A stretch of 56,928 bases of DNA from contig CACCLU010000004.1 in assembly GCA_902546975.1 (NCBI GenBank), positions 153,134-210,061 on the forward strand, read 5' to 3'. Position numbers and translations under genes: made by a program. The stretch is from an uncultured Alphaproteobacteria bacterium (lineage in GTDB: Bacteria > Pseudomonadota > Alphaproteobacteria > HIMB59). The notes beneath the pieces were generated by a model. That model saw nothing but the letters and a program-made list of their open reading frames with translations. It was not told where the DNA came from and searched no databases. Shown piece by piece: positions 1 to 56,928 of the stretch. Position 1 is the stretch's first letter, and every line of letters starts with the position of its first letter.

Positions 1-1376
1 ACTAAAAGTTGTAGCTGACTTATTACATGGTCTAAAGTATAGGGCTGATATTCAACTGCGTATGGAAGTATTTGATACAAATATTTTGGGAACACACCTA
101 TAGCAATACATAAAAAAGCAGCGATGCCCATTGCAATGAGCATATTAATTGGAGCCTCTTTAACTTTATTCTTCCTTTCGTGTGCAAAAAAAGCAAAGTA
201 AGGTATCTTTATCCCTGAGTGCTCCAAAACACCTGCGGAAGCAAAGAATAAAATAAAGTAAATTAAAACCATTCCCATACCTCCAAGCGAGGACATTATT
301 AAAGATTTGGCGACAAATCCGCTGAACAACGGAAATGCAGAAATAGACATGGCCCCTATAATGCAAAATATTGTTGTGAATGGCATGTATTTGTAAAGGC
401 CACCTAATTCAGAAGCTTTTGTTGTTCCAGCTCTGTATAAAACAGCACCCATACTCATAAACAAAAGAGCTTTATAAATTATATGAACGAACGCATGCGC
501 TACCGTTCCATTAAGAGAAAGTTCTGTCCCAATGCCAATACCAACAACCATAAAGCCTAATTGGTTATTAAGGCTAAATGACAAAACTCTTCTTAAATCA
601 TTTTCTATGACTGCAAAAAATACAGGAAAGGCTGTCATTATTGCACCTATCCAAATCAGTGAGTCAGTGCCTGGAAAAGTTCTAGCTAAAGCATAAATTG
701 CCAATTTTGTTGTAAAAGCAGAAAGTGCAACTGTGCCAGTAACCGAAGACTCAGGGTAAGAGTCTTGTAGCCAACCATTTAAAAGAGGAAATGCAGCCTT
801 AATTCCAAAAGCAATAAATATAAAAATTCCAAAATTTGTTTTTAAATCTAGAACAGCTAAATTATGGTTTCCTGTTTGATATAGCATTAAACATGCGCCA
901 ATTAAAAGTAATACACCTGAAGAAACTTGAATGATCAAATATCTCATAGCTGCATCTTTTGCTGCATTTGTATTTCCAGCAAAAACTATAAAGACTGAAG
1001 TAAGAGCTGTTGCTTCCCACCAAATAAATAAACTAAAAAAATCTCCTGCGTGGAGAGCACCAATAGCAGAGCCTGCATAAGCTAGTGTCGCCATATGCTC
1101 CATTAAATTTTTACTGTGCCAGCTAAAAATTATTACAAGTATAGCTGCAATATGAAAAATAATAGCAAATGGAAGAGTTAAACTATCAGATTGATATAAT
1201 ATTAAATTTAAACCAAGTATGTCCCACTCTAAAAAAGTTCCATAACCATTAAATAAAGATAAAGCTGATAAACCCACCGATAATAACATCGCAGGATGTC
1301 TAAAGTATTGAGGAATGATTGGTAATAAGAATGAAGTAATTATCATAATTAAACCGGGAATAAAATTACTGATCAT
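1..1376 (-). CDS. Mrp/Mnh-type antiporter ND4/ND5-like subunit (third D-type subunit), 3'-truncated by window
   Basis: Translation from the ATG at 1376 stays open for about 458 codons to the window edge, so the C-terminus is missing. The product is a multi-helix membrane protein of the proton-antiporter family shared by complex I NuoL/M/N and MrpA/D. The conserved helix-5 glutamate is visible in FFSLFIWWEATALTSVF, and later lysines in GIKAAFPLLNGWLQ and the following TTKLAIYALAR helix, the residues that carry ions in this family. Its start overlaps the stop of the 77-aa upstream gene by 11 bp (ATGATCAGTAA), implying translational coupling. It is the third D-type subunit of the operon and is expected to work in Na+(K+)/H+ exchange at the inner membrane. 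A hydrogenase-type or complex I-type role is less likely because no redox subunits are present. Confidence 0.85.
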   Translation of the reverse strand, partial: MISNFIPGLIMIITSFLLPIIPQYFRHPAMLLSVGLSALSLFNGYGTFLEWDILGLNLILYQSDSLTLPFAIIFHIAAILVIIFSWHSKNLMEHMATLAYAGSAIGALHAGDFFSLFIWWEATALTSVFIVFAGNTNAAKDAAMRYLIIQVSSGVLLLIGACLMLYQTGNHNLAVLDLKTNFGIFIFIAFGIKAAFPLLNGWLQDSYPESSVTGTVALSAFTTKLAIYALARTFPGTDSLIWIGAIMTAFPVFFAVIENDLRRVLSFSLNNQLGFMVVGIGIGTELSLNGTVAHAFVHIIYKALLFMSMGAVLYRAGTTKASELGGLYKYMPFTTIFCIIGAMSISAFPLFSGFVAKSLIMSSLGGMGMVLIYFILFFASAGVLEHSGIKIPYFAFFAHERKNKVKEAPINMLIAMGIAAFLCIAIGVFPKYLYQILPYAVEYQPYTLDHVISQLQLL

Positions 1377-1599
1377 AATAATCCTCCTTCCTCATTAAGA
1401 ATTTCCTCAGCCACTTTCCTAACAAGACTATAAAAACAAAACTTACAAAACCGAAAAATGCTGGGAAGCCATATATCTCGGCAAAGGAAAAGTATTCATG
1501 TCTGTGAAAAGTAAAGTCTAAAAGAATTAAAAGTGCTCCAATTATAAGTATGTACTTTGTAAAGCTTTTACCCATACTCTTTAAATCATTTTTTTTCAT
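1366..1599 (-). CDS. Small two-helix membrane protein of the Mrp operon
   Basis: This 77-residue protein has two hydrophobic segments (about residues 15-31 and 44-62) separated by a short aromatic/histidine-rich loop (FHRHEYFSF), and a charged C-terminus. No family is recognised. Its stop is directly followed on the plus-strand map by the 483-aa D-type subunit (start of this gene at 1599, stop of the upstream gene at 1600), and its own stop overlaps the start of the next D-type subunit. This tight coupling suggests an accessory subunit or assembly helper of the antiporter. It takes the place where standard Mrp operons have no gene, so it is a candidate lineage-specific subunit; function is inferred only from position. 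Confidence 0.7.
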   Translation of the reverse strand: MKKNDLKSMGKSFTKYILIIGALLILLDFTFHRHEYFSFAEIYGFPAFFGFVSFVFIVLLGKWLRKFLMRKEDYYDQ

Positions 1600-3051
1600 T
1601 TAATTCACTATTACTCCACTAATATTATTCAAAAAATAGTTTGCATAAAAAAAGAAAACTAAACAGCCTAAACCTGTAATTAATGGTGGCCAAACAGTTA
1701 AAGGGGCTTTAATTAATTTTATTTCTTTCTTAGAGTTTTGGGTGAAGCCTATTACTACAGGCTGTAATAGATAATAAATATTTAGCAATGAGGAAATACC
1801 TAAGATTATTGCAACGATTATAAATTCTCTCTCAATAGAGCCCATGATTAAATAAAATTTACTCCAAGAACCAATAAAGGGAGGAACCCCAATGATAGAT
1901 AGAGCCCCTAAAGTGTAAGCAAAAAATATTAACGGTAATTTGTAGCCCATACCTTTTAGGTCACTCACCTTTTTAATATGGGCAGTTACATAAATAGCAC
2001 CTGCACAGAAGAATAGAGTTATCTTACCTAAAGCATGAGTTATAATATGAAAAGATGCCCCTTTTAGAGCTAAAGATGAAGCCAAAGCTGCTCCCAAAAT
2101 AATATAGGAAAGTTGACTTATAGTAGAATAAGCTAATCTCGCTTTTAAGTCATCTTTTGTTATCGCTATGATACTAGAAGCCATTATAGTGAAACATGCT
2201 AACCAGACTAACCAGTCAGAGCTTTTTGTTTGAAGTAAAAAGTCTGGACCAACAATATAAACAACGACCACGAGAAAGCTAAATACACCAGCTTTTACTA
2301 CAGCAACGGCGTGGAGTAATGCAGAAACTGGAGTTGGCGCCACCATTGCAGCAGGCAACCAACGATGAATAGGCATAATTGCTGCTTTACCTATACCAAA
2401 CACAAGCATAGCTATTAGAAAAGATAGGTGCTCTGCTGGGAATTTATTCATAAGTATTCCCCCATCTTGAAAATCTAAAGTCCCTGTTTTAAGCCAAATC
2501 CAAAATATAGCTGGTAAGAAAAATATTAATGAGGTACCCACTAAAATCGACAAATAGAGCCTTCCTGCAGATTGCGATTCAGCGTTTTGCTTATGTCCAA
2601 CTAAAGGGAAAGTTGAAAATGTTAATATTTCATAAAAAATAAATAAGACTAGTAGATTTCCAGACCAAGCTATTGCCAATGCAGCATGGATTGCGATTGA
2701 ATAAAAAATTACAAATCTTGTTTGATTTTTTTCACCAGCACCCCTCATATAACCAATAGTGTAGATAGATGCCAGTATCCATAATGAAGATGCCACTAAA
2801 CTAAAAATAGATCCAAGAGCTGATACTTTAAAAGCAAAATCTACCCCATCAAAAATTGTAAAAAAAGTTATTTGATATACCTCATTATTTTGTATTCCAT
2901 GAAAAATTTTTAAACTGATTACAAAGGTTATGAGACCTCCAATTATACCAAAAGAGTCTCTTAAGTTATTATTATATCTACAGACATAAGAAAATAATGC
3001 TGCAAAAAGTGGGGTGATAATACCCAGTATAATTAAAAACGAATTACTCAA
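1600..3051 (-). CDS. Monovalent cation/H+ antiporter D-type subunit (second copy)
   Basis: A 483-residue polytopic membrane protein of the proton_antipo_M family. Helix-5 glutamate is seen in LVLFIFYEILTFSTFPLVG. The signature GIGKAAIMPIHRWLPAAM, followed by APTPVSALLHAVAVVKAG, carries the conserved lysines, histidine and proline of MrpD/NuoM/NuoN proteins. It starts 4 bp inside the 3' end of the upstream mnhD-like gene (ATGA-type overlap). Together with the 498-aa and the truncated third homologue it makes a three-pump antiporter, probably replacing the NuoL-like N-terminal domain of a full-length MrpA, which is absent here. Membrane Na+(K+)/H+ exchange is known for the family; the ion used here is not visible. 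Confidence 0.88.
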   Translation of the reverse strand: MSNSFLIILGIITPLFAALFSYVCRYNNNLRDSFGIIGGLITFVISLKIFHGIQNNEVYQITFFTIFDGVDFAFKVSALGSIFSLVASSLWILASIYTIGYMRGAGEKNQTRFVIFYSIAIHAALAIAWSGNLLVLFIFYEILTFSTFPLVGHKQNAESQSAGRLYLSILVGTSLIFFLPAIFWIWLKTGTLDFQDGGILMNKFPAEHLSFLIAMLVFGIGKAAIMPIHRWLPAAMVAPTPVSALLHAVAVVKAGVFSFLVVVVYIVGPDFLLQTKSSDWLVWLACFTIMASSIIAITKDDLKARLAYSTISQLSYIILGAALASSLALKGASFHIITHALGKITLFFCAGAIYVTAHIKKVSDLKGMGYKLPLIFFAYTLGALSIIGVPPFIGSWSKFYLIMGSIEREFIIVAIILGISSLLNIYYLLQPVVIGFTQNSKKEIKLIKAPLTVWPPLITGLGCLVFFFYANYFLNNISGVIVN

Positions 3052-4544
3052 TTTTGATAACCTGATATTAAATAGTCTGCGGACAAGTTAGAAAATTCAA
3101 TTATTGGTGTTGAATATATCCCAAAAACAATGATTGAAATTGTAACTATCCATATTGGTAAATAAATATAAGCATCTTCTTTTTCAGATTTAAATTTAAT
3201 TTCTGAAAACCACATCTGTTCCACTATTTTCCAGAAATATACAACAGCTAATGCGGAGCTTACCGCAACTAAAGCGATTGAAAAATACATCTGGTTTGTA
3301 TAAAGAGCTTGAAATAAATATAATTTTGAAATGAAGCCATTTGTTAGAGGTAATCCAATTAAAGATAATCCACAAATTAATAAAGCAAATGAAGTTATGG
3401 GGTATTTATAGCCAAAACCTTTTAAACTGTTTAGGGTTACTCGATCCTTATAAAGAATAGCGAAGTAACCAACAGCCATAAATAATCCTCCTTTGATCAA
3501 AGCATGATTAAATACATGCACAAAGCCCGAAGCTACTCCACTGTGGTCTTTAAGGCTAAAAGCCAGTGTGATGTAACCAATTTGCGCAATTGAGGAAAAT
3601 GCCAAAAGTTTTTTGATATCATCTTGATAGATGGCTATTACAGTCCCAATGAATATAGCGAGTAAAGATAGAGGATATAAAACAAAATCTAAAAACAAAC
3701 TTAAATAGCTCGGATAAATTATGAATACTTCGTACAAAAGTCTCACAAAAAAATAAAGAATTGTTTTTGTTGCTAAAGCAGCCAAAAGTGTTGAGACAGC
3801 TGATGGAGCATAACTATATGCAGGTGGTAACCAAATATGGACAGGAAAAATTGCAGCCTTTACCATAAGACCTATAAGCATGAATGACATACCTGCGAAG
3901 ATAGCTAACTGACCATCGGAATATTGAGCCAGTTGAATTACAAGATCATTCATGTTCAACGTACCTGTCATAGCGTAGGCAAAGCCAACCCCAATTACAT
4001 AAAATGTAGCCCCGATCGCCCCGATAATTAGATAATTAAAAGCTGCGAGTAATGCTTTTCTATTTTGTCCTGCACCTAAGGCAATTAAAGAAATAGAAGC
4101 TAATGCAGATATTTCTAAAAAGACAAATAAATTGAAAATATCATTAGTTAAAATAATCCCGTTCAGGCTTCCAACTGCCAATAACCACAAAGAATAGGCC
4201 TTTCCAGAGTCCCTATAGTCAATTTCATTCAAGAAGATTTTTCTTGAGTAAAATGTTGATACCAAAACAAAAATTGAAAATAACAATTGAAGTCCAATAT
4301 TCACCCCATCTATTTTAAAAGAAATACCCCATGGTGGTTCCCAATTTCCAAACTCATATATAATTAAACCAGAAACAGAAATTTCTTTAAGAAGATGTAA
4401 AGATAAAAATAAATGTAACAACAAAGTGATGATTGAAATTATCCAAGGCCATATTTTTGACGGCATAAATGCAATAATTGCAGAAATAAGTAGAGGTAAA
4501 ACTACTACCAATGCAGGAGCATCGTCTAAAAATATATCAAACAT
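3048..4544 (-). CDS. mnhD: Na+/H+ antiporter subunit D (MnhD/MrpD)
   Basis: A 498-residue polytopic membrane protein with the MrpD pattern. Helix-5 glutamate lies in FNLFVFLEISALASISL. The motif VKAAIFPVHIWLPPAYSYAP is followed by ATKTILYFFVR, and a later IAQIGYI...H...HALIKGGLF region is also present. It directly follows mnhC with no gap (mnhC stop at 4545, this start at 4544), the usual C-D order of Mrp operons. Its last codons overlap the next D-type gene by 4 bp. This is the D-type copy most likely to be the orthologue of the standard MrpD. Its role is ion translocation across the inner membrane as part of the hetero-oligomeric antiporter. Confidence 0.9.
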   Translation of the reverse strand: MFDIFLDDAPALVVVLPLLISAIIAFMPSKIWPWIISIITLLLHLFLSLHLLKEISVSGLIIYEFGNWEPPWGISFKIDGVNIGLQLLFSIFVLVSTFYSRKIFLNEIDYRDSGKAYSLWLLAVGSLNGIILTNDIFNLFVFLEISALASISLIALGAGQNRKALLAAFNYLIIGAIGATFYVIGVGFAYAMTGTLNMNDLVIQLAQYSDGQLAIFAGMSFMLIGLMVKAAIFPVHIWLPPAYSYAPSAVSTLLAALATKTILYFFVRLLYEVFIIYPSYLSLFLDFVLYPLSLLAIFIGTVIAIYQDDIKKLLAFSSIAQIGYITLAFSLKDHSGVASGFVHVFNHALIKGGLFMAVGYFAILYKDRVTLNSLKGFGYKYPITSFALLICGLSLIGLPLTNGFISKLYLFQALYTNQMYFSIALVAVSSALAVVYFWKIVEQMWFSEIKFKSEKEDAYIYLPIWIVTISIIVFGIYSTPIIEFSNLSADYLISGYQN

Positions 4545-4907
4545 TTATTTATCTGACTTTAGCTCCAAAGACTCTATTTCTTTTTCTTCAATTGTTTCGT
4601 AGTTCTTGTAAATTTGTAATACTAAAGCTAATCCAAGCGCTGAAGTAGCCACTCCAACGACGATAGCGGTCAGTATTAAGACGTGTGGCAATGGATTTGA
4701 ATAGGCATTTGCCATTTTTGTTAATATAGGGGCGGTTCCATCTAAAACTTTTGCGAGTGATACAAAAAATACAAAAACTGCAGTTTGAAAAATTGCTAAG
4801 CCAACTACTTTTTTTAAATAGTTTTGACTTGTAATGATTATAAATAACCCGCCAACCATAAGTAAAATAAAGGCAAAATGGTTCCAAAAATAAATAAAAT
4901 TACTCAT
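4545..4907 (-). CDS. mnhC: Na+/H+ antiporter subunit C (MnhC/MrpC, NuoK-like)
   Basis: About 120 residues with three hydrophobic helices and the NuoK-like core LFIIITSQNYLKKVVGLAIFQ followed by PLPHVLILTAIVVGVATSALG; the PHxLxLTAIVVG stretch is typical of MrpC. A longer reading frame extends to 4946. The ATG at 4907 (MSNFIYFWNHF) is preferred because it gives a compact first helix and an 8-bp ATGAGTAA overlap with the stop of mnhB, the coupling seen throughout this operon. The C-terminus is a short acidic/basic tail (EEKEIESLELKSDK). It acts in the inner membrane as part of the Mrp complex, next to subunit D. Confidence 0.88.
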   Translation of the reverse strand: MSNFIYFWNHFAFILLMVGGLFIIITSQNYLKKVVGLAIFQTAVFVFFVSLAKVLDGTAPILTKMANAYSNPLPHVLILTAIVVGVATSALGLALVLQIYKNYETIEEKEIESLELKSDK

Positions 4908-5337
4908 TAATTTCCCCAAAGGAAGCAAAAGAGTGATACAAAGCAATCATTACAGTTGCAACTGTAATGCCTACTCCTAGCTCAACTAATATAATACCAA
5001 TATGTTGACCAGTTGATGGGTCTGATGACAAAACATTGTAATCTAAATACATCCCATCAAGAAATATTGATACTATTCCGACACCTGCATATAACAAAAC
5101 ACCTATGCACATTAAATATCGATTGATCATTATTGGAACTAAAGTTTCTCCTTTTGAAAGCCCAAATATCATTGAATACAATATAAATGCTGCCGCTACT
5201 ATTACCCCAGCCTGAAATCCACCGCCTGGTCCATAGTCACCATGAAATTGAACGTAAAGCCCAAATATAATAATCGGTGCAAAAAGAATTTTGCTAACAA
5301 CACTTAATACTGGACTAGATGAAATTTTATCTCTCAT
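4900..5337 (-). CDS. mnhB: Na+/H+ antiporter subunit B (MnhB/MrpB)
   Basis: A 145-residue membrane protein with the MnhB signature: helix 1 leads to LYVQFHGDYGPGGGFQAGVI, the highly conserved HGxxxPGGGFQAG motif of the family, and three further helices follow. The start at 5337 overlaps the DUF4040 gene's stop by 11 bp, and the end overlaps mnhC by 8 bp. In standard Mrp systems MrpB follows MrpA. Here it follows a gene encoding only the MrpA C-terminal portion, so the order A(C-terminal)-B-C-D is preserved although MrpA is split. Confidence 0.92.
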   Translation of the reverse strand: MRDKISSSPVLSVVSKILFAPIIIFGLYVQFHGDYGPGGGFQAGVIVAAAFILYSMIFGLSKGETLVPIMINRYLMCIGVLLYAGVGIVSIFLDGMYLDYNVLSSDPSTGQHIGIILVELGVGITVATVMIALYHSFASFGEINE

Positions 5338-5896
5338 TTTTTTTATTTTTTTTAAAATTAGTTTTACGATTAAGAGTGTTGCTAGTTAATAAAGCAATAA
5401 CGCCTAATCCTGCGGTAAAAATTACTATTGTTTCTCCCAAAGTATCAAAACCTCTATAACTTGCTAAAATATTAGTAACAACATTAGGTATATGAAAAAA
5501 ATCTTTACTTTCCTTTAAGTACTCTGGAACTACATGAAGATGTATTGGTGCATTAGGATCTCCTAATAAAGGGAGGTTTGCAATTATAATAATCAATATA
5601 AGTGATATCGCTACTGCAAGAATAATGCTCGGAAATAAGTTTATTAATTTATTTTTTTTTCCTTCCGGTAATTTCGCAGCAGCCATTACCATTAAAATTG
5701 TTGATATCCCAGATCCAACGGCAGCTTCAGTAAATGCTACATCAACCGCATCTAAATTCACATATATAGCTGAGCATAACAAAGTAAAAGCGCCTGTGAG
5801 TGCAACAACACTTATTAATGACGTGGTTTTAAAAATAAAAAAGGTTGTTACCAATAGAAGCGAAATTAAGAAAAAATTAATTAATAAAAAGTTCAT
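5327..5896 (-). CDS. DUF4040/MbhD-MbhE-type subunit (detached C-terminal part of MrpA)
   Basis: A 189-residue membrane protein with two parts. Residues about 1-110 carry the DUF4040/MbhD pattern with NLDAVDVAFTEAAVGSGIST. The C-terminal part (NVVTNILASYRGFDTLGETIVIF) matches the MbhE-like end of MrpA. In Bacillus-type Mrp these regions are fused to a large NuoL-like domain; here they form a stand-alone gene. The conserved acidic DAVDVAFTEA helix is thought to be part of the ion path. It is coupled by short overlaps to mnhG upstream (4 bp) and mnhB downstream (11 bp). Domain recognition is firm; the functional consequence of the split is inference. Confidence 0.88.
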   Translation of the reverse strand: MNFLLINFFLISLLLVTTFFIFKTTSLISVVALTGAFTLLCSAIYVNLDAVDVAFTEAAVGSGISTILMVMAAAKLPEGKKNKLINLFPSIILAVAISLILIIIIANLPLLGDPNAPIHLHVVPEYLKESKDFFHIPNVVTNILASYRGFDTLGETIVIFTAGLGVIALLTSNTLNRKTNFKKNKKNER

Positions 5897-6207
5897 TTTT
5901 TATTTTTTCCCTTTGGCTTATACCCCGACTCATGCGCAAATAGAGCTATTGCATGGCCTGTTACAGGGCTAGTAAATATTAAAAATAACGGTATTAATAA
6001 AAGTTTAAGACTTAATAAACTAAAACCTGAATAAATTATTAAAGCTAGAACTATAAAACCTGATCCCAGAGTATCAATTAAACCAGCAGCATGAATTCGA
6101 CTAAATACATCGGGTAACTTTATAAGGCCTAGACTTCCAGATAAAATGAAGAAGCATCCAATAGCTAATAAGACTAAAGAAATTAACTCGATATAATTAT
6201 ACGACAT
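5893..6207 (-). CDS. mnhG: Na+/H+ antiporter subunit G (MnhG/MrpG)
   Basis: A 104-residue protein with three hydrophobic helices and the MnhG signature GSLGLIKLPDVFSRIHAAG, followed by DTLGSGFIVLAL and the family's SPVTGHAIA segment. It overlaps mnhF by 11 bp and the DUF4040 gene by 4 bp. The C-terminus is lysine-rich (GYKPKGKNKK). It is a small structural subunit required for assembly of the Mrp complex in the inner membrane. Confidence 0.93.
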   Translation of the reverse strand: MSYNYIELISLVLLAIGCFFILSGSLGLIKLPDVFSRIHAAGLIDTLGSGFIVLALIIYSGFSLLSLKLLLIPLFLIFTSPVTGHAIALFAHESGYKPKGKNKK

Positions 6208-6466
6208 TACTTTTTTTTCTTTTTATTTTGTAATACCTAAGTATTGCAATGGTGCCTAAAAAATTCAAAAGGATGTACATCAAAGAAATATCGACAAAAT
6301 CAGGTCTATCAAATGCAAAACCATGAACACTGATACCTATGGCTATAATAGTTCCAATGCTTGATATAGATAATATTCTATCAAAAGGAGTTGGTCCTTT
6401 GATTGCTCGAACTAAACATAATGCTACAGAGACGCCCAGAACAATTAAAGTTGCAAAAAAAATCAT
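6197..6466 (-). CDS. mnhF: Na+/H+ antiporter subunit F (MnhF/MrpF)
   Basis: An 89-residue protein with three predicted helices and the MrpF core VRAIKGPTPFDRILSI, then DISLMYILLNFLGTIAILRYY. The RxxxGPTxxDRxL motif is the family hallmark. It starts 4 bp inside the end of mnhE and ends 11 bp inside mnhG, so it is translationally coupled on both sides. It is a small inner-membrane subunit of the antiporter. Confidence 0.92.
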   Translation of the reverse strand: MIFFATLIVLGVSVALCLVRAIKGPTPFDRILSISSIGTIIAIGISVHGFAFDRPDFVDISLMYILLNFLGTIAILRYYKIKRKKSNVV

Positions 6467-6957
6467 TTATCTAAATCCGTAATTACTTTGTTCATATCAT
6501 CTGTTTGCAAGTCTTCGGATAGCTTCTTACTTAATGCGTGAACTAGAAATGTTTTTTTATCTACTTCTATTGTTACTGTACCCGGAGTAAGAGTTATAGC
6601 GTTTGCATAGTTTGCAATACCTGTTCTATTCTTCTGAGATGCTTTAACACTTATTAGTTGTGGAGAGTATTTACCATTCCATATTAAAGCTGTTGTCGTA
6701 ATTCCAGATTTAAAAATTTCTTTAAATAACCAAATCCAATAAAATGGTAATCTAAGAATAATTTTTAAAGGAAGAGAGTCTTCCTCGAGAGCTTTAGCTC
6801 TATAAGACATCCAAAAAACAAAAAGAACACTGACTAGTCCAAAAAAAAGTAAAAGCGATTTAAGGTAACCAGATAAAATAAACCAGAATACAAAAAGTAT
6901 TATGAAATAAGTTATAAATGATAAGGTCTTAAGTGAATCTTTATTAAGTTTAGCCAC
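6463..6957 (-). CDS. mnhE: Na+/H+ antiporter subunit E (MnhE/MrpE)
   Basis: A 164-residue protein with two or three N-terminal helices and a soluble C-terminal half carrying the MnhE pattern NAITLTPGTVTIEVDKKTFLVHAL (the NxITLTPGT motif). The start is a GTG at 6957 with no recognisable Shine-Dalgarno sequence. It lies only 9 bp after the stop of the formyltransferase-like gene on the same strand, so the antiporter operon may be read through from the C1 cassette. MnhE is the first gene of this E-F-G-DUF4040-B-C-D-D-x-D series, whereas A or B leads in Bacillus-type operons. Confidence 0.9.
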   Translation of the reverse strand: MAKLNKDSLKTLSFITYFIILFVFWFILSGYLKSLLLFFGLVSVLFVFWMSYRAKALEEDSLPLKIILRLPFYWIWLFKEIFKSGITTTALIWNGKYSPQLISVKASQKNRTGIANYANAITLTPGTVTIEVDKKTFLVHALSKKLSEDLQTDDMNKVITDLDK

Positions 6958-6966
6958 TAAAAGCTA

Positions 6967-7884
6967 TTATGAGAATAAATCACCCTCTGTAAATACTGCA
7001 GTATTCATGTCTTTAACAAATAATTTACCTTGGTCTGATTTAAATCTTGATACCTCAATAAATCCACCTTTAACTGCGATTCTGACGTTTTCAGCATTAA
7101 TTGATATGATCTGACCTGGAAAATGCTCAGCACTTTGCTCGTCAATAAACTTAGTGTCATAAAAGACATACTCATCACCCATGAATTCAGCCCATGCACC
7201 AGGCTGAGGGTTGCAACCCCTTATTAAATTATAAATTTCGTTTCCGGGTTTTTTCCAATCAATTCTTGCATCACTTTTTTTACACCAAGACTCATATGTT
7301 GCTTTAGAGTCATCTTGAGGTGTCTTTGGTGCATTACCAGACTCAATTAAATTTGCAGCTTCAACACAAGCTTCAAGACCTAATGGAAATATCTTTTTAA
7401 AGTAAACATCTCCTAAAGTATCATCAGGACCAATATCAACTTCTTTTTGAAGTAATATTTCACCCTCATCTAGCCCATCATTTGGATAAAAAATTGAAAG
7501 ACCTGTTTTTGTGGAGCCACCAATAATAGGCCAGTTTATTGAACTTGGTCCTCTATGGAGTGGAAGTAGTGAGGGGTGAAAACAAATAGATCCATGAGTG
7601 GGAATATCTCTCGCTCCTTCAGGCACAAAAATTATTACATAAGCCATGACACATAAATCCGCACCATGAGACTTAATTTGGTCTAGTACCTCTTGGTCTT
7701 TAAAATTTGAGGGTTGGTAAACAGGCAAACTAACACTTTGAGCGTATTCTTTAACAGGATCGACTGGTTTACCCTCTTTGTCAGGTGCACAATATACCGC
7801 TACTACTTCATGGTCTGTTTCTGTATGAAATTTTTCTAAAGCACTTTTTCCAAATGCCTGTTGCCCCATTAAAATTATTTTCAT
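6967..7884 (-). CDS. Formyl-transferase-fold protein resembling the 10-formyl-THF hydrolase domain of formyl-THF dehydrogenase
   Basis: This 305-residue protein has an N-terminal formyl_trans_N domain (1 to about 180) and a formyl_trans_C domain (about 200-300). The catalytic region is GSICFHPSLLPLHRG (residues 98-112), then GLDEG with Asp139, 36 residues after His103. That spacing equals the His/Asp pair of methionyl-tRNA formyltransferase and FDH. The Asn two residues before the His in Fmt (NxH) is Cys101 here. Overall phrasing (FHPSLLPxHRGxSxINW, LLQKEV, TYE, PGAW) is closest, from memory, to the hydrolase domain of ALDH1L1-type 10-formyl-THF dehydrogenase. It has a good Shine-Dalgarno sequence (AAGGAG) and follows the frc-like gene by 26 bp. 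Annotation pipelines would probably call it fmt. A role in moving formyl units between formyl-CoA, THF and formate is inferred. Confidence 0.8.
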   Translation of the reverse strand: MKIILMGQQAFGKSALEKFHTETDHEVVAVYCAPDKEGKPVDPVKEYAQSVSLPVYQPSNFKDQEVLDQIKSHGADLCVMAYVIIFVPEGARDIPTHGSICFHPSLLPLHRGPSSINWPIIGGSTKTGLSIFYPNDGLDEGEILLQKEVDIGPDDTLGDVYFKKIFPLGLEACVEAANLIESGNAPKTPQDDSKATYESWCKKSDARIDWKKPGNEIYNLIRGCNPQPGAWAEFMGDEYVFYDTKFIDEQSAEHFPGQIISINAENVRIAVKGGFIEVSRFKSDQGKLFVKDMNTAVFTEGDLFS

Positions 7885-7910
7885 TATTGCTCCTTAAATT
7901 AAAATATATC

Positions 7911-9158
7911 TTATACTGCTCCGGCCTCTCTTACAGCTTTAATTTCATCGTCACTCATCTGACAAAATTCTTTTAATATCTCATCAGTATGCTCTCCGAG
8001 AAGTGGAGATCTTTCAACTTTTGCTGGGGAGTCAGATAACTTAATTGGATTACCAACAGTCAAATATTTCCCTCGTTCAGGGTGATCGACTTCGACTATA
8101 GTATTAGTGTCTCTCAGGCCTTGATCTTCAGCTAATTCTTTTAGAGATAATATTGGACCAACTGGTATATCTAAAGGGTTACATATATCCATAACCTCAA
8201 ATTTAGTCTTGGTCATTGTCCATGACTCAATTGAATCAAATATTTCATTTAACCTTGGTAGTCTTTTAGCAGGAGTTGAGTAATTTTCATCCTCTTTCCA
8301 TTCGGGTTTACCAATAACATCACATACTTTTTCCCAAACAGCCGCCTGGGTAATAAAATATGTATATGCGTTAGGATCCTTTTCCCAACCTTTACATTTT
8401 AGAATTCTTCCTGGCTGACCACCACCTGAGTCGTTACCTGCGCGAGGCGTAGAGTCACCAAAAGGAATGTCTTCTCCAAATTGAGAGTATTCTTTTAAAG
8501 GCCCTCTTGAAAGTCTCTGTTGGTCACGAAGTTTAACTCTGCAAAGATTTAAAACTCCATCTTGCATTGCGGCAGATACTCTTTGTCCCTTTCCTGACTT
8601 TTCTCTATGGAATAAAGCAGTAACTATACCCAATGCTAAGTGTAGTCCTGTTCCACTATCTCCTATTTGTGCACCGGTGACTAAAGGAACTTCTCCAAGC
8701 ATACCTGTAGTTGAAGCAGATCCACCTGCGCACTGAGCAACATTCTCATAAACTTTACAATCTTCATATTTGCCAGGACCAAAACCTTTAACAGACGCAT
8801 AAATCATTCTTGGATTTATTTCTTGAATTTTTTCCCATGAAAAGCCCATTCTATCTAAAGCACCAGGAGCAAAATTTTCTACCATGACATCACACTCTTG
8901 GATTAACTTAGTAAATATTTTTGAACCCTCTGGTTTCTTTGGGTTTAATGTTATGCTTCTTTTATTTGAATTTAGCATTGTAAAGTACAAACTGTCTGCA
9001 TCAGGAACGTCTCTTAGCTGACCTCTTGTAGCATCACCCACTCCTGGTCTTTCAACTTTTACGACATCTGCACCAAACCAAGCTAGTAATTGTGTGCAAG
9101 TTGGTCCGGACTGGACATGTGTCATGTCTAATATTTTGACACCTTTTAAAGCTTCCAT
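7911..9158 (-). CDS. frc: Formyl-CoA transferase-like class III CoA-transferase
   Basis: A 415-residue class III (CaiB/BaiF) CoA-transferase, close over its whole length to Oxalobacter formyl-CoA:oxalate CoA-transferase as recalled: [16 protein letters not shown] near the start, [18 protein letters not shown] at about 91-108, KVYENVAQC at 135, catalytic Asp167 in [10 protein letters not shown], the flexible glycine loop SGGGQPG (244-250), LKCKGWE and [10 protein letters not shown] near the end. The family transfers CoA from formyl-CoA to a carboxylate. One substrate-site difference is Gln47 after TRG, where Oxalobacter FRC has Trp48. It has a strong AGGAGG Shine-Dalgarno sequence and lies 16 bp downstream of the ThDP lyase gene. 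Transferase identity is secure; oxalate as substrate is not. Confidence 0.88.
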
Positions 9159-9174
9159 AATTTCCTCCTAAAGT

Positions 9175-10851
9175 TTATTTGTACATAGTCTGGTTTTTTG
9201 TACCAGGAGCAAATTCTTCTTTATCCACCCAAATATTTACGATTGCAGGTATACCTGACTTTACGGCTTCTCTAGCTCTTTGAAGGGCAGGTTGGATTTC
9301 TTTTGCTTCTCTAACAGCTTCGCCATGACCACCAAAGATTTTTGCAAACTCATCAAAGTTAACATCACCCAAGATGTTTCCAACATTTCCTTTATCTTCA
9401 CCATACTTCATAATTTGACCAAATCTGATCTGGTTTTGAGCAGAGTTATTACCAATAACTGTTAAAACAGGTGCTTTGTGTCTGACAAAAGCCTCGAAGT
9501 CCATTCCGGTCATCGAAAAAGCACCATCACCACAATATAAAAGAATTTCTTTTTCAGGTGCAGCTAATTTGGCTGCAAGCGCGTATGGTACTCCGACACC
9601 TAAAGTTCCAAGGGGCCCTGGGTCCATCCAAGCACCAGGCATTCTAGGTTGAACTGCTTGAGCACTTATGGTTACGACGTCTCCTCCATCACCTATGTAT
9701 ATAGTATCATCATTTAAAAACTGGTTGAGTTCCCAAGCTACTCTATAAGGACTAATAGGAGATTTATCTGTTGTAAATGTAGGCATCAATTTTTCTAAAG
9801 CTGCCTCTTCTCCAGATCGAAGTTCATTAAACCAATCTAATCGATCTTTTTTTGTTCCAGCTTCAGAGATAGCCTTTAGAGTTGTTCCTATATGTCCAAC
9901 TAAACCAAGTGATATATCTCTATTTTTTCCAACAGTTCTATAGTCCATATCAATTTGAATAACAGTTGCGTTAGGATTTAATCTTTTACCGTAACCCATT
10001 CTAAAATCAAAAGGTGTTCCAACAATTATAATACAATCTGACTTGGTAAAGGCATTTCTTCTTGTTCTGTGAAAGTGATGTGGGTCTCCAGGAGGCATTG
10101 AACCTCTTGCAGCACCATTTAAATAAGCTGGGATATTCATATTTTTAACAAAGTCGATTGCATCTTTCGTAGATTGGCAAGTCCAAACCTGTTGACCTAA
10201 AAGTATGCATGGTCTCTCTGCATTAGAAATAATATCAGCAGCTTTTTGTACATCTACTGGGTCTGCTAATGTTTTTGATGAAGCACTATATTTTCCAGCT
10301 TCTGGTAAGACGGCTTTGCTCATTGGAATTGAAGAGTCAAGTATGTCTCTTGGAATTTCTAAAAATGATGGACCAAAAGATCCATTTCTGGTTTCCCTAA
10401 AAGCCATTGATACCATGTCTGCACATCTCTCGGTTGACATTACAGTTGCTGCAAATTTTGTAATTGGTTGCATCATGTCTACGTGAGGTAAATCTTGTAA
10501 AGATCCCATTTTATGTTGTGTGAGTGAACTTTGTCCTCCTATTAAAAGCATTGGGATTTCAGCTCTAAAAGCATTTGCTACTCCTGTTAATGCATGTGTC
10601 GTGCCTGGTCCAGCGGTTACAACTGCACACCCAGGTTTACCTGTCATTCTTGCATAACCATCAGCTGCATGAGAGGCAACTTCTTCATGACGTACGTCAA
10701 TAATTTTAATTCCTTCGTTTAGACATCCATTGTAAATATCAATAATGTGTCCCCCACATAAAGTGTAAATAACCTCAACTCCCTCTGCTTTAAGGGCTTT
10801 AGCAACCAGCTCCCCGCCAGTTATCATTTGTTCGTTCGATCCTGTAGACAT
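9175..10851 (-). CDS. ThDP-dependent lyase/decarboxylase, 2-hydroxyacyl-CoA lyase or oxalyl-CoA decarboxylase type
   Basis: A 558-residue enzyme with the three-domain ThDP architecture. The N-terminal pyrimidine-binding domain has activating Glu56 in DVRHEEVASHAADGYAR and the TAGPGTTHALTG loop. A central domain follows. The C-terminal diphosphate-binding domain has GDG at 441-443 and NN at 468-469. The early IYTLCGGHIIDIY region resembles mammalian ILVBL/HACL2 more than canonical Oxalobacter Oxc, which has a GIPITNLA-like sequence there (from memory). The neighbouring Frc-like transferase and formyl-transferase-fold gene argue for cleavage of an acyl-CoA to formyl-CoA. Acetolactate synthase, glyoxylate carboligase or sulfoacetaldehyde acetyltransferase are alternatives. 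The Shine-Dalgarno sequence is AAGAGG. A GntR-type palindrome lies 18 bp upstream of the start. Confidence 0.78.
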   Translation of the reverse strand: MSTGSNEQMITGGELVAKALKAEGVEVIYTLCGGHIIDIYNGCLNEGIKIIDVRHEEVASHAADGYARMTGKPGCAVVTAGPGTTHALTGVANAFRAEIPMLLIGGQSSLTQHKMGSLQDLPHVDMMQPITKFAATVMSTERCADMVSMAFRETRNGSFGPSFLEIPRDILDSSIPMSKAVLPEAGKYSASSKTLADPVDVQKAADIISNAERPCILLGQQVWTCQSTKDAIDFVKNMNIPAYLNGAARGSMPPGDPHHFHRTRRNAFTKSDCIIIVGTPFDFRMGYGKRLNPNATVIQIDMDYRTVGKNRDISLGLVGHIGTTLKAISEAGTKKDRLDWFNELRSGEEAALEKLMPTFTTDKSPISPYRVAWELNQFLNDDTIYIGDGGDVVTISAQAVQPRMPGAWMDPGPLGTLGVGVPYALAAKLAAPEKEILLYCGDGAFSMTGMDFEAFVRHKAPVLTVIGNNSAQNQIRFGQIMKYGEDKGNVGNILGDVNFDEFAKIFGGHGEAVREAKEIQPALQRAREAVKSGIPAIVNIWVDKEEFAPGTKNQTMYK

Positions 10852-10868
10852 TTTTAACCTCTTCTTGG

Positions 10869-10885
10869 TGGTATAATGTATACCA
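10869..10885. promoter_or_regulatory. Putative GntR operator upstream of the ThDP lyase gene
   Basis: A perfect 17-bp palindrome with 7-bp arms, TGGTATA-ATG-TATACCA. The central 13 bases GTATAATGTATAC recur exactly at 14803-14815. It lies between the regulator gene and the lyase gene, 18 bp before the lyase start. On the minus strand a weak promoter (TTGCAA, 17-bp spacer, TACATT) can be drawn with its -10 box inside the palindrome, which would fit repression. The GTATAC-containing symmetry is typical of GntR/FCD regulators, and a FCD-type regulator gene is adjacent. Binding is inferred. Confidence 0.65.
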
Positions 10886-10914
10886 GATTTAGAGGTCTTG
10901 CAAAGAATTTTGCC

Positions 10915-11574
10915 TTATGAATTAATGCTTTCTTGTATCTTATCAACTAAAGTAAGTGCGTGATTTTTAAGAAGTTTTTCTGCTTTTGATCCCTGGCCTG
11001 CGACAAGAGATCTAACAATTTCATTGTGTTCATCAATAGATTTGACAGCTCTATGTGACTCTATTACAAATTTTTTCCTCAAGTATTGTAAATGAATTAA
11101 CTGTGACTCTAAAATTTCTCCCATTAATTTTACTTTAGTTAATTTCATAATTTGATTATGAAATTTAATATTATCATTTGAGTAGTTATCAAGTTCAGAC
11201 AAAACGTTCTCTTTTGAGTAATGACAATACTTATTTAAACTTTCAATCTCATCTTTAGTTGAATTAGCAATAATTAAATGAGCTGCATAACCCTCTAGAC
11301 CTGCCCATACAGTTACAATATCAATCAATTCTTTTTTTGATTTTCTGTGCACAAATACGCCTCTTCTTGGAACTGTTTTAACAATTCCCTCTTGCTCTAA
11401 TTTAGCAACAGCTTCTCGAATAGGTGTCCTACTAACTCCTAGCTTTTCAGATAATTGCCTTTCATCTAGATGAAAATCACTTTGTTTTAAATATATATTA
11501 AGTGACAAAATATATCTTTTTAGTGAGTCGTATACCTTACCTTTTAGGTTTACCGGTCCTATTTTTTGGATCAT
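10915..11574 (-). CDS. GntR family (FCD subfamily) transcriptional regulator
   Basis: A 219-residue regulator. The N-terminal winged helix-turn-helix (about 10-75) has the GntR pattern LDERQLSEKLGVSRTPIREA followed by LEQEGIVKTVPRRGVFV. The C-terminal all-helical FCD domain (about 85-210) has the likely metal-binding residues in DNIKFHNQIM, a later histidine in DEHNEIV, and NHALTL. FCD-type GntR proteins usually sense a small carboxylate that is the substrate of the regulated pathway. It starts immediately after the tctA stop and precedes the lyase gene, so it sits inside the cassette it probably controls. The two identical palindromic cores at 10871 and 14803 are its likely operators. Confidence 0.9.
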   Translation of the reverse strand: MIQKIGPVNLKGKVYDSLKRYILSLNIYLKQSDFHLDERQLSEKLGVSRTPIREAVAKLEQEGIVKTVPRRGVFVHRKSKKELIDIVTVWAGLEGYAAHLIIANSTKDEIESLNKYCHYSKENVLSELDNYSNDNIKFHNQIMKLTKVKLMGEILESQLIHLQYLRKKFVIESHRAVKSIDEHNEIVRSLVAGQGSKAEKLLKNHALTLVDKIQESINS

Positions 11575-13098
11575 TTACGTAGTCTGTGCTTTTTTAAAAA
11601 ATTTTCTGTAAAGAGGGCCAAATGCTGGCATAATTAAAAGCACAATTGCAATATACATTATGATTGCAGCAATAGGTTTTTCTGCCATATCAAAAAATAT
11701 ACCCATACTACCATCAGATAAAATTAGAGACTGTCTTAAAGCTTTTTCAGCTAATGGACCAAGAACAATAGATAAAACAGCTGGTGCCACAGGGTAATCT
11801 AATTTTCTCAAAATGTATCCGGCAAAACCGAATAGCAACATTAACCATACGTCGTGAAGGCTTTGTGTAGGTGCATAACCGCCTGTTACACAAAGAACAA
11901 AAATAACTGGAGCCAAGATGGCAAATGGTATCCGTAATACCATTAAAAAAGCTGGAATTAACGCAATATTTAAAACCAGTGTAAAGAAGTTAGCAATGTA
12001 AAGACTACCAATTAAGCCCCAAACAAACTCGGGTTCTTGAGTGAATAAAAGAGGACCTGGTGTAAGTCCCCATAAAATCATGCCACCAAGTAAAATAGCA
12101 GTCGTAGGTGATCCTGGAATACCTAATGTTAACATAGGGAGCATACTTCCAGTACTAGCAGAATTATTTGCACATTCCGGAGCAACAACTCCAGCAGGAA
12201 CACCTGAACCAAATTCTTTTGAATTTTTTGATAATTGTTTTGTAATTCCATATGACATAAGTGATGCCGGTGTGGCACCTGCCGCAGGGAGTATTCCTAC
12301 AAAGAAACCTAGAAAAGAACCAATGTTCATTGCCATTATAGTTTTTTTAAGAGCGCCAAATGCTCTTCCAACTTCCTTCATGTTGACTGATAATTTTGAC
12401 ATTTGAACTTTACCTTTTGTTTCTTCAAGGGTCCAAAGCATCTCTCCAATTCCATAAATTCCGATAGCAAGTACAAGGAAATTAATTCCATGAAGAAATC
12501 CAGGGATATTAAAGAAAATTAATCTTGGCTTTCCTGTAATTAGATCTAAGCCTATAGTTGATAAAGCTAATCCAATTAATATAGAAAAAATAGTTTTTGG
12601 AACGTCATCTCCACCTAAGCCTACAAATGTTGCAAAGGCCATTACCATTAATGCAAAGGTTTCAGGCGCATTAAATCTTAGTGCTACCTCAGCCAGAGGT
12701 GGTGCAAATAAAGTAAATAAAATAACAGATACAGTTCCACCAACAAAGGAACCTACTGCTGCTGCAGTTAAAGCTGTCATAGCTTCTCCCTTAACAGCTA
12801 AGGGTCTTCCATCAAAAACTGTAGCTACTGCAGTAGAAGCTCCAGGTATACCTAGCATAACGGAACTTATGGCACCTCCATACATAGCGCCGTAATAGAC
12901 AGCTGCTAAAAATATTATTGCTGCAGTGGGTGGTATAATAAATGTAATTGGAATAAGTATTGCAACACCATTAACTGAACCAAGACCAGGCATTGCACCC
13001 ACAAATAAACCAATTAGACAGCCAAATACTAAAAGACCAAGGTTTAATGGTTCAAAGGATACAAAAATTCCCTCTAGAAGAAGTATAAATACATCCAT
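11575..13098 (-). CDS. tctA: Tripartite tricarboxylate transporter large membrane subunit TctA
   Basis: A 507-residue membrane protein of the TctA family, with about 11-12 hydrophobic segments. Typical motifs are FVGAMPGLGSVNGVAILIP near the N-terminus, YYGAMYGGAISSVMLGIPG at about 68-86, the second-repeat counterpart GILPAAGATPASLMSYG, and STGSMLPMLTLGIPGSPTTA. The two GxxPGxG-type repeats form the substrate pathway. It lies in the usual C-B-A order and its stop abuts the gntR start codon. It imports a carboxylate captured by the periplasmic TctC using an ion gradient, plausibly sodium. The substrate is not predictable from sequence, but the frc-like and lyase genes downstream suggest an oxalate-, glycolate- or 2-hydroxyacid-like compound. 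Confidence 0.93.
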   Translation of the reverse strand: MDVFILLLEGIFVSFEPLNLGLLVFGCLIGLFVGAMPGLGSVNGVAILIPITFIIPPTAAIIFLAAVYYGAMYGGAISSVMLGIPGASTAVATVFDGRPLAVKGEAMTALTAAAVGSFVGGTVSVILFTLFAPPLAEVALRFNAPETFALMVMAFATFVGLGGDDVPKTIFSILIGLALSTIGLDLITGKPRLIFFNIPGFLHGINFLVLAIGIYGIGEMLWTLEETKGKVQMSKLSVNMKEVGRAFGALKKTIMAMNIGSFLGFFVGILPAAGATPASLMSYGITKQLSKNSKEFGSGVPAGVVAPECANNSASTGSMLPMLTLGIPGSPTTAILLGGMILWGLTPGPLLFTQEPEFVWGLIGSLYIANFFTLVLNIALIPAFLMVLRIPFAILAPVIFVLCVTGGYAPTQSLHDVWLMLLFGFAGYILRKLDYPVAPAVLSIVLGPLAEKALRQSLILSDGSMGIFFDMAEKPIAAIIMYIAIVLLIMPAFGPLYRKFFKKAQTT

Positions 13099-13126
13099 CT
13101 TTTATGTCTTCACTTTACCAATCTCA

Positions 13127-13651
13127 TTAAGAATACATAAAATCGTATACTGGATAAAATAAGGGCTCTGAAATACCTTGGGGTAAAGGTATTTTTAAAA
13201 GCCATTCAAAAAATAAAAAGGTTAAAACTGGTGTGATTAAAGAGAATACAGATATAAATAGGACACTTTTAGAACTAAAATATCTAAGATAAAAAGCTAA
13301 AAAAAAGATAAGTGAAAAGTAAATTCCCAAATAGCCTATTGCTAAAACTAAAATAACTAATGAAATAATTGTTACTGCAATATATTTGAATGCTTCAGCC
13401 TCAATAAAAGGAGAGTCATCTTTAGATTGTGGTGACCTTTTTAGAACGAATTTAATTATGGTAAGGACAGTGCAAATAAGCATGCCAAGAGAAAGGTAAA
13501 AAGGAAGAAATCCCGCACCCATGTTTTCTTCTGCGTTCCATGTAATTCTATTCTCAACACTTTTAATCATCAGAGCGATTGAGCATAACGCTAAAATAAC
13601 GGCCACCGCAATTTCTGCTCTTTTGACAGTTATTTTGTTTGTTACGCTCAT
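13127..13651 (-). CDS. tctB: Tripartite tricarboxylate transporter small membrane subunit TctB
   Basis: A 174-residue protein with four hydrophobic helices, matching the TctB family by size, topology and position between tctC and tctA. Recognisable are the MGAGFLPFYLSLGMLICTVLT segment after helix 1 (the family's GPGxFP-like motif, here GAGFLPF) and a C-terminal FFEWLLKIPLPQG ending, typical of TctB. The gap to tctC is 19 bp and to tctA 28 bp, so all three form one transcript. It is a partner of TctA in the inner membrane; its exact role in the family is poorly known. Confidence 0.85.
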   Translation of the reverse strand: MSVTNKITVKRAEIAVAVILALCSIALMIKSVENRITWNAEENMGAGFLPFYLSLGMLICTVLTIIKFVLKRSPQSKDDSPFIEAEAFKYIAVTIISLVILVLAIGYLGIYFSLIFFLAFYLRYFSSKSVLFISVFSLITPVLTFLFFEWLLKIPLPQGISEPLFYPVYDFMYS

Positions 13652-13670
13652 ATCACTCTTAATTTAAATA

Positions 13671-14648
13671 TTAGTCAAAGTTTTTAATGATCTCACCGTG
13701 CTTAGCATATTCGATTGCTAAGAAATCTTTCAGACCAAAACCCTCTAACCAGCTCATTAACTTTCCATCGTCGATGTTGAAAGTTTGGAATTCGTCATCA
13801 TGATAAACAGTGTGAAGAAGTCCTGTGTAGTACTTCTCTACCTCTGCATCAACACCAGCTGGAGCCATAAATGCTCTCATCATATAGTATTCAAGATCAG
13901 GATAACCTAATTCATATGAAGATGGTACTTCTGGGAATGCAGGATTTCTCTCAGGAGTCATCATAACTAATGCTTTTGAATCACCTGATTGATAGAATCC
14001 CATCTGCTCAGAAGGGTTGTTTAATGTAAAATCTGACTCGCCGCCAACTAGACCTTTTGCAACAGCACCACCACCGTCATATGGTACGTACTTTGCATCA
14101 AATCCAAACTGACCTCTCATCATACCAAGAAGTAATTCGTCCTCAGACATACTTCCTGTACCACCCATTACTAGACCATTGCCTTTAGCAAGTGCGATGA
14201 AGTCATCAAATGTTTCTACACCTTGAGTATTTTTACCTTCAGTTGCAATCCATACTAAGAATGTATCTGTAATAAGTCTTGCTAATGGTGTGAAGTCATT
14301 AAAGAAGTCAATTCCTAACTCAGGCTGGTTAACAGGTGTAGTTAGAACGTTGTTAAGAGTAATGATAAGTGTGTGCTCATCACCAGCTTTTTTCTTAACA
14401 TAAGTCATAGCTTCACCACCAGAACCACCTTTTTTATTAATCGGAATCACTGGCTTAGATGCGTAGTCGTTTTTCTCGATAACACCTTGAACTAATCTAG
14501 CAATTTCGTCAGCTCCACCACCTTGACCAGCTGGGATAATAAGTTCAATAGGCTTCTTTGGACTAAAAGGCTTCGCAGAAGACACTGAACTAACAGCGAC
14601 AAGTGAAAGTGAAACAATAACTAATGCTAATTTTTTGATTATTGACAT
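13671..14648 (-). CDS. tctC: Tripartite tricarboxylate transporter periplasmic substrate-binding protein TctC
   Basis: A 325-residue protein starting with a signal peptide (MSIIKKLALVIVSLSLVAVS, cleavage probably after SSVSSA), then the mature start FSPKKPIELIIPAGQGGGADE, which is the Bug/TctC family signature. Later features include NKKGGSGGEAM, the ligand-loop region GGTGSMSEDELLLG, and YDGGGAVAKGLVGGESDF. It binds a carboxylate in the periplasm and hands it to TctA/B. It is the first gene of the cassette and has a very strong Shine-Dalgarno sequence (TAGGAGG, 7 bp before ATG), consistent with high expression of a binding protein in an oligotroph. Bug proteins bind diverse mono-, di- and tricarboxylates; the ligand here is unknown. 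Confidence 0.93.
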   Translation of the reverse strand: MSIIKKLALVIVSLSLVAVSSVSSAKPFSPKKPIELIIPAGQGGGADEIARLVQGVIEKNDYASKPVIPINKKGGSGGEAMTYVKKKAGDEHTLIITLNNVLTTPVNQPELGIDFFNDFTPLARLITDTFLVWIATEGKNTQGVETFDDFIALAKGNGLVMGGTGSMSEDELLLGMMRGQFGFDAKYVPYDGGGAVAKGLVGGESDFTLNNPSEQMGFYQSGDSKALVMMTPERNPAFPEVPSSYELGYPDLEYYMMRAFMAPAGVDAEVEKYYTGLLHTVYHDDEFQTFNIDDGKLMSWLEGFGLKDFLAIEYAKHGEIIKNFD

Positions 14649-14691
14649 ATTGTTTCCTCCTATAGGTTAAGCAGTACAATAAACTATTTAA

Positions 14692-14714
14692 GAGAATATT
14701 AAAAATATATTCTT
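14692..14714. repeat. AT-rich inverted repeat in the tctC 5' region
   Basis: AGAATAT (14693-14699) and ATATTCT (14707-14713) form perfect 7-bp arms around a 7-bp AT spacer, in the 188-bp space between tctC and the divergent quinone reductase gene. It could be a second regulator site or part of the tctC promoter. In such AT-rich DNA a chance repeat is also possible, and no second copy was seen in the window. Confidence 0.3.
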
Positions 14715-14800
14715 AATTTAGGATTTAGTTTAAAATTAGAAAAAAACATTGTTTTAGCATTGATTTTCCTAACTTTTACAACAGTGATTGTGTTATTTAA

Positions 14801-14817
14801 TTGTATAATGTATACAA
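14801..14817. promoter_or_regulatory. Putative GntR operator between tctC and the quinone reductase gene
   Basis: A perfect 17-bp palindrome, TTGTATA-ATG-TATACAA, sharing the exact 13-base core GTATAATGTATAC with the site at 10871-10883. It lies 152 bp upstream of tctC and about 20 bp upstream of the preferred start of the divergent quinone reductase gene, so one regulator could control both directions. A TTG codon inside it (14801) opens the longest reading frame of the reductase, but that start would place coding sequence over the operator and is not favoured. Confidence 0.65.
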
Positions 14818-14836
14818 AATACCACAGGCAGTTAAA

Positions 14837-15808
14837 TTGAAGTTTATAAATTATAAAAATGGAAGTTTGTTTCTAGACGAAAAAGAGATCGCTGACCCTC
14901 TTGATGAACAAATCCAAATTGAAATTCATTTCGCTGGAATAAATAGAGCAGATATTCTCCAAAAAAATGGACATTATCCACCACCCTCAGGTGAGAGTGA
15001 AATTATTGGATTAGAGTGTTCCGGAATAGTTACCAAATTAGGAAAGTCAGTAAAAAACTTTAGTTTAGGAGACCAAGTTTGTGCAATTCTTGGAGGCGGT
15101 GGATATGCGGAGTACGTAAATGTTAATGAAAAACAAGTAATGCCATTACCAAAAAATTTAAATTTACATGAAGCTGGCTGCTTACCGGAAACCACACTCA
15201 CTGTTTTTGAGAATATTTTCAATGTATCTAAATTTCATAGAGATGAGGCGATTTTGATACATGGTGGAAGTAGTGGTATCGGCACAACAGCTATTTCAAT
15301 TCTTAAAAATTATACAAAAAATATTTTTGTAACCGCTGGTACGAGTGGGAAATGTAAGAGTTGTATCGAATTAGGAGCCACTGATGCTATTAACTACAAA
15401 GATACAGATTTTGAAGAATATTTTAATGAGAAAAAATTAAAGGTTGATGTAATATTAGATATGGTTGGAGGAGATTATTTAAAAAAAAATTTAAAAATAT
15501 TAAACTTTAAAGGAAGACTTACATATATTGCTGCTCTCGGTGGGATTAAAGCAGAAACTAATCTTTTACATATAATGAATAAACAATTAAAAATATCTGG
15601 ATCAACATTAAGATCAAGATCTCCATCTGAAAAGGGAAATATTGTTGATCAGGTTGTCAAAGAAATATGGCCTTTGATAGAGAATGATAAATATAAACCA
15701 ACGATTTTTGAAACTTTTAATATGAGTGATGCAAATAAAGCACATGAGGTTATGGAAAAATCTGACCATACAGGAAAAATAGTTTTAAGCATAAAAGGAG
15801 AAAAATAA
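14837..15808 (+). CDS. Zinc-free quinone oxidoreductase (NADPH:quinone reductase, MDR family)
   Basis: A 323-residue medium-chain reductase. The N-terminal GroES-like domain has [21 protein letters not shown] and [14 protein letters not shown]. The Rossmann half has the nucleotide-binding [17 protein letters not shown], then an [12 protein letters not shown] segment. No structural or catalytic zinc-ligand pattern is seen, as in QOR/PIG3-type enzymes. The start is uncertain: the frame is open from TTG 14801, but that codon is inside the palindromic operator. TTG 14837 gives a normal MKFINY-type N-terminus and is preferred. The stop overlaps the start of sucC by 1 base, so the three plus-strand genes form an operon. 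The substrate is unknown. Confidence 0.82.
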
Positions 15809-16995
15809 TGAATCTGCACGAATACCAAGCGAAAATATTATTAAAAAATAATAACGTTAGAGTTTTAAATGGCTACCCAGTATTAGATGATAGCGATATA
15901 GAAACTGCTGTAGACTCTATCCAAACACCCGTTATGGTTGTGAAGTCTCAAATTCATGCAGGTGGAAGAGGCGCGGGAAAATTTACAGATAGTGGTGATG
16001 ACAAAGGCGGTGTGAGAGTTTGCTTCTCAAAAGATGAAGCCAAAGACAATGCAAAAAAAATGTTTGGTAAAACTTTAGTTACAAAACAAACTGGTCCAAG
16101 TGGAAAACAGGTAAATAGACTTTATATTGAAGAAGGGTGCGATATCAAAAAAGAGTACTATCTAAGTATGCTCGTGGACAGAGCCTCATCTTCAATTTCA
16201 ATTATAGCCTCTACTGAGGGTGGCATGGAAATTGAGGAGGTAGCAGAAAAGCAACCTGAAAAAATTATTACTGTCAATGTCCCTGGGGACAGTATTATTG
16301 GCCAAAATAGTTTAAATAAATTAACTGAAGGTCTTAATATAGATCAAAACCTATCAAATGATTTTTGTGATCAAATTCAAAAAATTTACAATAGCTTTTT
16401 GTCTTCAGATGCCTCTTTAGTAGAGGTTAATCCTTTTGTATTGACTGGTGAGGGTAATTTTTTGGCTTTAGATGCGAAGGTATCGATAGACGATAATGCG
16501 CTTTATAAACATAAAGATGTAGCTTCAATGAGAGACGAAACTGAAGAGGACCCTGCAGAGATTGAGGCTTCAAAACATGAGCTTAACTACGTCAAATTAG
16601 ATGGTCAAATTGGATGCATGGTAAATGGAGCTGGTCTTGCAATGGGGACAATGGATATAATTAAGTTACATGGTGGCAGTCCTGCGAATTTTCTAGATGT
16701 AGGAGGAGGAGCTACAAAAGAGAGAGTGGCAAAAGCTTTTTCTATAATTCTGCAAGATCCAAATGTAAAAGCTATTTTGGTAAATATTTTTGGTGGCATT
16801 ATGAAATGTGACATTATTGCTGAGGGTGTGGTAGCTGCAGCTAAAGAGCTATCTATTCAAGTTCCATTGGTAGTAAGATTAGAAGGGACCAATGTTGACC
16901 TAGGAAAAGAAATTTTAAATAAATCTGGGCTGTCAATTATTTCGGCAGATAATTTAGAAGATGCAGCTCAAAAGGCAGTTAGGGCTTTAAACTAA
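15808..16995 (+). CDS. sucC: Succinate-CoA ligase (ADP-forming) beta subunit
   Basis: A 395-residue ATP-grasp protein close to alphaproteobacterial SucC along its length: [13 protein letters not shown] start, [14 protein letters not shown] (about 46-59), [28 protein letters not shown]-like grasp region, [31 protein letters not shown] and [16 protein letters not shown] at the C-terminal ligase domain. With SucD it interconverts succinyl-CoA and succinate with nucleotide phosphorylation in the TCA cycle. The related malate-CoA ligase (MtkA) of the serine cycle is a less likely alternative. sucAB and mdh are not adjacent, unlike in many alphaproteobacteria. It has an AAGGAG Shine-Dalgarno sequence. 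Confidence 0.92.
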
Positions 16996-17005
16996 AGGAG
17001 AAATT

Positions 17006-17878
17006 ATGTCAGTATTAATTAATAAAAACACAAAAGTTATTTGCCAGGGTTTTACTGGTTCTCAAGGTACATTTCACTCAGAACAAGCTATAAAATATGG
17101 AACTCAAATGGTTGGTGGGGTGACACCAAAGAAAGGTGGTCAAGAGCATTTAGGACTTCCTGTGTTTAATAGTGTTAAAGAGGCAAAAGACAACACAGAT
17201 GCAAATGCAACTGTAATATACGTTCCACCTCCTTTTGCAGCTGGTGCTATAACTGAAGCGATTGATGCAGACATGGAAATAATTGTTTGTATAACTGAAG
17301 GAGTTCCAGTTCTTGATATGATGCAAGTAAAAAGAAAATTGGAAAAATCAAAATCGCGTTTAATTGGACCCAACTGCCCTGGAATAATTACTCCTGATGA
17401 ATGCAAAATAGGCATTATGCCAGGTCATATTCACCAAAAAGGAAAAATAGGAGTTGTTAGTAGATCTGGCACATTGACATATGAAGCAGTAGCACAAACT
17501 TCTGCTGTAGGTCTAGGTCAATCGACTTGTATTGGTATTGGGGGAGATCCTATTAACGGAACAAACTTTATAGATTGCCTTGATCTCTTTTTAAAAGATC
17601 CGGAAACCGAAGGAATCATAATGATCGGAGAGATTGGTGGAACTGCTGAAGAGGAAGCTGCAGAATTTATTAAAAAATCTGAAATAAAAAAACCAGTTGC
17701 TTCTTTTATAGCTGGTGCTAGTGCTCCTGCTGGAAAAAGAATGGGTCATGCAGGTGCAATTATTTCGGGTGGAAAAGGCACCGCAGAGTCAAAGTTTAGT
17801 GCTTTAGAGGAAGCAGGAGTTCATATATCCAAATCACCAGCAAAACTAGGTGAGACAATCAAAGAGGCTTTAAACTAA
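17006..17878 (+). CDS. sucD: Succinate-CoA ligase alpha subunit
   Basis: A 290-residue CoA-binding subunit. The N-terminal Rossmann part has [19 protein letters not shown] and [11 protein letters not shown], the usual SucD signature. The C-terminal part has [30 protein letters not shown] and the phosphohistidine loop [15 protein letters not shown] with His248. It follows sucC by 10 bp with an AAAGGAG Shine-Dalgarno sequence. Its TAA stop overlaps the TAG stop of the convergent ketopantoate-reductase-like gene by 4 bp, leaving no room for a terminator hairpin between them. Confidence 0.93.
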
Positions 17879-18852
17879 TATAATTTAGCTTCTTTAGCTC
17901 TAAGTTTAGTTAAAGCAAGAACTGTATCAATTGTAGGAGTTGGAACATTTGTAATTTTTCCAAGCTCTTGAACAGATGTGATTAAAGCATCAATCTCCAT
18001 AGGTCTATCACGTTCTAAATCTTGAAGCATAGATGTTTTATGTTCGCCAACTGCTTTAGCTGCATCAATTCTTCTCTCAACATCGAAAGGCTTGTCTATT
18101 CCTAAATTTTGAGAAATTGCATGAGCCTCATTCATCATATTTTTTATGACGGCTCTGACTTCGTCATTGCTGCAAATTTTGACAAGTGTAGATGTTGTAA
18201 GTGCACTGATAGGATTAAGAGAAAGATTACCAAAAAGTTTTAACCAGATATCGCCTTTTATATTAGGTCTAACAGGTGCTTGAAAGCCTGCTTTCTCTAA
18301 AGTCTCAGAAAGATTTTTAATTCTATCTGTTTCCTCTCCATTAATTTCTCCTAGTTGAAACTTATCTCCCTCTAAGTGCTGAATAACGCCTGGTTTGATA
18401 ACTTCTGATGCGGGATTAACTATACAGCCGATGATTTTTTCAGGGCCAATTCGATCCCATTGACTTCCATCTGGATCAACTGAAGTAACTTTTTTATCTT
18501 TGAAATCAGGGTTAGTGTGATTGTAGAAATACCACCATGGGATACCATTCACACCCCAAACAAATGAAGTATCATCTTTCATAAGAACTTCAAATGCATC
18601 AAGACAACCCGGAACTGAATGAGCTTTTAAAGTAACAAAAATATAGTCTTGCTTTCCAGCTTTTTCCGCAGTGTCTACACATTTTGGATATACAACTAGT
18701 TCTTTGCCATCTTTTCTTAATCTCAATCCATCTTGCTTAATAGCCTGATAATGAGGCCCTCTAGCAATTAAAGTTACATCTGCACCTATATTAGTGAGTT
18801 TTGCTCCCAGATAACCACCAATAGCTCCTGCACCGTATATACAAATTTTCAT
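17875..18852 (-). CDS. Ketopantoate reductase (PanE/ApbA) family dehydrogenase
   Basis: A 325-residue NADP-type reductase. The Rossmann motif [15 protein letters not shown] is at the N-terminus. [10 protein letters not shown] and [10 protein letters not shown] follow, then the catalytic-type lysine region [20 protein letters not shown]. The C-terminal helical domain has [18 protein letters not shown], the conserved family segment with the Glu contacting substrate. The fold and motifs are firm, but many members do not act on ketopantoate. It starts 1 base after the stop of the serine-glyoxylate aminotransferase gene, so the two are co-expressed. Since that aminotransferase makes hydroxypyruvate, reduction of a 2-oxo acid in the same route is a reasonable inference, with panE as the conservative alternative. 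Confidence 0.8.
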
Positions 18853-20013
18853 TTAAGCCTTTAAATGTTTGATGGCAGCAGCAACACCACTTCCAAGTTC
18901 AAATTTTATTCCCACATCGTACATGGCTAATTCTGCGGTAGAGATTGCACCTAAAATCATGGTGCTATTTAAATCTCCAAGGTGGCCTATTCTAAACAAC
19001 TTTCCAGCTACTTTATTAAGCCCTCCACCAAACGAGGTGTTATACTTGTTGTATGCTGTTTTAACAACATCAGTAGAGTCAATTCCCTCAGGTACCATTA
19101 TTGCTGTAACAGTATTTGAATAAAGTGATGGATCTTTTGCACAAAGTTTAAGACCCCATGCATTAGATGCTTTTTGAACAGCTTGTGCTAAAAATTTATG
19201 ACGTGCATAAATATTATCAATTCCCTCTTCCATCATCATATTAAGCGCCTCTCTAAGTCCTCTTAGAAGTGGCATTGGATTAGTGTAAGGCCAATAGCCT
19301 GTTTCATTTATTTTAAGCATATCATGATAATCATAGTAAGCTCTGGGTAAGTTAGATGTTTTTGCAATTTCTAATGCCTTTTGGCTTACACAAGATATAG
19401 CTAAACCAGCAGGTAACATAAATCCTTTTTGAGAGCCTGAAACTGCAACATCAACCCCCCATGCATCCATTTCAAATTTGATTGAGCCAATTGAGCTTAC
19501 GCCATCAACAAGTAATAAGGCTGGATGATTTAGATTATTTAAAAGATCTCTTGTTGCTTTGACATCATTTGTAACGCCTGTTGAAGTTTCATTATGAGTT
19601 ACAAGAACTGCTTTAATTTTATGATCTTTGTCTTCTGATAATATTTTTTCAAATTCGTCATGAGGCGTCCCGGAACCCCACTCTAAATCAACTTCCTCAA
19701 CATCAATATGTAGTTTTTTACACATTTCTATCCAAAGGTGTGAAAAATGTCCAAATCTAGCTGATAAAACTTTATCTCCCTTACTTAATAAATTTGTAAG
19801 TGCTGCTTCCCATCCACTTGAACCTGTACCAGGGAATATAATTGGTTGTGCAGATGTTGTCTCAAAAACTTTTTTTAAATCCTTTATTAGTGGGTGCCAA
19901 AATTTATCCATACCGGGTGCACGGTGGTCCTCGTTTGAAATATCCATCGCCTGTCTTACCCTATCTGGCATGTTTGTAGGTCCTGGTACGAAAAGTGAAA
20001 TTTTACCTGGCAT
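18853..20013 (-). CDS. sgaA: Serine-glyoxylate aminotransferase (PLP, class V)
   Basis: A 386-residue class V PLP aminotransferase. The start MPGKISLFVPGPTNMPDRVR and EDHRAPGMD match SgaA/AGXT proteins. IFPGTGSSGWEAALTNLLS binds cofactor phosphate. THNETSTGVTNDV, LLVDGVSSIGSIKFEMDAWG and the PLP-lysine loop AVSGSQKGFMLPAGL follow, and MMMEEGIDNIYARHKFLA near the C-terminal domain is typical of serine-glyoxylate enzymes of methylotrophs. It converts serine plus glyoxylate to hydroxypyruvate plus glycine. It is transcribed with the PanE-like gene. With glyA at 33348-34625 it could form part of a glyoxylate/serine C1 route, although no other serine-cycle gene is visible. Confidence 0.9.
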   Translation of the reverse strand: MPGKISLFVPGPTNMPDRVRQAMDISNEDHRAPGMDKFWHPLIKDLKKVFETTSAQPIIFPGTGSSGWEAALTNLLSKGDKVLSARFGHFSHLWIEMCKKLHIDVEEVDLEWGSGTPHDEFEKILSEDKDHKIKAVLVTHNETSTGVTNDVKATRDLLNNLNHPALLLVDGVSSIGSIKFEMDAWGVDVAVSGSQKGFMLPAGLAISCVSQKALEIAKTSNLPRAYYDYHDMLKINETGYWPYTNPMPLLRGLREALNMMMEEGIDNIYARHKFLAQAVQKASNAWGLKLCAKDPSLYSNTVTAIMVPEGIDSTDVVKTAYNKYNTSFGGGLNKVAGKLFRIGHLGDLNSTMILGAISTAELAMYDVGIKFELGSGVAAAIKHLKA

Positions 20014-20114
20014 AATTTATTCTATATCCTTTCTATACAAATAATGACCTTATGGATTGCTTTAATACAATATTTATTAAAATTTCACAAAGTGAAATAA
20101 AAAAGTCAATATTT

Positions 20115-20189
20115 TGGCATCTCCTACGGGAATCGAACCCGTGTCTTCACCGTGAAAGGGTGATGTCCTAACCGCTAGACGAAGGAGAC
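20115..20189 (-). tRNA. tRNA-Glu (anticodon TTC)
   Basis: The minus strand folds as a 75-nt tRNA including an encoded CCA. The acceptor arm is GTCTCCT/AGGAGAT with a G1-U72 wobble pair, the D-arm includes AGCGGTTAGGACA, the anticodon loop is CTTTCAC (TTC), and the T-loop is GGGTTCGATTCCC. The body matches alphaproteobacterial tRNA-Glu closely. It sits alone between the sgaA gene and recJ. Confidence 0.95.
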
Positions 20190-20236
20190 ATCGGTGTTTA
20201 AAACAAACAAAATAGCTAGATTTACTAAAAAATCAA

Positions 20237-21958
20237 TCAATGAATATCTTCAAGATGAATTATAGTTTTTTCACTATAAGTATCTTTTTTTACCTTAAAA
20301 TAGCAATTAAACTCAGGTTTGTTTGATAAATAATTTTTTAATTCTTTCGATGAAATATCGAAGAACATTCCCTCACATGAAAAGCCAAGATTATCAGATA
20401 CTTTTAATTTGGCATGCTTATCTTTAAAAATTTGTAATATTTCAATTTTAGCATTTTCAATTTTAAATATTGGTTCAGCATTTTGTTGGCCAAAAGGACT
20501 TAAAGACTCAAGGTCACTTAAAAGATTATTATTGATCACATTAACATCAATTAAAGAGTCATAAGACTTTTCATTTAAAATTTCCAGGTTATTTGTCTGT
20601 TCAATTAAAAAGTTTTTAAATTCATCAACATTTTCTTTTTTTAAAGTAAAACCACAGGCTTTATGGTGACCGCCACCTTTAATCAAAATACCTTTTTCTG
20701 TAGCTTGCATCATCAATAATCCAATATTTTTTTCACCCTGCGATCTACCTGATCCAACAACCAAATCGTTTGACTGAGTCATTACAAATGATGGACGATT
20801 ATTAATACGCATTAATCTTCCAGCTATAATTCCTACAACGCCAATATGCCATTTTTCATCATAGAAAAAATTTATATTTAAATTGTTATTGATGTTGATA
20901 TCTATTTCTTTAACAATTTTCGATTGAATTTTTTGTCTGTTTTGATTGTGTAGCTCAATAATTTGTGCAAACTGAACAGCTTGGTGTATATTTTCTGAAG
21001 ATAAAAGATTATAAGCGAGTAAAGACTCTCCCATTCTTCCTCCAGCATTAATTCTAGGGCCTATAATATATCCGAGATGATATTCTGATATTTTTTGTTT
21101 TATCTTCGAAAGATTAATAAGAGTTTGTATACCTTTATTGCTGTTATCAGAATTAATTAGTTTCAGTCCTTGTTTTACAAGTGTTCGATTTATATTGTTT
21201 AAAGGAACTAAATCACAAATAGTAGCAAGAGAAACAAGATCTAAATATTTTAATACGTCTTTTTTTTCAAATATTTCCTCATTGTTTAAAAAAACAATAA
21301 CTAAAAATGATAGAGCTGTTGCACATAAATCATCAAGATTAGATTTATCCTCCGGTGTTTTAGGATTTATAACAATCGATTCATTAAAATAATGATCACA
21401 TTCATGATGATCAATTACAAGAAGTTCTGCACCTTGGCTGTTAATATACTTCTGTTCATCAAAATTATTGCTACCACAATCTAAAACCAAAATGTTCGAG
21501 CTAAATTCTAGTAATTTGTTACAGGCGGGTGTGCTTAATCCATACCCTTCATTTAATCTATTTGGAATATAAACAAAAACCTCAATGTCAAATTGAGTTA
21601 GATATTTTTTGAAAATTGATGCAGCACAGGCACCATCTACATCATAATCTGAGAATATAGAAATTTTTTTGTCATTTTTTGTTTTTTTAAAAAATGAAGT
21701 TATTTTTTTTAAATTATTTAATTTTAAAATTTCATTAAAAGATATGTTATCTTTTAATTTTGAATTTAAAAAATTTGGTATTTTACTAATTTTACGATTT
21801 ATTAATAATTTTGAAAGATTAATAGATATATTATTCTTTTGAGCGACTTCAAAAACTAATTCATCATTTAAATCTGAATTTAATGGTCTCCAAATAGTAC
21901 CGTTAAAACTCTTATCAGTAGTCAAGTTGTTTGATGTCAAAGTTGTGTTTTCCATCAA
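20237..21958 (-). CDS. recJ: Single-stranded-DNA-specific exonuclease RecJ
   Basis: A 573-residue DHH-family exonuclease that degrades single-stranded DNA 5' to 3' in recombination and mismatch repair. Motifs: FSDYDVDGACAASIFKKYL (motif I), LVLDCGSNN, VIDHHECDHYF with the DHH triad, a DHHA1 part with GGGHHKACGFTLK, and a C-terminal OB-like domain with PFGQQNAEPIF. The first residues overlap the end of glpX by 44 bp. Codon 1 or 2 are both ATG; a downstream start is possible because the first 20 residues are not conserved-looking. The hom-glpX-recJ order is standard in alphaproteobacteria. Confidence 0.93.
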   Translation of the reverse strand: MMENTTLTSNNLTTDKSFNGTIWRPLNSDLNDELVFEVAQKNNISINLSKLLINRKISKIPNFLNSKLKDNISFNEILKLNNLKKITSFFKKTKNDKKISIFSDYDVDGACAASIFKKYLTQFDIEVFVYIPNRLNEGYGLSTPACNKLLEFSSNILVLDCGSNNFDEQKYINSQGAELLVIDHHECDHYFNESIVINPKTPEDKSNLDDLCATALSFLVIVFLNNEEIFEKKDVLKYLDLVSLATICDLVPLNNINRTLVKQGLKLINSDNSNKGIQTLINLSKIKQKISEYHLGYIIGPRINAGGRMGESLLAYNLLSSENIHQAVQFAQIIELHNQNRQKIQSKIVKEIDININNNLNINFFYDEKWHIGVVGIIAGRLMRINNRPSFVMTQSNDLVVGSGRSQGEKNIGLLMMQATEKGILIKGGGHHKACGFTLKKENVDEFKNFLIEQTNNLEILNEKSYDSLIDVNVINNNLLSDLESLSPFGQQNAEPIFKIENAKIEILQIFKDKHAKLKVSDNLGFSCEGMFFDISSKELKNYLSNKPEFNCYFKVKKDTYSEKTIIHLEDIH

Positions 21959-22868
21959 TCTCTCTAATAGTTCCTGTTTTTGAACGCATCACAATAGAGT
22001 GTGTTGTAGCAAAATTCTTGTTTATGTTAATTCCACGAAGCATTGTACCATCAGTTACACCTGTAGCCGAAAACATAACGTCTCCTGTTGCTAGATCGTT
22101 TAGCTTATAAATTTTATCTAAATTTGTTATGCCCGTTTTTTTTGCTCTATCAATTTCTTGGTCATTATAAAATATAAGCTGCCCCTCTAAATATCCTCCA
22201 ACACATTGTAAAGCGGCAGCGGCTAGAACACCCTCTGGAGCGCCACCTATGCCGTAATACATATCAATGTTACTGCTATCGATGACAGAGGAAATGACAG
22301 CACTGACATCTCCATCACCAATAATTTTTATTCTAGCACCTGCAGATCTTATTATTTCAATATCTTCTTGGTGTCTTTCTCGATCTAAAACACATATTAC
22401 TAAATCCTCAGTATTAATTTTTTTATATTCTGCAAGTGCTTTAATATTTGATCTAAGATCTTGGTTGAGAGATACAACATTTTCATTTTCAACCTTAGCT
22501 GAAATTTTTCTCATATAGACATCTGGTGCATTTAAAAAACCACCCTCTTGAGCTAACGCAATAACAGCCATAGCGTTCTCTCCACCTTTTGCTGTTATTG
22601 TAGTACCCTCTAAAGGATCAAGGGCTATATCCACATTAGGGCCACCCTGACCAACTTTCTCACCTATGTAGAGCATGGGTGCTTCATCCCTCTCACCCTC
22701 ACCTATAACCACTGTTCCAGATATTGTAAGAGAATTTAGACACTTTCTCATTGCGTCTACAGCAGCCTGGTCAGCTGCCTTTTCATTCCCTCTACCAATA
22801 TGTTTAGAGGCAGCTAGTGCTGCAAATTCAGAAACTCGAACTAACTCAATAGCAAGATTTCTATCCAA
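21915..22868 (-). CDS. glpX: Class II fructose-1,6-bisphosphatase
   Basis: A 317-residue GlpX-type phosphatase of gluconeogenesis. Features: SKHIGRGNEKAADQAAVDAM near the N-terminus, VIGEGERDEAPMLYIGE (metal-binding acidic residues), ALDPLEGTTITAKGGENAM (the DPxEGT catalytic metal site) and YYGIGGAPEGVLAAAALQC. It overlaps hom by 8 bp upstream and recJ by 44 bp downstream. The enzyme hydrolyses fructose-1,6-bisphosphate in the cytoplasm, fitting a cell that grows on small organic acids. Confidence 0.94.
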   Translation of the reverse strand: MDRNLAIELVRVSEFAALAASKHIGRGNEKAADQAAVDAMRKCLNSLTISGTVVIGEGERDEAPMLYIGEKVGQGGPNVDIALDPLEGTTITAKGGENAMAVIALAQEGGFLNAPDVYMRKISAKVENENVVSLNQDLRSNIKALAEYKKINTEDLVICVLDRERHQEDIEIIRSAGARIKIIGDGDVSAVISSVIDSSNIDMYYGIGGAPEGVLAAAALQCVGGYLEGQLIFYNDQEIDRAKKTGITNLDKIYKLNDLATGDVMFSATGVTDGTMLRGININKNFATTHSIVMRSKTGTIREIDGKHNFDIKQLDY

Positions 22869-24147
22869 TATTTTCCTCTATCCTAATAACTGATATCTCG
22901 TTTTTAATAAAATTTCTTTTCTTTAAATTATTTACAACTTGAGTGATATTTTTTAAACCAACAGCGTCAGATATAATAATTATAGGAACAACTTTTTCGT
23001 TAGTAGTATTCAATTGAATTATAGATTTTATGGAAATTGATTTTTGAGAGAATAATTGAGCAATCGATTTAAGAACACCGACTTTGTTAAAAACAGACAT
23101 TCTTAAATAATATGGTCTTATTCTCTGTGATTGATTAACATACTTTGCAATCGACATTTGTGAGTATTTTTTTATAAAAATACCTTTATTAAAAGAGTGA
23201 CTGATAAATCTCTTTATATCTGAAATAATAGAAGTAGCTGTTGGGTATCCCCCTGCGCCTTTTCCAACTAAACTAGTTTTTATAAAATTCTCACCTTCAA
23301 AAGTGATAACATTTTCTTCAAAATTAGTTTTAGCAATCAAACTTGACTCTGGCACAAAGCAAGGTGCTACAGATGAAAAAAATTTATCTTTGTTCCTCTC
23401 TGTTATTGATACAAGTTTTAATTTATAACCAAGTTTAAGACCTTGTTCTAAATCTATTAGCTTAATATTTTCAATTCCATCGAAATACATATCAGAGAAT
23501 TTAAACTTTTTTCCAAAAGATATATTTGAAAGTAAGACAAGTTTGTGCATGGCGTCTCTACCAGATAAATCTGCACTTGAGTCTTGTTCAGCAAATCCAT
23601 TTTTAATAGCTTGTTCTAATGTTTCTTTGAAGCTAATCTTATTTTCATACATTTGTGAGATAATATAATTAGTTGTGCCATTAAAAATTCCATAAATTGA
23701 ATTTATTTTTGAGGGGTGAATACTCTTTTCTATTGTTCTTATTACAGGTACAGCGCCTAATACTGCAGCCTCAAAGCCTAAAAATAAATTTGACTTATCA
23801 AAACCCTCAAAAAACAAATTGGACTTTTCTGCTAATTGAGCCTTATTAGCAGTGACGAGAGATATTTTATTTTTTAAACAAAACTTGTAGAGATCATTTA
23901 TGTACTTTCCTGTACCCCCAATAGTTTCAATGATTAAATCTGGTTTAAATTGATTTAAACTCTTAAAATCACTTACCCATTTGTATTTACTAACATTGAT
24001 AATTCTTTTCTTTTTCTTATTTTTTGCTCCAATGGCAACTATTTCACATTTAGTGTCATCTAAAATATATGAATTTTTTTCTAAAAGCTTTACCACATGG
24101 GAGCCCACGACACCTAAACCTAAAATTGCTATTTTAATCTTGTTCAT
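22861..24147 (-). CDS. hom: Homoserine dehydrogenase
   Basis: A 428-residue enzyme. The N-terminal NAD(P) fold has LGLGVVGSHVVKLLEKN. The catalytic domain has TANKAQLAEKSNLFF, GFEAAVLGAVPVIRTI, the hallmark GIFNGTTNYIISQM, and QDSSADLSGRDAMHKL with the catalytic lysine region. The C-terminal ACT domain (about 350-425, starting at RPYYLRMSVFNKVGVLKSI) allows feedback control by threonine. It reduces aspartate semialdehyde to homoserine for threonine and methionine synthesis. Its start overlaps the small putative lipoprotein gene by 14 bp and its end overlaps glpX by 8 bp. Confidence 0.94.
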   Translation of the reverse strand: MNKIKIAILGLGVVGSHVVKLLEKNSYILDDTKCEIVAIGAKNKKKKRIINVSKYKWVSDFKSLNQFKPDLIIETIGGTGKYINDLYKFCLKNKISLVTANKAQLAEKSNLFFEGFDKSNLFLGFEAAVLGAVPVIRTIEKSIHPSKINSIYGIFNGTTNYIISQMYENKISFKETLEQAIKNGFAEQDSSADLSGRDAMHKLVLLSNISFGKKFKFSDMYFDGIENIKLIDLEQGLKLGYKLKLVSITERNKDKFFSSVAPCFVPESSLIAKTNFEENVITFEGENFIKTSLVGKGAGGYPTATSIISDIKRFISHSFNKGIFIKKYSQMSIAKYVNQSQRIRPYYLRMSVFNKVGVLKSIAQLFSQKSISIKSIIQLNTTNEKVVPIIIISDAVGLKNITQVVNNLKKRNFIKNEISVIRIEENIG

Positions 24148-24355
24148 TTTGAGATTTTAAAATTTCTTCTTTTCTAATATTACTCTTTTCATTGAATTCC
24201 TCTAATTCTTTTTTCTTTTCTAGTAAGTTTTTATCAAAATCTTTAAATGATCTTTCACATGATACTGTAATAATTAATAAAAAAATAAAAGAAAAAATAA
24301 ATAAAAAATTATCTTTTAGAGAACTGAAAACTACGTCTAGCTTTTTGCCTACCAT
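24134..24355 (-). CDS. Small putative lipoprotein or membrane-anchored coiled-coil protein
   Basis: This 73-residue reading frame has a basic N-terminus, one hydrophobic stretch ([15 protein letters not shown], a passable lipobox ending at Cys33), then a highly charged Lys/Glu-rich tail of 40 residues likely to form an alpha-helical coil. It overlaps the 3' end of rpsI by 47 bp and the hom start by 14 bp. The signal-plus-charged-tail layout and the filling of the rpsI-hom gap support a real gene. The long overlap with rpsI is a caution: the true start may lie later at a non-ATG codon. No family is recognised. Confidence 0.45.
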
Positions 24356-24698
24356 ACTTTTTTCGTTCTACTGTTCTAGAGTCTCTTGTTAAAAAACCAT
24401 TTTTCTTTAATACATCTTTAGTGTTTGGGTCTATTTTTGTTAATGCTCTGCTAAGCCCATGTTTTATTGCACCTGCTTGACCAGATAAACCTCCACCTAA
24501 TACTGTAATTCTAAGATCCACAGAGTCTGATTTTTTTGCAACTTCTAATGGTTGGTTTATTATCATTCTTAGAGCTTTATCAGGGAAATAATCATCGATA
24601 TTTTTTTTATTAATTGTAATGTTTCCTGTTCCGTTAGTAATCCAAACTCTTGCAATAGACTCTTTACGTCTTCCAGTGCTATAGACCTGATCAGGCAT
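24309..24698 (-). CDS. rpsI: 30S ribosomal protein S9
   Basis: A 129-residue S9 protein with typical start [14 protein letters not shown], the core [19 protein letters not shown] and the C-terminal [20 protein letters not shown] ending in SKR, which reaches the P-site tRNA. It overlaps rplM by 8 bp, the usual rplM-rpsI pair. Confidence 0.97.
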
Positions 24699-25158
24699 TT
24701 ACTTTGTTCTTCCTATTCATTGACTTAAACTCTAAGTTTTTTGGATTTTGAGATTCATGTGGATGTTTAGCATCTTTATAAAGTTTTAAATTATTTTTCA
24801 TAAGATCTCTAAACAAAGGAGAATTTGGAAGCATTCCTTTTATTGCTTTTTTAATTATATCGTTAGATTTATTATTTTGTTTAAGTTTGTCGGGTGTGGT
24901 TTCTTTAATTCCACCAGGGTGACCGGTGTGTTTGTAATATTTTTTTTCAGTGTTTTTGTTGCCTGAAAATTTTACCTTATCTGTGTTAATAATAATTACA
25001 CCATCTCCAACTGGCAAGTTAGGCGAATATTGTGGCTTGTTTTTGCCTTTAAGAATTAAACTTACCCTTGAAGCAAGCCTTCCAACAGAAATATCGGTGG
25101 CATCAAGCAGATGCCATGCTTTTTGAAATTCAGATTTTTTTAAAGTAGTTGTCTTCAC
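24691..25158 (-). CDS. rplM: 50S ribosomal protein L13
   Basis: A 155-residue L13 protein: [53 protein letters not shown] and [20 protein letters not shown] are all standard. The start is GTG at 25158 without a Shine-Dalgarno sequence; a good promoter ends only about 9 bp upstream, suggesting a leaderless or near-leaderless message. It is followed by rpsI with an 8-bp overlap. Confidence 0.97.
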
Positions 25159-25167
25159 GATAGAGGG

Positions 25168-25195
25168 AATATAAGTAAAATCATTAAAAAATCAA
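25168..25195 (-). promoter_or_regulatory. Putative promoter of rplM-rpsI
   Basis: On the minus strand TTGATT (25190-25195) and TATATT (25168-25173) are separated by 16 bp. The GTG start of rplM is 9 bp after the -10 box, so transcription would begin about 0-3 bases before the start codon. In AT-rich DNA such matches occur by chance, but it is the only space available for an rplM promoter after tRNA-Pro. Confidence 0.4.
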
Positions 25196-25262
25196 GAATT
25201 ATAGATAAAAATTTTACATAAATTGATAATAAATAGATTTTTAAACATTATTCTCTTTTTTT

Positions 25263-25339
25263 TGGTCGGGGGTACTGGACTTGAACCAGCGACCTCACGC
25301 CCCCCAGACGCGCACTCTACCAGACTGAGCTAACCCCCG
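25263..25339 (-). tRNA. tRNA-Pro (anticodon GGG)
   Basis: A 77-nt tRNA on the minus strand with encoded CCA. Acceptor arm CGGGGGT/ACCCCCG, D-arm TAGCTCAGTCTGGTAGAGT, anticodon loop CTGGGGG read as GGG, and T-arm CTGGTTCAAGTCCAG. It lies between the merR-like gene and rplM. The GGG anticodon reads CCC/CCU codons. Confidence 0.93.
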
Positions 25340-25340
25340 A

Positions 25341-25649
25341 TTATCTAGACTTCTTTAATAGTCCCAATAAATCCTTCAAATCTGACAAGATATTATCATC
25401 TAGCGATTTCATTTTAAGCTTTGATTTTGATAAATAATCGTTGACCCCATCAAGTGTCAATTTTTGAACATCAAGTAAGTATTTTATTTTTTTTAAAAGA
25501 AGTAAGTTCTCATAATCATACAGTCTATGTCCAGACTGGGTTCTGTTAACTTTAAGTTTTTTTATTCTACTCTCCCAAAACCTGATTGTGTGTTTCTGCT
25601 CTCCCACTAATTGAGATACATCATCAATGTTATAAAAATTTTTGTTCAT
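25341..25649 (-). CDS. MerR family transcriptional regulator (ihfA-linked)
   Basis: A 102-residue protein with an N-terminal MerR helix-turn-helix: VSQLVGEQKHTIRFWESRI, then the wing TQSGHRLYDYENLLLLKKIKYLL and a coil LTLDGVNDYLSK. No cysteine-rich effector domain is present. A MerR gene directly downstream of ihfA is a conserved alphaproteobacterial arrangement; here the ATG overlaps the ihfA stop by 4 bp. The regulatory target is unknown. Confidence 0.88.
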   Translation of the reverse strand: MNKNFYNIDDVSQLVGEQKHTIRFWESRIKKLKVNRTQSGHRLYDYENLLLLKKIKYLLDVQKLTLDGVNDYLSKSKLKMKSLDDNILSDLKDLLGLLKKSR

Positions 25650-25921
25650 AATTTTAATTTATTTGATTTTTTAAAACTTATAACTTTTCTTGATTTTATT
25701 AAATGCTCCTCTTTAGTTTTTGGATTTCTACCTATCCTCTCATTTTTTTTTTTTATTTTGAATGAACCGATATTACTTATTGATAAATCAGAAATAATCA
25801 TTTCATTGCTCCAAATTTCAAGAATTTTATCTATTTTTTTGTAAACTGTAGAATATGCTATACCAAATTCAATTGATATTTGCTTAGCAATACTCTCTCT
25901 GGTTGCTTTATCTTGAGACAT
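25646..25921 (-). CDS. ihfA: Integration host factor alpha subunit
   Basis: A 91-residue HU/IHF-family DNA-bending protein, divergent but recognisable: an N-terminal helical pair (SIAKQISIEFGIAYSTVYKK), the beta-arm region ISNIGSFKIKKKNERIGRNP with the tip proline in GRNPKT, and the SRKVISFKKSNKLK tail. The frame extends to ATG 25936, but ATG 25921 (MSQDKATRES) is preferred because GAG lies a plausible distance upstream and the overlap with plsX falls to 14 bp. Position between plsX and the MerR gene supports ihfA over HU. Confidence 0.85.
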   Translation of the reverse strand: MSQDKATRESIAKQISIEFGIAYSTVYKKIDKILEIWSNEMIISDLSISNIGSFKIKKKNERIGRNPKTKEEHLIKSRKVISFKKSNKLKL

Positions 25922-26912
25922 TTTTCTTAATCTCATTTAATAGATCATGGTCAATGCATTTAACACCAAACTCTATTGCATTCGCGAATGCATGTGAGTC
26001 AGCATTTCCATGGCTTTTAATTACAATACCATTCACTCCTATAAACATTCCACCATTATAGTTTCTAGGATCAATTAAATTTTTAAAGTCTTTGAAATTT
26101 TTTTTAAGGAGTAAAGATAGTATTTTTGAGTAAGAAGATGTAGTCAGACTTTTTTTTAGAGAGTCAGTAATAAATTTAGATACCCCTTCAGCTGTTTTCA
26201 GAGCAATATTTCCAGAAAAACCATCAGTGACAATAACATGATTATTTGTTGAGGTAATCTCATCAGCTTCGACAAATCCTTGGTAATTTATTCTTTCATC
26301 ATTCTTCATCAATTCATGTGTCTGTTGAATTAAATTATTGCCTTTGAGCTCTTCTGATCCAATATTTAAAAGTGCCACTTTGGTATCAATTTGTGGATAG
26401 AGAACTTTGTAGTAAGTGCTTCCCATAACAGCAAAATCTAAAAGATTTTCTGAGTTGCACTCAGCATTTGCACCTAAATCTAAAAAACATACCGGATGTT
26501 TCTCTGATGGAAAAAATGAAGCAATTGCAGGTCTTGTGATATTTTCAATGGTCCTGAGATATACAGTTGAATAAGCCATCATTGCGCCAGTGTTTCCTGC
26601 AGAAATAGTTATTTGATTTTTATTTTCTTTTAAATTTAAAATGGCATTTGACATGGAGCTATTTCGATTGTCCTTTTTTAAAGCATCGCTTGGTTTCATT
26701 TCAGGAGTAATAAAATTCTCAGATTGTATCCATTCAGAGTTATCAAATAGCTTTGAAAATGATGGTTTAAATTTCTCGTAAATATATCTATCAGAATGTA
26801 AATTAAAGTTAATAGAAGGATTTTTTGTTTGGGCTATTAATGCACCTTGTAGAACTGATTGTGGAGCAAAGTCTCCGCCGTGTAAGTCAAGGTTTATTAT
26901 ATATTTACTCAT
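25908..26912 (-). CDS. plsX: Phosphate acyltransferase PlsX
   Basis: A 334-residue PlsX making acyl-phosphate from acyl-ACP for phospholipid synthesis. Visible: NLDLHGGDFAPQSVLQGAL (usual form MGGDxGP; here a variant LHGGDFAP), ISAGNTGAMMAYSTVYLR, RPAIASFFP, VTDGFSGNIALKTAEG and the C-terminal NGIVIKSHGNADSHAFANAI. In most alphaproteobacteria fabH follows; here ihfA follows directly with overlap, so fabH is not in this operon. Its partner plsY is at 46616-47200. Confidence 0.93.
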   Translation of the reverse strand: MSKYIINLDLHGGDFAPQSVLQGALIAQTKNPSINFNLHSDRYIYEKFKPSFSKLFDNSEWIQSENFITPEMKPSDALKKDNRNSSMSNAILNLKENKNQITISAGNTGAMMAYSTVYLRTIENITRPAIASFFPSEKHPVCFLDLGANAECNSENLLDFAVMGSTYYKVLYPQIDTKVALLNIGSEELKGNNLIQQTHELMKNDERINYQGFVEADEITSTNNHVIVTDGFSGNIALKTAEGVSKFITDSLKKSLTTSSYSKILSLLLKKNFKDFKNLIDPRNYNGGMFIGVNGIVIKSHGNADSHAFANAIEFGVKCIDHDLLNEIKKNVSR

Positions 26913-26938
26913 TAATGTTTATTATTGCTTTAAGGAAA

Positions 26939-26966
26939 CTTATACCTTATTTGTTTTTATTGTGAA
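26939..26966 (-). promoter_or_regulatory. Putative promoter of plsX overlapping the bamE start
   Basis: On the minus strand TTCACA (26961-26966, 5 of 6 to the -35 consensus) and TATAAG (26939-26944, 5 of 6 to the -10) are 16 bp apart, 27 bp before the plsX ATG. The -35 box covers the GTG start of the divergent bamE-like gene, so the two genes share regulatory DNA. Confidence 0.45.
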
Positions 26967-27294
26967 TATTTTAAAAATACCTCTTATTTTTATGGCCTTA
27001 TTAAGCTCAATAATTTTATTTTCTTGTTCTAAAGACACATATTTTTCTGGAATTTCAGAAACCAGTTTTAATGAAATTAAAGAAAATTATCAAAATATTA
27101 ATTACTCAAAAGATGATGTACTAAAAATTATTGGCCCACCTTTGATAAGAGAGAACTCAGACAATTTGTGGATTTATAGAACGGATAAAAAAACAGGAAT
27201 TGCTGCTTTTAAACAAACTGTCTACAACAAGACCTTAAAATTTAAATTTGAAAATAATATTTTAAGGTCCGTTGAAGAAATCAACTTAAATTAA
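26962..27294 (+). CDS. bamE: BamE (SmpA/OmlA) family outer-membrane lipoprotein
   Basis: A 110-residue protein with a lipoprotein signal (SSIILFSC, Cys about residue 22) and a SmpA/OmlA-like core. The conserved pattern is a helix followed by [29 protein letters not shown], then beta strands ending [11 protein letters not shown]. BamE stabilises the outer-membrane protein assembly complex BamABCDE. A bamE-like gene divergent from plsX is common in alphaproteobacteria. The start is GTG at 26962 without a Shine-Dalgarno sequence; the stop overlaps the hppA stop (shared TTAA). Confidence 0.85.
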
Positions 27295-29414
27295 ATAATA
27301 TTTAAGTGCACAACTATTGATAGTAAGAGGATAGATACTATATTTGTAATTTTAATCATTGGGTTGACAGCTGGTCCAGCTGTATCTTTGTAAGGATCGC
27401 CAACAGTATCCCCAGTAACAGAGGCTTTATGAGTTTCACTGCCTTTTCCTCCTAAGTTACCATCTTCTATATATTTTTTTGCATTATCCCATGCACCACC
27501 ACCTGCTGTCATCGAGATAGCTACAAAAAAACCGGTGATTATAACTCCTATTAGAAGAGCTCCAAGAGCTTGAAAGGCAGTATTGACACTACCTGTAAGA
27601 GAATAAACGCCAAAGAAAATAATAACTGGCGAAAGTACAGGCAATAAAGATGGAATGATCATCTCTTTAATGGCTGCTTTTGTAAGTATATCAACACACT
27701 TTCCATAATCAGGCTTTTCTTTTCCAGACATTATGCCTTTTTTTTCTTTAAACTGTTGTCTGACCTCTAAAACAACCGAACCAGCTGCTCTTCCTACTGC
27801 GGTCATGCTTAAGGCACTAAATAAGAAAGGTAGTAATCCACCTAGTAATAATCCAATTATCACGTAAGGCTCTGATAAATCAAAAGATACATTGAAAGCA
27901 TTGTTCCCAGTTTCTTGATTAAAGAATTTTAGGTCTTCAGTGTAAGCAGCAAATAAAACTAATGCACCCAAACCAGCCGATCCAATAGCGTAGCCTTTAG
28001 TAACAGCTTTAGTAGTATTTCCGACAGCATCCAAGGCATCTGTTCTCTCTCTAACTCTCTTATTCAAACCTGACATTTCAGCAATACCGCCTGCATTATC
28101 TGTGACTGGTCCATATGCATCTAAAGCGACCACCATTCCAGCAAGAGCTAACATTGATGTGACTGCGATAGCTATACCAAATAGTCCTGCAGTTGAAAAA
28201 GTGATACCTATTCCTGCACATATAATCAAAACAGGTATAGCTGTTGACTCCATGCCCATAGCTAGGCCCTGAATAATGTTAGTCGCATGACCAGTTTGAG
28301 AGGCTTCTGCAACACTTTTTACGGGTCTATACTCAGTGCTTGTGTAATATTCTGTGATAAAAACAAGTGCCAAAGTAATTACTAATCCGTAAACCGCGCA
28401 AAGAAATAAATCCATTCCGTTGTACCATTTATTTCCCAATTGGAAAAATTGATCAAAGCCAATTGAATATTGAGTTATAAGTGCAAATAAAATAACAGAA
28501 ATAAATAATGTCATGAAAAAACCTTTGTACAATGCTCCCATAATTGAAGATTTAGGAGTGGAGATTGATACAAACTTTGAACCTATTATTGATGCTAATA
28601 TACTAGACCCTGCGATTAATAACGGATAAATGGTTAGATCGCTAACAGCTCCTTGAAAGATAATAGCTAGAACCATTGTTGCTACAATTGAAACAACATA
28701 AGTTTCGAATAAGTCAGCTGCCATACCTGCACAGTCTCCAACGTTATCTCCAACATTATCTGCTATCACAGCTGGATTTCTTGGGTCATCCTCAGGAATA
28801 TTTTTTTCTACTTTTCCTACCAGATCAGCTCCAACGTCTGCACCTTTTGTAAAAATTCCCCCACCCAGTCTTGCAAATATGGAAATTAATGAAGATCCAA
28901 AACCAAGAGCTACTAGCGGTTCTATAAGCTCTCTTCCTGTTCTTTCAAATCCATAATAAAGTATCATAAAATACCCTGCTATACCTGCTAAAGCCAAACC
29001 AACAACCAACAATCCTGTTACTGCTCCGGCGTTGAAAGCAACATAAAGACCTTTTTTTAAAGAGGAACTTGCAGCTTGAGCTGTTATAACATTTGCTCTT
29101 ACTGAGACGTTCATGCCGATATAACCAGCAAGGCCTGATAAAACTGCACCAATCAGAAAACCTACGGGAACATCATAGATGTGTTTAAATGGTATTAAAA
29201 AGAATGCAAAAAATATTACAATACCAACAATTGCTATGGTTGTATATTGACGGTTAAGATAAGCTTTAGCTCCTTCTTGAATAGCACTAGAAATTGTTAC
29301 CATTCTTTTAGTGCCTTTAGGTAAACTTAATATTTTATTAGTTGTGAATATTCCGAAAGCAATAGCCGCTATTGCAGCAAATATTACTATTTGCAAGAAC
29401 TGTATTTGAGACAT
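27291..29414 (-). CDS. hppA: Membrane-bound proton-translocating pyrophosphatase (K+-independent type)
   Basis: A 707-residue integral membrane pyrophosphatase with about 16 helices. The PPi-binding loops are clear: [37 protein letters not shown] and [13 protein letters not shown]. The C-terminal [15 protein letters not shown] and [20 protein letters not shown] are also present. The sequence [19 protein letters not shown] has Lys where K+-dependent enzymes have Ala (GNTTAA), which marks the K+-independent H+-pumping class as in Rhodospirillum. It hydrolyses pyrophosphate and pumps protons out of the cytoplasm, saving energy. It is monocistronic or leads no obvious operon, and converges on bamE. 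Confidence 0.97.
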
Positions 29415-29445
29415 GGTAAGTTGTTAATCTATTTTAATTTTATTT

Positions 29446-29832
29446 TCAAGGTGCTTTTTTAGAGGCATCATCTAACAAATAATTGAAGTATTTTACCTCT
29501 TCTTGGGTGAGAAAATCCTTGGAAAGCTTGATATATTCGCTCATTAATATCTTTTTTTTCTTTTTATTTAAAAGATACTCAGAGCAAAAGGCGTAAAGAA
29601 GGAAAACAGTTATTTTATTAGTTTTTTCAATAATTTTAGAATCTATTAATCCTCTAATTTTTTCTAAATTAGAATTAAAACTTTCATTCAAAGAAAAAAG
29701 TTTTTTTTTGTTGAAAGGTCTTTTCTTAATGTTTTGTTTTATAAATTCATCTAACTCAAAGTCAGTTGAATAGTTTCTTTGAAATATAAACTGAAAGAAA
29801 AATAATCTCGTGTTTTTATTTAAATTAAGCAT
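29446..29832 (-). CDS. nusB: Transcription antitermination factor NusB (divergent)
   Basis: A 128-residue, all-helical, Lys/Phe-rich protein. Sequence similarity to NusB is weak by eye. The pattern of an N-terminal RLFFFQFIFQRNY helix, a central ITVFLLYAFCSEYLL helix and a C-terminal YIKLSKDFLTQEEVKYFNYLLD ending (like the family's ELAKxF...FVNGVLD) fits. Position immediately after ribH (13-bp overlap) is the standard place for nusB. It would bind RNA with NusE in rRNA antitermination. Identity rests mostly on synteny. Confidence 0.7.
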   Translation of the reverse strand: MLNLNKNTRLFFFQFIFQRNYSTDFELDEFIKQNIKKRPFNKKKLFSLNESFNSNLEKIRGLIDSKIIEKTNKITVFLLYAFCSEYLLNKKKKKILMSEYIKLSKDFLTQEEVKYFNYLLDDASKKAP

Positions 29833-30236
29833 TTAATCATTTTGACCATAGCATTAGCAGCCTCATTTCCTTTATTTTTTGATTTAGATCTTTTTATTGC
29901 TTGAGACTTGCTATAGGCATTTATTATGCCATTTGATATAAGAGTATTTTTGTTTTGATTTACGATATCTAAAAGTGCTTTTCCAACAGAGTCAGATATA
30001 ACTTCGAAATGGTATGTTTCACCCTTTATAACACAACCTAGGGCAATAAATAAATTGTAATTATTTGGTTTAATTTTCCATTTTATCATTTGAGGAATCT
30101 CATAAACACCAGGAACAGTTAAAATTTCATATTTAAGTTTACTCTGTTCTAAAATCTCAGTACAGGATTGTGTTAAAGGATCAGTTATTTCATTGTAATA
30201 ATTAGCAACTACTATTTTAATTTTTAATTTTTTCAT
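29820..30236 (-). CDS. ribH: 6,7-dimethyl-8-ribityllumazine synthase
   Basis: A 138-residue lumazine synthase: KIKIVVANYYNEITDPL start, TVPGVYEIPQMIKW (substrate loop) and ALGCVIKGETYHFEVISDSV with the catalytic histidine, then the IINAYSKSQAIKRSKSKNKG tail (usual LTxExxEQAxxR). It joins ribityl-uracil with the dihydroxybutanone phosphate in riboflavin synthesis. It overlaps ribB by 4 bp and nusB by 13 bp. Confidence 0.93.
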   Translation of the reverse strand: MKKLKIKIVVANYYNEITDPLTQSCTEILEQSKLKYEILTVPGVYEIPQMIKWKIKPNNYNLFIALGCVIKGETYHFEVISDSVGKALLDIVNQNKNTLISNGIINAYSKSQAIKRSKSKNKGNEAANAMVKMIKCLI

Positions 30237-31309
30237 AGACTCTCTATTTTATTTACTCTTAATCCATAAATGCCAAGGTCTAAATCCTCACCCAATGAAT
30301 TAGATAATACAGAAATATTATTGATAGAAAAATTTTTAAGAATTTGGGCTCCAAGTCCATAATATTTTACCTTTTCATCATTTGATAACTTTCCTAGATC
30401 GCCTAATATAGGATTATTAATTAAAACTATAATTCCAGATCCATGAGATTTTATTTTTTCAATTGAAGCATGTAAGTCTTTTGTTTTAGGATTATTAAAA
30501 TTCATAATTATGTCATCGAAACCTTGAACAGGATGAACTCTTGTCATTACGCTATCTTGTTTGGATAAATCTCCTAAGTGTAATGTTGCATGATGTAATC
30601 CATCAATAGTGTTCTCAAAAACATTAAATTCAAAAATATCTGAATAAATATTTTTAATCTGGTGTTGCTTTTCAGGAATTTTTTTTATGAGTAGATCGTT
30701 TTTAATTCTATATGCGATAAGATCTTGAATTGTCCCTATGTTAATAGAATGTTTTCTTGCGTAGGGTATCAGGTCTGGAACCCTAGCCATGGTACCGTCA
30801 TCATTCATAATTTCACAAATTACTGCAGAGTCATTTAATCCAGCTAATCTTGAAATATCTACTGCCGCCTCCGTATGCCCTGCTCTTGTTAAAACTCCAC
30901 CATCCCAGGCAATTAATGGAAATACATGACCGGGGCTAACAATATCACCCGATTTAAAATTTGGATTTATAGCAGCTTTTACTGTTTCTGCTCTATCAAA
31001 TGCAGAAATACCTGTGGTTATATTAGTGCTTGACTCTATTGATACAGTAAATGCAGTGGTCTTTTTTTTCCAGTTATCAGGATTCATCAATGGAAGCTTA
31101 AGCTCTTTTGCTCTCGTCTCAGAGATAGATAAACAAATTAAACCTCTTCCATAAGTCGCCATAAAATTTATGTGTTCTGGCTTACAGAGAGATGCAGGTA
31201 TAATTAAATCACCCTCATTCTCTCTATCCTCGCTATCTACTAGAATATACATTTTACCATTACGAGCATCACTAATTATATTTTCAATATTTGTAAAATC
31301 TGACATCAA
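30233..31309 (-). CDS. ribB: 3,4-dihydroxy-2-butanone-4-phosphate synthase with degenerate GTP cyclohydrolase II-like domain
   Basis: A 358-residue protein. The N-terminal RibB domain (to about 205) is intact: LVDSEDRENEGDLIIPASL, GLICLSISETRAKELKLPLM, SPGHVFPLIAWDGGVLTRAGHTEAAVD and CEIMNDDGTMARVPDL. The C-terminal part resembles RibA in order (TRVHPVQGF..., HGSGIIVLINNP..., YGLGAQIL) but lacks the Cys-x8-10-Cys-x-Cys zinc motif (SECLTGDVFGSLRCDCG-type) and the catalytic Gly-Arg segment. It is therefore most likely inactive as GTP cyclohydrolase II, a situation described for alphaproteobacterial RibBX-type proteins. A real ribA must be elsewhere. Confidence 0.92.
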   Translation of the reverse strand: MMSDFTNIENIISDARNGKMYILVDSEDRENEGDLIIPASLCKPEHINFMATYGRGLICLSISETRAKELKLPLMNPDNWKKKTTAFTVSIESSTNITTGISAFDRAETVKAAINPNFKSGDIVSPGHVFPLIAWDGGVLTRAGHTEAAVDISRLAGLNDSAVICEIMNDDGTMARVPDLIPYARKHSINIGTIQDLIAYRIKNDLLIKKIPEKQHQIKNIYSDIFEFNVFENTIDGLHHATLHLGDLSKQDSVMTRVHPVQGFDDIIMNFNNPKTKDLHASIEKIKSHGSGIIVLINNPILGDLGKLSNDEKVKYYGLGAQILKNFSINNISVLSNSLGEDLDLGIYGLRVNKIESL

Positions 31310-31318
31310 TTTAATAAC

Positions 31319-31897
31319 TTATGATTTTGAGGAGTGAGCGTATCTTGCTAGCATATCGACTTCAAGATTTAAAATTTCATTTTTCTTATATGTATGAATA
31401 TCAGTATATTTGTACGTATGAGGTATGATCATACAATGACATTTATTTGACTTAACTTCATTTATTGTAAGTGAAATACCATTTAGAGAAATAGAACCTT
31501 TTTGGACAATAAATTTTTTAAGATTTTTTGGGAACTTGAAAGATAAAAACCAACTACTTCCAACTTTATATAACTCTTCAACAGAACAAGTGGTATCAAT
31601 ATGACCAAAAACAAAATGACCAGAGATCTCATCACCAACTTTTAAAGATTTTTCTAAGTTTATTTTTTTTCCAACTTTCCAATATTTAGCATTTGTTTTA
31701 TTCATAGTTTCATATGAAATGTCAGCTTTAAAGGTATTTTTATTTTTTGATGTTACTGTTAAACAAATACCAGAACAACATATTGAAGAGCCTAACTTAT
31801 ATCCATTTAGAGAGGAATGAATTTCAACTACCAAAGATTTTTCTTCTCTAGATAGTTTTTTAATTTTACCTTGAGATTGAATTATTCCACTAAACAT
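31319..31897 (-). CDS. ribE: Riboflavin synthase alpha chain
   Basis: A 192-residue protein with the two lumazine-binding repeats: MFSGIIQSQGKIKKLSRE, GSSICCSGICLTVTSK, KVGDEISGHFVFGHIDTTCS, and the second repeat ending QKGSISLNGISLTINEV and MIIPHTYKYTDIH. It dismutates two lumazines to riboflavin. It is coupled to ribD by a 1-base overlap and followed by ribB after 9 bp. Confidence 0.94.
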   Translation of the reverse strand: MFSGIIQSQGKIKKLSREEKSLVVEIHSSLNGYKLGSSICCSGICLTVTSKNKNTFKADISYETMNKTNAKYWKVGKKINLEKSLKVGDEISGHFVFGHIDTTCSVEELYKVGSSWFLSFKFPKNLKKFIVQKGSISLNGISLTINEVKSNKCHCMIIPHTYKYTDIHTYKKNEILNLEVDMLARYAHSSKS

Positions 31898-32886
31898 TAA
31901 TCTACAAATTTATAAATTGTATCCTGTCCATATTGATAAGAGGATTTTAATTTAAAATTATTTTTTAGTGATTTCATTGATAAAAAGTATTTTTTACTAG
32001 AATTTTTTATGATCATATTTGATTGGCAGACTATAATCTCATCAAACAAATTACAATTAAGAAAATATTTAAAAGTGCTAATTCCGCCCTCAATTAGAAT
32101 AGATTGAACTTGTAAGTTTCTAAATAAAGAAAAATCTTCATTTAATGATTTTTTGTAATCAACATTCAGTGACAAGTAATTTTTAATTTTATTTTTTTTA
32201 TTTGAGATAATGATTTTTTTTATGTTTTTTTCGACCCCCTGTAATCTACAAGTTAATTTTGGTTTATCATCCAATAATGTATTCATGCCTACAGCAACAG
32301 CGTCATGTGATAATCTGATGCGATGCATAAAATATTGAGTTTGTTTAGAGGTAATATTCTTAATTGTTGGGCTTTTACTAAAACCGTTTTTGGAGATAGC
32401 AATTTTGAGAGTAATAAAAGGCCTATTTAATGTTTGGTGAGTGTAAAAATATTTATTAATTTTTTGAAATTTGTCTAAAGAATTTGATGAATGAATTACT
32501 TTAATATTTTGCTGCTTTAAATATTTGATCCCCTTACCTTTTATATTTGGGTTTGGGTCTAATGAACTTATAAAAACTTTTTTTATTCCAGCATTGGCAA
32601 TTGCTTTTGCACAACAGCTATTATTTTTAAAACAAGGTTCTAAACTAATATACATAACGGTTTTGTTATTTATTTTATTTTTAGATAATTTATTTAATGC
32701 ATTAATTTCTGCATGAGGTCTGCCATTTTTTGATGTTAAACCATAACTTAGAACTGTTCCTTTTAGAGATTTAGAATAGTCAACAATCAGACATGCTACT
32801 GAAGGGTTTTTTCCAGTTAATCCAATATTTTTTATTGATAAATTATTTACACTTTGTAAATAATTTTGATGAATTGCACTTAACAA
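31897..32886 (-). CDS. ribD: Bifunctional riboflavin biosynthesis deaminase/reductase RibD
   Basis: A 329-residue protein. The N-terminal cytidine-deaminase-like domain has NPSVACLIVD, GRPHAEINALNKL (zinc His and catalytic Glu) and SLEPCFKNNSCCAKAI (zinc Cys; the loop between the cysteines is about 2-3 residues shorter than usual). The C-terminal reductase domain (about 155-329) has PFITLKIAISKNG, RLSHDAVAVGMNTLLDDKPKLTCR and QSILIEGGISTFKYFL. It carries out the second and third steps of riboflavin synthesis. It follows nrdR by 3 bp. Confidence 0.92.
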   Translation of the reverse strand: MLSAIHQNYLQSVNNLSIKNIGLTGKNPSVACLIVDYSKSLKGTVLSYGLTSKNGRPHAEINALNKLSKNKINNKTVMYISLEPCFKNNSCCAKAIANAGIKKVFISSLDPNPNIKGKGIKYLKQQNIKVIHSSNSLDKFQKINKYFYTHQTLNRPFITLKIAISKNGFSKSPTIKNITSKQTQYFMHRIRLSHDAVAVGMNTLLDDKPKLTCRLQGVEKNIKKIIISNKKNKIKNYLSLNVDYKKSLNEDFSLFRNLQVQSILIEGGISTFKYFLNCNLFDEIIVCQSNMIIKNSSKKYFLSMKSLKNNFKLKSSYQYGQDTIYKFVD

Positions 32887-32889
32887 ATC

Positions 32890-33345
32890 TTATTTTTTAT
32901 CTATTTTTTCTAAGAATTGCTCAAAATCTTTAGTTTCTCTGAAGTCTCTATAAACGGAAGCAAATCTGACATAGCCAACTTTATCTAATGAATATAAACC
33001 TTGCATAACCATTTCGCCAATTGTGTTAGTGCTGACTTCATTTTCACCCATACCCTCAAGGTCCCTGACTATTTTTGAAATTAATTTTTCTTTTGTATCA
33101 ATATCTACAGGTCTTTTTCTTAGAGCCAATTCAACAGATTTGGCAATTTTATCTCTATCAAACATGGATTTTTCCCCATTTTTTTTGACTACTAAAAATT
33201 CTCTAAATTGTACTCTTTCAAATGTAGTGAACCTCTCTTTTCTCTCACAACCACAAAGACGCCTTCTTCTAATCACACCGCCGTCTTCTGTGGGTCTAGA
33301 GTCTAAAACAGATGTTTCCTTCTCCTTACAAAAGGGGCACTTCAT
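32890..33345 (-). CDS. nrdR: Transcriptional repressor NrdR
   Basis: A 151-residue NrdR, repressor of ribonucleotide reductase genes. The N-terminal zinc ribbon is [20 protein letters not shown]... then [20 protein letters not shown]. The second cysteine pair is C-x-C followed by an extra charged residue, instead of the usual C-x2-C. The ATP-cone domain (about 49-139) has [22 protein letters not shown]. It lies between glyA and ribD, the standard alphaproteobacterial place. The altered second knuckle may still bind zinc. Confidence 0.93.
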
Positions 33346-33347
33346 GC

Positions 33348-34625
33348 TTATTTATATATTGGAAAATTAGAGCAGAGCTCAGTAACGTCTTTGAGAATTG
33401 AGCTTTCGGTCATCGAGATATCTGCATTAGATGAAGATAGTGCATTTATGATTGTTGAGATTTTTTCTCCGATAAATTTGAACTCTTCTTCTTTGAAGCC
33501 TCTTGTAGTAGCAGCCGGTGATCCTAATCTGATACCTGAAGTGATAGTTGGAGGGTTCGGATCATTTGCAACACCATTTTTATTACAAGTCATTCCAGCT
33601 CTCTCTAAACTCTCTTCCGCATCTTTACCTGTTACATTTTTTGATCTTAAATCTACTAAAACCATATGAGAGTCTGTTCCACCGGTGACAATATCTATTC
33701 CGTTTGACATGAGAACTTCTCCAAGAATTGATGCGTTCTTTTTTACTTGTTGAATGTATTTTTTAAACTCTGGTTGAAGGGCTTCTCCAAAAGCAACAGC
33801 TTTAGCTGCAATTACATGCATAAGTGGCCCACCTTGCAAACCAGGAAAAACAGAACTATTAAATTTCTTTCCAAGGTCTAAATCATTTGAAAGTATCATA
33901 CCCCCTCTTGGACCTCTAATAGTCTTGTGAGTAGTAGATGTAACCACATGTGCGTGTGGCAATGGATCTGGGTATTCTTTGGCAGCAACCAAACCTGAAT
34001 AGTGTGCCATATCAACTAGTAAATAAGCTTCAATCTTATCTGCTATCTCTCTAAATTTTTTAAAATCGATATTTCTTGGATAAGCTGAACCACCAGCAAT
34101 AATCAAGGACGGTTTATGTTCAATAGCTAATCTTTCAACTTCGTCATAATCTATTAAAGAAGTTTCTGGATTTATACCATACTGAACAGCGTTAAAATAT
34201 TTTCCAGATTGATTTGGTCTAGAACCATGTGTTAAGTGACCACCAGCATCTAAAGACATTCCTAAAATAGTGTCACCTGGTTTAATCAGTGCTAAAAATA
34301 CAGCTTGGTTAGCTTGTGCGCCCGAGTGAGGTTGAACATTAGCATAACTGCATCCATATAATTGTTTCAAACGATCAATTGCTAAATTTTCAGCTATATC
34401 TACGAATTCACAACCACCATAGTATCTTTTAGCACTATAACCCTCAGCATATTTATTAGTCATGATGGAGCCTTGTGCTTCAAGCACAGCTTTAGAGACA
34501 ATATTTTCAGAAGCAATTAATTCGATTTGGTTCTGTTGCCTTGAAAGTTCTTGTGAAATACTCTGATATAGATCTTTATCTGCATGTTCTAGATTACTAG
34601 AAAAAAAATTCTCACTAAGTGTCAT
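33348..34625 (-). CDS. glyA: Serine hydroxymethyltransferase
   Basis: A 425-residue PLP enzyme interconverting serine and glycine with methylene-THF. Landmarks: [67 protein letters not shown], and the PLP-lysine loop [16 protein letters not shown] with Lys234. It overlaps the rpiB stop by 4 bp and is followed by nrdR after 2 bp, so no glycine riboswitch space exists upstream. It could connect with the serine-glyoxylate aminotransferase and the formyl-THF-related enzyme elsewhere in the window. Confidence 0.97.
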
Positions 34626-35062
34626 AGTTGCGATATTCTCCTTAAATGTCTCCCTTTGTCAAATTCTGTTTTAAAATAGGCGTTGAGCATAGCAAAAATA
34701 TTTTTTTTTACAAAAGGTCTTCCTTTTAAACATATAACATTGCTATTGTTGTGTTTTCTGGTCATTTTTGCTGTTTGTGCATTGTGACAAAGCGATGCTC
34801 TTATGTGCTTATGTCTATTAGCACTTATACTTACTCCTATTCCTGATCCACAGATCAAGATACCCATGCTTGATTTACTGATATTTTTACATAATTTTTT
34901 TGCAAATTTTGGATAATCTACAGATTTATCTGAATTAGTGCCTAAATCGAAGAAATTAAATTTTTTTTTGGCCAAGTATTCTTCAATAATAAAGGATTTT
35001 AATCTAAAACCCGCATGATCAGAAGCTATGTAAATAGTTTTATATTTTCCCGGTAATTTCAT
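34622..35062 (-). CDS. rpiB: Ribose-5-phosphate isomerase B
   Basis: A 146-residue RpiB/LacAB-family isomerase: [13 protein letters not shown], a [19 protein letters not shown] stretch, the active-site [17 protein letters not shown] with the catalytic Cys, and [21 protein letters not shown]. It interconverts ribose- and ribulose-5-phosphate. The start overlaps recO by 23 bp. The rpiB-glyA pair is typical for alphaproteobacteria. Confidence 0.93.
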
Positions 35063-35672
35063 CTCTAGAAAAAGGTAAATTAATATTCAAATTAATCAAC
35101 ACTCTGTTAACTATTCTGCTCATAAAATCAAAAAAAACCAACTGATGATCTTTATTATCTTTCAAATGTTCATAAATAAGCTCATAAGTTTTCAAATTAC
35201 TTTTGTCGTGGAAATTGAAAATTTTTTTTAAAACACTCTCATTCAAATCAGGTTGATAACCTGAAGCTTTTAAAATTTCAAGCTCTAGTAATAATAGCTC
35301 TGGAAGGTAATTAGATCTTTCATTCAATTTAGAAATCAATAACAAATAATAACTTACAACATTAGAATTTTGGTCAGCTAAAAATAATAATTTATTAATT
35401 AAAAAACAAAAATAATCAATTGTCTTTAACTCATATTTTGAAAATAAAAACCATTTAAATGTATTTGAAGATGTTGAGGAAAGGCAAACATTATTATTAT
35501 CAAATTCTATATTATTAAGTGATCCCTTAACATATGTTGAATTTTTTTTTTTTGATTTTCCTCCAAAAACAACTAGAGATTTTTGTCCATACACAGAAGA
35601 GTAAACGTTAATGCTTAAATGATTTTCTTTAAAATTTTCTACTTTCGTTATTATGGCCTCAGTTTTGTACAA
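35040..35672 (-). CDS. recO: DNA repair protein RecO (divergent)
   Basis: A 210-residue protein with the RecO N-terminal OB fold: TEAIITKVENFKENHLSINVYS, then GQKSLVVFGGKSKKKNSTYV, and a helical C-terminal part containing LELLLLELEILKASGYQPDL, the family's ELxLLxxLGYxPxL segment. The zinc cysteines of many RecO proteins are not seen. It would load RecA onto gapped DNA together with RecR. It follows rnc after 4 bp, where era is usual, so era is missing from this operon. Confidence 0.82.
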   Translation of the reverse strand: MYKTEAIITKVENFKENHLSINVYSSVYGQKSLVVFGGKSKKKNSTYVKGSLNNIEFDNNNVCLSSTSSNTFKWFLFSKYELKTIDYFCFLINKLLFLADQNSNVVSYYLLLISKLNERSNYLPELLLLELEILKASGYQPDLNESVLKKIFNFHDKSNLKTYELIYEHLKDNKDHQLVFFDFMSRIVNRVLINLNINLPFSRDEITGKI

Positions 35673-35676
35673 TAGA

Positions 35677-36330
35677 TTATTTACTAAATTTATTGATGAT
35701 CTTAATCATTTTTTTTGCTGCTAAAATTTCGGCTTTTTGTTTCGAAACTCCCTCTGCTTCTACTTCATTATCCTTAATTTTTAATGATACTAAAAATTTA
35801 GGTTTATGTTTCGTACCAGCTTCCTCAATTAATTTATAATGAGGAATTGCCTTATATTTCTTTTGACAATATTCTTGTATAAATGTTTTAGGGTCTTTTT
35901 GTGGCAGTATGTCTAATTCATTTTGCCATAATTCCATAATTAATTTTTTTGAAAATACTAAACCTTTTCTTGTGTAAACAAATCCGATTATAGACTCTAA
36001 TGCATCAGCGTATATAGAATTTTTACTTGAGTTGGGATCAAGTTGATGTTTGAATATTTCACCTAAACTATTTTTTCTGAATATTTTGGCTAAGGTTTTT
36101 GTATTAACAAGATGAATAAATCTTCTTGAAATCTCATCTAAAGTATTGTGAGAGAAAGTAGTTATTAAATATTCTGAAATTACTAAGCCTAAAACTCTAT
36201 CTCCCAGAAACTCATATTTTTGAAAGGGTTTATCAGAATTTTTTTTGGATTTTGCAAAACTATCGTGTTCTATGCTTTTATTGAAGCCCTCAAGCTTTTT
36301 AATTGTTTTGAAAATTTGTGTCTTATTCAA
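35677..36330 (-). CDS. rnc: Ribonuclease III
   Basis: A 217-residue RNase III. The catalytic signature is QKYEFLGDRVLGLVISEYL (about 37-55, with metal-binding Glu and Asp). A second acidic cluster YADALESIIGFVYTRKG follows. The C-terminal dsRNA-binding domain (about 145-215) includes DPKTFIQEYCQKKY and VEAEGVSKQKAEILAAKKM. It processes rRNA precursors. It sits in the lepB-rnc-recO order with 5-bp gaps. Confidence 0.93.
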   Translation of the reverse strand: MNKTQIFKTIKKLEGFNKSIEHDSFAKSKKNSDKPFQKYEFLGDRVLGLVISEYLITTFSHNTLDEISRRFIHLVNTKTLAKIFRKNSLGEIFKHQLDPNSSKNSIYADALESIIGFVYTRKGLVFSKKLIMELWQNELDILPQKDPKTFIQEYCQKKYKAIPHYKLIEEAGTKHKPKFLVSLKIKDNEVEAEGVSKQKAEILAAKKMIKIINKFSK

Positions 36331-36335
36331 AATAT

Positions 36336-37067
36336 TTATTTGATAACGTTAAAGAGCCTATCATATCTAATGTGAAAGGGTAAATTCCAAAATTTTGATA
36401 GAGAGAAATCTGTGTCAACAGAGAACCAAATAAACCAAACTTTGCCAACTATATTAACTTTTGGAACAAATCCAACTCCACTTAAAATTCTACTATCTGA
36501 TGAGTTATCTCTGTTGTCACCCATAAAAAAGAATTTATCTTTTGGGATTTCGTACTCAGGAGTATAATCAAGTGGTCCATCATTAGTGATATTTAATATC
36601 CTATATTCATTTTCAATTAACTGTTGAATATCCTTACTGTATTGATCATCATAAAAAAATCCATCATTTACCTGATCTAGCACTTCAAAATCAGTTGAAT
36701 CTTTTGTCTTAAGATAGATTTTTCCATTTACAACTTTTATAGTTTCCCCTGGTAGCCCAACCAATCTTTTCACATAATTAATATTTTCTTGTCCAGGGAG
36801 TTTAAAAACAATTATATCCCCTCTTTCAGGGTTACTTTCAAATATTTTTCCTTTGAACGGAGGAAGTCCAAAAGGAAATGAGTACCTTGAGTATCCATAA
36901 TCCCACTTAGATACAAATAGAAAGTCCCCAACCAATAAGTTTGGCTTCATTGATCCAGAAGGAATTTTAAATGGCTCAATAGCAAAAGTTCTTATTACCC
37001 CTGCAATGATTAAAGCCCAAAAAAGTGCTTTAAAATTATTAATTAAAGATGACTTAACTTTGCTCAA
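36336..37067 (-). CDS. lepB: Signal peptidase I
   Basis: A 243-residue type I signal peptidase with one N-terminal transmembrane helix (about 12-30). Catalytic Ser39 lies in FKIPSGSMKPNLLVGDFL and Lys100 in YVKRLVGLPGETIKV. Box E is FFFMGDNRDNSSDSR. It cleaves signal peptides such as that of TctC. It overlaps acpS by 14 bp. A long acidic insert (about 125-160) between boxes D and E is common in alphaproteobacteria. Confidence 0.95.
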   Translation of the reverse strand: MSKVKSSLINNFKALFWALIIAGVIRTFAIEPFKIPSGSMKPNLLVGDFLFVSKWDYGYSRYSFPFGLPPFKGKIFESNPERGDIIVFKLPGQENINYVKRLVGLPGETIKVVNGKIYLKTKDSTDFEVLDQVNDGFFYDDQYSKDIQQLIENEYRILNITNDGPLDYTPEYEIPKDKFFFMGDNRDNSSDSRILSGVGFVPKVNIVGKVWFIWFSVDTDFSLSKFWNLPFHIRYDRLFNVIK

Positions 37068-37422
37068 TAATTACCGACGCAATCGAATATAATTTTGTAT
37101 CTGTTAAGCTAACATGAATAACATATTTTCCAAAAGTGTCATTTAAATAACTTTCAAGTTTGTTTTTAAAAGAAATGACTGGTTTTCCTAATTTATTTCG
37201 ACTAACCACAATATTATTTGGATAACAGGGAGATCTAAAACCCATACCAATACTTTTTGAAAAAGCCTCTTTTATTGCAAAATTATTTGCCAATAAGTAT
37301 TTATTAATTGTTTTGAATTGATCATTCAAAAAATATTTGGATATGAAATTTTTTTTATATTTAGCATAGATATTATTTACTCTATCTATCTCAACTAAAT
37401 CTATGCCATGACCAATTATCAT
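37054..37422 (-). CDS. acpS: Holo-[acyl-carrier-protein] synthase
   Basis: A 122-residue AcpS: MIIGHGIDLVEIDRV with the metal-binding Asp8, and NFAIKEAFSKSIGMG with the second metal-binding Glu. It transfers phosphopantetheine from CoA to acyl carrier protein. It is coupled to pdxJ (4-bp overlap) and lepB (14-bp overlap), the standard pdxJ-acpS-lepB order. Confidence 0.92.
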   Translation of the reverse strand: MIIGHGIDLVEIDRVNNIYAKYKKNFISKYFLNDQFKTINKYLLANNFAIKEAFSKSIGMGFRSPCYPNNIVVSRNKLGKPVISFKNKLESYLNDTFGKYVIHVSLTDTKLYSIASVIIEQS

Positions 37423-38126
37423 TTTTTTATTAAATTTCTAAAAGTATTTATAGTCCTGATTAGTGAAATAAATATTGCTTCAGATATTATAAAATGACCT
37501 ACGTGAACGGTATCAACATATTTTCTTTTTTTTATAAATTTAATATTTTTAAAATTTAAACCATGCCCTACATTTACAATTAATTTTTTAAAGTGAGCAT
37601 ATTCAATCATTTCATTTATTTGATTGATAGTGGATTTTCTAATAATTTTTTTATCTAAATTACCTGTATGTAGTTCTACTGTGTCAAAACCTAAATTTTT
37701 AGCTAAATTAATCATTTTTTTTGTTGGGTTTATAAAGGCACTTAATTGTATATTTTTTTTTCCAGATATTTTTAATAATTTTTTTAATTTTGCTTTTGAT
37801 ATTTTGTTTAAATTAAGACCACCCTCTGTTGTAATTTCATTTCTTTTTTCGGGAACAATACAAATAAATTTTGGATTGATCTTGCTTGCTATTTTTATCA
37901 TCTCTTCAGTAAGCGCCATTTCAAGATTAATAGGAATTTTAGAACATTTTTTTAATTCAAAAAGATCTTTATCTTTTATGTGTCTTCTATCTTCTCTCAA
38001 ATGAACAGTTAGTGTATCAATTTTTGCTTTATGACAAACTTTCAATGCTCTAATTAAATTTGGATTATCCTGACCCCTAGCATTACGAAGAGTCGCTACA
38101 TGATCTATATTAACTCCTAGTTTCAT
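37419..38126 (-). CDS. pdxJ: Pyridoxine 5'-phosphate synthase
   Basis: A 235-residue TIM-barrel PdxJ: KLGVNIDHVATLRNARG, LTVHLREDRRHIKDKDL, NLEMALTEEMIKIA, ICIVPEKRNEITTEGGLNL and VELHTGNLDKK are characteristic; the C-terminal VNVGHGLNF binds phosphate. It makes the vitamin B6 phosphate used by SHMT and the aminotransferase in this window. Start and stop overlap the flanking rsh and acpS genes by 1 and 4 bp. Confidence 0.95.
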   Translation of the reverse strand: MKLGVNIDHVATLRNARGQDNPNLIRALKVCHKAKIDTLTVHLREDRRHIKDKDLFELKKCSKIPINLEMALTEEMIKIASKINPKFICIVPEKRNEITTEGGLNLNKISKAKLKKLLKISGKKNIQLSAFINPTKKMINLAKNLGFDTVELHTGNLDKKIIRKSTINQINEMIEYAHFKKLIVNVGHGLNFKNIKFIKKRKYVDTVHVGHFIISEAIFISLIRTINTFRNLIKK

Positions 38127-40267
38127 TAATAATTAATTGATTGTCTTTTAACTTTATCAACTTGGCTTAAAGTTTTCATTTCGGCAAGAACAAATTTTAG
38201 TTTATCTGAACTTTCAATACTTATATCTATTATAAATGTGTAAACTTTTTTAGTTCTATTAGCGATACGAATATTTTCGATATTAATTTCATGCTTATCA
38301 AATATTGATGTAATACTAAATAGAGCTCCAGGTTGGTTTTTAATAACTATCTCTATTCTTGAGTTAAATTCAGATTGACTTTCTCCTTCACCCCATTCAG
38401 ATTTATAAAAATTATCTTTATGATAATAACCTAAACTGTCACAAATTGTATTGTGTACTACTAGACCTCGACCATATGACATTATTGAGATAATGCTATC
38501 GCCCTTAATAGGAGAACAACAAGTTGCATAATTAACAGCAATACCATTTTCATATTTTAATACATCTACTCTTTCTTCGTCATCATTAGATTGAAAAATT
38601 TTTTTTACAATATTATCTTCCATTTCCTTAAATAATTTATCTAGTTCAGCTCTAGATAAAAAACCTCTTCCAACATTTTCAAAAAGTTTATTTTTAAATT
38701 TAAAATCAGTTTTGGTTAAAATTTTGTTAAAAGTATTTTCATCCACAACAATGTTTTTAGACTTTGCAATATAGTTTAAAATATCTTTACCTAGTATTTC
38801 AAACTCTCTTCTTCTTTTTGACCTAAAAAAATACCTTATTTTTTCTTTTACTTTTTCTTTTTTTACAAATCTAATCCATAAGGGTGAAATTGTTGTGCTC
38901 TCATCAAGAATGATTTCAACTTGATCTCCATTATTTAGTTTTGTACTTAAAGGTGACTCTTGTCCATTAACTATTGCTCCAGCGCATCTATCACCAATAT
39001 CTGTATGAATAGTATACGCATAGTCAACTGGAGTGGAGTCAAGTGGAAGTGTAAATAATTCTCCTTTAGGTGAAAAAACATAAATTTGTTCATCGAAAAA
39101 TTGTTGTGAGGTTTTGTTAAGAATGAGATGTTGTTCATTTTTTTCCTCAACATAATTTACAGCATCTCTTAACCAAGCATAGACACCCTCGCTTTGACTA
39201 TCTTTATTTAAATATTTATATCTCCAATGTGCAGCAATACCATTTTCCGCTATCATATGCATAGCTCTTGATCTTATTTGTACTTCAAATATTTTTTTTT
39301 GAAAAATAAGATCAGAATGTATCGATCTATATCCATTGGGTTTTGGACTAGATATATAATCTTTTGTTCTTCCAACTTTAGCAGAAAAATTTCGGTGAAT
39401 AATACCTAGAACCCTGTAACAATCTCTTGTTGATTTAGTAATGATCCTGACAGCAGCAATATCAGATATAGAATTTAAATCTGTATTTTTCTTATTTATT
39501 TTTTTCCAAATAGAGTAAGGATTTTTTTTTCGGTAGTGAATTTCAGCATCGATATCAGACTTAGAAAGTTGCTCCCTCATTAAATTTTCAAGATCTATAA
39601 ATGAACCTTCTAAGTTTTTGAAGGTATTATCTATTTTGTCATTGATTCTGTTAAAAATATCTGGGTGTAAATTTTTAAAAGATATATTTTCTAAAATTGA
39701 TTTCCAATTCTCAAATCCTAATCTTTGAGCAAGCGGGGCATAAATTAATAAAGTTTCATTGCTCACTCTTTTTCTTTTTTCAACATCTTTAAAATAATGA
39801 ATAGTTTTAATATTATGAAGCCTGTCGGCTAATTTTATAATTAAAACTCTTATATCTTTAGCAGTAGAAATTAATAATTTTCTGAAATTTTCGGCCTCTT
39901 TTTCTGATCTTGTTGTTTTTTTTTCTTCCAAAAAATCTATTTTAGTCAAACCATCAACGAGGCCAGATATTGCATCGCCAAAATTTTTTTTTAATTCATC
40001 TTTTGAAAATTCAGTATCTTCAATGACATCGTGTAGTAAACCAGTAATTACAGTTTCAGTATCTAATTTTAATTCAATTAGTGATTTACATACTTCATAT
40101 GGATGAATTATGTATGGATCTCCAGAGGCACGAAATTGATCCTTATGAGAGTTTTCTGCTACCTCAATAGCTTTTACAAATAGATCCTCTCTAAAATTTT
40201 TGTCATATGATTCTAATGCAGATTTAAACTCGCTATAACTCTTGTTGAAGTAGCTGGTTTGAAACAT
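38126..40267 (-). CDS. rsh: Bifunctional (p)ppGpp synthetase/hydrolase (RelA/SpoT homologue)
   Basis: A 713-residue Rsh protein. The HD hydrolase domain (about 25-180) has VTGLLHDVIEDTEFSKDEL and a conserved HD pair. The synthetase domain (about 230-350) has RTKDYISSPKPNGYRSIHSD, the R-x-K-D type found in bifunctional enzymes, and FEVQIRSRAMHMIAENGIAAH. A TGS domain starts at IYVFSPKGELFTLPLDS. A C-terminal ACT domain has EIVIKNQPGALFSITSIF. Both active sites look intact, so it should make and degrade the stringent-response alarmone. It lies downstream of rpoZ, as usual in alphaproteobacteria. Confidence 0.95.
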   Translation of the reverse strand: MFQTSYFNKSYSEFKSALESYDKNFREDLFVKAIEVAENSHKDQFRASGDPYIIHPYEVCKSLIELKLDTETVITGLLHDVIEDTEFSKDELKKNFGDAISGLVDGLTKIDFLEEKKTTRSEKEAENFRKLLISTAKDIRVLIIKLADRLHNIKTIHYFKDVEKRKRVSNETLLIYAPLAQRLGFENWKSILENISFKNLHPDIFNRINDKIDNTFKNLEGSFIDLENLMREQLSKSDIDAEIHYRKKNPYSIWKKINKKNTDLNSISDIAAVRIITKSTRDCYRVLGIIHRNFSAKVGRTKDYISSPKPNGYRSIHSDLIFQKKIFEVQIRSRAMHMIAENGIAAHWRYKYLNKDSQSEGVYAWLRDAVNYVEEKNEQHLILNKTSQQFFDEQIYVFSPKGELFTLPLDSTPVDYAYTIHTDIGDRCAGAIVNGQESPLSTKLNNGDQVEIILDESTTISPLWIRFVKKEKVKEKIRYFFRSKRRREFEILGKDILNYIAKSKNIVVDENTFNKILTKTDFKFKNKLFENVGRGFLSRAELDKLFKEMEDNIVKKIFQSNDDEERVDVLKYENGIAVNYATCCSPIKGDSIISIMSYGRGLVVHNTICDSLGYYHKDNFYKSEWGEGESQSEFNSRIEIVIKNQPGALFSITSIFDKHEINIENIRIANRTKKVYTFIIDISIESSDKLKFVLAEMKTLSQVDKVKRQSINY

Positions 40268-40296
40268 CAGCTAAAATAATAAACTAAATATAACTT

Positions 40297-40563
40297 TTAA
40301 TCTTCAAGAAGATGGTCTTCGTTTTCTTCTTCTTTCTCTTGAACTAATTGATAACTCTTAATAATGTCTTCTTTTACATCTCCGACACTAATTTTTTCAT
40401 CAGCAATTTCTCTAAGAGCTATGACCGTGCTTTTATCATTATCTAGTGGAACCTGGGGTTCATTACCTGCGTTAAGAACCTTTGCTCTATGAGATGCCAG
40501 TAAAACTAAATCAAAAAGACTATCAACGTTTTTAGTACAATCTTCTACTGTAACTCTTGCCAT
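40297..40563 (-). CDS. rpoZ: RNA polymerase omega subunit
   Basis: An 88-residue omega subunit: [33 protein letters not shown] and [15 protein letters not shown] are standard. A strongly acidic C-terminal tail ([13 protein letters not shown]) follows. It assists RNA polymerase assembly and (p)ppGpp sensing; it is located just before rsh. Confidence 0.95.
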
Positions 40564-40606
40564 GTGAGGTTTATATGAAAAAGTGAGTAAAATTACAAGA
40601 AAATTA

Positions 40607-41044
40607 TTATTTTTTTAAAATTCTTTGTCTTTTACGATTCCACTCTCTTTGCTTAATTGTCTCCCTTTTATCAAATTTCTTCTTACCCACACCAACTCCA
40701 AATTTTACTTTTGCTAAACCTTTTTCATTAAAGAAAATCTCCATAGGAACTGCTGTAAAACCTTTTGTGGTCAACATTCCTAAAATCTTCTTTATCTCTC
40801 TTTTATTAAGCAAAAGTTTTTTAACAGATCTCGTCTTCTTTTTAAGGTCAAAATTCCTACCTCTTGAAATAATTTCAAAATTATTGATGTAAATTTCACC
40901 TTTTTGTTCATTTATAAAACTTGACTGAATAGAGGCTTTTCCACTTCTAAGTGGTTTAACTTCATTACTTTCAAGCACTATTCCAGCAACATAAGTTTCT
41001 TTGATTTCATAATCAAATTTTGCTCTACGATTTTGAATAGACAA
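40607..41044 (-). CDS. smpB: SsrA-binding protein SmpB
   Basis: A 145-residue tmRNA-binding protein: [39 protein letters not shown], a [16 protein letters not shown] segment and the C-terminal [20 protein letters not shown] tail that enters the decoding site. It acts in trans-translation. It abuts dapA (dapA stop at 41045, this start at 41044). Confidence 0.96.
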
Positions 41045-41917
41045 TTAAATAAAATTTAAATCTTTTATTATTTTTCTTACTTGTTTTTTTGTATCAGAGC
41101 TTAATTCATACAAAGGTTCTCTTACATTAGATTTACATTTGCCCATTAAAGAGAGGGCATACTTAGCTGGTGTAGGGTTAGGTTCAGCAAACAATATTTT
41201 TGACAATGGAGCTAATTTTAAATTTACTTTATCAAATTCTTTATAATTCTTTTTTTTCCAATTATAGTGGAGCATTGATGTAAGTTTAGGAGCAACATTA
41301 GCTGTAACTGATATACAGCCATGCCCACCTTGAGCTAAAAAACCAGCAATAGTTCCATCTTCACCTGACAAATAAATAAAATCTTTTTTCATAAAAGTTC
41401 TCATAATCAAAGGTCTTGACATATCATTGGAGGCGTCTTTAATACCGACAATGTTTGATACTTTATTTAGTTCCTTAAAGCTATCAAAAGACAAGTCTAC
41501 AATTGATCTTCCTGGTATATTGTAAATAAGTTGTTTTAAAGGTGAAACTTTTGCAATTTTTTTGAAATGGTTAATCAAACCTAATTGATTAGGTTTATTA
41601 TAATATGGCGTAACAACTAATCCGTAGTTTGCTCCTGCTTTATAGGCGTGTTTGGTAAATTCAATTGCCTCTTTAGTGGAATTAGATCCTGTGCCGGCAA
41701 TAACAGGTATTTTTTTTGAAGCAACTTTAATTGCGAACTCAACTAATTTCATATGCTCATCATGTGATAAAGTTGGGGACTCCCCTGTGGTTCCGCAAAC
41801 TGTTACCCCAGATATTCCACATTTAATTTGCCAATTTAATAGTTTTTCAAAACTATCATAGTCAACATCACCGTTTGAAAAGGGAGTTATTATTGCTGGT
41901 ATAGATCCTGTTAGCAT
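41045..41917 (-). CDS. dapA: 4-hydroxy-tetrahydrodipicolinate synthase
   Basis: A 290-residue TIM-barrel aldolase: GSIPAIITPFSNGDVDYDSF start, VTVCGTTGESPTLSHDEH, NYGLVVTPYYNKPNQLG with the proton-relay Tyr, YNIPGRSIVDL and the Schiff-base lysine in NIVGIKDASNDMSRP. It condenses pyruvate and aspartate semialdehyde in lysine/diaminopimelate synthesis. The dapA-smpB-rpoZ-rsh order is typical. Confidence 0.95.
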   Translation of the reverse strand: MLTGSIPAIITPFSNGDVDYDSFEKLLNWQIKCGISGVTVCGTTGESPTLSHDEHMKLVEFAIKVASKKIPVIAGTGSNSTKEAIEFTKHAYKAGANYGLVVTPYYNKPNQLGLINHFKKIAKVSPLKQLIYNIPGRSIVDLSFDSFKELNKVSNIVGIKDASNDMSRPLIMRTFMKKDFIYLSGEDGTIAGFLAQGGHGCISVTANVAPKLTSMLHYNWKKKNYKEFDKVNLKLAPLSKILFAEPNPTPAKYALSLMGKCKSNVREPLYELSSDTKKQVRKIIKDLNFI

Positions 41918-41962
41918 TATTATTTTTTACTATTTTTATTTCAAATATATATGTTTTTTTTA

Positions 41963-42054
41963 TGGCGGAGAGAGAGGGATTCGAACCCTCGGTACAACTT
42001 GCGTCGTACGGCGGTTTAGCAAACCGCTGGTTTCAGCCACTCACCCACCTCTCC
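41963..42054 (-). tRNA. tRNA-Ser (anticodon GCT)
   Basis: A 92-nt class II tRNA on the minus strand with encoded CCA. The acceptor arm is GGAGAGG/TCTCTCC. The anticodon stem-loop is GCGGTTTGCTAAACCGC. A long variable arm (GTACGACGCAAGTTGTAC) identifies serine tRNA, and the T-arm is GAGGGTTCGAATCCCTC. It lies between dapA and gatB. Confidence 0.95.
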
Positions 42055-42131
42055 ATTGGCTTATTTATAGCCGAAATATAGTCGAATAAAAAGAATTGTC
42101 ATTCTTATTATTATTAAAAAAGTATATGTGG

Positions 42132-43568
42132 TTACTTTTTAAGTCTTTCGAGAAGGATTTTATTTATTAATTTAGGATTACCTTTGCCTTTTGTAGCTTT
42201 TAGACATTTACCAACAAAATATCCTAAAACTCTATCAGAGCCTTCTTGAAATTTTAAAATGTTCTCCTCTTCTCCAACTAAAGCTTCATCAATTATTTTT
42301 TCTAATTCTCCAGAGTCAGACACTTGTTCAAGTCCTAATTTCTTAACAAGTTCAGATGGCTTACCTTCACCATTTAAAACTTTTGGTAAAATTTCCTTAC
42401 CAGCTTTATTTGAAATTACATCATCAGAAATTAATCTCAAAAGATCAGTAATATCTTTTGTTTTATCATTTAGACTATTTACTTCTAAATTATTTTCTTT
42501 GATAAATGCAAATATATCTCCAACTAGCCAAACTGCTATAAATTTTGGTTTTACAGTTGACTCAGAAATCATTTTTTCAAATAAATTTGCGTTTTGTTTT
42601 TCAGCAATTATGATTTTGGCTATCTCTTTATCTAAACTAAAATTATCTAAATATTTTTTTAACTTATCTTGGGGAAGCTCTCCTACTAAAGGTTTTACTT
42701 TATCAATTTGCTCTTGGCTTAAATTTACAGGTAATAAATCGGGATCAGGAAAATAACGATAATCATGTGAGAATTCCTTACTTCTCATTGCTCTTGTTTC
42801 CCCAGTGCTTGTATCAAACAGCATGGTATTCTGTTCAATTTCTCCACCACCATCAATTATATTAATTTGTCTTTGAAATTCATATTCAATAGCTTGTTTT
42901 ATGAATTTAAATGAATTTAAATTTTTAATTTCACATCTAGTACCAAGTTCTTGGCCCTTTTTGCGAACAGATAAATTTACATCAGCTCTTAAAGAACCTT
43001 CCTGCATATTCCCATCACACACATTTATGTACATAAGTAATTGTCTTAAAGAAGAAATGTAGTTTATTACCTCATCTGCAGATGATAAATCAGGATACGA
43101 AACTATTTCTAGTAACGGTGTGCCTACTCTATTAAGGTCAATAAAGCTATATTTTGGATCAATATCATGAATGCTCTTGCCAGCATCTTGTTCTAAGTGG
43201 GCTCTCTCAATTCTAATTTTTTTTTGATTATCACCACTTTCAATATTTATATAACCCTCGCTAAGAATGGGGAATTCAAATTGACTAATTTGGTAACCTT
43301 GAGGTAAATCAGGATAGAAGTAATTTTTTCTTTCGAACACAGAATGCTTGTTAATCTTAAAATTTAATGCGTATCCTGTTTTAATTGCCATCTCAATACA
43401 ACCAAAGTTCATAACTGGGAGCATTCCAGGCATTCCTGAGTCAATAAAATTTACATTCTCATTTGGCTCAGATCCAAATTGATTTGGTGAGGAGGAAAAT
43501 AATTTAGATGAAGTTTTAAGTTGTGCGTGCACTTCAAGACCTATCACCATTTCCCAATTATTACTCAT
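42132..43568 (-). CDS. gatB: Aspartyl/glutamyl-tRNA amidotransferase subunit B
   Basis: A 478-residue GatB: VIGLEVHAQLKTSSKLFSSS start, FERKNYFYPDLPQGYQISQF, RAHLEQDAGKSIHD, DLNRVGTPLLEIVSYPDL and a YqeY-like C-terminal tail ending NPKLINKILLERLKK. It phosphorylates and binds misacylated tRNA in the GatCAB complex. It overlaps gatA by 8 bp in a C-A-B operon. Confidence 0.97.
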   Translation of the reverse strand: MSNNWEMVIGLEVHAQLKTSSKLFSSSPNQFGSEPNENVNFIDSGMPGMLPVMNFGCIEMAIKTGYALNFKINKHSVFERKNYFYPDLPQGYQISQFEFPILSEGYINIESGDNQKKIRIERAHLEQDAGKSIHDIDPKYSFIDLNRVGTPLLEIVSYPDLSSADEVINYISSLRQLLMYINVCDGNMQEGSLRADVNLSVRKKGQELGTRCEIKNLNSFKFIKQAIEYEFQRQINIIDGGGEIEQNTMLFDTSTGETRAMRSKEFSHDYRYFPDPDLLPVNLSQEQIDKVKPLVGELPQDKLKKYLDNFSLDKEIAKIIIAEKQNANLFEKMISESTVKPKFIAVWLVGDIFAFIKENNLEVNSLNDKTKDITDLLRLISDDVISNKAGKEILPKVLNGEGKPSELVKKLGLEQVSDSGELEKIIDEALVGEEENILKFQEGSDRVLGYFVGKCLKATKGKGNPKLINKILLERLKK

Positions 43569-45003
43569 TGAAACTTAATTCCTTTTCTGCAAGCGCTGCT
43601 AACTGTAAAAGTGTTTTTTCTTCGAAATAATTTCCAATAAATTGAACTCCCAAAGGTAGACCATTTTTACTTAAACCAGATGGAATAGATATGCCAGGAA
43701 GGCCAGCAAGACTTGTGGGAACAGTATAAATATCATTTTTATACATAGATATAGGATCAAGTTTATCACCAATTTTAAAAGCCTCATTTGGTGTTGTGGG
43801 TGTTAGTATAAAGTCAACTTCATTTAAAATTCTTTGAAAATCATTTTTAATCAATCTTCTAACTTTTTGAGCTTGTCTGTAGTAAGCATCGTAATAACCA
43901 GCTGACAATACATAAGCGCCTATAAGTATTCTTCTGGTCACTTCATCACCAAATCCCTTTGTTCTGGAATTTAGATAAATATCATCAAGACTTTCACCTT
44001 CTTCTCTAACACCGTAGCGTATTCCATCATATCTTGCTAAATTTGACGAAGCTTCAGCTGGTGCTAAAATATAATAAGTTGAAAGTGCGTATTCAGTAGT
44101 CTTAAATTTTACATCAACAAATTCTATACCATGTTTGGAGAGTGCTTTTTTTGTATTATCAATTTGATTTAAAATGTCTTCACTGACATCTTCAAGATAA
44201 TCAGAGGGAATTCCAATTTTAATTTTTTTCTCAATGCTGTTGTTGATATCTATTAAATAGTCCTCTCTTTGGTGATTTGAGCTGGTAGAGTCATTAAAAT
44301 CATGTTTGTTTATTGAATTTAAAATATAAGCCGCGTCCTCTACACAGTTTGTCAAAGGTCCTGCTTGATCTAAACTAGATGCAAAAGCTACAATTCCCCA
44401 TCTTGAACATGAGCCAAATGTAGGCTTTAAACCAACTATTCCGCATAAGCTAGCTGGTTGTCTAATTGAGCCGCCAGTATCTGTACCCATTGACGCTACA
44501 CATGAGCCTTCTGCTACAGCTGCTGCTGATCCACCTGAAGAGCCGCCTGGAACAAGATTATCTTTTTGAGAATTTTTATTCTTCCAAGGATTAATTACAG
44601 GACCAAAATAACTAGTTTCATTTGATGAACCCATCGCAAATTCATCACAATTATTTTTGCCAATAAAAATTGAACCATCATTTAAAAGTTGCTGTGTCAC
44701 AAAAGACTCATAATTAGGAGTGAAATTACTCAGAATTTTAGATGATGCTGTTGTTCTTATTCCTTTAGTACAGAATAAATCTTTAATACCTAAAGGAATA
44801 CCATCTAAAGGTAAAGGATTACCATTGTCATATCTGCTTTGAGAGTCGTTAATTGATGAAATATTGTTTTCCTTGTCAATCACTAAGTTAAAGCTGTTGT
44901 TATTATTAGATTTAGCTTTTGCTAAATATTCGTCATAAAGTTCACCTACACTTATTTTTTTTTCAATAAGAGCTTTTTTAATTTGGCTAATTGAATTCTT
45001 CAC
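43561..45003 (-). CDS. gatA: Aspartyl/glutamyl-tRNA amidotransferase subunit A
   Basis: A 480-residue amidase-signature protein. The catalytic Lys is in DGIPLGIKDLFCTKG and the Ser-cis-Ser loop is in VPGGSSGGSAAAVAEG and MGTDTGGSIRQPASLCG. It hydrolyses glutamine to feed ammonia to GatB. It directly follows gatC (no gap) and overlaps gatB by 8 bp. Confidence 0.97.
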   Translation of the reverse strand: MKNSISQIKKALIEKKISVGELYDEYLAKAKSNNNNSFNLVIDKENNISSINDSQSRYDNGNPLPLDGIPLGIKDLFCTKGIRTTASSKILSNFTPNYESFVTQQLLNDGSIFIGKNNCDEFAMGSSNETSYFGPVINPWKNKNSQKDNLVPGGSSGGSAAAVAEGSCVASMGTDTGGSIRQPASLCGIVGLKPTFGSCSRWGIVAFASSLDQAGPLTNCVEDAAYILNSINKHDFNDSTSSNHQREDYLIDINNSIEKKIKIGIPSDYLEDVSEDILNQIDNTKKALSKHGIEFVDVKFKTTEYALSTYYILAPAEASSNLARYDGIRYGVREEGESLDDIYLNSRTKGFGDEVTRRILIGAYVLSAGYYDAYYRQAQKVRRLIKNDFQRILNEVDFILTPTTPNEAFKIGDKLDPISMYKNDIYTVPTSLAGLPGISIPSGLSKNGLPLGVQFIGNYFEEKTLLQLAALAEKELSFNE

Positions 45004-45285
45004 TTACTCAACCACTTTAGGCACTTTGAAAAAATTTTGTGCTCTCTCTGGAGCATTACTTAGTACATCATCAACAGAATTACTTTTACTCACCTCATCA
45101 TTTCTAATTGATACGGTTTTTTTAGTTACATTATGCAAAGGTTCTGTTCTACTTGTGTCAACCTTTTTAAGATTATCTACCCATTTAATTATATCTTTTA
45201 AGGAATTAGAGTAAAATTCCTCTTTTTCTAAGGGTAATTTTAGCTTTGCTAAATAAGAAATTCTTTTAATATCAATGTCACTCAT
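45004..45285 (-). CDS. gatC: Aspartyl/glutamyl-tRNA amidotransferase subunit C
   Basis: A 93-residue GatC. It starts MSDIDIKRISYLAKLKLP, close to the family's usual N-terminus, with KDIIKWVDNLKKVDTSRTEPL and a FFKVPKVVE C-terminus. The frame extends to 45324, but the ATG at 45285 fits the family and stops 1 base short of the divergent ruvX start. With gatA and gatB it forms one operon. Its promoter must lie inside the opposite-strand ruvX coding region. Confidence 0.92.
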   Translation of the reverse strand: MSDIDIKRISYLAKLKLPLEKEEFYSNSLKDIIKWVDNLKKVDTSRTEPLHNVTKKTVSIRNDEVSKSNSVDDVLSNAPERAQNFFKVPKVVE

Positions 45286-45286
45286 A

Positions 45287-45733
45287 ATGGTCGTCGATAC
45301 TATATCAGATTTTCTTGTAAGCAATAATTATACCAAGAAATTTATTGCTATAGATTATGGTCTAAAACACATTGGAATGGCTATCAGTGATCCATCAAAT
45401 ATCATTTCTGTTCCTTATGGAACTTTTACAGAAACATTATTATTTGAAAAAATTATAGAAATTATAACAAATGAAAATGTTCATGGAGTCGTGATTGGTA
45501 AACCTTACCATCTTGATGGTTCTTTATCTGAAATGGTAAATAAAGTTGAAAAATTTGCAGAAAAATTAGAAAAAATTATCTCTTGTCCAATTTTGTTTAT
45601 TGATGAGAGATTGTCTAGTAATCCCTATAAATCAAGGAAAAAAACAGAAAACACTCATATTCATGAAAAAAGTGCATGTTTAATACTTGATGATTTCCTA
45701 AGTTTGTATAGAACCACCTCTAGTGAAAAATAG
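45287..45733 (+). CDS. ruvX: Putative pre-16S rRNA nuclease / Holliday junction resolvase-like YqgF
   Basis: About 148 residues with the RNase H-like YqgF fold: FIAIDYGLKHIGMAISDPSN (first catalytic Asp), GVVIGKPYHLDGSLSEM and FIDERLSSNPYKS (second and third acidic positions). Its function in 16S rRNA 5' maturation is known for the family. The frame is open from 45275, but ATG 45287 is the preferred start since it does not run over gatC. The product overlaps pyrB by 11 bp; ruvX-pyrB order is usual. Confidence 0.88.
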   Translation: MVVDTISDFLVSNNYTKKFIAIDYGLKHIGMAISDPSNIISVPYGTFTETLLFEKIIEIITNENVHGVVIGKPYHLDGSLSEMVNKVEKFAEKLEKIISCPILFIDERLSSNPYKSRKKTENTHIHEKSACLILDDFLSLYRTTSSEK

Positions 45734-46616
45734 AAAGATCACTTCTATAGACGATCTATCAGCTAAGGATATTCACTCTATTGCTGAGTTAGCTATAAAA
45801 TTTAAAAAATCAAAAAAAAGAATTGCAGGAAATAAAACAAAAAATATTTTTAATCTATTTTTAGAGCCCTCTACAAGAACTACAATAAGTTTTGAGCTTG
45901 CAGCAAAAAATTTGGGATACAATTCAGTTAACATAAATTTTGAAAAAAGTTCTTTGTCTAAAGGTGAAACGTTTAATGACACCATGGATACTTTGATGAG
46001 TATGAAACCAGATGCTTTAGTCATCAGAGATAAAAATAATTTTTCACCAATGAACATATCAAAAAAAAGTAATATTCCTGTAATCAATGCTGGAGATGGA
46101 ACTAATGAACATCCGACACAGGCGCTACTTGATTATTGTGTAATAAAAGAAATTTTTAAAAAGAAAAAAATAAAAATTGGTATTTGTGGAGATATTAAAC
46201 ATAGCAGAGTAGCTCACTCAAATATCAAACTTCTTTCAAAAATGGGCTATCAAATTCATATAATTGCACCTACATATTTTTTAAACAGAAATGAATTGAT
46301 TAAAATAAATGATAAAATTAAATTTCATAAAAATCTGAATTATCTTGAAAAACTAGATGTCTTGATGATGTTGAGAGTTCAAAAAGAGAGAATTCCAAAA
46401 GGTGCAAAGAATATGATGAAATCTTTTAAAAAAGAATTTTGTTTACAAAATAACCATCTATTAAATAGGCCCTATCTGATGCACCCTGGCCCAGTAAATA
46501 GAAACATTGAAATTAGTGATGAAGTTTTAGATAATTATCCTAAATTACTGATCTTAAAACAAGTTGAGATGGGTGTTTACCTCAGGATGGCTTGTTTACA
46601 TTATATACTGAAGTGA
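45723..46616 (+). CDS. pyrB: Aspartate carbamoyltransferase catalytic subunit
   Basis: A 297-residue PyrB with carbamoyl-phosphate motif FLEPSTRTTISFE, NAGDGTNEHPTQALLDY, and C-terminal YLMHPGPVNRNIEI plus QVEMGVYLRMACL. It catalyses the committed step of pyrimidine synthesis. It starts at GTG 45723 inside the end of ruvX. Unlike the common pyrB-pyrC pair, no dihydroorotase gene follows; plsY starts at the pyrB stop (TGATG). Lysine and asparagine content is unusually high, like the neighbours. Confidence 0.93.
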   Translation: MKNRKITSIDDLSAKDIHSIAELAIKFKKSKKRIAGNKTKNIFNLFLEPSTRTTISFELAAKNLGYNSVNINFEKSSLSKGETFNDTMDTLMSMKPDALVIRDKNNFSPMNISKKSNIPVINAGDGTNEHPTQALLDYCVIKEIFKKKKIKIGICGDIKHSRVAHSNIKLLSKMGYQIHIIAPTYFLNRNELIKINDKIKFHKNLNYLEKLDVLMMLRVQKERIPKGAKNMMKSFKKEFCLQNNHLLNRPYLMHPGPVNRNIEISDEVLDNYPKLLILKQVEMGVYLRMACLHYILK

Positions 46617-47200
46617 TGTTTCTAATATTAACGTTTGCCTATTTGATGGGATCTATACCTTTTGGGAAACTAATAACCAAATTTTTAACAAACAAAGACA
46701 TAACCAAGACAGGATCAGGCAATATAGGTGCAACTAATGTATACAGAAGTGTGTCAAAAAAAGCTGGTATTGCTGTGCTGTTATTAGATGGAATAAAACC
46801 AATTTGTGCATTTTTAATAATTTATTATTTATTTCCAGAACACTACCTAAAATATAAATATTTAATTTTTCTTTTTTCTATAATTGGACATATTTTTCCA
46901 ATTTGGCTTTATTTTAAGGGTGGAAAAGGTGTTGCATGTTTTTTTGGTGCAAATTTATTTTTGACTCCTATACCAACGATTTTAGCAATGATCCTGTGGT
47001 TTTTTACAGTCAAAATTACTAAACTCTCTTCTTTAGGAGCCCTTTTATCAATATTTCTTTTGACAATTTATCAATTAATTTTTATTTATGGCAACTTAGA
47101 AAAAGGAATAGTTTTTATTATTTTTCTTTTAATATTTTTTAAACACAGTTCAAATATTAAAAGATTGATTAAAGGCGAAGAAAATAAAATAAATTTATAG
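46616..47200 (+). CDS. plsY: Glycerol-3-phosphate acyltransferase PlsY
   Basis: About 194 residues with five helices and the PlsY motifs: YLMGSIPFGKLI near the start, TGSGNIGATNVYRSVSKKAG and the later IWLYFKGGKGVACFFGANL. It uses the acyl-phosphate made by PlsX to acylate glycerol-3-phosphate at the inner membrane. The ATG at 46616 (overlapping the pyrB TGA) is preferred over an upstream TTG at 46592 because it gives the usual short N-terminus. It is followed by topA after 2 bp, with no dprA between as in many alphaproteobacteria. Confidence 0.92.
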   Translation: MFLILTFAYLMGSIPFGKLITKFLTNKDITKTGSGNIGATNVYRSVSKKAGIAVLLLDGIKPICAFLIIYYLFPEHYLKYKYLIFLFSIIGHIFPIWLYFKGGKGVACFFGANLFLTPIPTILAMILWFFTVKITKLSSLGALLSIFLLTIYQLIFIYGNLEKGIVFIIFLLIFFKHSSNIKRLIKGEENKINL

Positions 47201-47202
47201 TT

Positions 47203-49716
47203 ATGAACTTACTTGTTGTAGAGTCACCCGCAAAAGCTAAGACGATTAATAAATATCTTGGAAATGATTTTGAAGTCATAGCTACGGTTGGTCATTTTAG
47301 AGATTTAGCAAAAAAAGATGGTGTAAAAGTTACTGAAGACTACAGTGATGTTGAATTGAATTGGGAAACAACAACTGCAGGAATGAAAATGTTGGACAGT
47401 ATAGAGAAAAAAGCAGAAGGTTATGAAAAAATTTACCTTGCAACTGATCCAGACAGAGAAGGTGAAGCGATTACATGGCATTTAGTGAAATCTTTAGAAA
47501 AGAAAATAGATAAAAATAAATTTGAGAGAATTACATTTAATGAAATAACTAAAAATGCAGTAATAAATAGTTTTAAAGAGTCTAGGAAAGTTGATGATAG
47601 TCTAGTTTCTGCATATTTAGCCCGAAGAAGTTTAGATTATTTAGCGGGATATAGTTTATCTCCTGTTCTCTGGAGGAAAATGCCTGGCAGTAGATCTGCG
47701 GGAAGAGTTCAATCTGTAGCAGTAAGACTCATTTATGAAAAAGAAATTGAGATTGAACAATTTGAGCCAGAAAAATTCTATAAAATAAATGTACATGGTG
47801 AGATTAACGGTGCAAAACTCGATACATCCATTACAAGTCTAGATGGGCAAAAAGTAGACAAGCTCTTCTTTAAAAATAAGTCTTTATCTGAAAAGGCTAA
47901 AAATTATTTAAATAACAACAAATTTTTCATTAGAAAAATTGATGAAAAGACAATATCTCGAAAACCAAAAGCACCTTTTAATACTTCAACCTTGCAACAA
48001 ACAGCAAATAGTCAACTAAATTTTAGTGCCAGTCAAACTATGACTATCGCTCAAGGTTTATATATGGGCATAGATATAAATAAGGAAACTATTGCTTTAA
48101 TCACTTATATGAGAACAGATAGCATAACACTTTCTAAAGACTCAATTGATACAATAAGAAAAAATATAAGTGAGCAATATGGTGATAAATATTTACCAGA
48201 TAAGCCTATTGAGTATAAGTCTAGAAAAAAAAATGCACAGGAAGCGCACGAGGCAATTAGACCAACAGATATTTCAATAAAGCCTGAAAGTATAAAAGAT
48301 TATCTAAGTGAAGAACAATTTAAACTTTATGATTTAATATGGAAAAGAACATTAGCGTCTCAAATGACAAGTGCTGAAACAAACCAAAATACACTACAAA
48401 TAGATTGTGAAGAAAAAAACATAACTTTAAAAGCAACGCTTGGTAAATTAATTTTTGATGGATATAAGAAAGTTTATAACCTACAAGAAGATGATGAAGA
48501 ACAGATTATTTCACTATTAGAGAATATAAAAGAAAATGATAAATACATTGTAAGTGAAGTTGAAACACTAGAGTCATATACTTCTCCTCCATCTAGATAT
48601 ACTGATGCTAGTTTAGTTAAGAAATTAGAAGAGTTAGAAATTGGAAGACCTTCAACCTATGCCTCTATAATTCAAACAATTGTTAATAGGGGTTATGTTT
48701 TAAAAGGTGGAAAATCATTTATACTTAATGATCGCGGTAGAGTAGTAAATGTATTTTTATGTAATTATTTTAAAAAATTTCTTGAATATAAATTTACAGC
48801 TGATTTGGAAAATCAGCTTGATGATGTAGCTGCTGATAAAGCAGAATGGAAAAATATTGTTTTAAATTTTTGGAAAGATTTTGAATTTTTCATAAATGAG
48901 GTTATGGGTAAGCCTAATAGAGAAGTAATTGATGTGATAAATGAAGAATTATCACCAGTTATTTTTAAAAAAATTGGAGGAGACATTGATGTCAAATGTT
49001 CCTCTTGGGCAAACACAGAAAATTGTGAAGGCAATTTGGGTGTGAAAGTCGGAAAAATGGGGGGATTTATTGGCTGTTCTAATTACCCTGAATGTAAGTT
49101 TACAATTTCTATAGGTGCATTCGTTAAAGAGGTAAATCCAAAAAATCGTGAAGGAGATGAAATCATCACTTTTCCAAGAACCCTAGGTATAGATGCTGAC
49201 TCTAAAAAAGAAATAGCAGTTCACTTAGGTCCTTATGGCTATTATCTACAATTAGGAAAAGAAACTGATGAAGATAAGCCTAAAAGAGTAACTCTTCCTA
49301 AAAGCTATGATCAAAATACAATTGGTATGAATATTGCTAGTCAGTTAATTAAGCTACCAATAACACTTGGAAATTTTCCAAATAGTGAAGATCCGGTAAT
49401 AGCAAATATAGGAGCGTATGGACCATATGTTAAATACCAAGATATTTTTGCCTCTTTGGGAAGAAAATATGATGTGTTGGAAATTGATTTAGATCAAGCA
49501 GTGGAATTGATAACTATTAAAAAAAATAAACCTACCAATAAAGTTAGAGAAATAGGAGTTCTAAAGAGAAGGAAACAAAGAGCAAATCTCTATAAAGGGA
49601 AGTCAGGAAAATTTTATTTTAAGATAGGAATAATGAATTACAAAATTCCTCCAGAATATGATGGTGAAAATTTAACAATTGAGGATGTAGAAAAAATACT
49701 TAAAGCTAATCGCTAA
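47203..49716 (+). CDS. topA: DNA topoisomerase I
   Basis: An 837-residue type IA topoisomerase. The Toprim domain starts LLVVESPAKAKTINKYLG with YLATDPDREGEAITWHL. The active-site Tyr302 lies in LITYMRTDSITL. RPSTYASIIQTI and the gate domains follow. The zinc-ribbon region has an unusual first knuckle (KCSSWANTENCEGNLGVKVG, cysteines 9 residues apart), followed by GGFIGCSNYPECKF. A lysine-rich C-terminus with two GPYGYYLQLG/GAYGPYVKYQ repeats is alphaproteobacterial in style. It relaxes negative supercoils. The 3' end overlaps the convergent aspS gene by 11 bp. Confidence 0.96.
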   Translation: MNLLVVESPAKAKTINKYLGNDFEVIATVGHFRDLAKKDGVKVTEDYSDVELNWETTTAGMKMLDSIEKKAEGYEKIYLATDPDREGEAITWHLVKSLEKKIDKNKFERITFNEITKNAVINSFKESRKVDDSLVSAYLARRSLDYLAGYSLSPVLWRKMPGSRSAGRVQSVAVRLIYEKEIEIEQFEPEKFYKINVHGEINGAKLDTSITSLDGQKVDKLFFKNKSLSEKAKNYLNNNKFFIRKIDEKTISRKPKAPFNTSTLQQTANSQLNFSASQTMTIAQGLYMGIDINKETIALITYMRTDSITLSKDSIDTIRKNISEQYGDKYLPDKPIEYKSRKKNAQEAHEAIRPTDISIKPESIKDYLSEEQFKLYDLIWKRTLASQMTSAETNQNTLQIDCEEKNITLKATLGKLIFDGYKKVYNLQEDDEEQIISLLENIKENDKYIVSEVETLESYTSPPSRYTDASLVKKLEELEIGRPSTYASIIQTIVNRGYVLKGGKSFILNDRGRVVNVFLCNYFKKFLEYKFTADLENQLDDVAADKAEWKNIVLNFWKDFEFFINEVMGKPNREVIDVINEELSPVIFKKIGGDIDVKCSSWANTENCEGNLGVKVGKMGGFIGCSNYPECKFTISIGAFVKEVNPKNREGDEIITFPRTLGIDADSKKEIAVHLGPYGYYLQLGKETDEDKPKRVTLPKSYDQNTIGMNIASQLIKLPITLGNFPNSEDPVIANIGAYGPYVKYQDIFASLGRKYDVLEIDLDQAVELITIKKNKPTNKVREIGVLKRRKQRANLYKGKSGKFYFKIGIMNYKIPPEYDGENLTIEDVEKILKANR

Positions 49717-51481
49717 CTTTTTTTAAATTTAACTCTTTTAAATGTTTATCCTCTATTTTTACTGGTGCGTTCATCATTAAGTCTTGAGCTCTTTGGTTAA
49801 AAGGGAAAGCTATTACTTCTCTAATATTTTCATTTTCACTGAGTAACATAATTATTCTGTCAAGACCCGGTGCACATCCACCGTGAGGGGGAACTCCATA
49901 ATGAAAAGCGTCAAACAAAGCACTAAATTTTGATTTAATCTCACTTTCGCCATATCCTGCAATTTCAAAAGCTTTTTTCATGATATCTGGTCTATGGTTT
50001 CTTATGGCTCCAGATGACAATTCTATTCCATTACATACAATGTCATATTGATATGCTAAAACATTCAAGGGGTCATCTTTAGTCAATGCATCCATTCCTC
50101 CTTGAGGCATAGAAAAAGGATTGTGACTAAAGTCAATCTTTCCAGTTAAAACATCTTTTTCATACATAGGGTAGTCAACAATCCAGCAAAATTCATATTT
50201 ATTTTTATCAATTAAATTTAAATCCTCTCCTACTTTTGAAATAACCTTTGATGAGAACTCATATGACTCTTCTGGTAAATCACACACAAAAAGTAATCCA
50301 TCATTTAAATTAAAATTATTATCTTTAATCATTTGGTTTAACTTTTCTTGATTAAAATTTTTAGCTAATGGGCCTTTAGGTAGTGAATTTTCAAAGTTAA
50401 TATATCCAAGACCCTTTTTTCCTTGTTCTTGAGCCCATTTATTAAGGTTATCAAAAAAACTTCGTGGCTTACCCTCAGAATTGAGAGCTTGAATACAATT
50501 AACAATAGCGCCCTTTTTAATTAAATTTTCAAAAATTTGAAGACCTGAGCCGTCAAAATAATTTGTTACATTAGCTAATCTGAGAGGATTTCTTAAATCT
50601 GGTTTATCGCATCCAAAATTCTCTAAACTATCTTTGTAAGTAAAAGTTGGGAATGGAAGTTTATTTATAAATTTATCTTTAGGTTTAAATCTATCAAAAG
50701 TATTAAATAGTAAACGACTGATGACGTCTAAAACATCCTCTTGTGTGGCAAAACTCATTTCCATATCAATTTGATAAAATTCACCAGGGGATCTATCTGC
50801 CCTGCTATCTTCATCTCTGAAACATGGAGCTATTTGAAAATATTTGTCAACACCAGAAGCCATATAAAGTTGCTTAAATTGCTGAGGTGCTTGAGGCAAA
50901 GCATAAAAGGATCCTTTATGTAATCTGGAAGGTACTAGGTAATCTCTAGCGCCTTCTGGAGAAGGAGCTGTTAGAATTGGAGTTGCTAATTCCATGAAAC
51001 CCTCATTATTCATAAAATCTCTTACATAGTTTATAATTTGATTTCTTAGCTTAATGTTACGTTGCATTTTGGATCTTCTAAGGTCTAAATATCTATATTT
51101 TAATCTTACCTCTTCACCATAATCACTATCAGAATTTACCTCAAGTGGGAGGGTTTTAGAGCATCGGCTTAATATTTCATAACTTTCTATTTTCAATTCA
51201 ACTTCGCCTGACTCTAAATTTGTATTGATAGTTTCCTCACTTCTTTTAGTTATTAGACCAGAAATTTTAATAACATCCTCATTTTTTATTTTCGATAATT
51301 CAGAAAAATTAACAGATGTATTATCTACAACACATTGTAAAAGTGAGGTTGAGTCTCTTAAATCAATAAATAATAAATTTCCGTGATCTCTTGATCTATT
51401 AACCCATCCGGAAACCGTAATTTTTTTATCAACTAGTTTATTATCAATTTCTTTTAAATAATAATCTCTATAACTGTTCAT
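49706..51481 (-). CDS. aspS: Aspartyl-tRNA synthetase
   Basis: A 591-residue bacterial-type AspRS. The N-terminal OB fold has VSGWVNRSRDHGNLLFIDLR. The class II core has RYLDLRRSKMQRN, LVPSRLHKGSFYALPQAPQQ, IAPCFRDEDSRADRSPGEFYQID (motif 2) and PHGGCAPGLDRIIMLLS (motif 3). With gatCAB in the same window it may be non-discriminating and also charge tRNA-Asn, which is common but not proven. It overlaps hda by 14 bp and topA by 11 bp. Confidence 0.96.
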   Translation of the reverse strand: MNSYRDYYLKEIDNKLVDKKITVSGWVNRSRDHGNLLFIDLRDSTSLLQCVVDNTSVNFSELSKIKNEDVIKISGLITKRSEETINTNLESGEVELKIESYEILSRCSKTLPLEVNSDSDYGEEVRLKYRYLDLRRSKMQRNIKLRNQIINYVRDFMNNEGFMELATPILTAPSPEGARDYLVPSRLHKGSFYALPQAPQQFKQLYMASGVDKYFQIAPCFRDEDSRADRSPGEFYQIDMEMSFATQEDVLDVISRLLFNTFDRFKPKDKFINKLPFPTFTYKDSLENFGCDKPDLRNPLRLANVTNYFDGSGLQIFENLIKKGAIVNCIQALNSEGKPRSFFDNLNKWAQEQGKKGLGYINFENSLPKGPLAKNFNQEKLNQMIKDNNFNLNDGLLFVCDLPEESYEFSSKVISKVGEDLNLIDKNKYEFCWIVDYPMYEKDVLTGKIDFSHNPFSMPQGGMDALTKDDPLNVLAYQYDIVCNGIELSSGAIRNHRPDIMKKAFEIAGYGESEIKSKFSALFDAFHYGVPPHGGCAPGLDRIIMLLSENENIREVIAFPFNQRAQDLMMNAPVKIEDKHLKELNLKKVSD

Positions 51482-52088
51482 AATACTTTCTAATTAGTGA
51501 CAAATTAATATTATGGTTATTCTCATAAAGCAAATGATTAATAGTTTTTGCTGCCTCAAATGCTGCTAGATATGTTCTTTCAATATGTTTCATTACTTCA
51601 ATAATAATCTGTTCTGGAACAGTGATAGATTTTAAAAACAAATATTTTTTTATTAATTTTAAAAGAAGGTCTTTATCAGGGTTTTGTATGTTGCATAAAT
51701 TAAATTGTCTTAACCTTGACTCAATATCTGGTAAATAAATTTTGTCAGATAGATTCTCAATAGAACTGTCAGAGGTAAATATAGTCAATGGAATATTATT
51801 TGAAATAAAGTGCTGCAAGAAGTGAAAAAAATCTTCATCTTTTACAGGTAAACTATTTAAGTCTAAATAAGTTTCTTTCTTTATATGTAAATCTTTAGGG
51901 AGTTTATTAATTAAATTAGTTTCAAAAACCTTAGAAAAATTATTTGCAATTGAGGATTTACCAGATTTCCTAGGTCCATAAATAATTAGGTATTTTACTC
52001 TTTTCCTGAGCGATTGAATTACTGAGTCATTTTCTGAAGAAAGTATAATTTCCTCATCAGAGCTGTCTAAATTTAAAAATGTTTGCAC
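51468..52088 (-). CDS. hda: DnaA-related protein Hda (HdaA-like)
   Basis: A 206-residue AAA+-like protein without the DnaA DNA-binding domain. A Walker A-type stretch is LIIYGPRKSGKSSIANNF, a sensor-type region is TIFTSDSSIENL...IYLPDIESRLRQFN, and a C-terminal helical lid follows. Alphaproteobacterial HdaA proteins look like this and sit near purM; they promote DnaA-ATP hydrolysis with the sliding clamp. A short N-terminal clamp-binding motif (MQTFLNLD, similar to QxxLxLF) may be present. Identity is from fold and synteny. Confidence 0.78.
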   Translation of the reverse strand: MQTFLNLDSSDEEIILSSENDSVIQSLRKRVKYLIIYGPRKSGKSSIANNFSKVFETNLINKLPKDLHIKKETYLDLNSLPVKDEDFFHFLQHFISNNIPLTIFTSDSSIENLSDKIYLPDIESRLRQFNLCNIQNPDKDLLLKLIKKYLFLKSITVPEQIIIEVMKHIERTYLAAFEAAKTINHLLYENNHNINLSLIRKYYEQL

Positions 52089-52723
52089 TAAAAGAAGTTT
52101 ACCAAGAAATTAATCTGTTTATAATTATAGATATTTTCAAAATCTAATAGTAATTTATTTTGTTCATAAGATAATATCTTGGGCTCTAAACCAGTAAAGT
52201 GTTTTAATTTTTTATAATTTGATGGATTGATAGATAATTGATAAGAACTTTTATTTTTATTCAAGAGATTAAACCATAATGATTTTAAATTTATATTTTT
52301 TGAAAATTTTTGTAATCGAAAATAATTTTCATTAAAATTTAAGTATATATAAGAGTCTTTTTCAAAGTTTTGAATAATAAAATTTGGACAATTTTCAAAT
52401 TTATTATTAAATTTAAAAAAATTTTCATGTAATGAACAATTTAAAAAAAATAAATTATGATTGATATTTTTTGTGTATAAATCTTTGGATAAATTATCTA
52501 TATCAACATTAAGAGATATTTGAGTATTACTAAAATTAATATTATAAATATTTTTTTCTATTGAAGATATAATGTCTTCCTCAGTAATTGAATTATTTAT
52601 TCTTAAAAGTAATTCTTGATAATTTTGAAGATTGCTATCTTTTTGAATAGTAATTTCTTGATAAGCTGATAAGTTTTTTAAATTAAATGCAAGGAATATA
52701 CTAATTAGATATAAATATTTCAT
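52088..52723 (-). CDS. Secreted hypothetical protein, Asn/Leu-rich (possible degenerate DUF2066)
   Basis: A 211-residue protein with a clear signal peptide (MKYLYLISIFLAFNLKNLSA). The rest is rich in Asn, Phe, Lys and Tyr, with no recognised domain. In many alphaproteobacteria a DUF2066 protein occupies the place between hda and purM, and the stretch QNYQELLLRINNSITEEDI resembles the start of such proteins only faintly. It is coupled to hda by a 1-base overlap. Its ATG shares one base with the TTG start of the divergent purM gene. It is expected to be periplasmic or outer-membrane associated; function unknown. Confidence 0.75.
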   Translation of the reverse strand: MKYLYLISIFLAFNLKNLSAYQEITIQKDSNLQNYQELLLRINNSITEEDIISSIEKNIYNINFSNTQISLNVDIDNLSKDLYTKNINHNLFFLNCSLHENFFKFNNKFENCPNFIIQNFEKDSYIYLNFNENYFRLQKFSKNINLKSLWFNLLNKNKSSYQLSINPSNYKKLKHFTGLEPKILSYEQNKLLLDFENIYNYKQINFLVNFF

Positions 52724-53673
52724 TGAGCAAACTATACAAAAAATCCGGTGTTGATGTAATAAAAACTGACAAACTTATTAGTCAGGCACTTAAATTCATC
52801 AAAAGCTCTCACAATGATAAAGTTTTAGGAAATAAATTAGGTTTTAGTGCAGAATATAGAGTTAGTAAGGATGTTACGCTTTGTGCCGCTACGGATGGGG
52901 TTGGAACTAAGGCTATATTGGCTGCTGAGCTCAATGATTATACAGGAATAGGACAAGACTTGGTTGCAATGTGCTCAAATGATTTGCTTTGTAACAAGGC
53001 AAAACCACTATTTTTTTTAGACTACTTTGCCTGTAGTTCGGTAAAGTCAAAACAATATACTGAAATATTGAGAAGTATCACAGGTGCTTGCAAAAAAATT
53101 AATTGCTCACTTATTGGAGGTGAAACTGCTGAAATGCCATCTTTATATAAGGGTAATCATTTTGATATTGCAGGATTTTTAATAGGAATAAAAAAGAGAT
53201 ATAAAACTTTAAATGTAACAAGAGGAGATCTTATATTTGGAATAAAATCAAATGGATTTCACTCAAATGGATTTTCTCTTATTAGAAAAATTATTAGTAA
53301 AAATAAAATTAATATTAAAAGGGCAAAATTTAATAAACAAAAACTTTCTAATCTTATAATGAGACCTACACGTCTTTACCATAGGTATATTAATGATTAT
53401 GATTTGAAGCATATAAAAACACTCTCGCATATTACTGGAGGTGGTGTTTATTCAAATTTTAAACGTAGTATACCTAAGGGTACAAAATTTGATTTAAATA
53501 TAATTAAGCTACCTAAAGAGTACGATTTTATTAAAGATAATATAAATATTTCTAACCTTGAATTAATGGAAATATTTAATTGTGGAATAGGTATGATATT
53601 CGTAATTAACAAAAAGCATTATAAGAGATTTATTAAAAGAAACTTGTTTGATCTAATTGGTGAAATTAAATAA
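52723..53673 (+). CDS. purM: Phosphoribosylformylglycinamidine cyclo-ligase
   Basis: A 316-residue PurM, about 30 residues shorter than usual at the C-terminus. Motifs: YKKSGVDVIKTDKLI start, CAATDGVGTKAILAAEL, GIGQDLVAMCSNDLLCNKAKPLFF, LIGGETAEMPSLY, and SHITGGGVYSNFKRSIP with FNCGIGMIFVI. It closes the imidazole ring in purine synthesis. The start is TTG at 52723, sharing one base with the ATG of the opposite-strand gene, so no intergenic space exists. It overlaps purN by 17 bp. Confidence 0.93.
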   Translation: MSKLYKKSGVDVIKTDKLISQALKFIKSSHNDKVLGNKLGFSAEYRVSKDVTLCAATDGVGTKAILAAELNDYTGIGQDLVAMCSNDLLCNKAKPLFFLDYFACSSVKSKQYTEILRSITGACKKINCSLIGGETAEMPSLYKGNHFDIAGFLIGIKKRYKTLNVTRGDLIFGIKSNGFHSNGFSLIRKIISKNKINIKRAKFNKQKLSNLIMRPTRLYHRYINDYDLKHIKTLSHITGGGVYSNFKRSIPKGTKFDLNIIKLPKEYDFIKDNINISNLELMEIFNCGIGMIFVINKKHYKRFIKRNLFDLIGEIK

Positions 53674-54202
53674 TCATAAAAAAGTATCCTTTTTAATATC
53701 AGGGAGTGGCTCTAATCTTTTAAAAATATTAAAAAAAAATCATAAAAATAAAGATTTTAAAATCATAGCTATTATTAGTAATAATAATATCTCAACAAAA
53801 ATTAAATCTTATGTAGATAAGTTTTATAAAGATATTTTAGTTAAAGAATACCAAAGAACATTACAAAAAGAAAATTTCAATAATACAGAAATTATTTTTT
53901 CAGTTGGTTATATGAAAATTATTGAAAAGAGAATTATAAATAACTTCGATGTTATAAATTTACATCCCTCCATCCTTCCTAATTACAAAGGTGTTATGAC
54001 ACAAAAAAGAATGTTAATAAATAATGAAAAATTCTATGGTTTTACCATTCATAGAGTATCCCCTGAATTAGACGGCGGCGAAACAATTTCAAATAAAACC
54101 AAAAAAATTAGCACTAAAAGTGAGTCAGAGCTTTTAAAAAAACATAAAAGTTTAGAGCATCAATTTGTATACAAACAACTAGTTAATTATTTACTAAACT
54201 AG
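53657..54202 (+). CDS. purN: Phosphoribosylglycinamide formyltransferase
   Basis: A 181-residue Pur[19 protein letters not shown] (phosphate loop), [20 protein letters not shown] with the Asn and His catalytic pair, and [16 protein letters not shown] with the catalytic Asp. It uses 10-formyl-THF, linking to the formyl-THF-related gene at 6967-7884. TTG 53657 or the adjacent GTG 53660 are possible starts, both inside purM. The 3' end overlaps ndk by 9 bp. Confidence 0.93.
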
Positions 54203-54607
54203 CTCGGATCCTGAAAAAAAGAAATTGATTTCTATTTTTGCATTTTCCTCAGAGTCACTACCATGAACTGAATTTGCTTCAATAGACTCTGCGTATTGTT
54301 TTCTTATAGTCCCTTCTTCAGCTTCATCAGGGTTAGTAGCACCCATAATTTTACGATATTTTATTACAGCATCCTCTCCCTCTAGAACTTGTACTTGAAC
54401 GGGGCCGGAAGTCATATACTTGACCAAGCTATCAAAAAAAGGTCTTTCTTTATGGACCTCATAAAAGATTTGTGCTTGATTTTTAGTTAGATATATTTTC
54501 TTTGAAGCTAAAATTTTTAAATCTGCGCTTTCAATCATTTGATTGATATGACCAATTAAATTTCTTTTTACTGCATCTGGTTTAATTATCGAAAATGTTT
54601 TTTGCAT
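54194..54607 (-). CDS. ndk: Nucleoside diphosphate kinase
   Basis: A 137-residue [23 protein letters not shown] start, [41 protein letters not shown] and the active-site His in [20 protein letters not shown]. It balances nucleoside triphosphate pools. It follows pepA by 8 bp, giving a pepA-ndk operon. Confidence 0.97.
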
Positions 54608-54615
54608 TTTAACTC

Positions 54616-56019
54616 CTAATTTTTGAAATATTTACTTATAAAATCTGCAATTAATGTCAAGCCGAAACCTGTAGAGCCTTTATTGTTCATAATATCTCCA
54701 GCATTTTTCCATGTGGTTCCTGCAATATCAAGGTGTGCCCATTTAGTGTCTTCAGGAACAAATCTTTGTAAAAATTGAGCTGCTGTTACTGATCCACCAT
54801 ATCTGCCCGCTCCAATATTTTTCAAATCTACAAATGGTGAGTTTAGTTCTTTATCGAAATCATCATGTAAAGGCATTCTCCAAACTTTCTCATTAGTATC
54901 TTGTCCAGATTGATAAAGAGTATCTGCTAATTTATCATCATTACTAAATAATCCTGCATAATGTTGCCCTAAAGCGACCATGATTGCTCCAGTTAATGTA
55001 GCAAAATCAATTACTATCTTTGGTTTATATTTTTCACATCCGTATGTGATTATATCTGCAAGAACAAGTCTGCCCTCAGCATCAGTATTCAAGACTTCTA
55101 CATTTATTCCTTTATAGGATTCTATGATATCTCCAGGTTTATAAGCACTTCCACTTGGCATATTTTCAACAAGTCCAACAATTCCTGCGAAAGAGAAATT
55201 TGTTTTTATTTCACTTAAATATTTAATAATAGAAACTGTAACTGCAGCACCAGCCATATCCCATTTCATATCTTCCATCCCGCCACTTGGCTTAATTGAT
55301 ATTCCACCACTATCAAAGCAGACGCCTTTTCCTACAAACAAAATATCGACATTTTTTTTTGAATTTTTCTTTTTAAACTCCATAACAACTGGTTCTCTTT
55401 TACTACCTTGACTAACTGCTAGTAAGCAGTTCATTCCAATTTTCGTTAATTTTTTTTTATTAAGAGTAGATATGTTCACTGTCTTTTTATTCACTTGAGA
55501 CTGTGTTCTTTTTGAAAAGGAATTAGGGTAAATGATATTACTTGGTTCAGTGACTAACTCTTTCAAAAAATTAATAGACTTTAACAAACTATGGTAATTC
55601 TGTGAAAGTTTAAAATTAGTTTTATATTTTGTTAATATTGAATTTTTTTTATAAATTGAATAAATAAAATCTTTTTGTAAAAAGCCATAAACTATTGGAT
55701 CTAAATTTTTTTTTAATTTTGTATTAATAACAACATTAGAAATTGAATATTTTATAGAATTATCATAGATAAAAGAACCTATAATAGTTTTTTTAAAATG
55801 GTTTTTGGATGTATTTTGAGAGTATATTTCTAAAAAATATTGGGAATTTTTGATATTAAATGAATATTTAAAAATGACTATTTTATTATATTTGTAATCT
55901 ACTAAATCTTTTTTTGAAGATGTTTGATCAATTATATTAACTGATAATTTTATACTTTGATTAGGTTTATTTATTAAGTTAAATTGGGCTTTCATGTTTG
56001 GAGGAATAAGATCATACAT
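54616..56019 (-). CDS. pepA: Leucyl aminopeptidase (M17 family)
   Basis: A 467-residue M17 aminopeptidase. The variable N-terminal domain is AT-driven and Lys/Asn-rich. The catalytic domain is well conserved: [20 protein letters not shown] with the metal-binding Lys and Asp, [13 protein letters not shown], and [16 protein letters not shown] with the catalytic Arg and acidic ligands. The start is uncertain: ATG 56019 (MYDLIPPNM) or ATG 55995 ([10 protein letters not shown]). The second looks more family-like and shares a CATG with the divergent lptF start. It processes peptides and may act in transcription or recombination in other bacteria. Confidence 0.92.
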
Positions 56020-56928
56020 AATTTTTACTTATTTAAAATATATTTCAGTAAACATTATAATTTTTATTGGATTGATATGGTTTTCTCAAATTTTAAGAAT
56101 ATTAGAATTACAACATTCAATTACCACACAACTATTTGAAGTAATTAAAACTACATTTTTGGTTTTGCCAAGTTTTATAAGTCCACTAATGCCTTTTTTA
56201 TTAGTTATTGCTAGTTTTTTTTTAAATTATAAATTCAATAGCAGTAATGAAATAATTATATTGAAACAATATTTTTCATTGAAAAATAACATAGTTTTAT
56301 TTTCTATTTTATCTACCGGTATTATTATTTTCTATTTCATTAACAATGAATTCCTTTCTGTAAGTTTGTATCACAAATATAAAGTTCAAGAGTTAGAGAT
56401 TAGAAATAATCTTAAGCTAGGTGTTCCATCGAATAATGAATTCCATATTGAAGGAGAAGTTAGTATTTTTTTTAATGAACAACAAAATAATAAGTTCTTT
56501 GATATAGAGGCATTTATTTATGAGGATGGACAATTTATTACGGCAAAAGATGCATACATAGAGATTGAAAATAGAAATTATAATATAATTTTCAATAATG
56601 GAGAAAGAGTTATTTTAAATACCATTGAAAAAAGTAAAACAATTTTTGATAAATTTATTTATGGCATAGAAAACAAAGAAGTAGAACTTCTAATGATGGA
56701 TAGAGAGCATTTTAATACTTTAGAATTGCTTAAAAATGATGATAAAGAATTTTACTATCATGGACATAATAGGATTTATCAGTATATTCTCACACTAGGA
56801 CTTATTATTACTTCTTTTAAAATTTTTTTTAATTATGCTTCAAAAAAAAATAATTTTAAATTTCATTTCATAATATTTTTTATTGTTTTAGCAATACAAG
56901 TTATAAATTCATTTTTGTTATTTTTATT
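55994..56928 (+). CDS. lptF: LPS export permease LptF-like protein, 3'-truncated by window
   Basis: Translation from ATG 55994 is open for over 310 codons to the window edge. The N-terminus ([20 protein letters not shown]) corresponds to the first helix of LptF/LptG proteins, then two more helices (LVLPSFISPLMPFLLVIAS and IVLFSILSTGIIIFYFI), a periplasmic beta-rich part with EFHIEGEVSIFF...FDIEAFIYEDGQFITAKDAYIE, and further helices at the end. This layout and place divergent from pepA fit YjgP/YjgQ (LptF), part of the LptB2FG ABC exporter carrying LPS to the outer membrane. Sequence identity appears low, so LptG is possible. The start overlaps pepA; an ATA at 56018 would match typical LptF length better. 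Confidence 0.75.
   Translation, partial: MFGGIRSYIIFTYLKYISVNIIIFIGLIWFSQILRILELQHSITTQLFEVIKTTFLVLPSFISPLMPFLLVIASFFLNYKFNSSNEIIILKQYFSLKNNIVLFSILSTGIIIFYFINNEFLSVSLYHKYKVQELEIRNNLKLGVPSNNEFHIEGEVSIFFNEQQNNKFFDIEAFIYEDGQFITAKDAYIEIENRNYNIIFNNGERVILNTIEKSKTIFDKFIYGIENKEVELLMMDREHFNTLELLKNDDKEFYYHGHNRIYQYILTLGLIITSFKIFFNYASKKNNFKFHFIIFFIVLAIQVINSFLLFL

Follow-up and report, generated by a model that had tools for sequence, protein, structure and literature searches.

A probable oxalate cassette of an uncultured alphaproteobacterium with a candidate oxalyl-CoA decarboxylase outside the Oxc family

Oxalate catabolism of the frc-oxc(-oxlT) type, as in Oxalobacter, Methylorubrum and Cupriavidus necator, is the closest described system to the locus analysed here. 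The locus lies in a window of 56,928 nucleotides from an uncultured alphaproteobacterium of the HIMB59 lineage (GCA_902546975.1, contig CACCLU010000004.1, positions 153,134 to 210,061). As in the known system, a formyl-CoA:oxalate CoA-transferase (Frc) equivalog adjoins a ThDP enzyme, OxlT and PanE occur in relatives, and the make-up is that of the canonical Oxc clusters of the class. The cassette differs in that its ThDP enzyme belongs to another clade, the window has a TTT importer in place of OxlT and a folate-type formyltransferase gene is included in the set. The odd part of the locus is the lyase itself. We consider it likely, with a probability of about three in four, that the cassette serves the uptake and use of oxalate through Tct import, a cycle of Frc and the lyase, and a link between formyl-CoA and 10-formyl-THF provided by the formyltransferase-fold protein (FT).

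Cassette layout and the CoA-transferase

The seven ORFs of the cassette (6967-14648) are intact, collinear and all on the minus strand, with intergenic gaps of 26, 16, 63, 0, 28 and 19 bases; the ORF list and the Pfam domains agree with the seven same-strand, closely spaced genes of the earlier note. The genes for FT, Frc and the ThDP lyase are accompanied by a GntR/FCD-type regulator of 219 aa (10915..11574; Pfam GntR and FCD) and by the importer genes for the large membrane subunit TctA (11575..13098; Pfam TctA, 481 bits), the small membrane subunit TctB (13127..13651; Pfam TctB, 72 bits) and the binding protein TctC (13671..14648; Pfam TctC, 83 bits).

Two further minus-strand genes, about 3 kb beyond the cassette and omitted from the coordinates of the earlier note, are probably linked to it. 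One encodes a PanE-like reductase, a candidate oxalyl-CoA reductase (17875..18852; NF005089, 454 bits against a cut-off of 223), which is about 53% identical to the PanE found beside lyase and frc in Cupriavidus. The other encodes a BhcA-like aspartate-glyoxylate aminotransferase (18853..20013; NF045640, 573 bits, below the cut-off of 650). In Cupriavidus necator, growth on oxalate has been linked to PanE of this type (PMC7486775). The genome also encodes a formate-THF ligase, on a contig other than that of the cassette, and a formate dehydrogenase, while no ACD-type ligase was found in it at E<=1e-100.

Judged by its sequence, the CoA-transferase of the cassette (frc, 7911..9158, minus strand, 415 aa; TIGR03253 and Pfam CoA_transf_3) is a true Frc. 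Its score against TIGR03253 is 693.5 bits (cut-off 504.2), it is 59% identical to E. coli Frc, and the catalytic Asp and glycine loop described earlier as intact are present as D167 and GGGQ 245-248. It is the only class III CoA-transferase that the genome shows.

The formyltransferase-fold protein

FT (6967..7884, minus strand, 305 aa; Pfam Formyl_trans_N/C) is a candidate 10-formyl-THF/CoA formyltransferase and a stand-alone protein with neither carrier nor dehydrogenase domains. Its best PDB sequence match is 4qpd, the hydrolase domain of 10-formyl-THF dehydrogenase, and its triad H103, S105 and D139 corresponds to His106, Ser108 and Asp142 of that domain. H103 and S105 are present in 83 of 83 aligned FT rows and D139 in at least 97%, some rows repeating a genome, and the triad is invariant in 13 of 13 in a further alignment. 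For the predicted model (pLDDT 90), TM-scores reach up to 0.92 with Fmt structures against 0.86 with the dehydrogenase domain, whereas Foldseek E-values rank the dehydrogenase domain first. An identity of FT with the housekeeping Fmt is ruled out because a separate true Fmt (259 bits) is encoded elsewhere in the same genome; FT scores 157 bits against the Fmt profile TIGR00460, below the cut-off of 201.5.

The distribution of FT was followed in a census sample of 385 genomes of the class (Alphaproteobacteria), for which the Fisher p-values for co-occurrence ignore kinship. FT is present in 29 of 36 frc genomes and in 5 of 349 others, and its gene accompanies frc in both lyase-type and Oxc-type clusters. 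The formyl/folate link that the earlier note had suggested for the cassette is supported. Of the 34 genomes with FT, 17 have it no more than 1 kb from frc; 12 of the 29 copies in frc genomes, like the 5 in the other genomes, do not adjoin frc. Around the copies away from frc no conserved neighbourhood emerged, no gene but FT itself being common to more than 5 of 13 loci. Near three other FT loci, BhcA-like genes are 7 to 8 kb away and were dropped. Formate-THF ligase is located within 1 kb of FT in 12 of the 29 searched for it and, among 31 named FT loci, follows FT in 16. Across 72 well-flanked lyase loci, FT is present in 25, an ATP-driven acyl-CoA (ACD-type) ligase in 27 and both in 1. When this mutual exclusion was tested with kinship taken into account, FT and ACD ligase never changed in the same direction in the 200 random pairings, but the result fell short of significance (median p 0.25, with 7 independent pairs), so the alternation is no more than a lead.

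By analogy with its relatives, FT would transfer formyl between 10-formyl-THF and CoA. The solved protein closest to it in sequence is described as moving formyl from 10-formyl-THF onto the thiol of a pantetheine, and for HypX a transfer from 10-formyl-THF to CoA has been proposed (PMC6802093). It is somewhat unlikely that FT is instead a plain hydrolase, releasing formate from 10-formyl-THF or formyl-CoA, or an ordinary folate enzyme merely located there. Its nearest relative by sequence is indeed named a hydrolase domain and more than one third of the FT copies in frc genomes are away from frc; however, splitting 10-formyl-THF next to the enzyme that forms it would be a futile step, and the strong tie to frc genomes speaks against this possibility.

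The ThDP lyase in place of Oxc

The lyase (9175..10851, minus strand, 558 aa; Pfam TPP_enzyme N/M/C) scores below the cut-off of the Oxc profile TIGR03254 (247.5 bits, cut-off 739.4) and of the 2-hydroxyacyl-CoA lyase profile NF058623 (351.5 bits, cut-off 600). Its best NCBIfam score, to acetolactate synthase (PRK05858 / NF004516), is 485.9 bits and also below the cut-off of 587, as is that to sulfoacetaldehyde acetyltransferase, compared by NCBIfam score only (228 bits, cut-off 620). In our tree, 30 lyase rows form one clade and 14 Oxc rows another, with support of 100/100 each, and the lyase clade is separate from Oxc, HACL, IlvB, Gcl and PoxB. The 2-hydroxyisobutyryl-CoA lyase AcHACL joins the lyase side with weak support (90/39) and by a very long branch, the lyase remaining outside the HACL clade; the terminal branches of AcHACL, IlvB, Gcl, PoxB and others are very long, which leaves the deep branching order unsure. 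The tree rules out acetolactate synthase (IlvB), Gcl and PoxB as the identity of the lyase. Neither the grouping with IlvB or Gcl nor a lack of co-conservation, which the earlier note had named as refuting its reading, occurred. The earlier note took the lyase to be of the Oxc/HACL kind; it forms its own clade and scores below both profiles.

Canonical Oxc is ruled out by score, clade and residues. The Oxc substrate residues Y120, E121 and Y483 (O. formigenes numbering; roles taken from PMC8411744 and PMC7190790) are aligned with Leu118, Gln119 and Asn473 of the lyase, while S553 has no clear counterpart, the alignment of the tail column being uncertain. The lyase has an invariant tail of its own, QTMYK. 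The motifs described earlier as intact are present (E56, GDG 441-443 and NN 468-469) but are unspecific for Oxc because they are common to the whole ThDP superfamily. By fold, the nearest solved relative is benzaldehyde lyase, with Oxc at rank 48; by sequence it is AcHACL (about 30% identity). Members of the family occur in Proteobacteria, Actinomycetota, Gemmatimonadota and other groups, relatives of the window lyase being present in Phyllobacterium and Cupriavidus metallidurans CH34. Annotation names the clade only as thiamine pyrophosphate-binding protein, and we know of no activity for either the lyase or FT.

Of 35 frc-bearing genomes among the 385, 18 contain Oxc only, 16 the lyase only, none both and one neither, and the 11 families with the lyase do not overlap with the 10 families with Oxc. 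This exclusivity is not absolute, because Oxc is also present in 5 of the 22 named genomes with the lyase; those with the lyase and no Oxc include Hansschlegelia zhihuaiae, Filomicrobium insigne and Phyllobacterium myrsinacearum. Within its own genus the lyase occurs in 42 of the 52 genomes among those listed, own genome included; 31 further genomes with no lyase match, which may or may not be of the genus, stand outside this count. Of 80 named lyase loci, 74 have frc near the lyase, 73 of them at a distance of at most 300 bases; 6 lack it, and of these L144, L205 and L211 have wide flanks. The recurrence of the lyase in the genus and the nearness of frc argue that the grouping is not due to chance, and both the gene neighbourhoods and the genome census confirm the co-conservation of the lyase-frc-formyltransferase trio.

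Among the same 80 loci, TctA is found in 30, the oxalate/formate antiporter OxlT beside the lyase in 23, and both together in 1; the single OxlT scored, that of Phyllobacterium, reaches 623 bits (cut-off 335) and qualifies as an oxalate/formate antiporter equivalog. Clusters with canonical Oxc in this class are composed alike, except that Oxc takes the slot of the lyase. The earlier note had singled out the importer and the formyltransferase gene as foreign to the textbook oxalate operon; both are common beside canonical Oxc and therefore mark a widespread form of the oxalate locus, not another substrate. In the Frc tree, lyase-partnered and Oxc-partnered Frc interleave with 7 changes, at least 5 of them forced by strong branches; both this tree and that of FT were built by a quick method, supported by SH-aLRT alone, from a chosen subset of the loci. 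Co-occurrence, neighbourhoods and the Frc tree make the lyase a candidate second oxalyl-CoA decarboxylase, non-orthologous to Oxc.

A true 2-hydroxyacyl-CoA lyase, cleaving an imported, Frc-activated 2-hydroxy acid to a carbonyl compound and formyl-CoA, is an improbable identity for the enzyme; this reading is close to that of the earlier note. Such a role would agree with AcHACL as the nearest solved sequence, with the LQD-[IL]-PH motif common to both and with the Gln at the Oxc Glu121 site, as in HACL and AcHACL. However, the catalytic E493 of AcHACL is missing, the lyase falls outside the HACL clade, its partner Frc is of the oxalate type, OxlT and PanE recur beside it, and it alternates with Oxc on Frc lineages common to both; decarboxylation of oxalyl-CoA is most likely instead. 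Engineered Oxc and HACL can act as carboligases. A carboligase joining formyl-CoA, or formyl derived from oxalyl-CoA, to an aldehyde such as glyoxylate within an oxalate locus is still more improbable: the fold neighbours of the lyase include lyases and carboligases, PanE would supply glyoxylate and carboligation is a slow side reaction of wild-type Oxc (PMC8411744), but the cycle would then lack a decarboxylase in 16 of 35 frc genomes, and Frc lineages swap between lyase and Oxc.

Proposed oxalate cycle and known systems

From gene content, families, neighbourhoods, co-occurrence, trees and conserved residues we infer each substrate and reaction of the preferred oxalate reading, as well as the direction of the formyl step. 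TctCBA, by its gene position, would import oxalate; Frc would transfer CoA from formyl-CoA to oxalate, yielding oxalyl-CoA and formate; and the lyase would convert oxalyl-CoA to formyl-CoA and CO2, doing Oxc-like work outside the Oxc family. Between them, Frc and the lyase would neither gain nor lose CoA thioesters, forming a closed cycle. The closed formyl-CoA cycle of the earlier note is supported as regards Frc with a ThDP enzyme, but its acid is most likely oxalate and its ThDP step a decarboxylation of oxalyl-CoA rather than cleavage of a 2-hydroxyacyl-CoA. The PanE-like reductase may divert oxalyl-CoA to glyoxylate, then glycine, each oxalyl-CoA diverted costing the cycle one thioester to be replaced.

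FT and formate-THF ligase most likely link formyl-CoA with 10-formyl-THF. FT may transfer formyl from 10-formyl-THF to CoA and so prime and refill the cycle, or may unload formyl-CoA to supply one-carbon metabolism; of the two, the step from formyl-CoA to 10-formyl-THF is probably downhill. We put forward tentatively, at rather less than even odds, the joint proposal of a separately evolved oxalyl-CoA decarboxylase family and a stand-alone 10-formyl-THF:CoA formyltransferase which rebuilds formyl-CoA with formate-THF ligase. If true, FT and the ligase would rebuild formyl-CoA from formate and ATP as a refill step, permitting the diversion of oxalyl-CoA to glyoxylate and biomass and replacing the ATP-driven acyl-CoA ligase. 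The reading of FT, if true, would also provide a direct bridge between CoA-bound and folate-bound formyl groups and make both priming of the Frc cycle and the drain to biomass testable.

The cassette and the roles of lyase and FT were not found described in the literature searched, an absence which is weak evidence because the search covered open-licence papers only. Oxc, Frc, formyltransferase and tetrahydrofolate gave no match there, nor did oxalate, Cupriavidus, acetolactate synthase and formyl-CoA transferase, or HIMB59 and oxalate; formyl-CoA, formyl-tetrahydrofolate and oxalate gave hydrogenase-maturation work only. Surveys of oxalate use based on oxc would miss the lyase organisms, which are nearly as frequent among the frc genomes of the class sample as those with Oxc. 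The proposed role would assign a function to a ThDP clade known by its cofactor, and the lyase would offer a differently built active site for oxalyl-CoA/formyl-CoA chemistry, useful in synthetic one-carbon work.

Beyond the frc-oxc(-oxlT) systems, AcHACL is alike as the best solved sequence match and in its motif; the cassette lyase differs by its low identity and the lack of E493, and we know of no Frc-type partner of AcHACL. The hydrolase domain in 4qpd resembles FT in sequence match, Foldseek E-value and triad, whereas FT is stand-alone and has Gln or Cys at the domain's Ile104. The N-terminal domain of HypX/HoxX (PDB 6j1f) has the same fold as FT but is only remotely related (the FT profile gives it about 69 bits), HypX being fused to a decarbonylating domain and without the triad Ser. 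Finally, E. coli YfdE, an acetyl-CoA:oxalate CoA-transferase, is proposed in PMC3720670 as a helper priming the Frc/Oxc cycle; the priming role is as proposed here for FT, although YfdE belongs to another family.

The probable oxalate cassette and its CoA-transferase

The cassette lies on the minus strand at positions 6967-14648 and its seven genes, in transcription order tctC, tctB, tctA (together a tripartite tricarboxylate transporter, TctCBA), gntR, ThDP lyase, frc and a formyltransferase-fold gene (FT), are separated by gaps of 0 to 63 bases. Domain matches agree with the family assignments of all seven genes in the earlier note, where a formyl-CoA-cycling module had been proposed, and every motif named there is intact in the encoded proteins. 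The source genome, apparently that of an HIMB59-type marine alphaproteobacterium, spans 1.29 Mb on 12 contigs at 94% completeness, and the only protein in it that matches the class III CoA-transferases is the Frc (formyl-CoA:oxalate CoA-transferase) of the window. This protein scores 693.5 bits against the oxalate Frc model (cut-off 504.2), matches E. coli Frc with 540 bits and 59% identity, and retains Asp167 and the GGGQ loop. The cassette is real and widespread, and genomic inference suggests its role in oxalate use, with the lyase as a candidate non-orthologous oxalyl-CoA decarboxylase and FT as a candidate formyl-CoA/folate formyltransferase.

The lyase and canonical Oxc as partners of frc

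The lyase scored below the cut-offs of the models for canonical oxalyl-CoA decarboxylase (Oxc; 247.5 bits, cut-off 739.4), 2-hydroxyacyl-CoA lyase (HACL; 351.5 bits, cut-off 600) and acetolactate synthase, which was the top-scoring model (485.9 bits, cut-off 587). In a 62-row ThDP enzyme tree, whose long deep branches are unsure in their order, 30 lyases form one clade and 14 Oxc sequences another (100/100 each) with 8 HACL sequences adjoining Oxc (97/90), and IlvB, Gcl and PoxB fall outside. The columns of Oxc Tyr120, Glu121 and Tyr483 are occupied by Leu, Gln and Asn in the lyase, the catalytic E493 of the 2-hydroxyacyl-CoA lyase AcHACL is missing, and the motifs NNSxxNQIR and C-terminal QTMYK are invariant among 20 aligned family members. 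Foldseek searches with the predicted model (mean pLDDT 84, tail below 50) placed benzaldehyde lyase, AcHACL and HACL at the top and Methylorubrum Oxc at rank 48.

Among 385 genomes of the class, frc was found above cut-off in 35, Oxc above cut-off in 19 and the lyase (62-100% identity, leaving out three matches of 41-42%) in 17; frc is truncated by a contig end in G219 and the lyase is partial in G458. The 35 frc genomes divide into 18 with Oxc only, 16 with the lyase only (four of them the source genome and its genus), none with both and one with neither (Fisher p 4e-9, kinship ignored), and the 11 families with the lyase do not overlap the 10 with Oxc. In a 67-row Frc tree, lyase and Oxc partners interleave with seven changes, at least five of them forced by strong branches; two examples are the pairing of lyase locus L066 with Oxc locus L233 and that of lyase locus L217 with Oxc locus L226. 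The presence of near-kin Frc proteins beside either enzyme argues for the same intermediate. Of the 19 Oxc loci, L221 and L222 have the order TctA-GntR-Oxc-Frc-FT, L220 has OxlT (oxalate/formate antiporter)-GntR-Oxc-Frc-FT, L223, L232 and L234 have GntR-Oxc-Frc-FT with Tct genes at the opposite side, and L218 and L233 contain an NDP-forming acyl-CoA ligase (ACD). This genomic evidence argues that the lyase occupies the place of Oxc beside frc. Canonical Oxc also occurs in 5 of 22 named lyase genomes, which counts against a strict either/or rule.

Genome G386 has frc and OxlT (L237:7943-10245) with neither Oxc nor the lyase, and a protein of 351 aa matching no Pfam or NCBIfam family directly follows frc; this is perhaps an assimilation-only form of the locus. 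Lyase relatives of 41-42% identity at L068, L069 and L071 form a sister group and have no frc nearby.

A scan of GTDB genomes confirmed at least 567 lyase relatives. By record titles, the best 80 of these, which share 72-83% identity with the query's first row, belong to Alpha-, Beta-, Gamma- and Deltaproteobacteria, SAR324, SAR116, Gemmatimonadetes/Longimicrobiales and Binatia, and eight plasmid-collection records add lyases of Streptomyces, Nonomuraea, Phyllobacterium, Cupriavidus and Caballeronia at 63-65%. Of these best 80 loci, 74 have frc in the vicinity of the lyase, in 73 cases no more than 300 bases away; OxlT occurs in 23, TctA in 30 and both in one. No frc was found near the lyase in the remaining six, of which L155, L178 and L204 stop near a contig edge; L144, L205 and L211 have TctCBA and the lyase with wide flanks, and either their frc is elsewhere in the genome or a different activation is in use. 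A fumarylacetoacetate-hydrolase-fold gene turns up repeatedly at lyase loci (L051, L052, L053, L055), mostly with OxlT, and is present in 21 of the 80.

Distribution and relatives of FT

At E <= 1e-45, FT was detected in 34 of the 385 genomes, comprising 29 of 36 bearing frc (the 35 plus the partial one) and 5 of 349 others. Three of these five (G427, G434, G504) have HACL-clade enzymes, which likewise handle formyl-CoA. In 17 of the 34 genomes FT and frc are no more than 1 kb apart, whether the neighbouring enzyme is the lyase or Oxc, and in 12 of 29 genomes searched for formate-THF ligase the same holds for FT and that ligase. Of the best 80 lyase loci, 31 have FT, and in 16 of them formate-THF ligase comes directly after it.

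Among solved structures, FT has its best sequence match in the 10-formyl-THF dehydrogenase hydrolase domain (215 bits vs 134 for the best Fmt), which also precedes Fmt in a profile search and ranks first by Foldseek E-value with the FT model (pLDDT 90); by TM-score, Fmt structures are higher (up to 0.92 vs 0.86), so that the fold agrees with either family. All 83 aligned rows (some genomes repeated) keep the His and Ser of the triad, and no fewer than 97% keep the Asp. The terminal thiol arm of CoA is that of 4-phosphopantetheine, and because of this shared arm FT may move formyl between folate and CoA. The dehydrogenase domain is described as passing formyl from 10-formyl-THF to the 4-phosphopantetheine thiol, and HypX has been proposed to transfer formyl to CoA (PMC6802093).

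Thioester balance and a possible PanE-like branch

Frc and the decarboxylase would together keep the count of CoA thioesters constant. Two genes located 3 kb past the cassette could form a branch from oxalyl-CoA via glyoxylate to glycine. One, at 17875-18852, is PanE-like, with about 53% identity to Cupriavidus PanE genes; the other, at 18853-20013, encodes a BhcA-like aspartate-glyoxylate aminotransferase that scores 573 bits, short of the cut-off of 650. The pair recurs in four loci of the same genus (L072-L075). If PanE reduces oxalyl-CoA to glyoxylate, one thioester would be lost each time. Formate-THF ligase, encoded on another contig of the source genome, could together with FT regenerate formyl-CoA using formate and ATP; with an ACD-type ligase a single step could suffice. 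Among 72 well-flanked lyase loci, FT is present in 25, ACD in 27 and both in one (Fisher 8e-6); a kinship-aware test of this alternation gave a median p of 0.25, with too few pairs. FT may also work in the opposite direction, taking formyl off CoA for one-carbon metabolism, which may be the downhill direction. A formate dehydrogenase alpha subunit is encoded in the source genome (756 bits, cut-off 666).

Two annotated Phyllobacterium loci have OxlT, ACD, a SucCD-like ligase and PanE beside the lyase and frc; one OxlT matches the oxalate/formate antiporter model (623 bits, cut-off 335), and ACD domains were identified. ACD-type and SucCD-like ligases lie near the lyase and frc in L050-L053, L167, L173 and L176, where they may activate oxalate or formate at the expense of ATP. 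In E. coli, YfdE has been proposed to act as a primer (PMC3720670). In C. necator, oxalate growth is described as abolished by loss of an operon named frc-oxc and as slower upon loss of the PanE homologue apbA2 (PMC7486775). The oxalate system itself is of a known kind; the assignments of the lyase and FT would be new.
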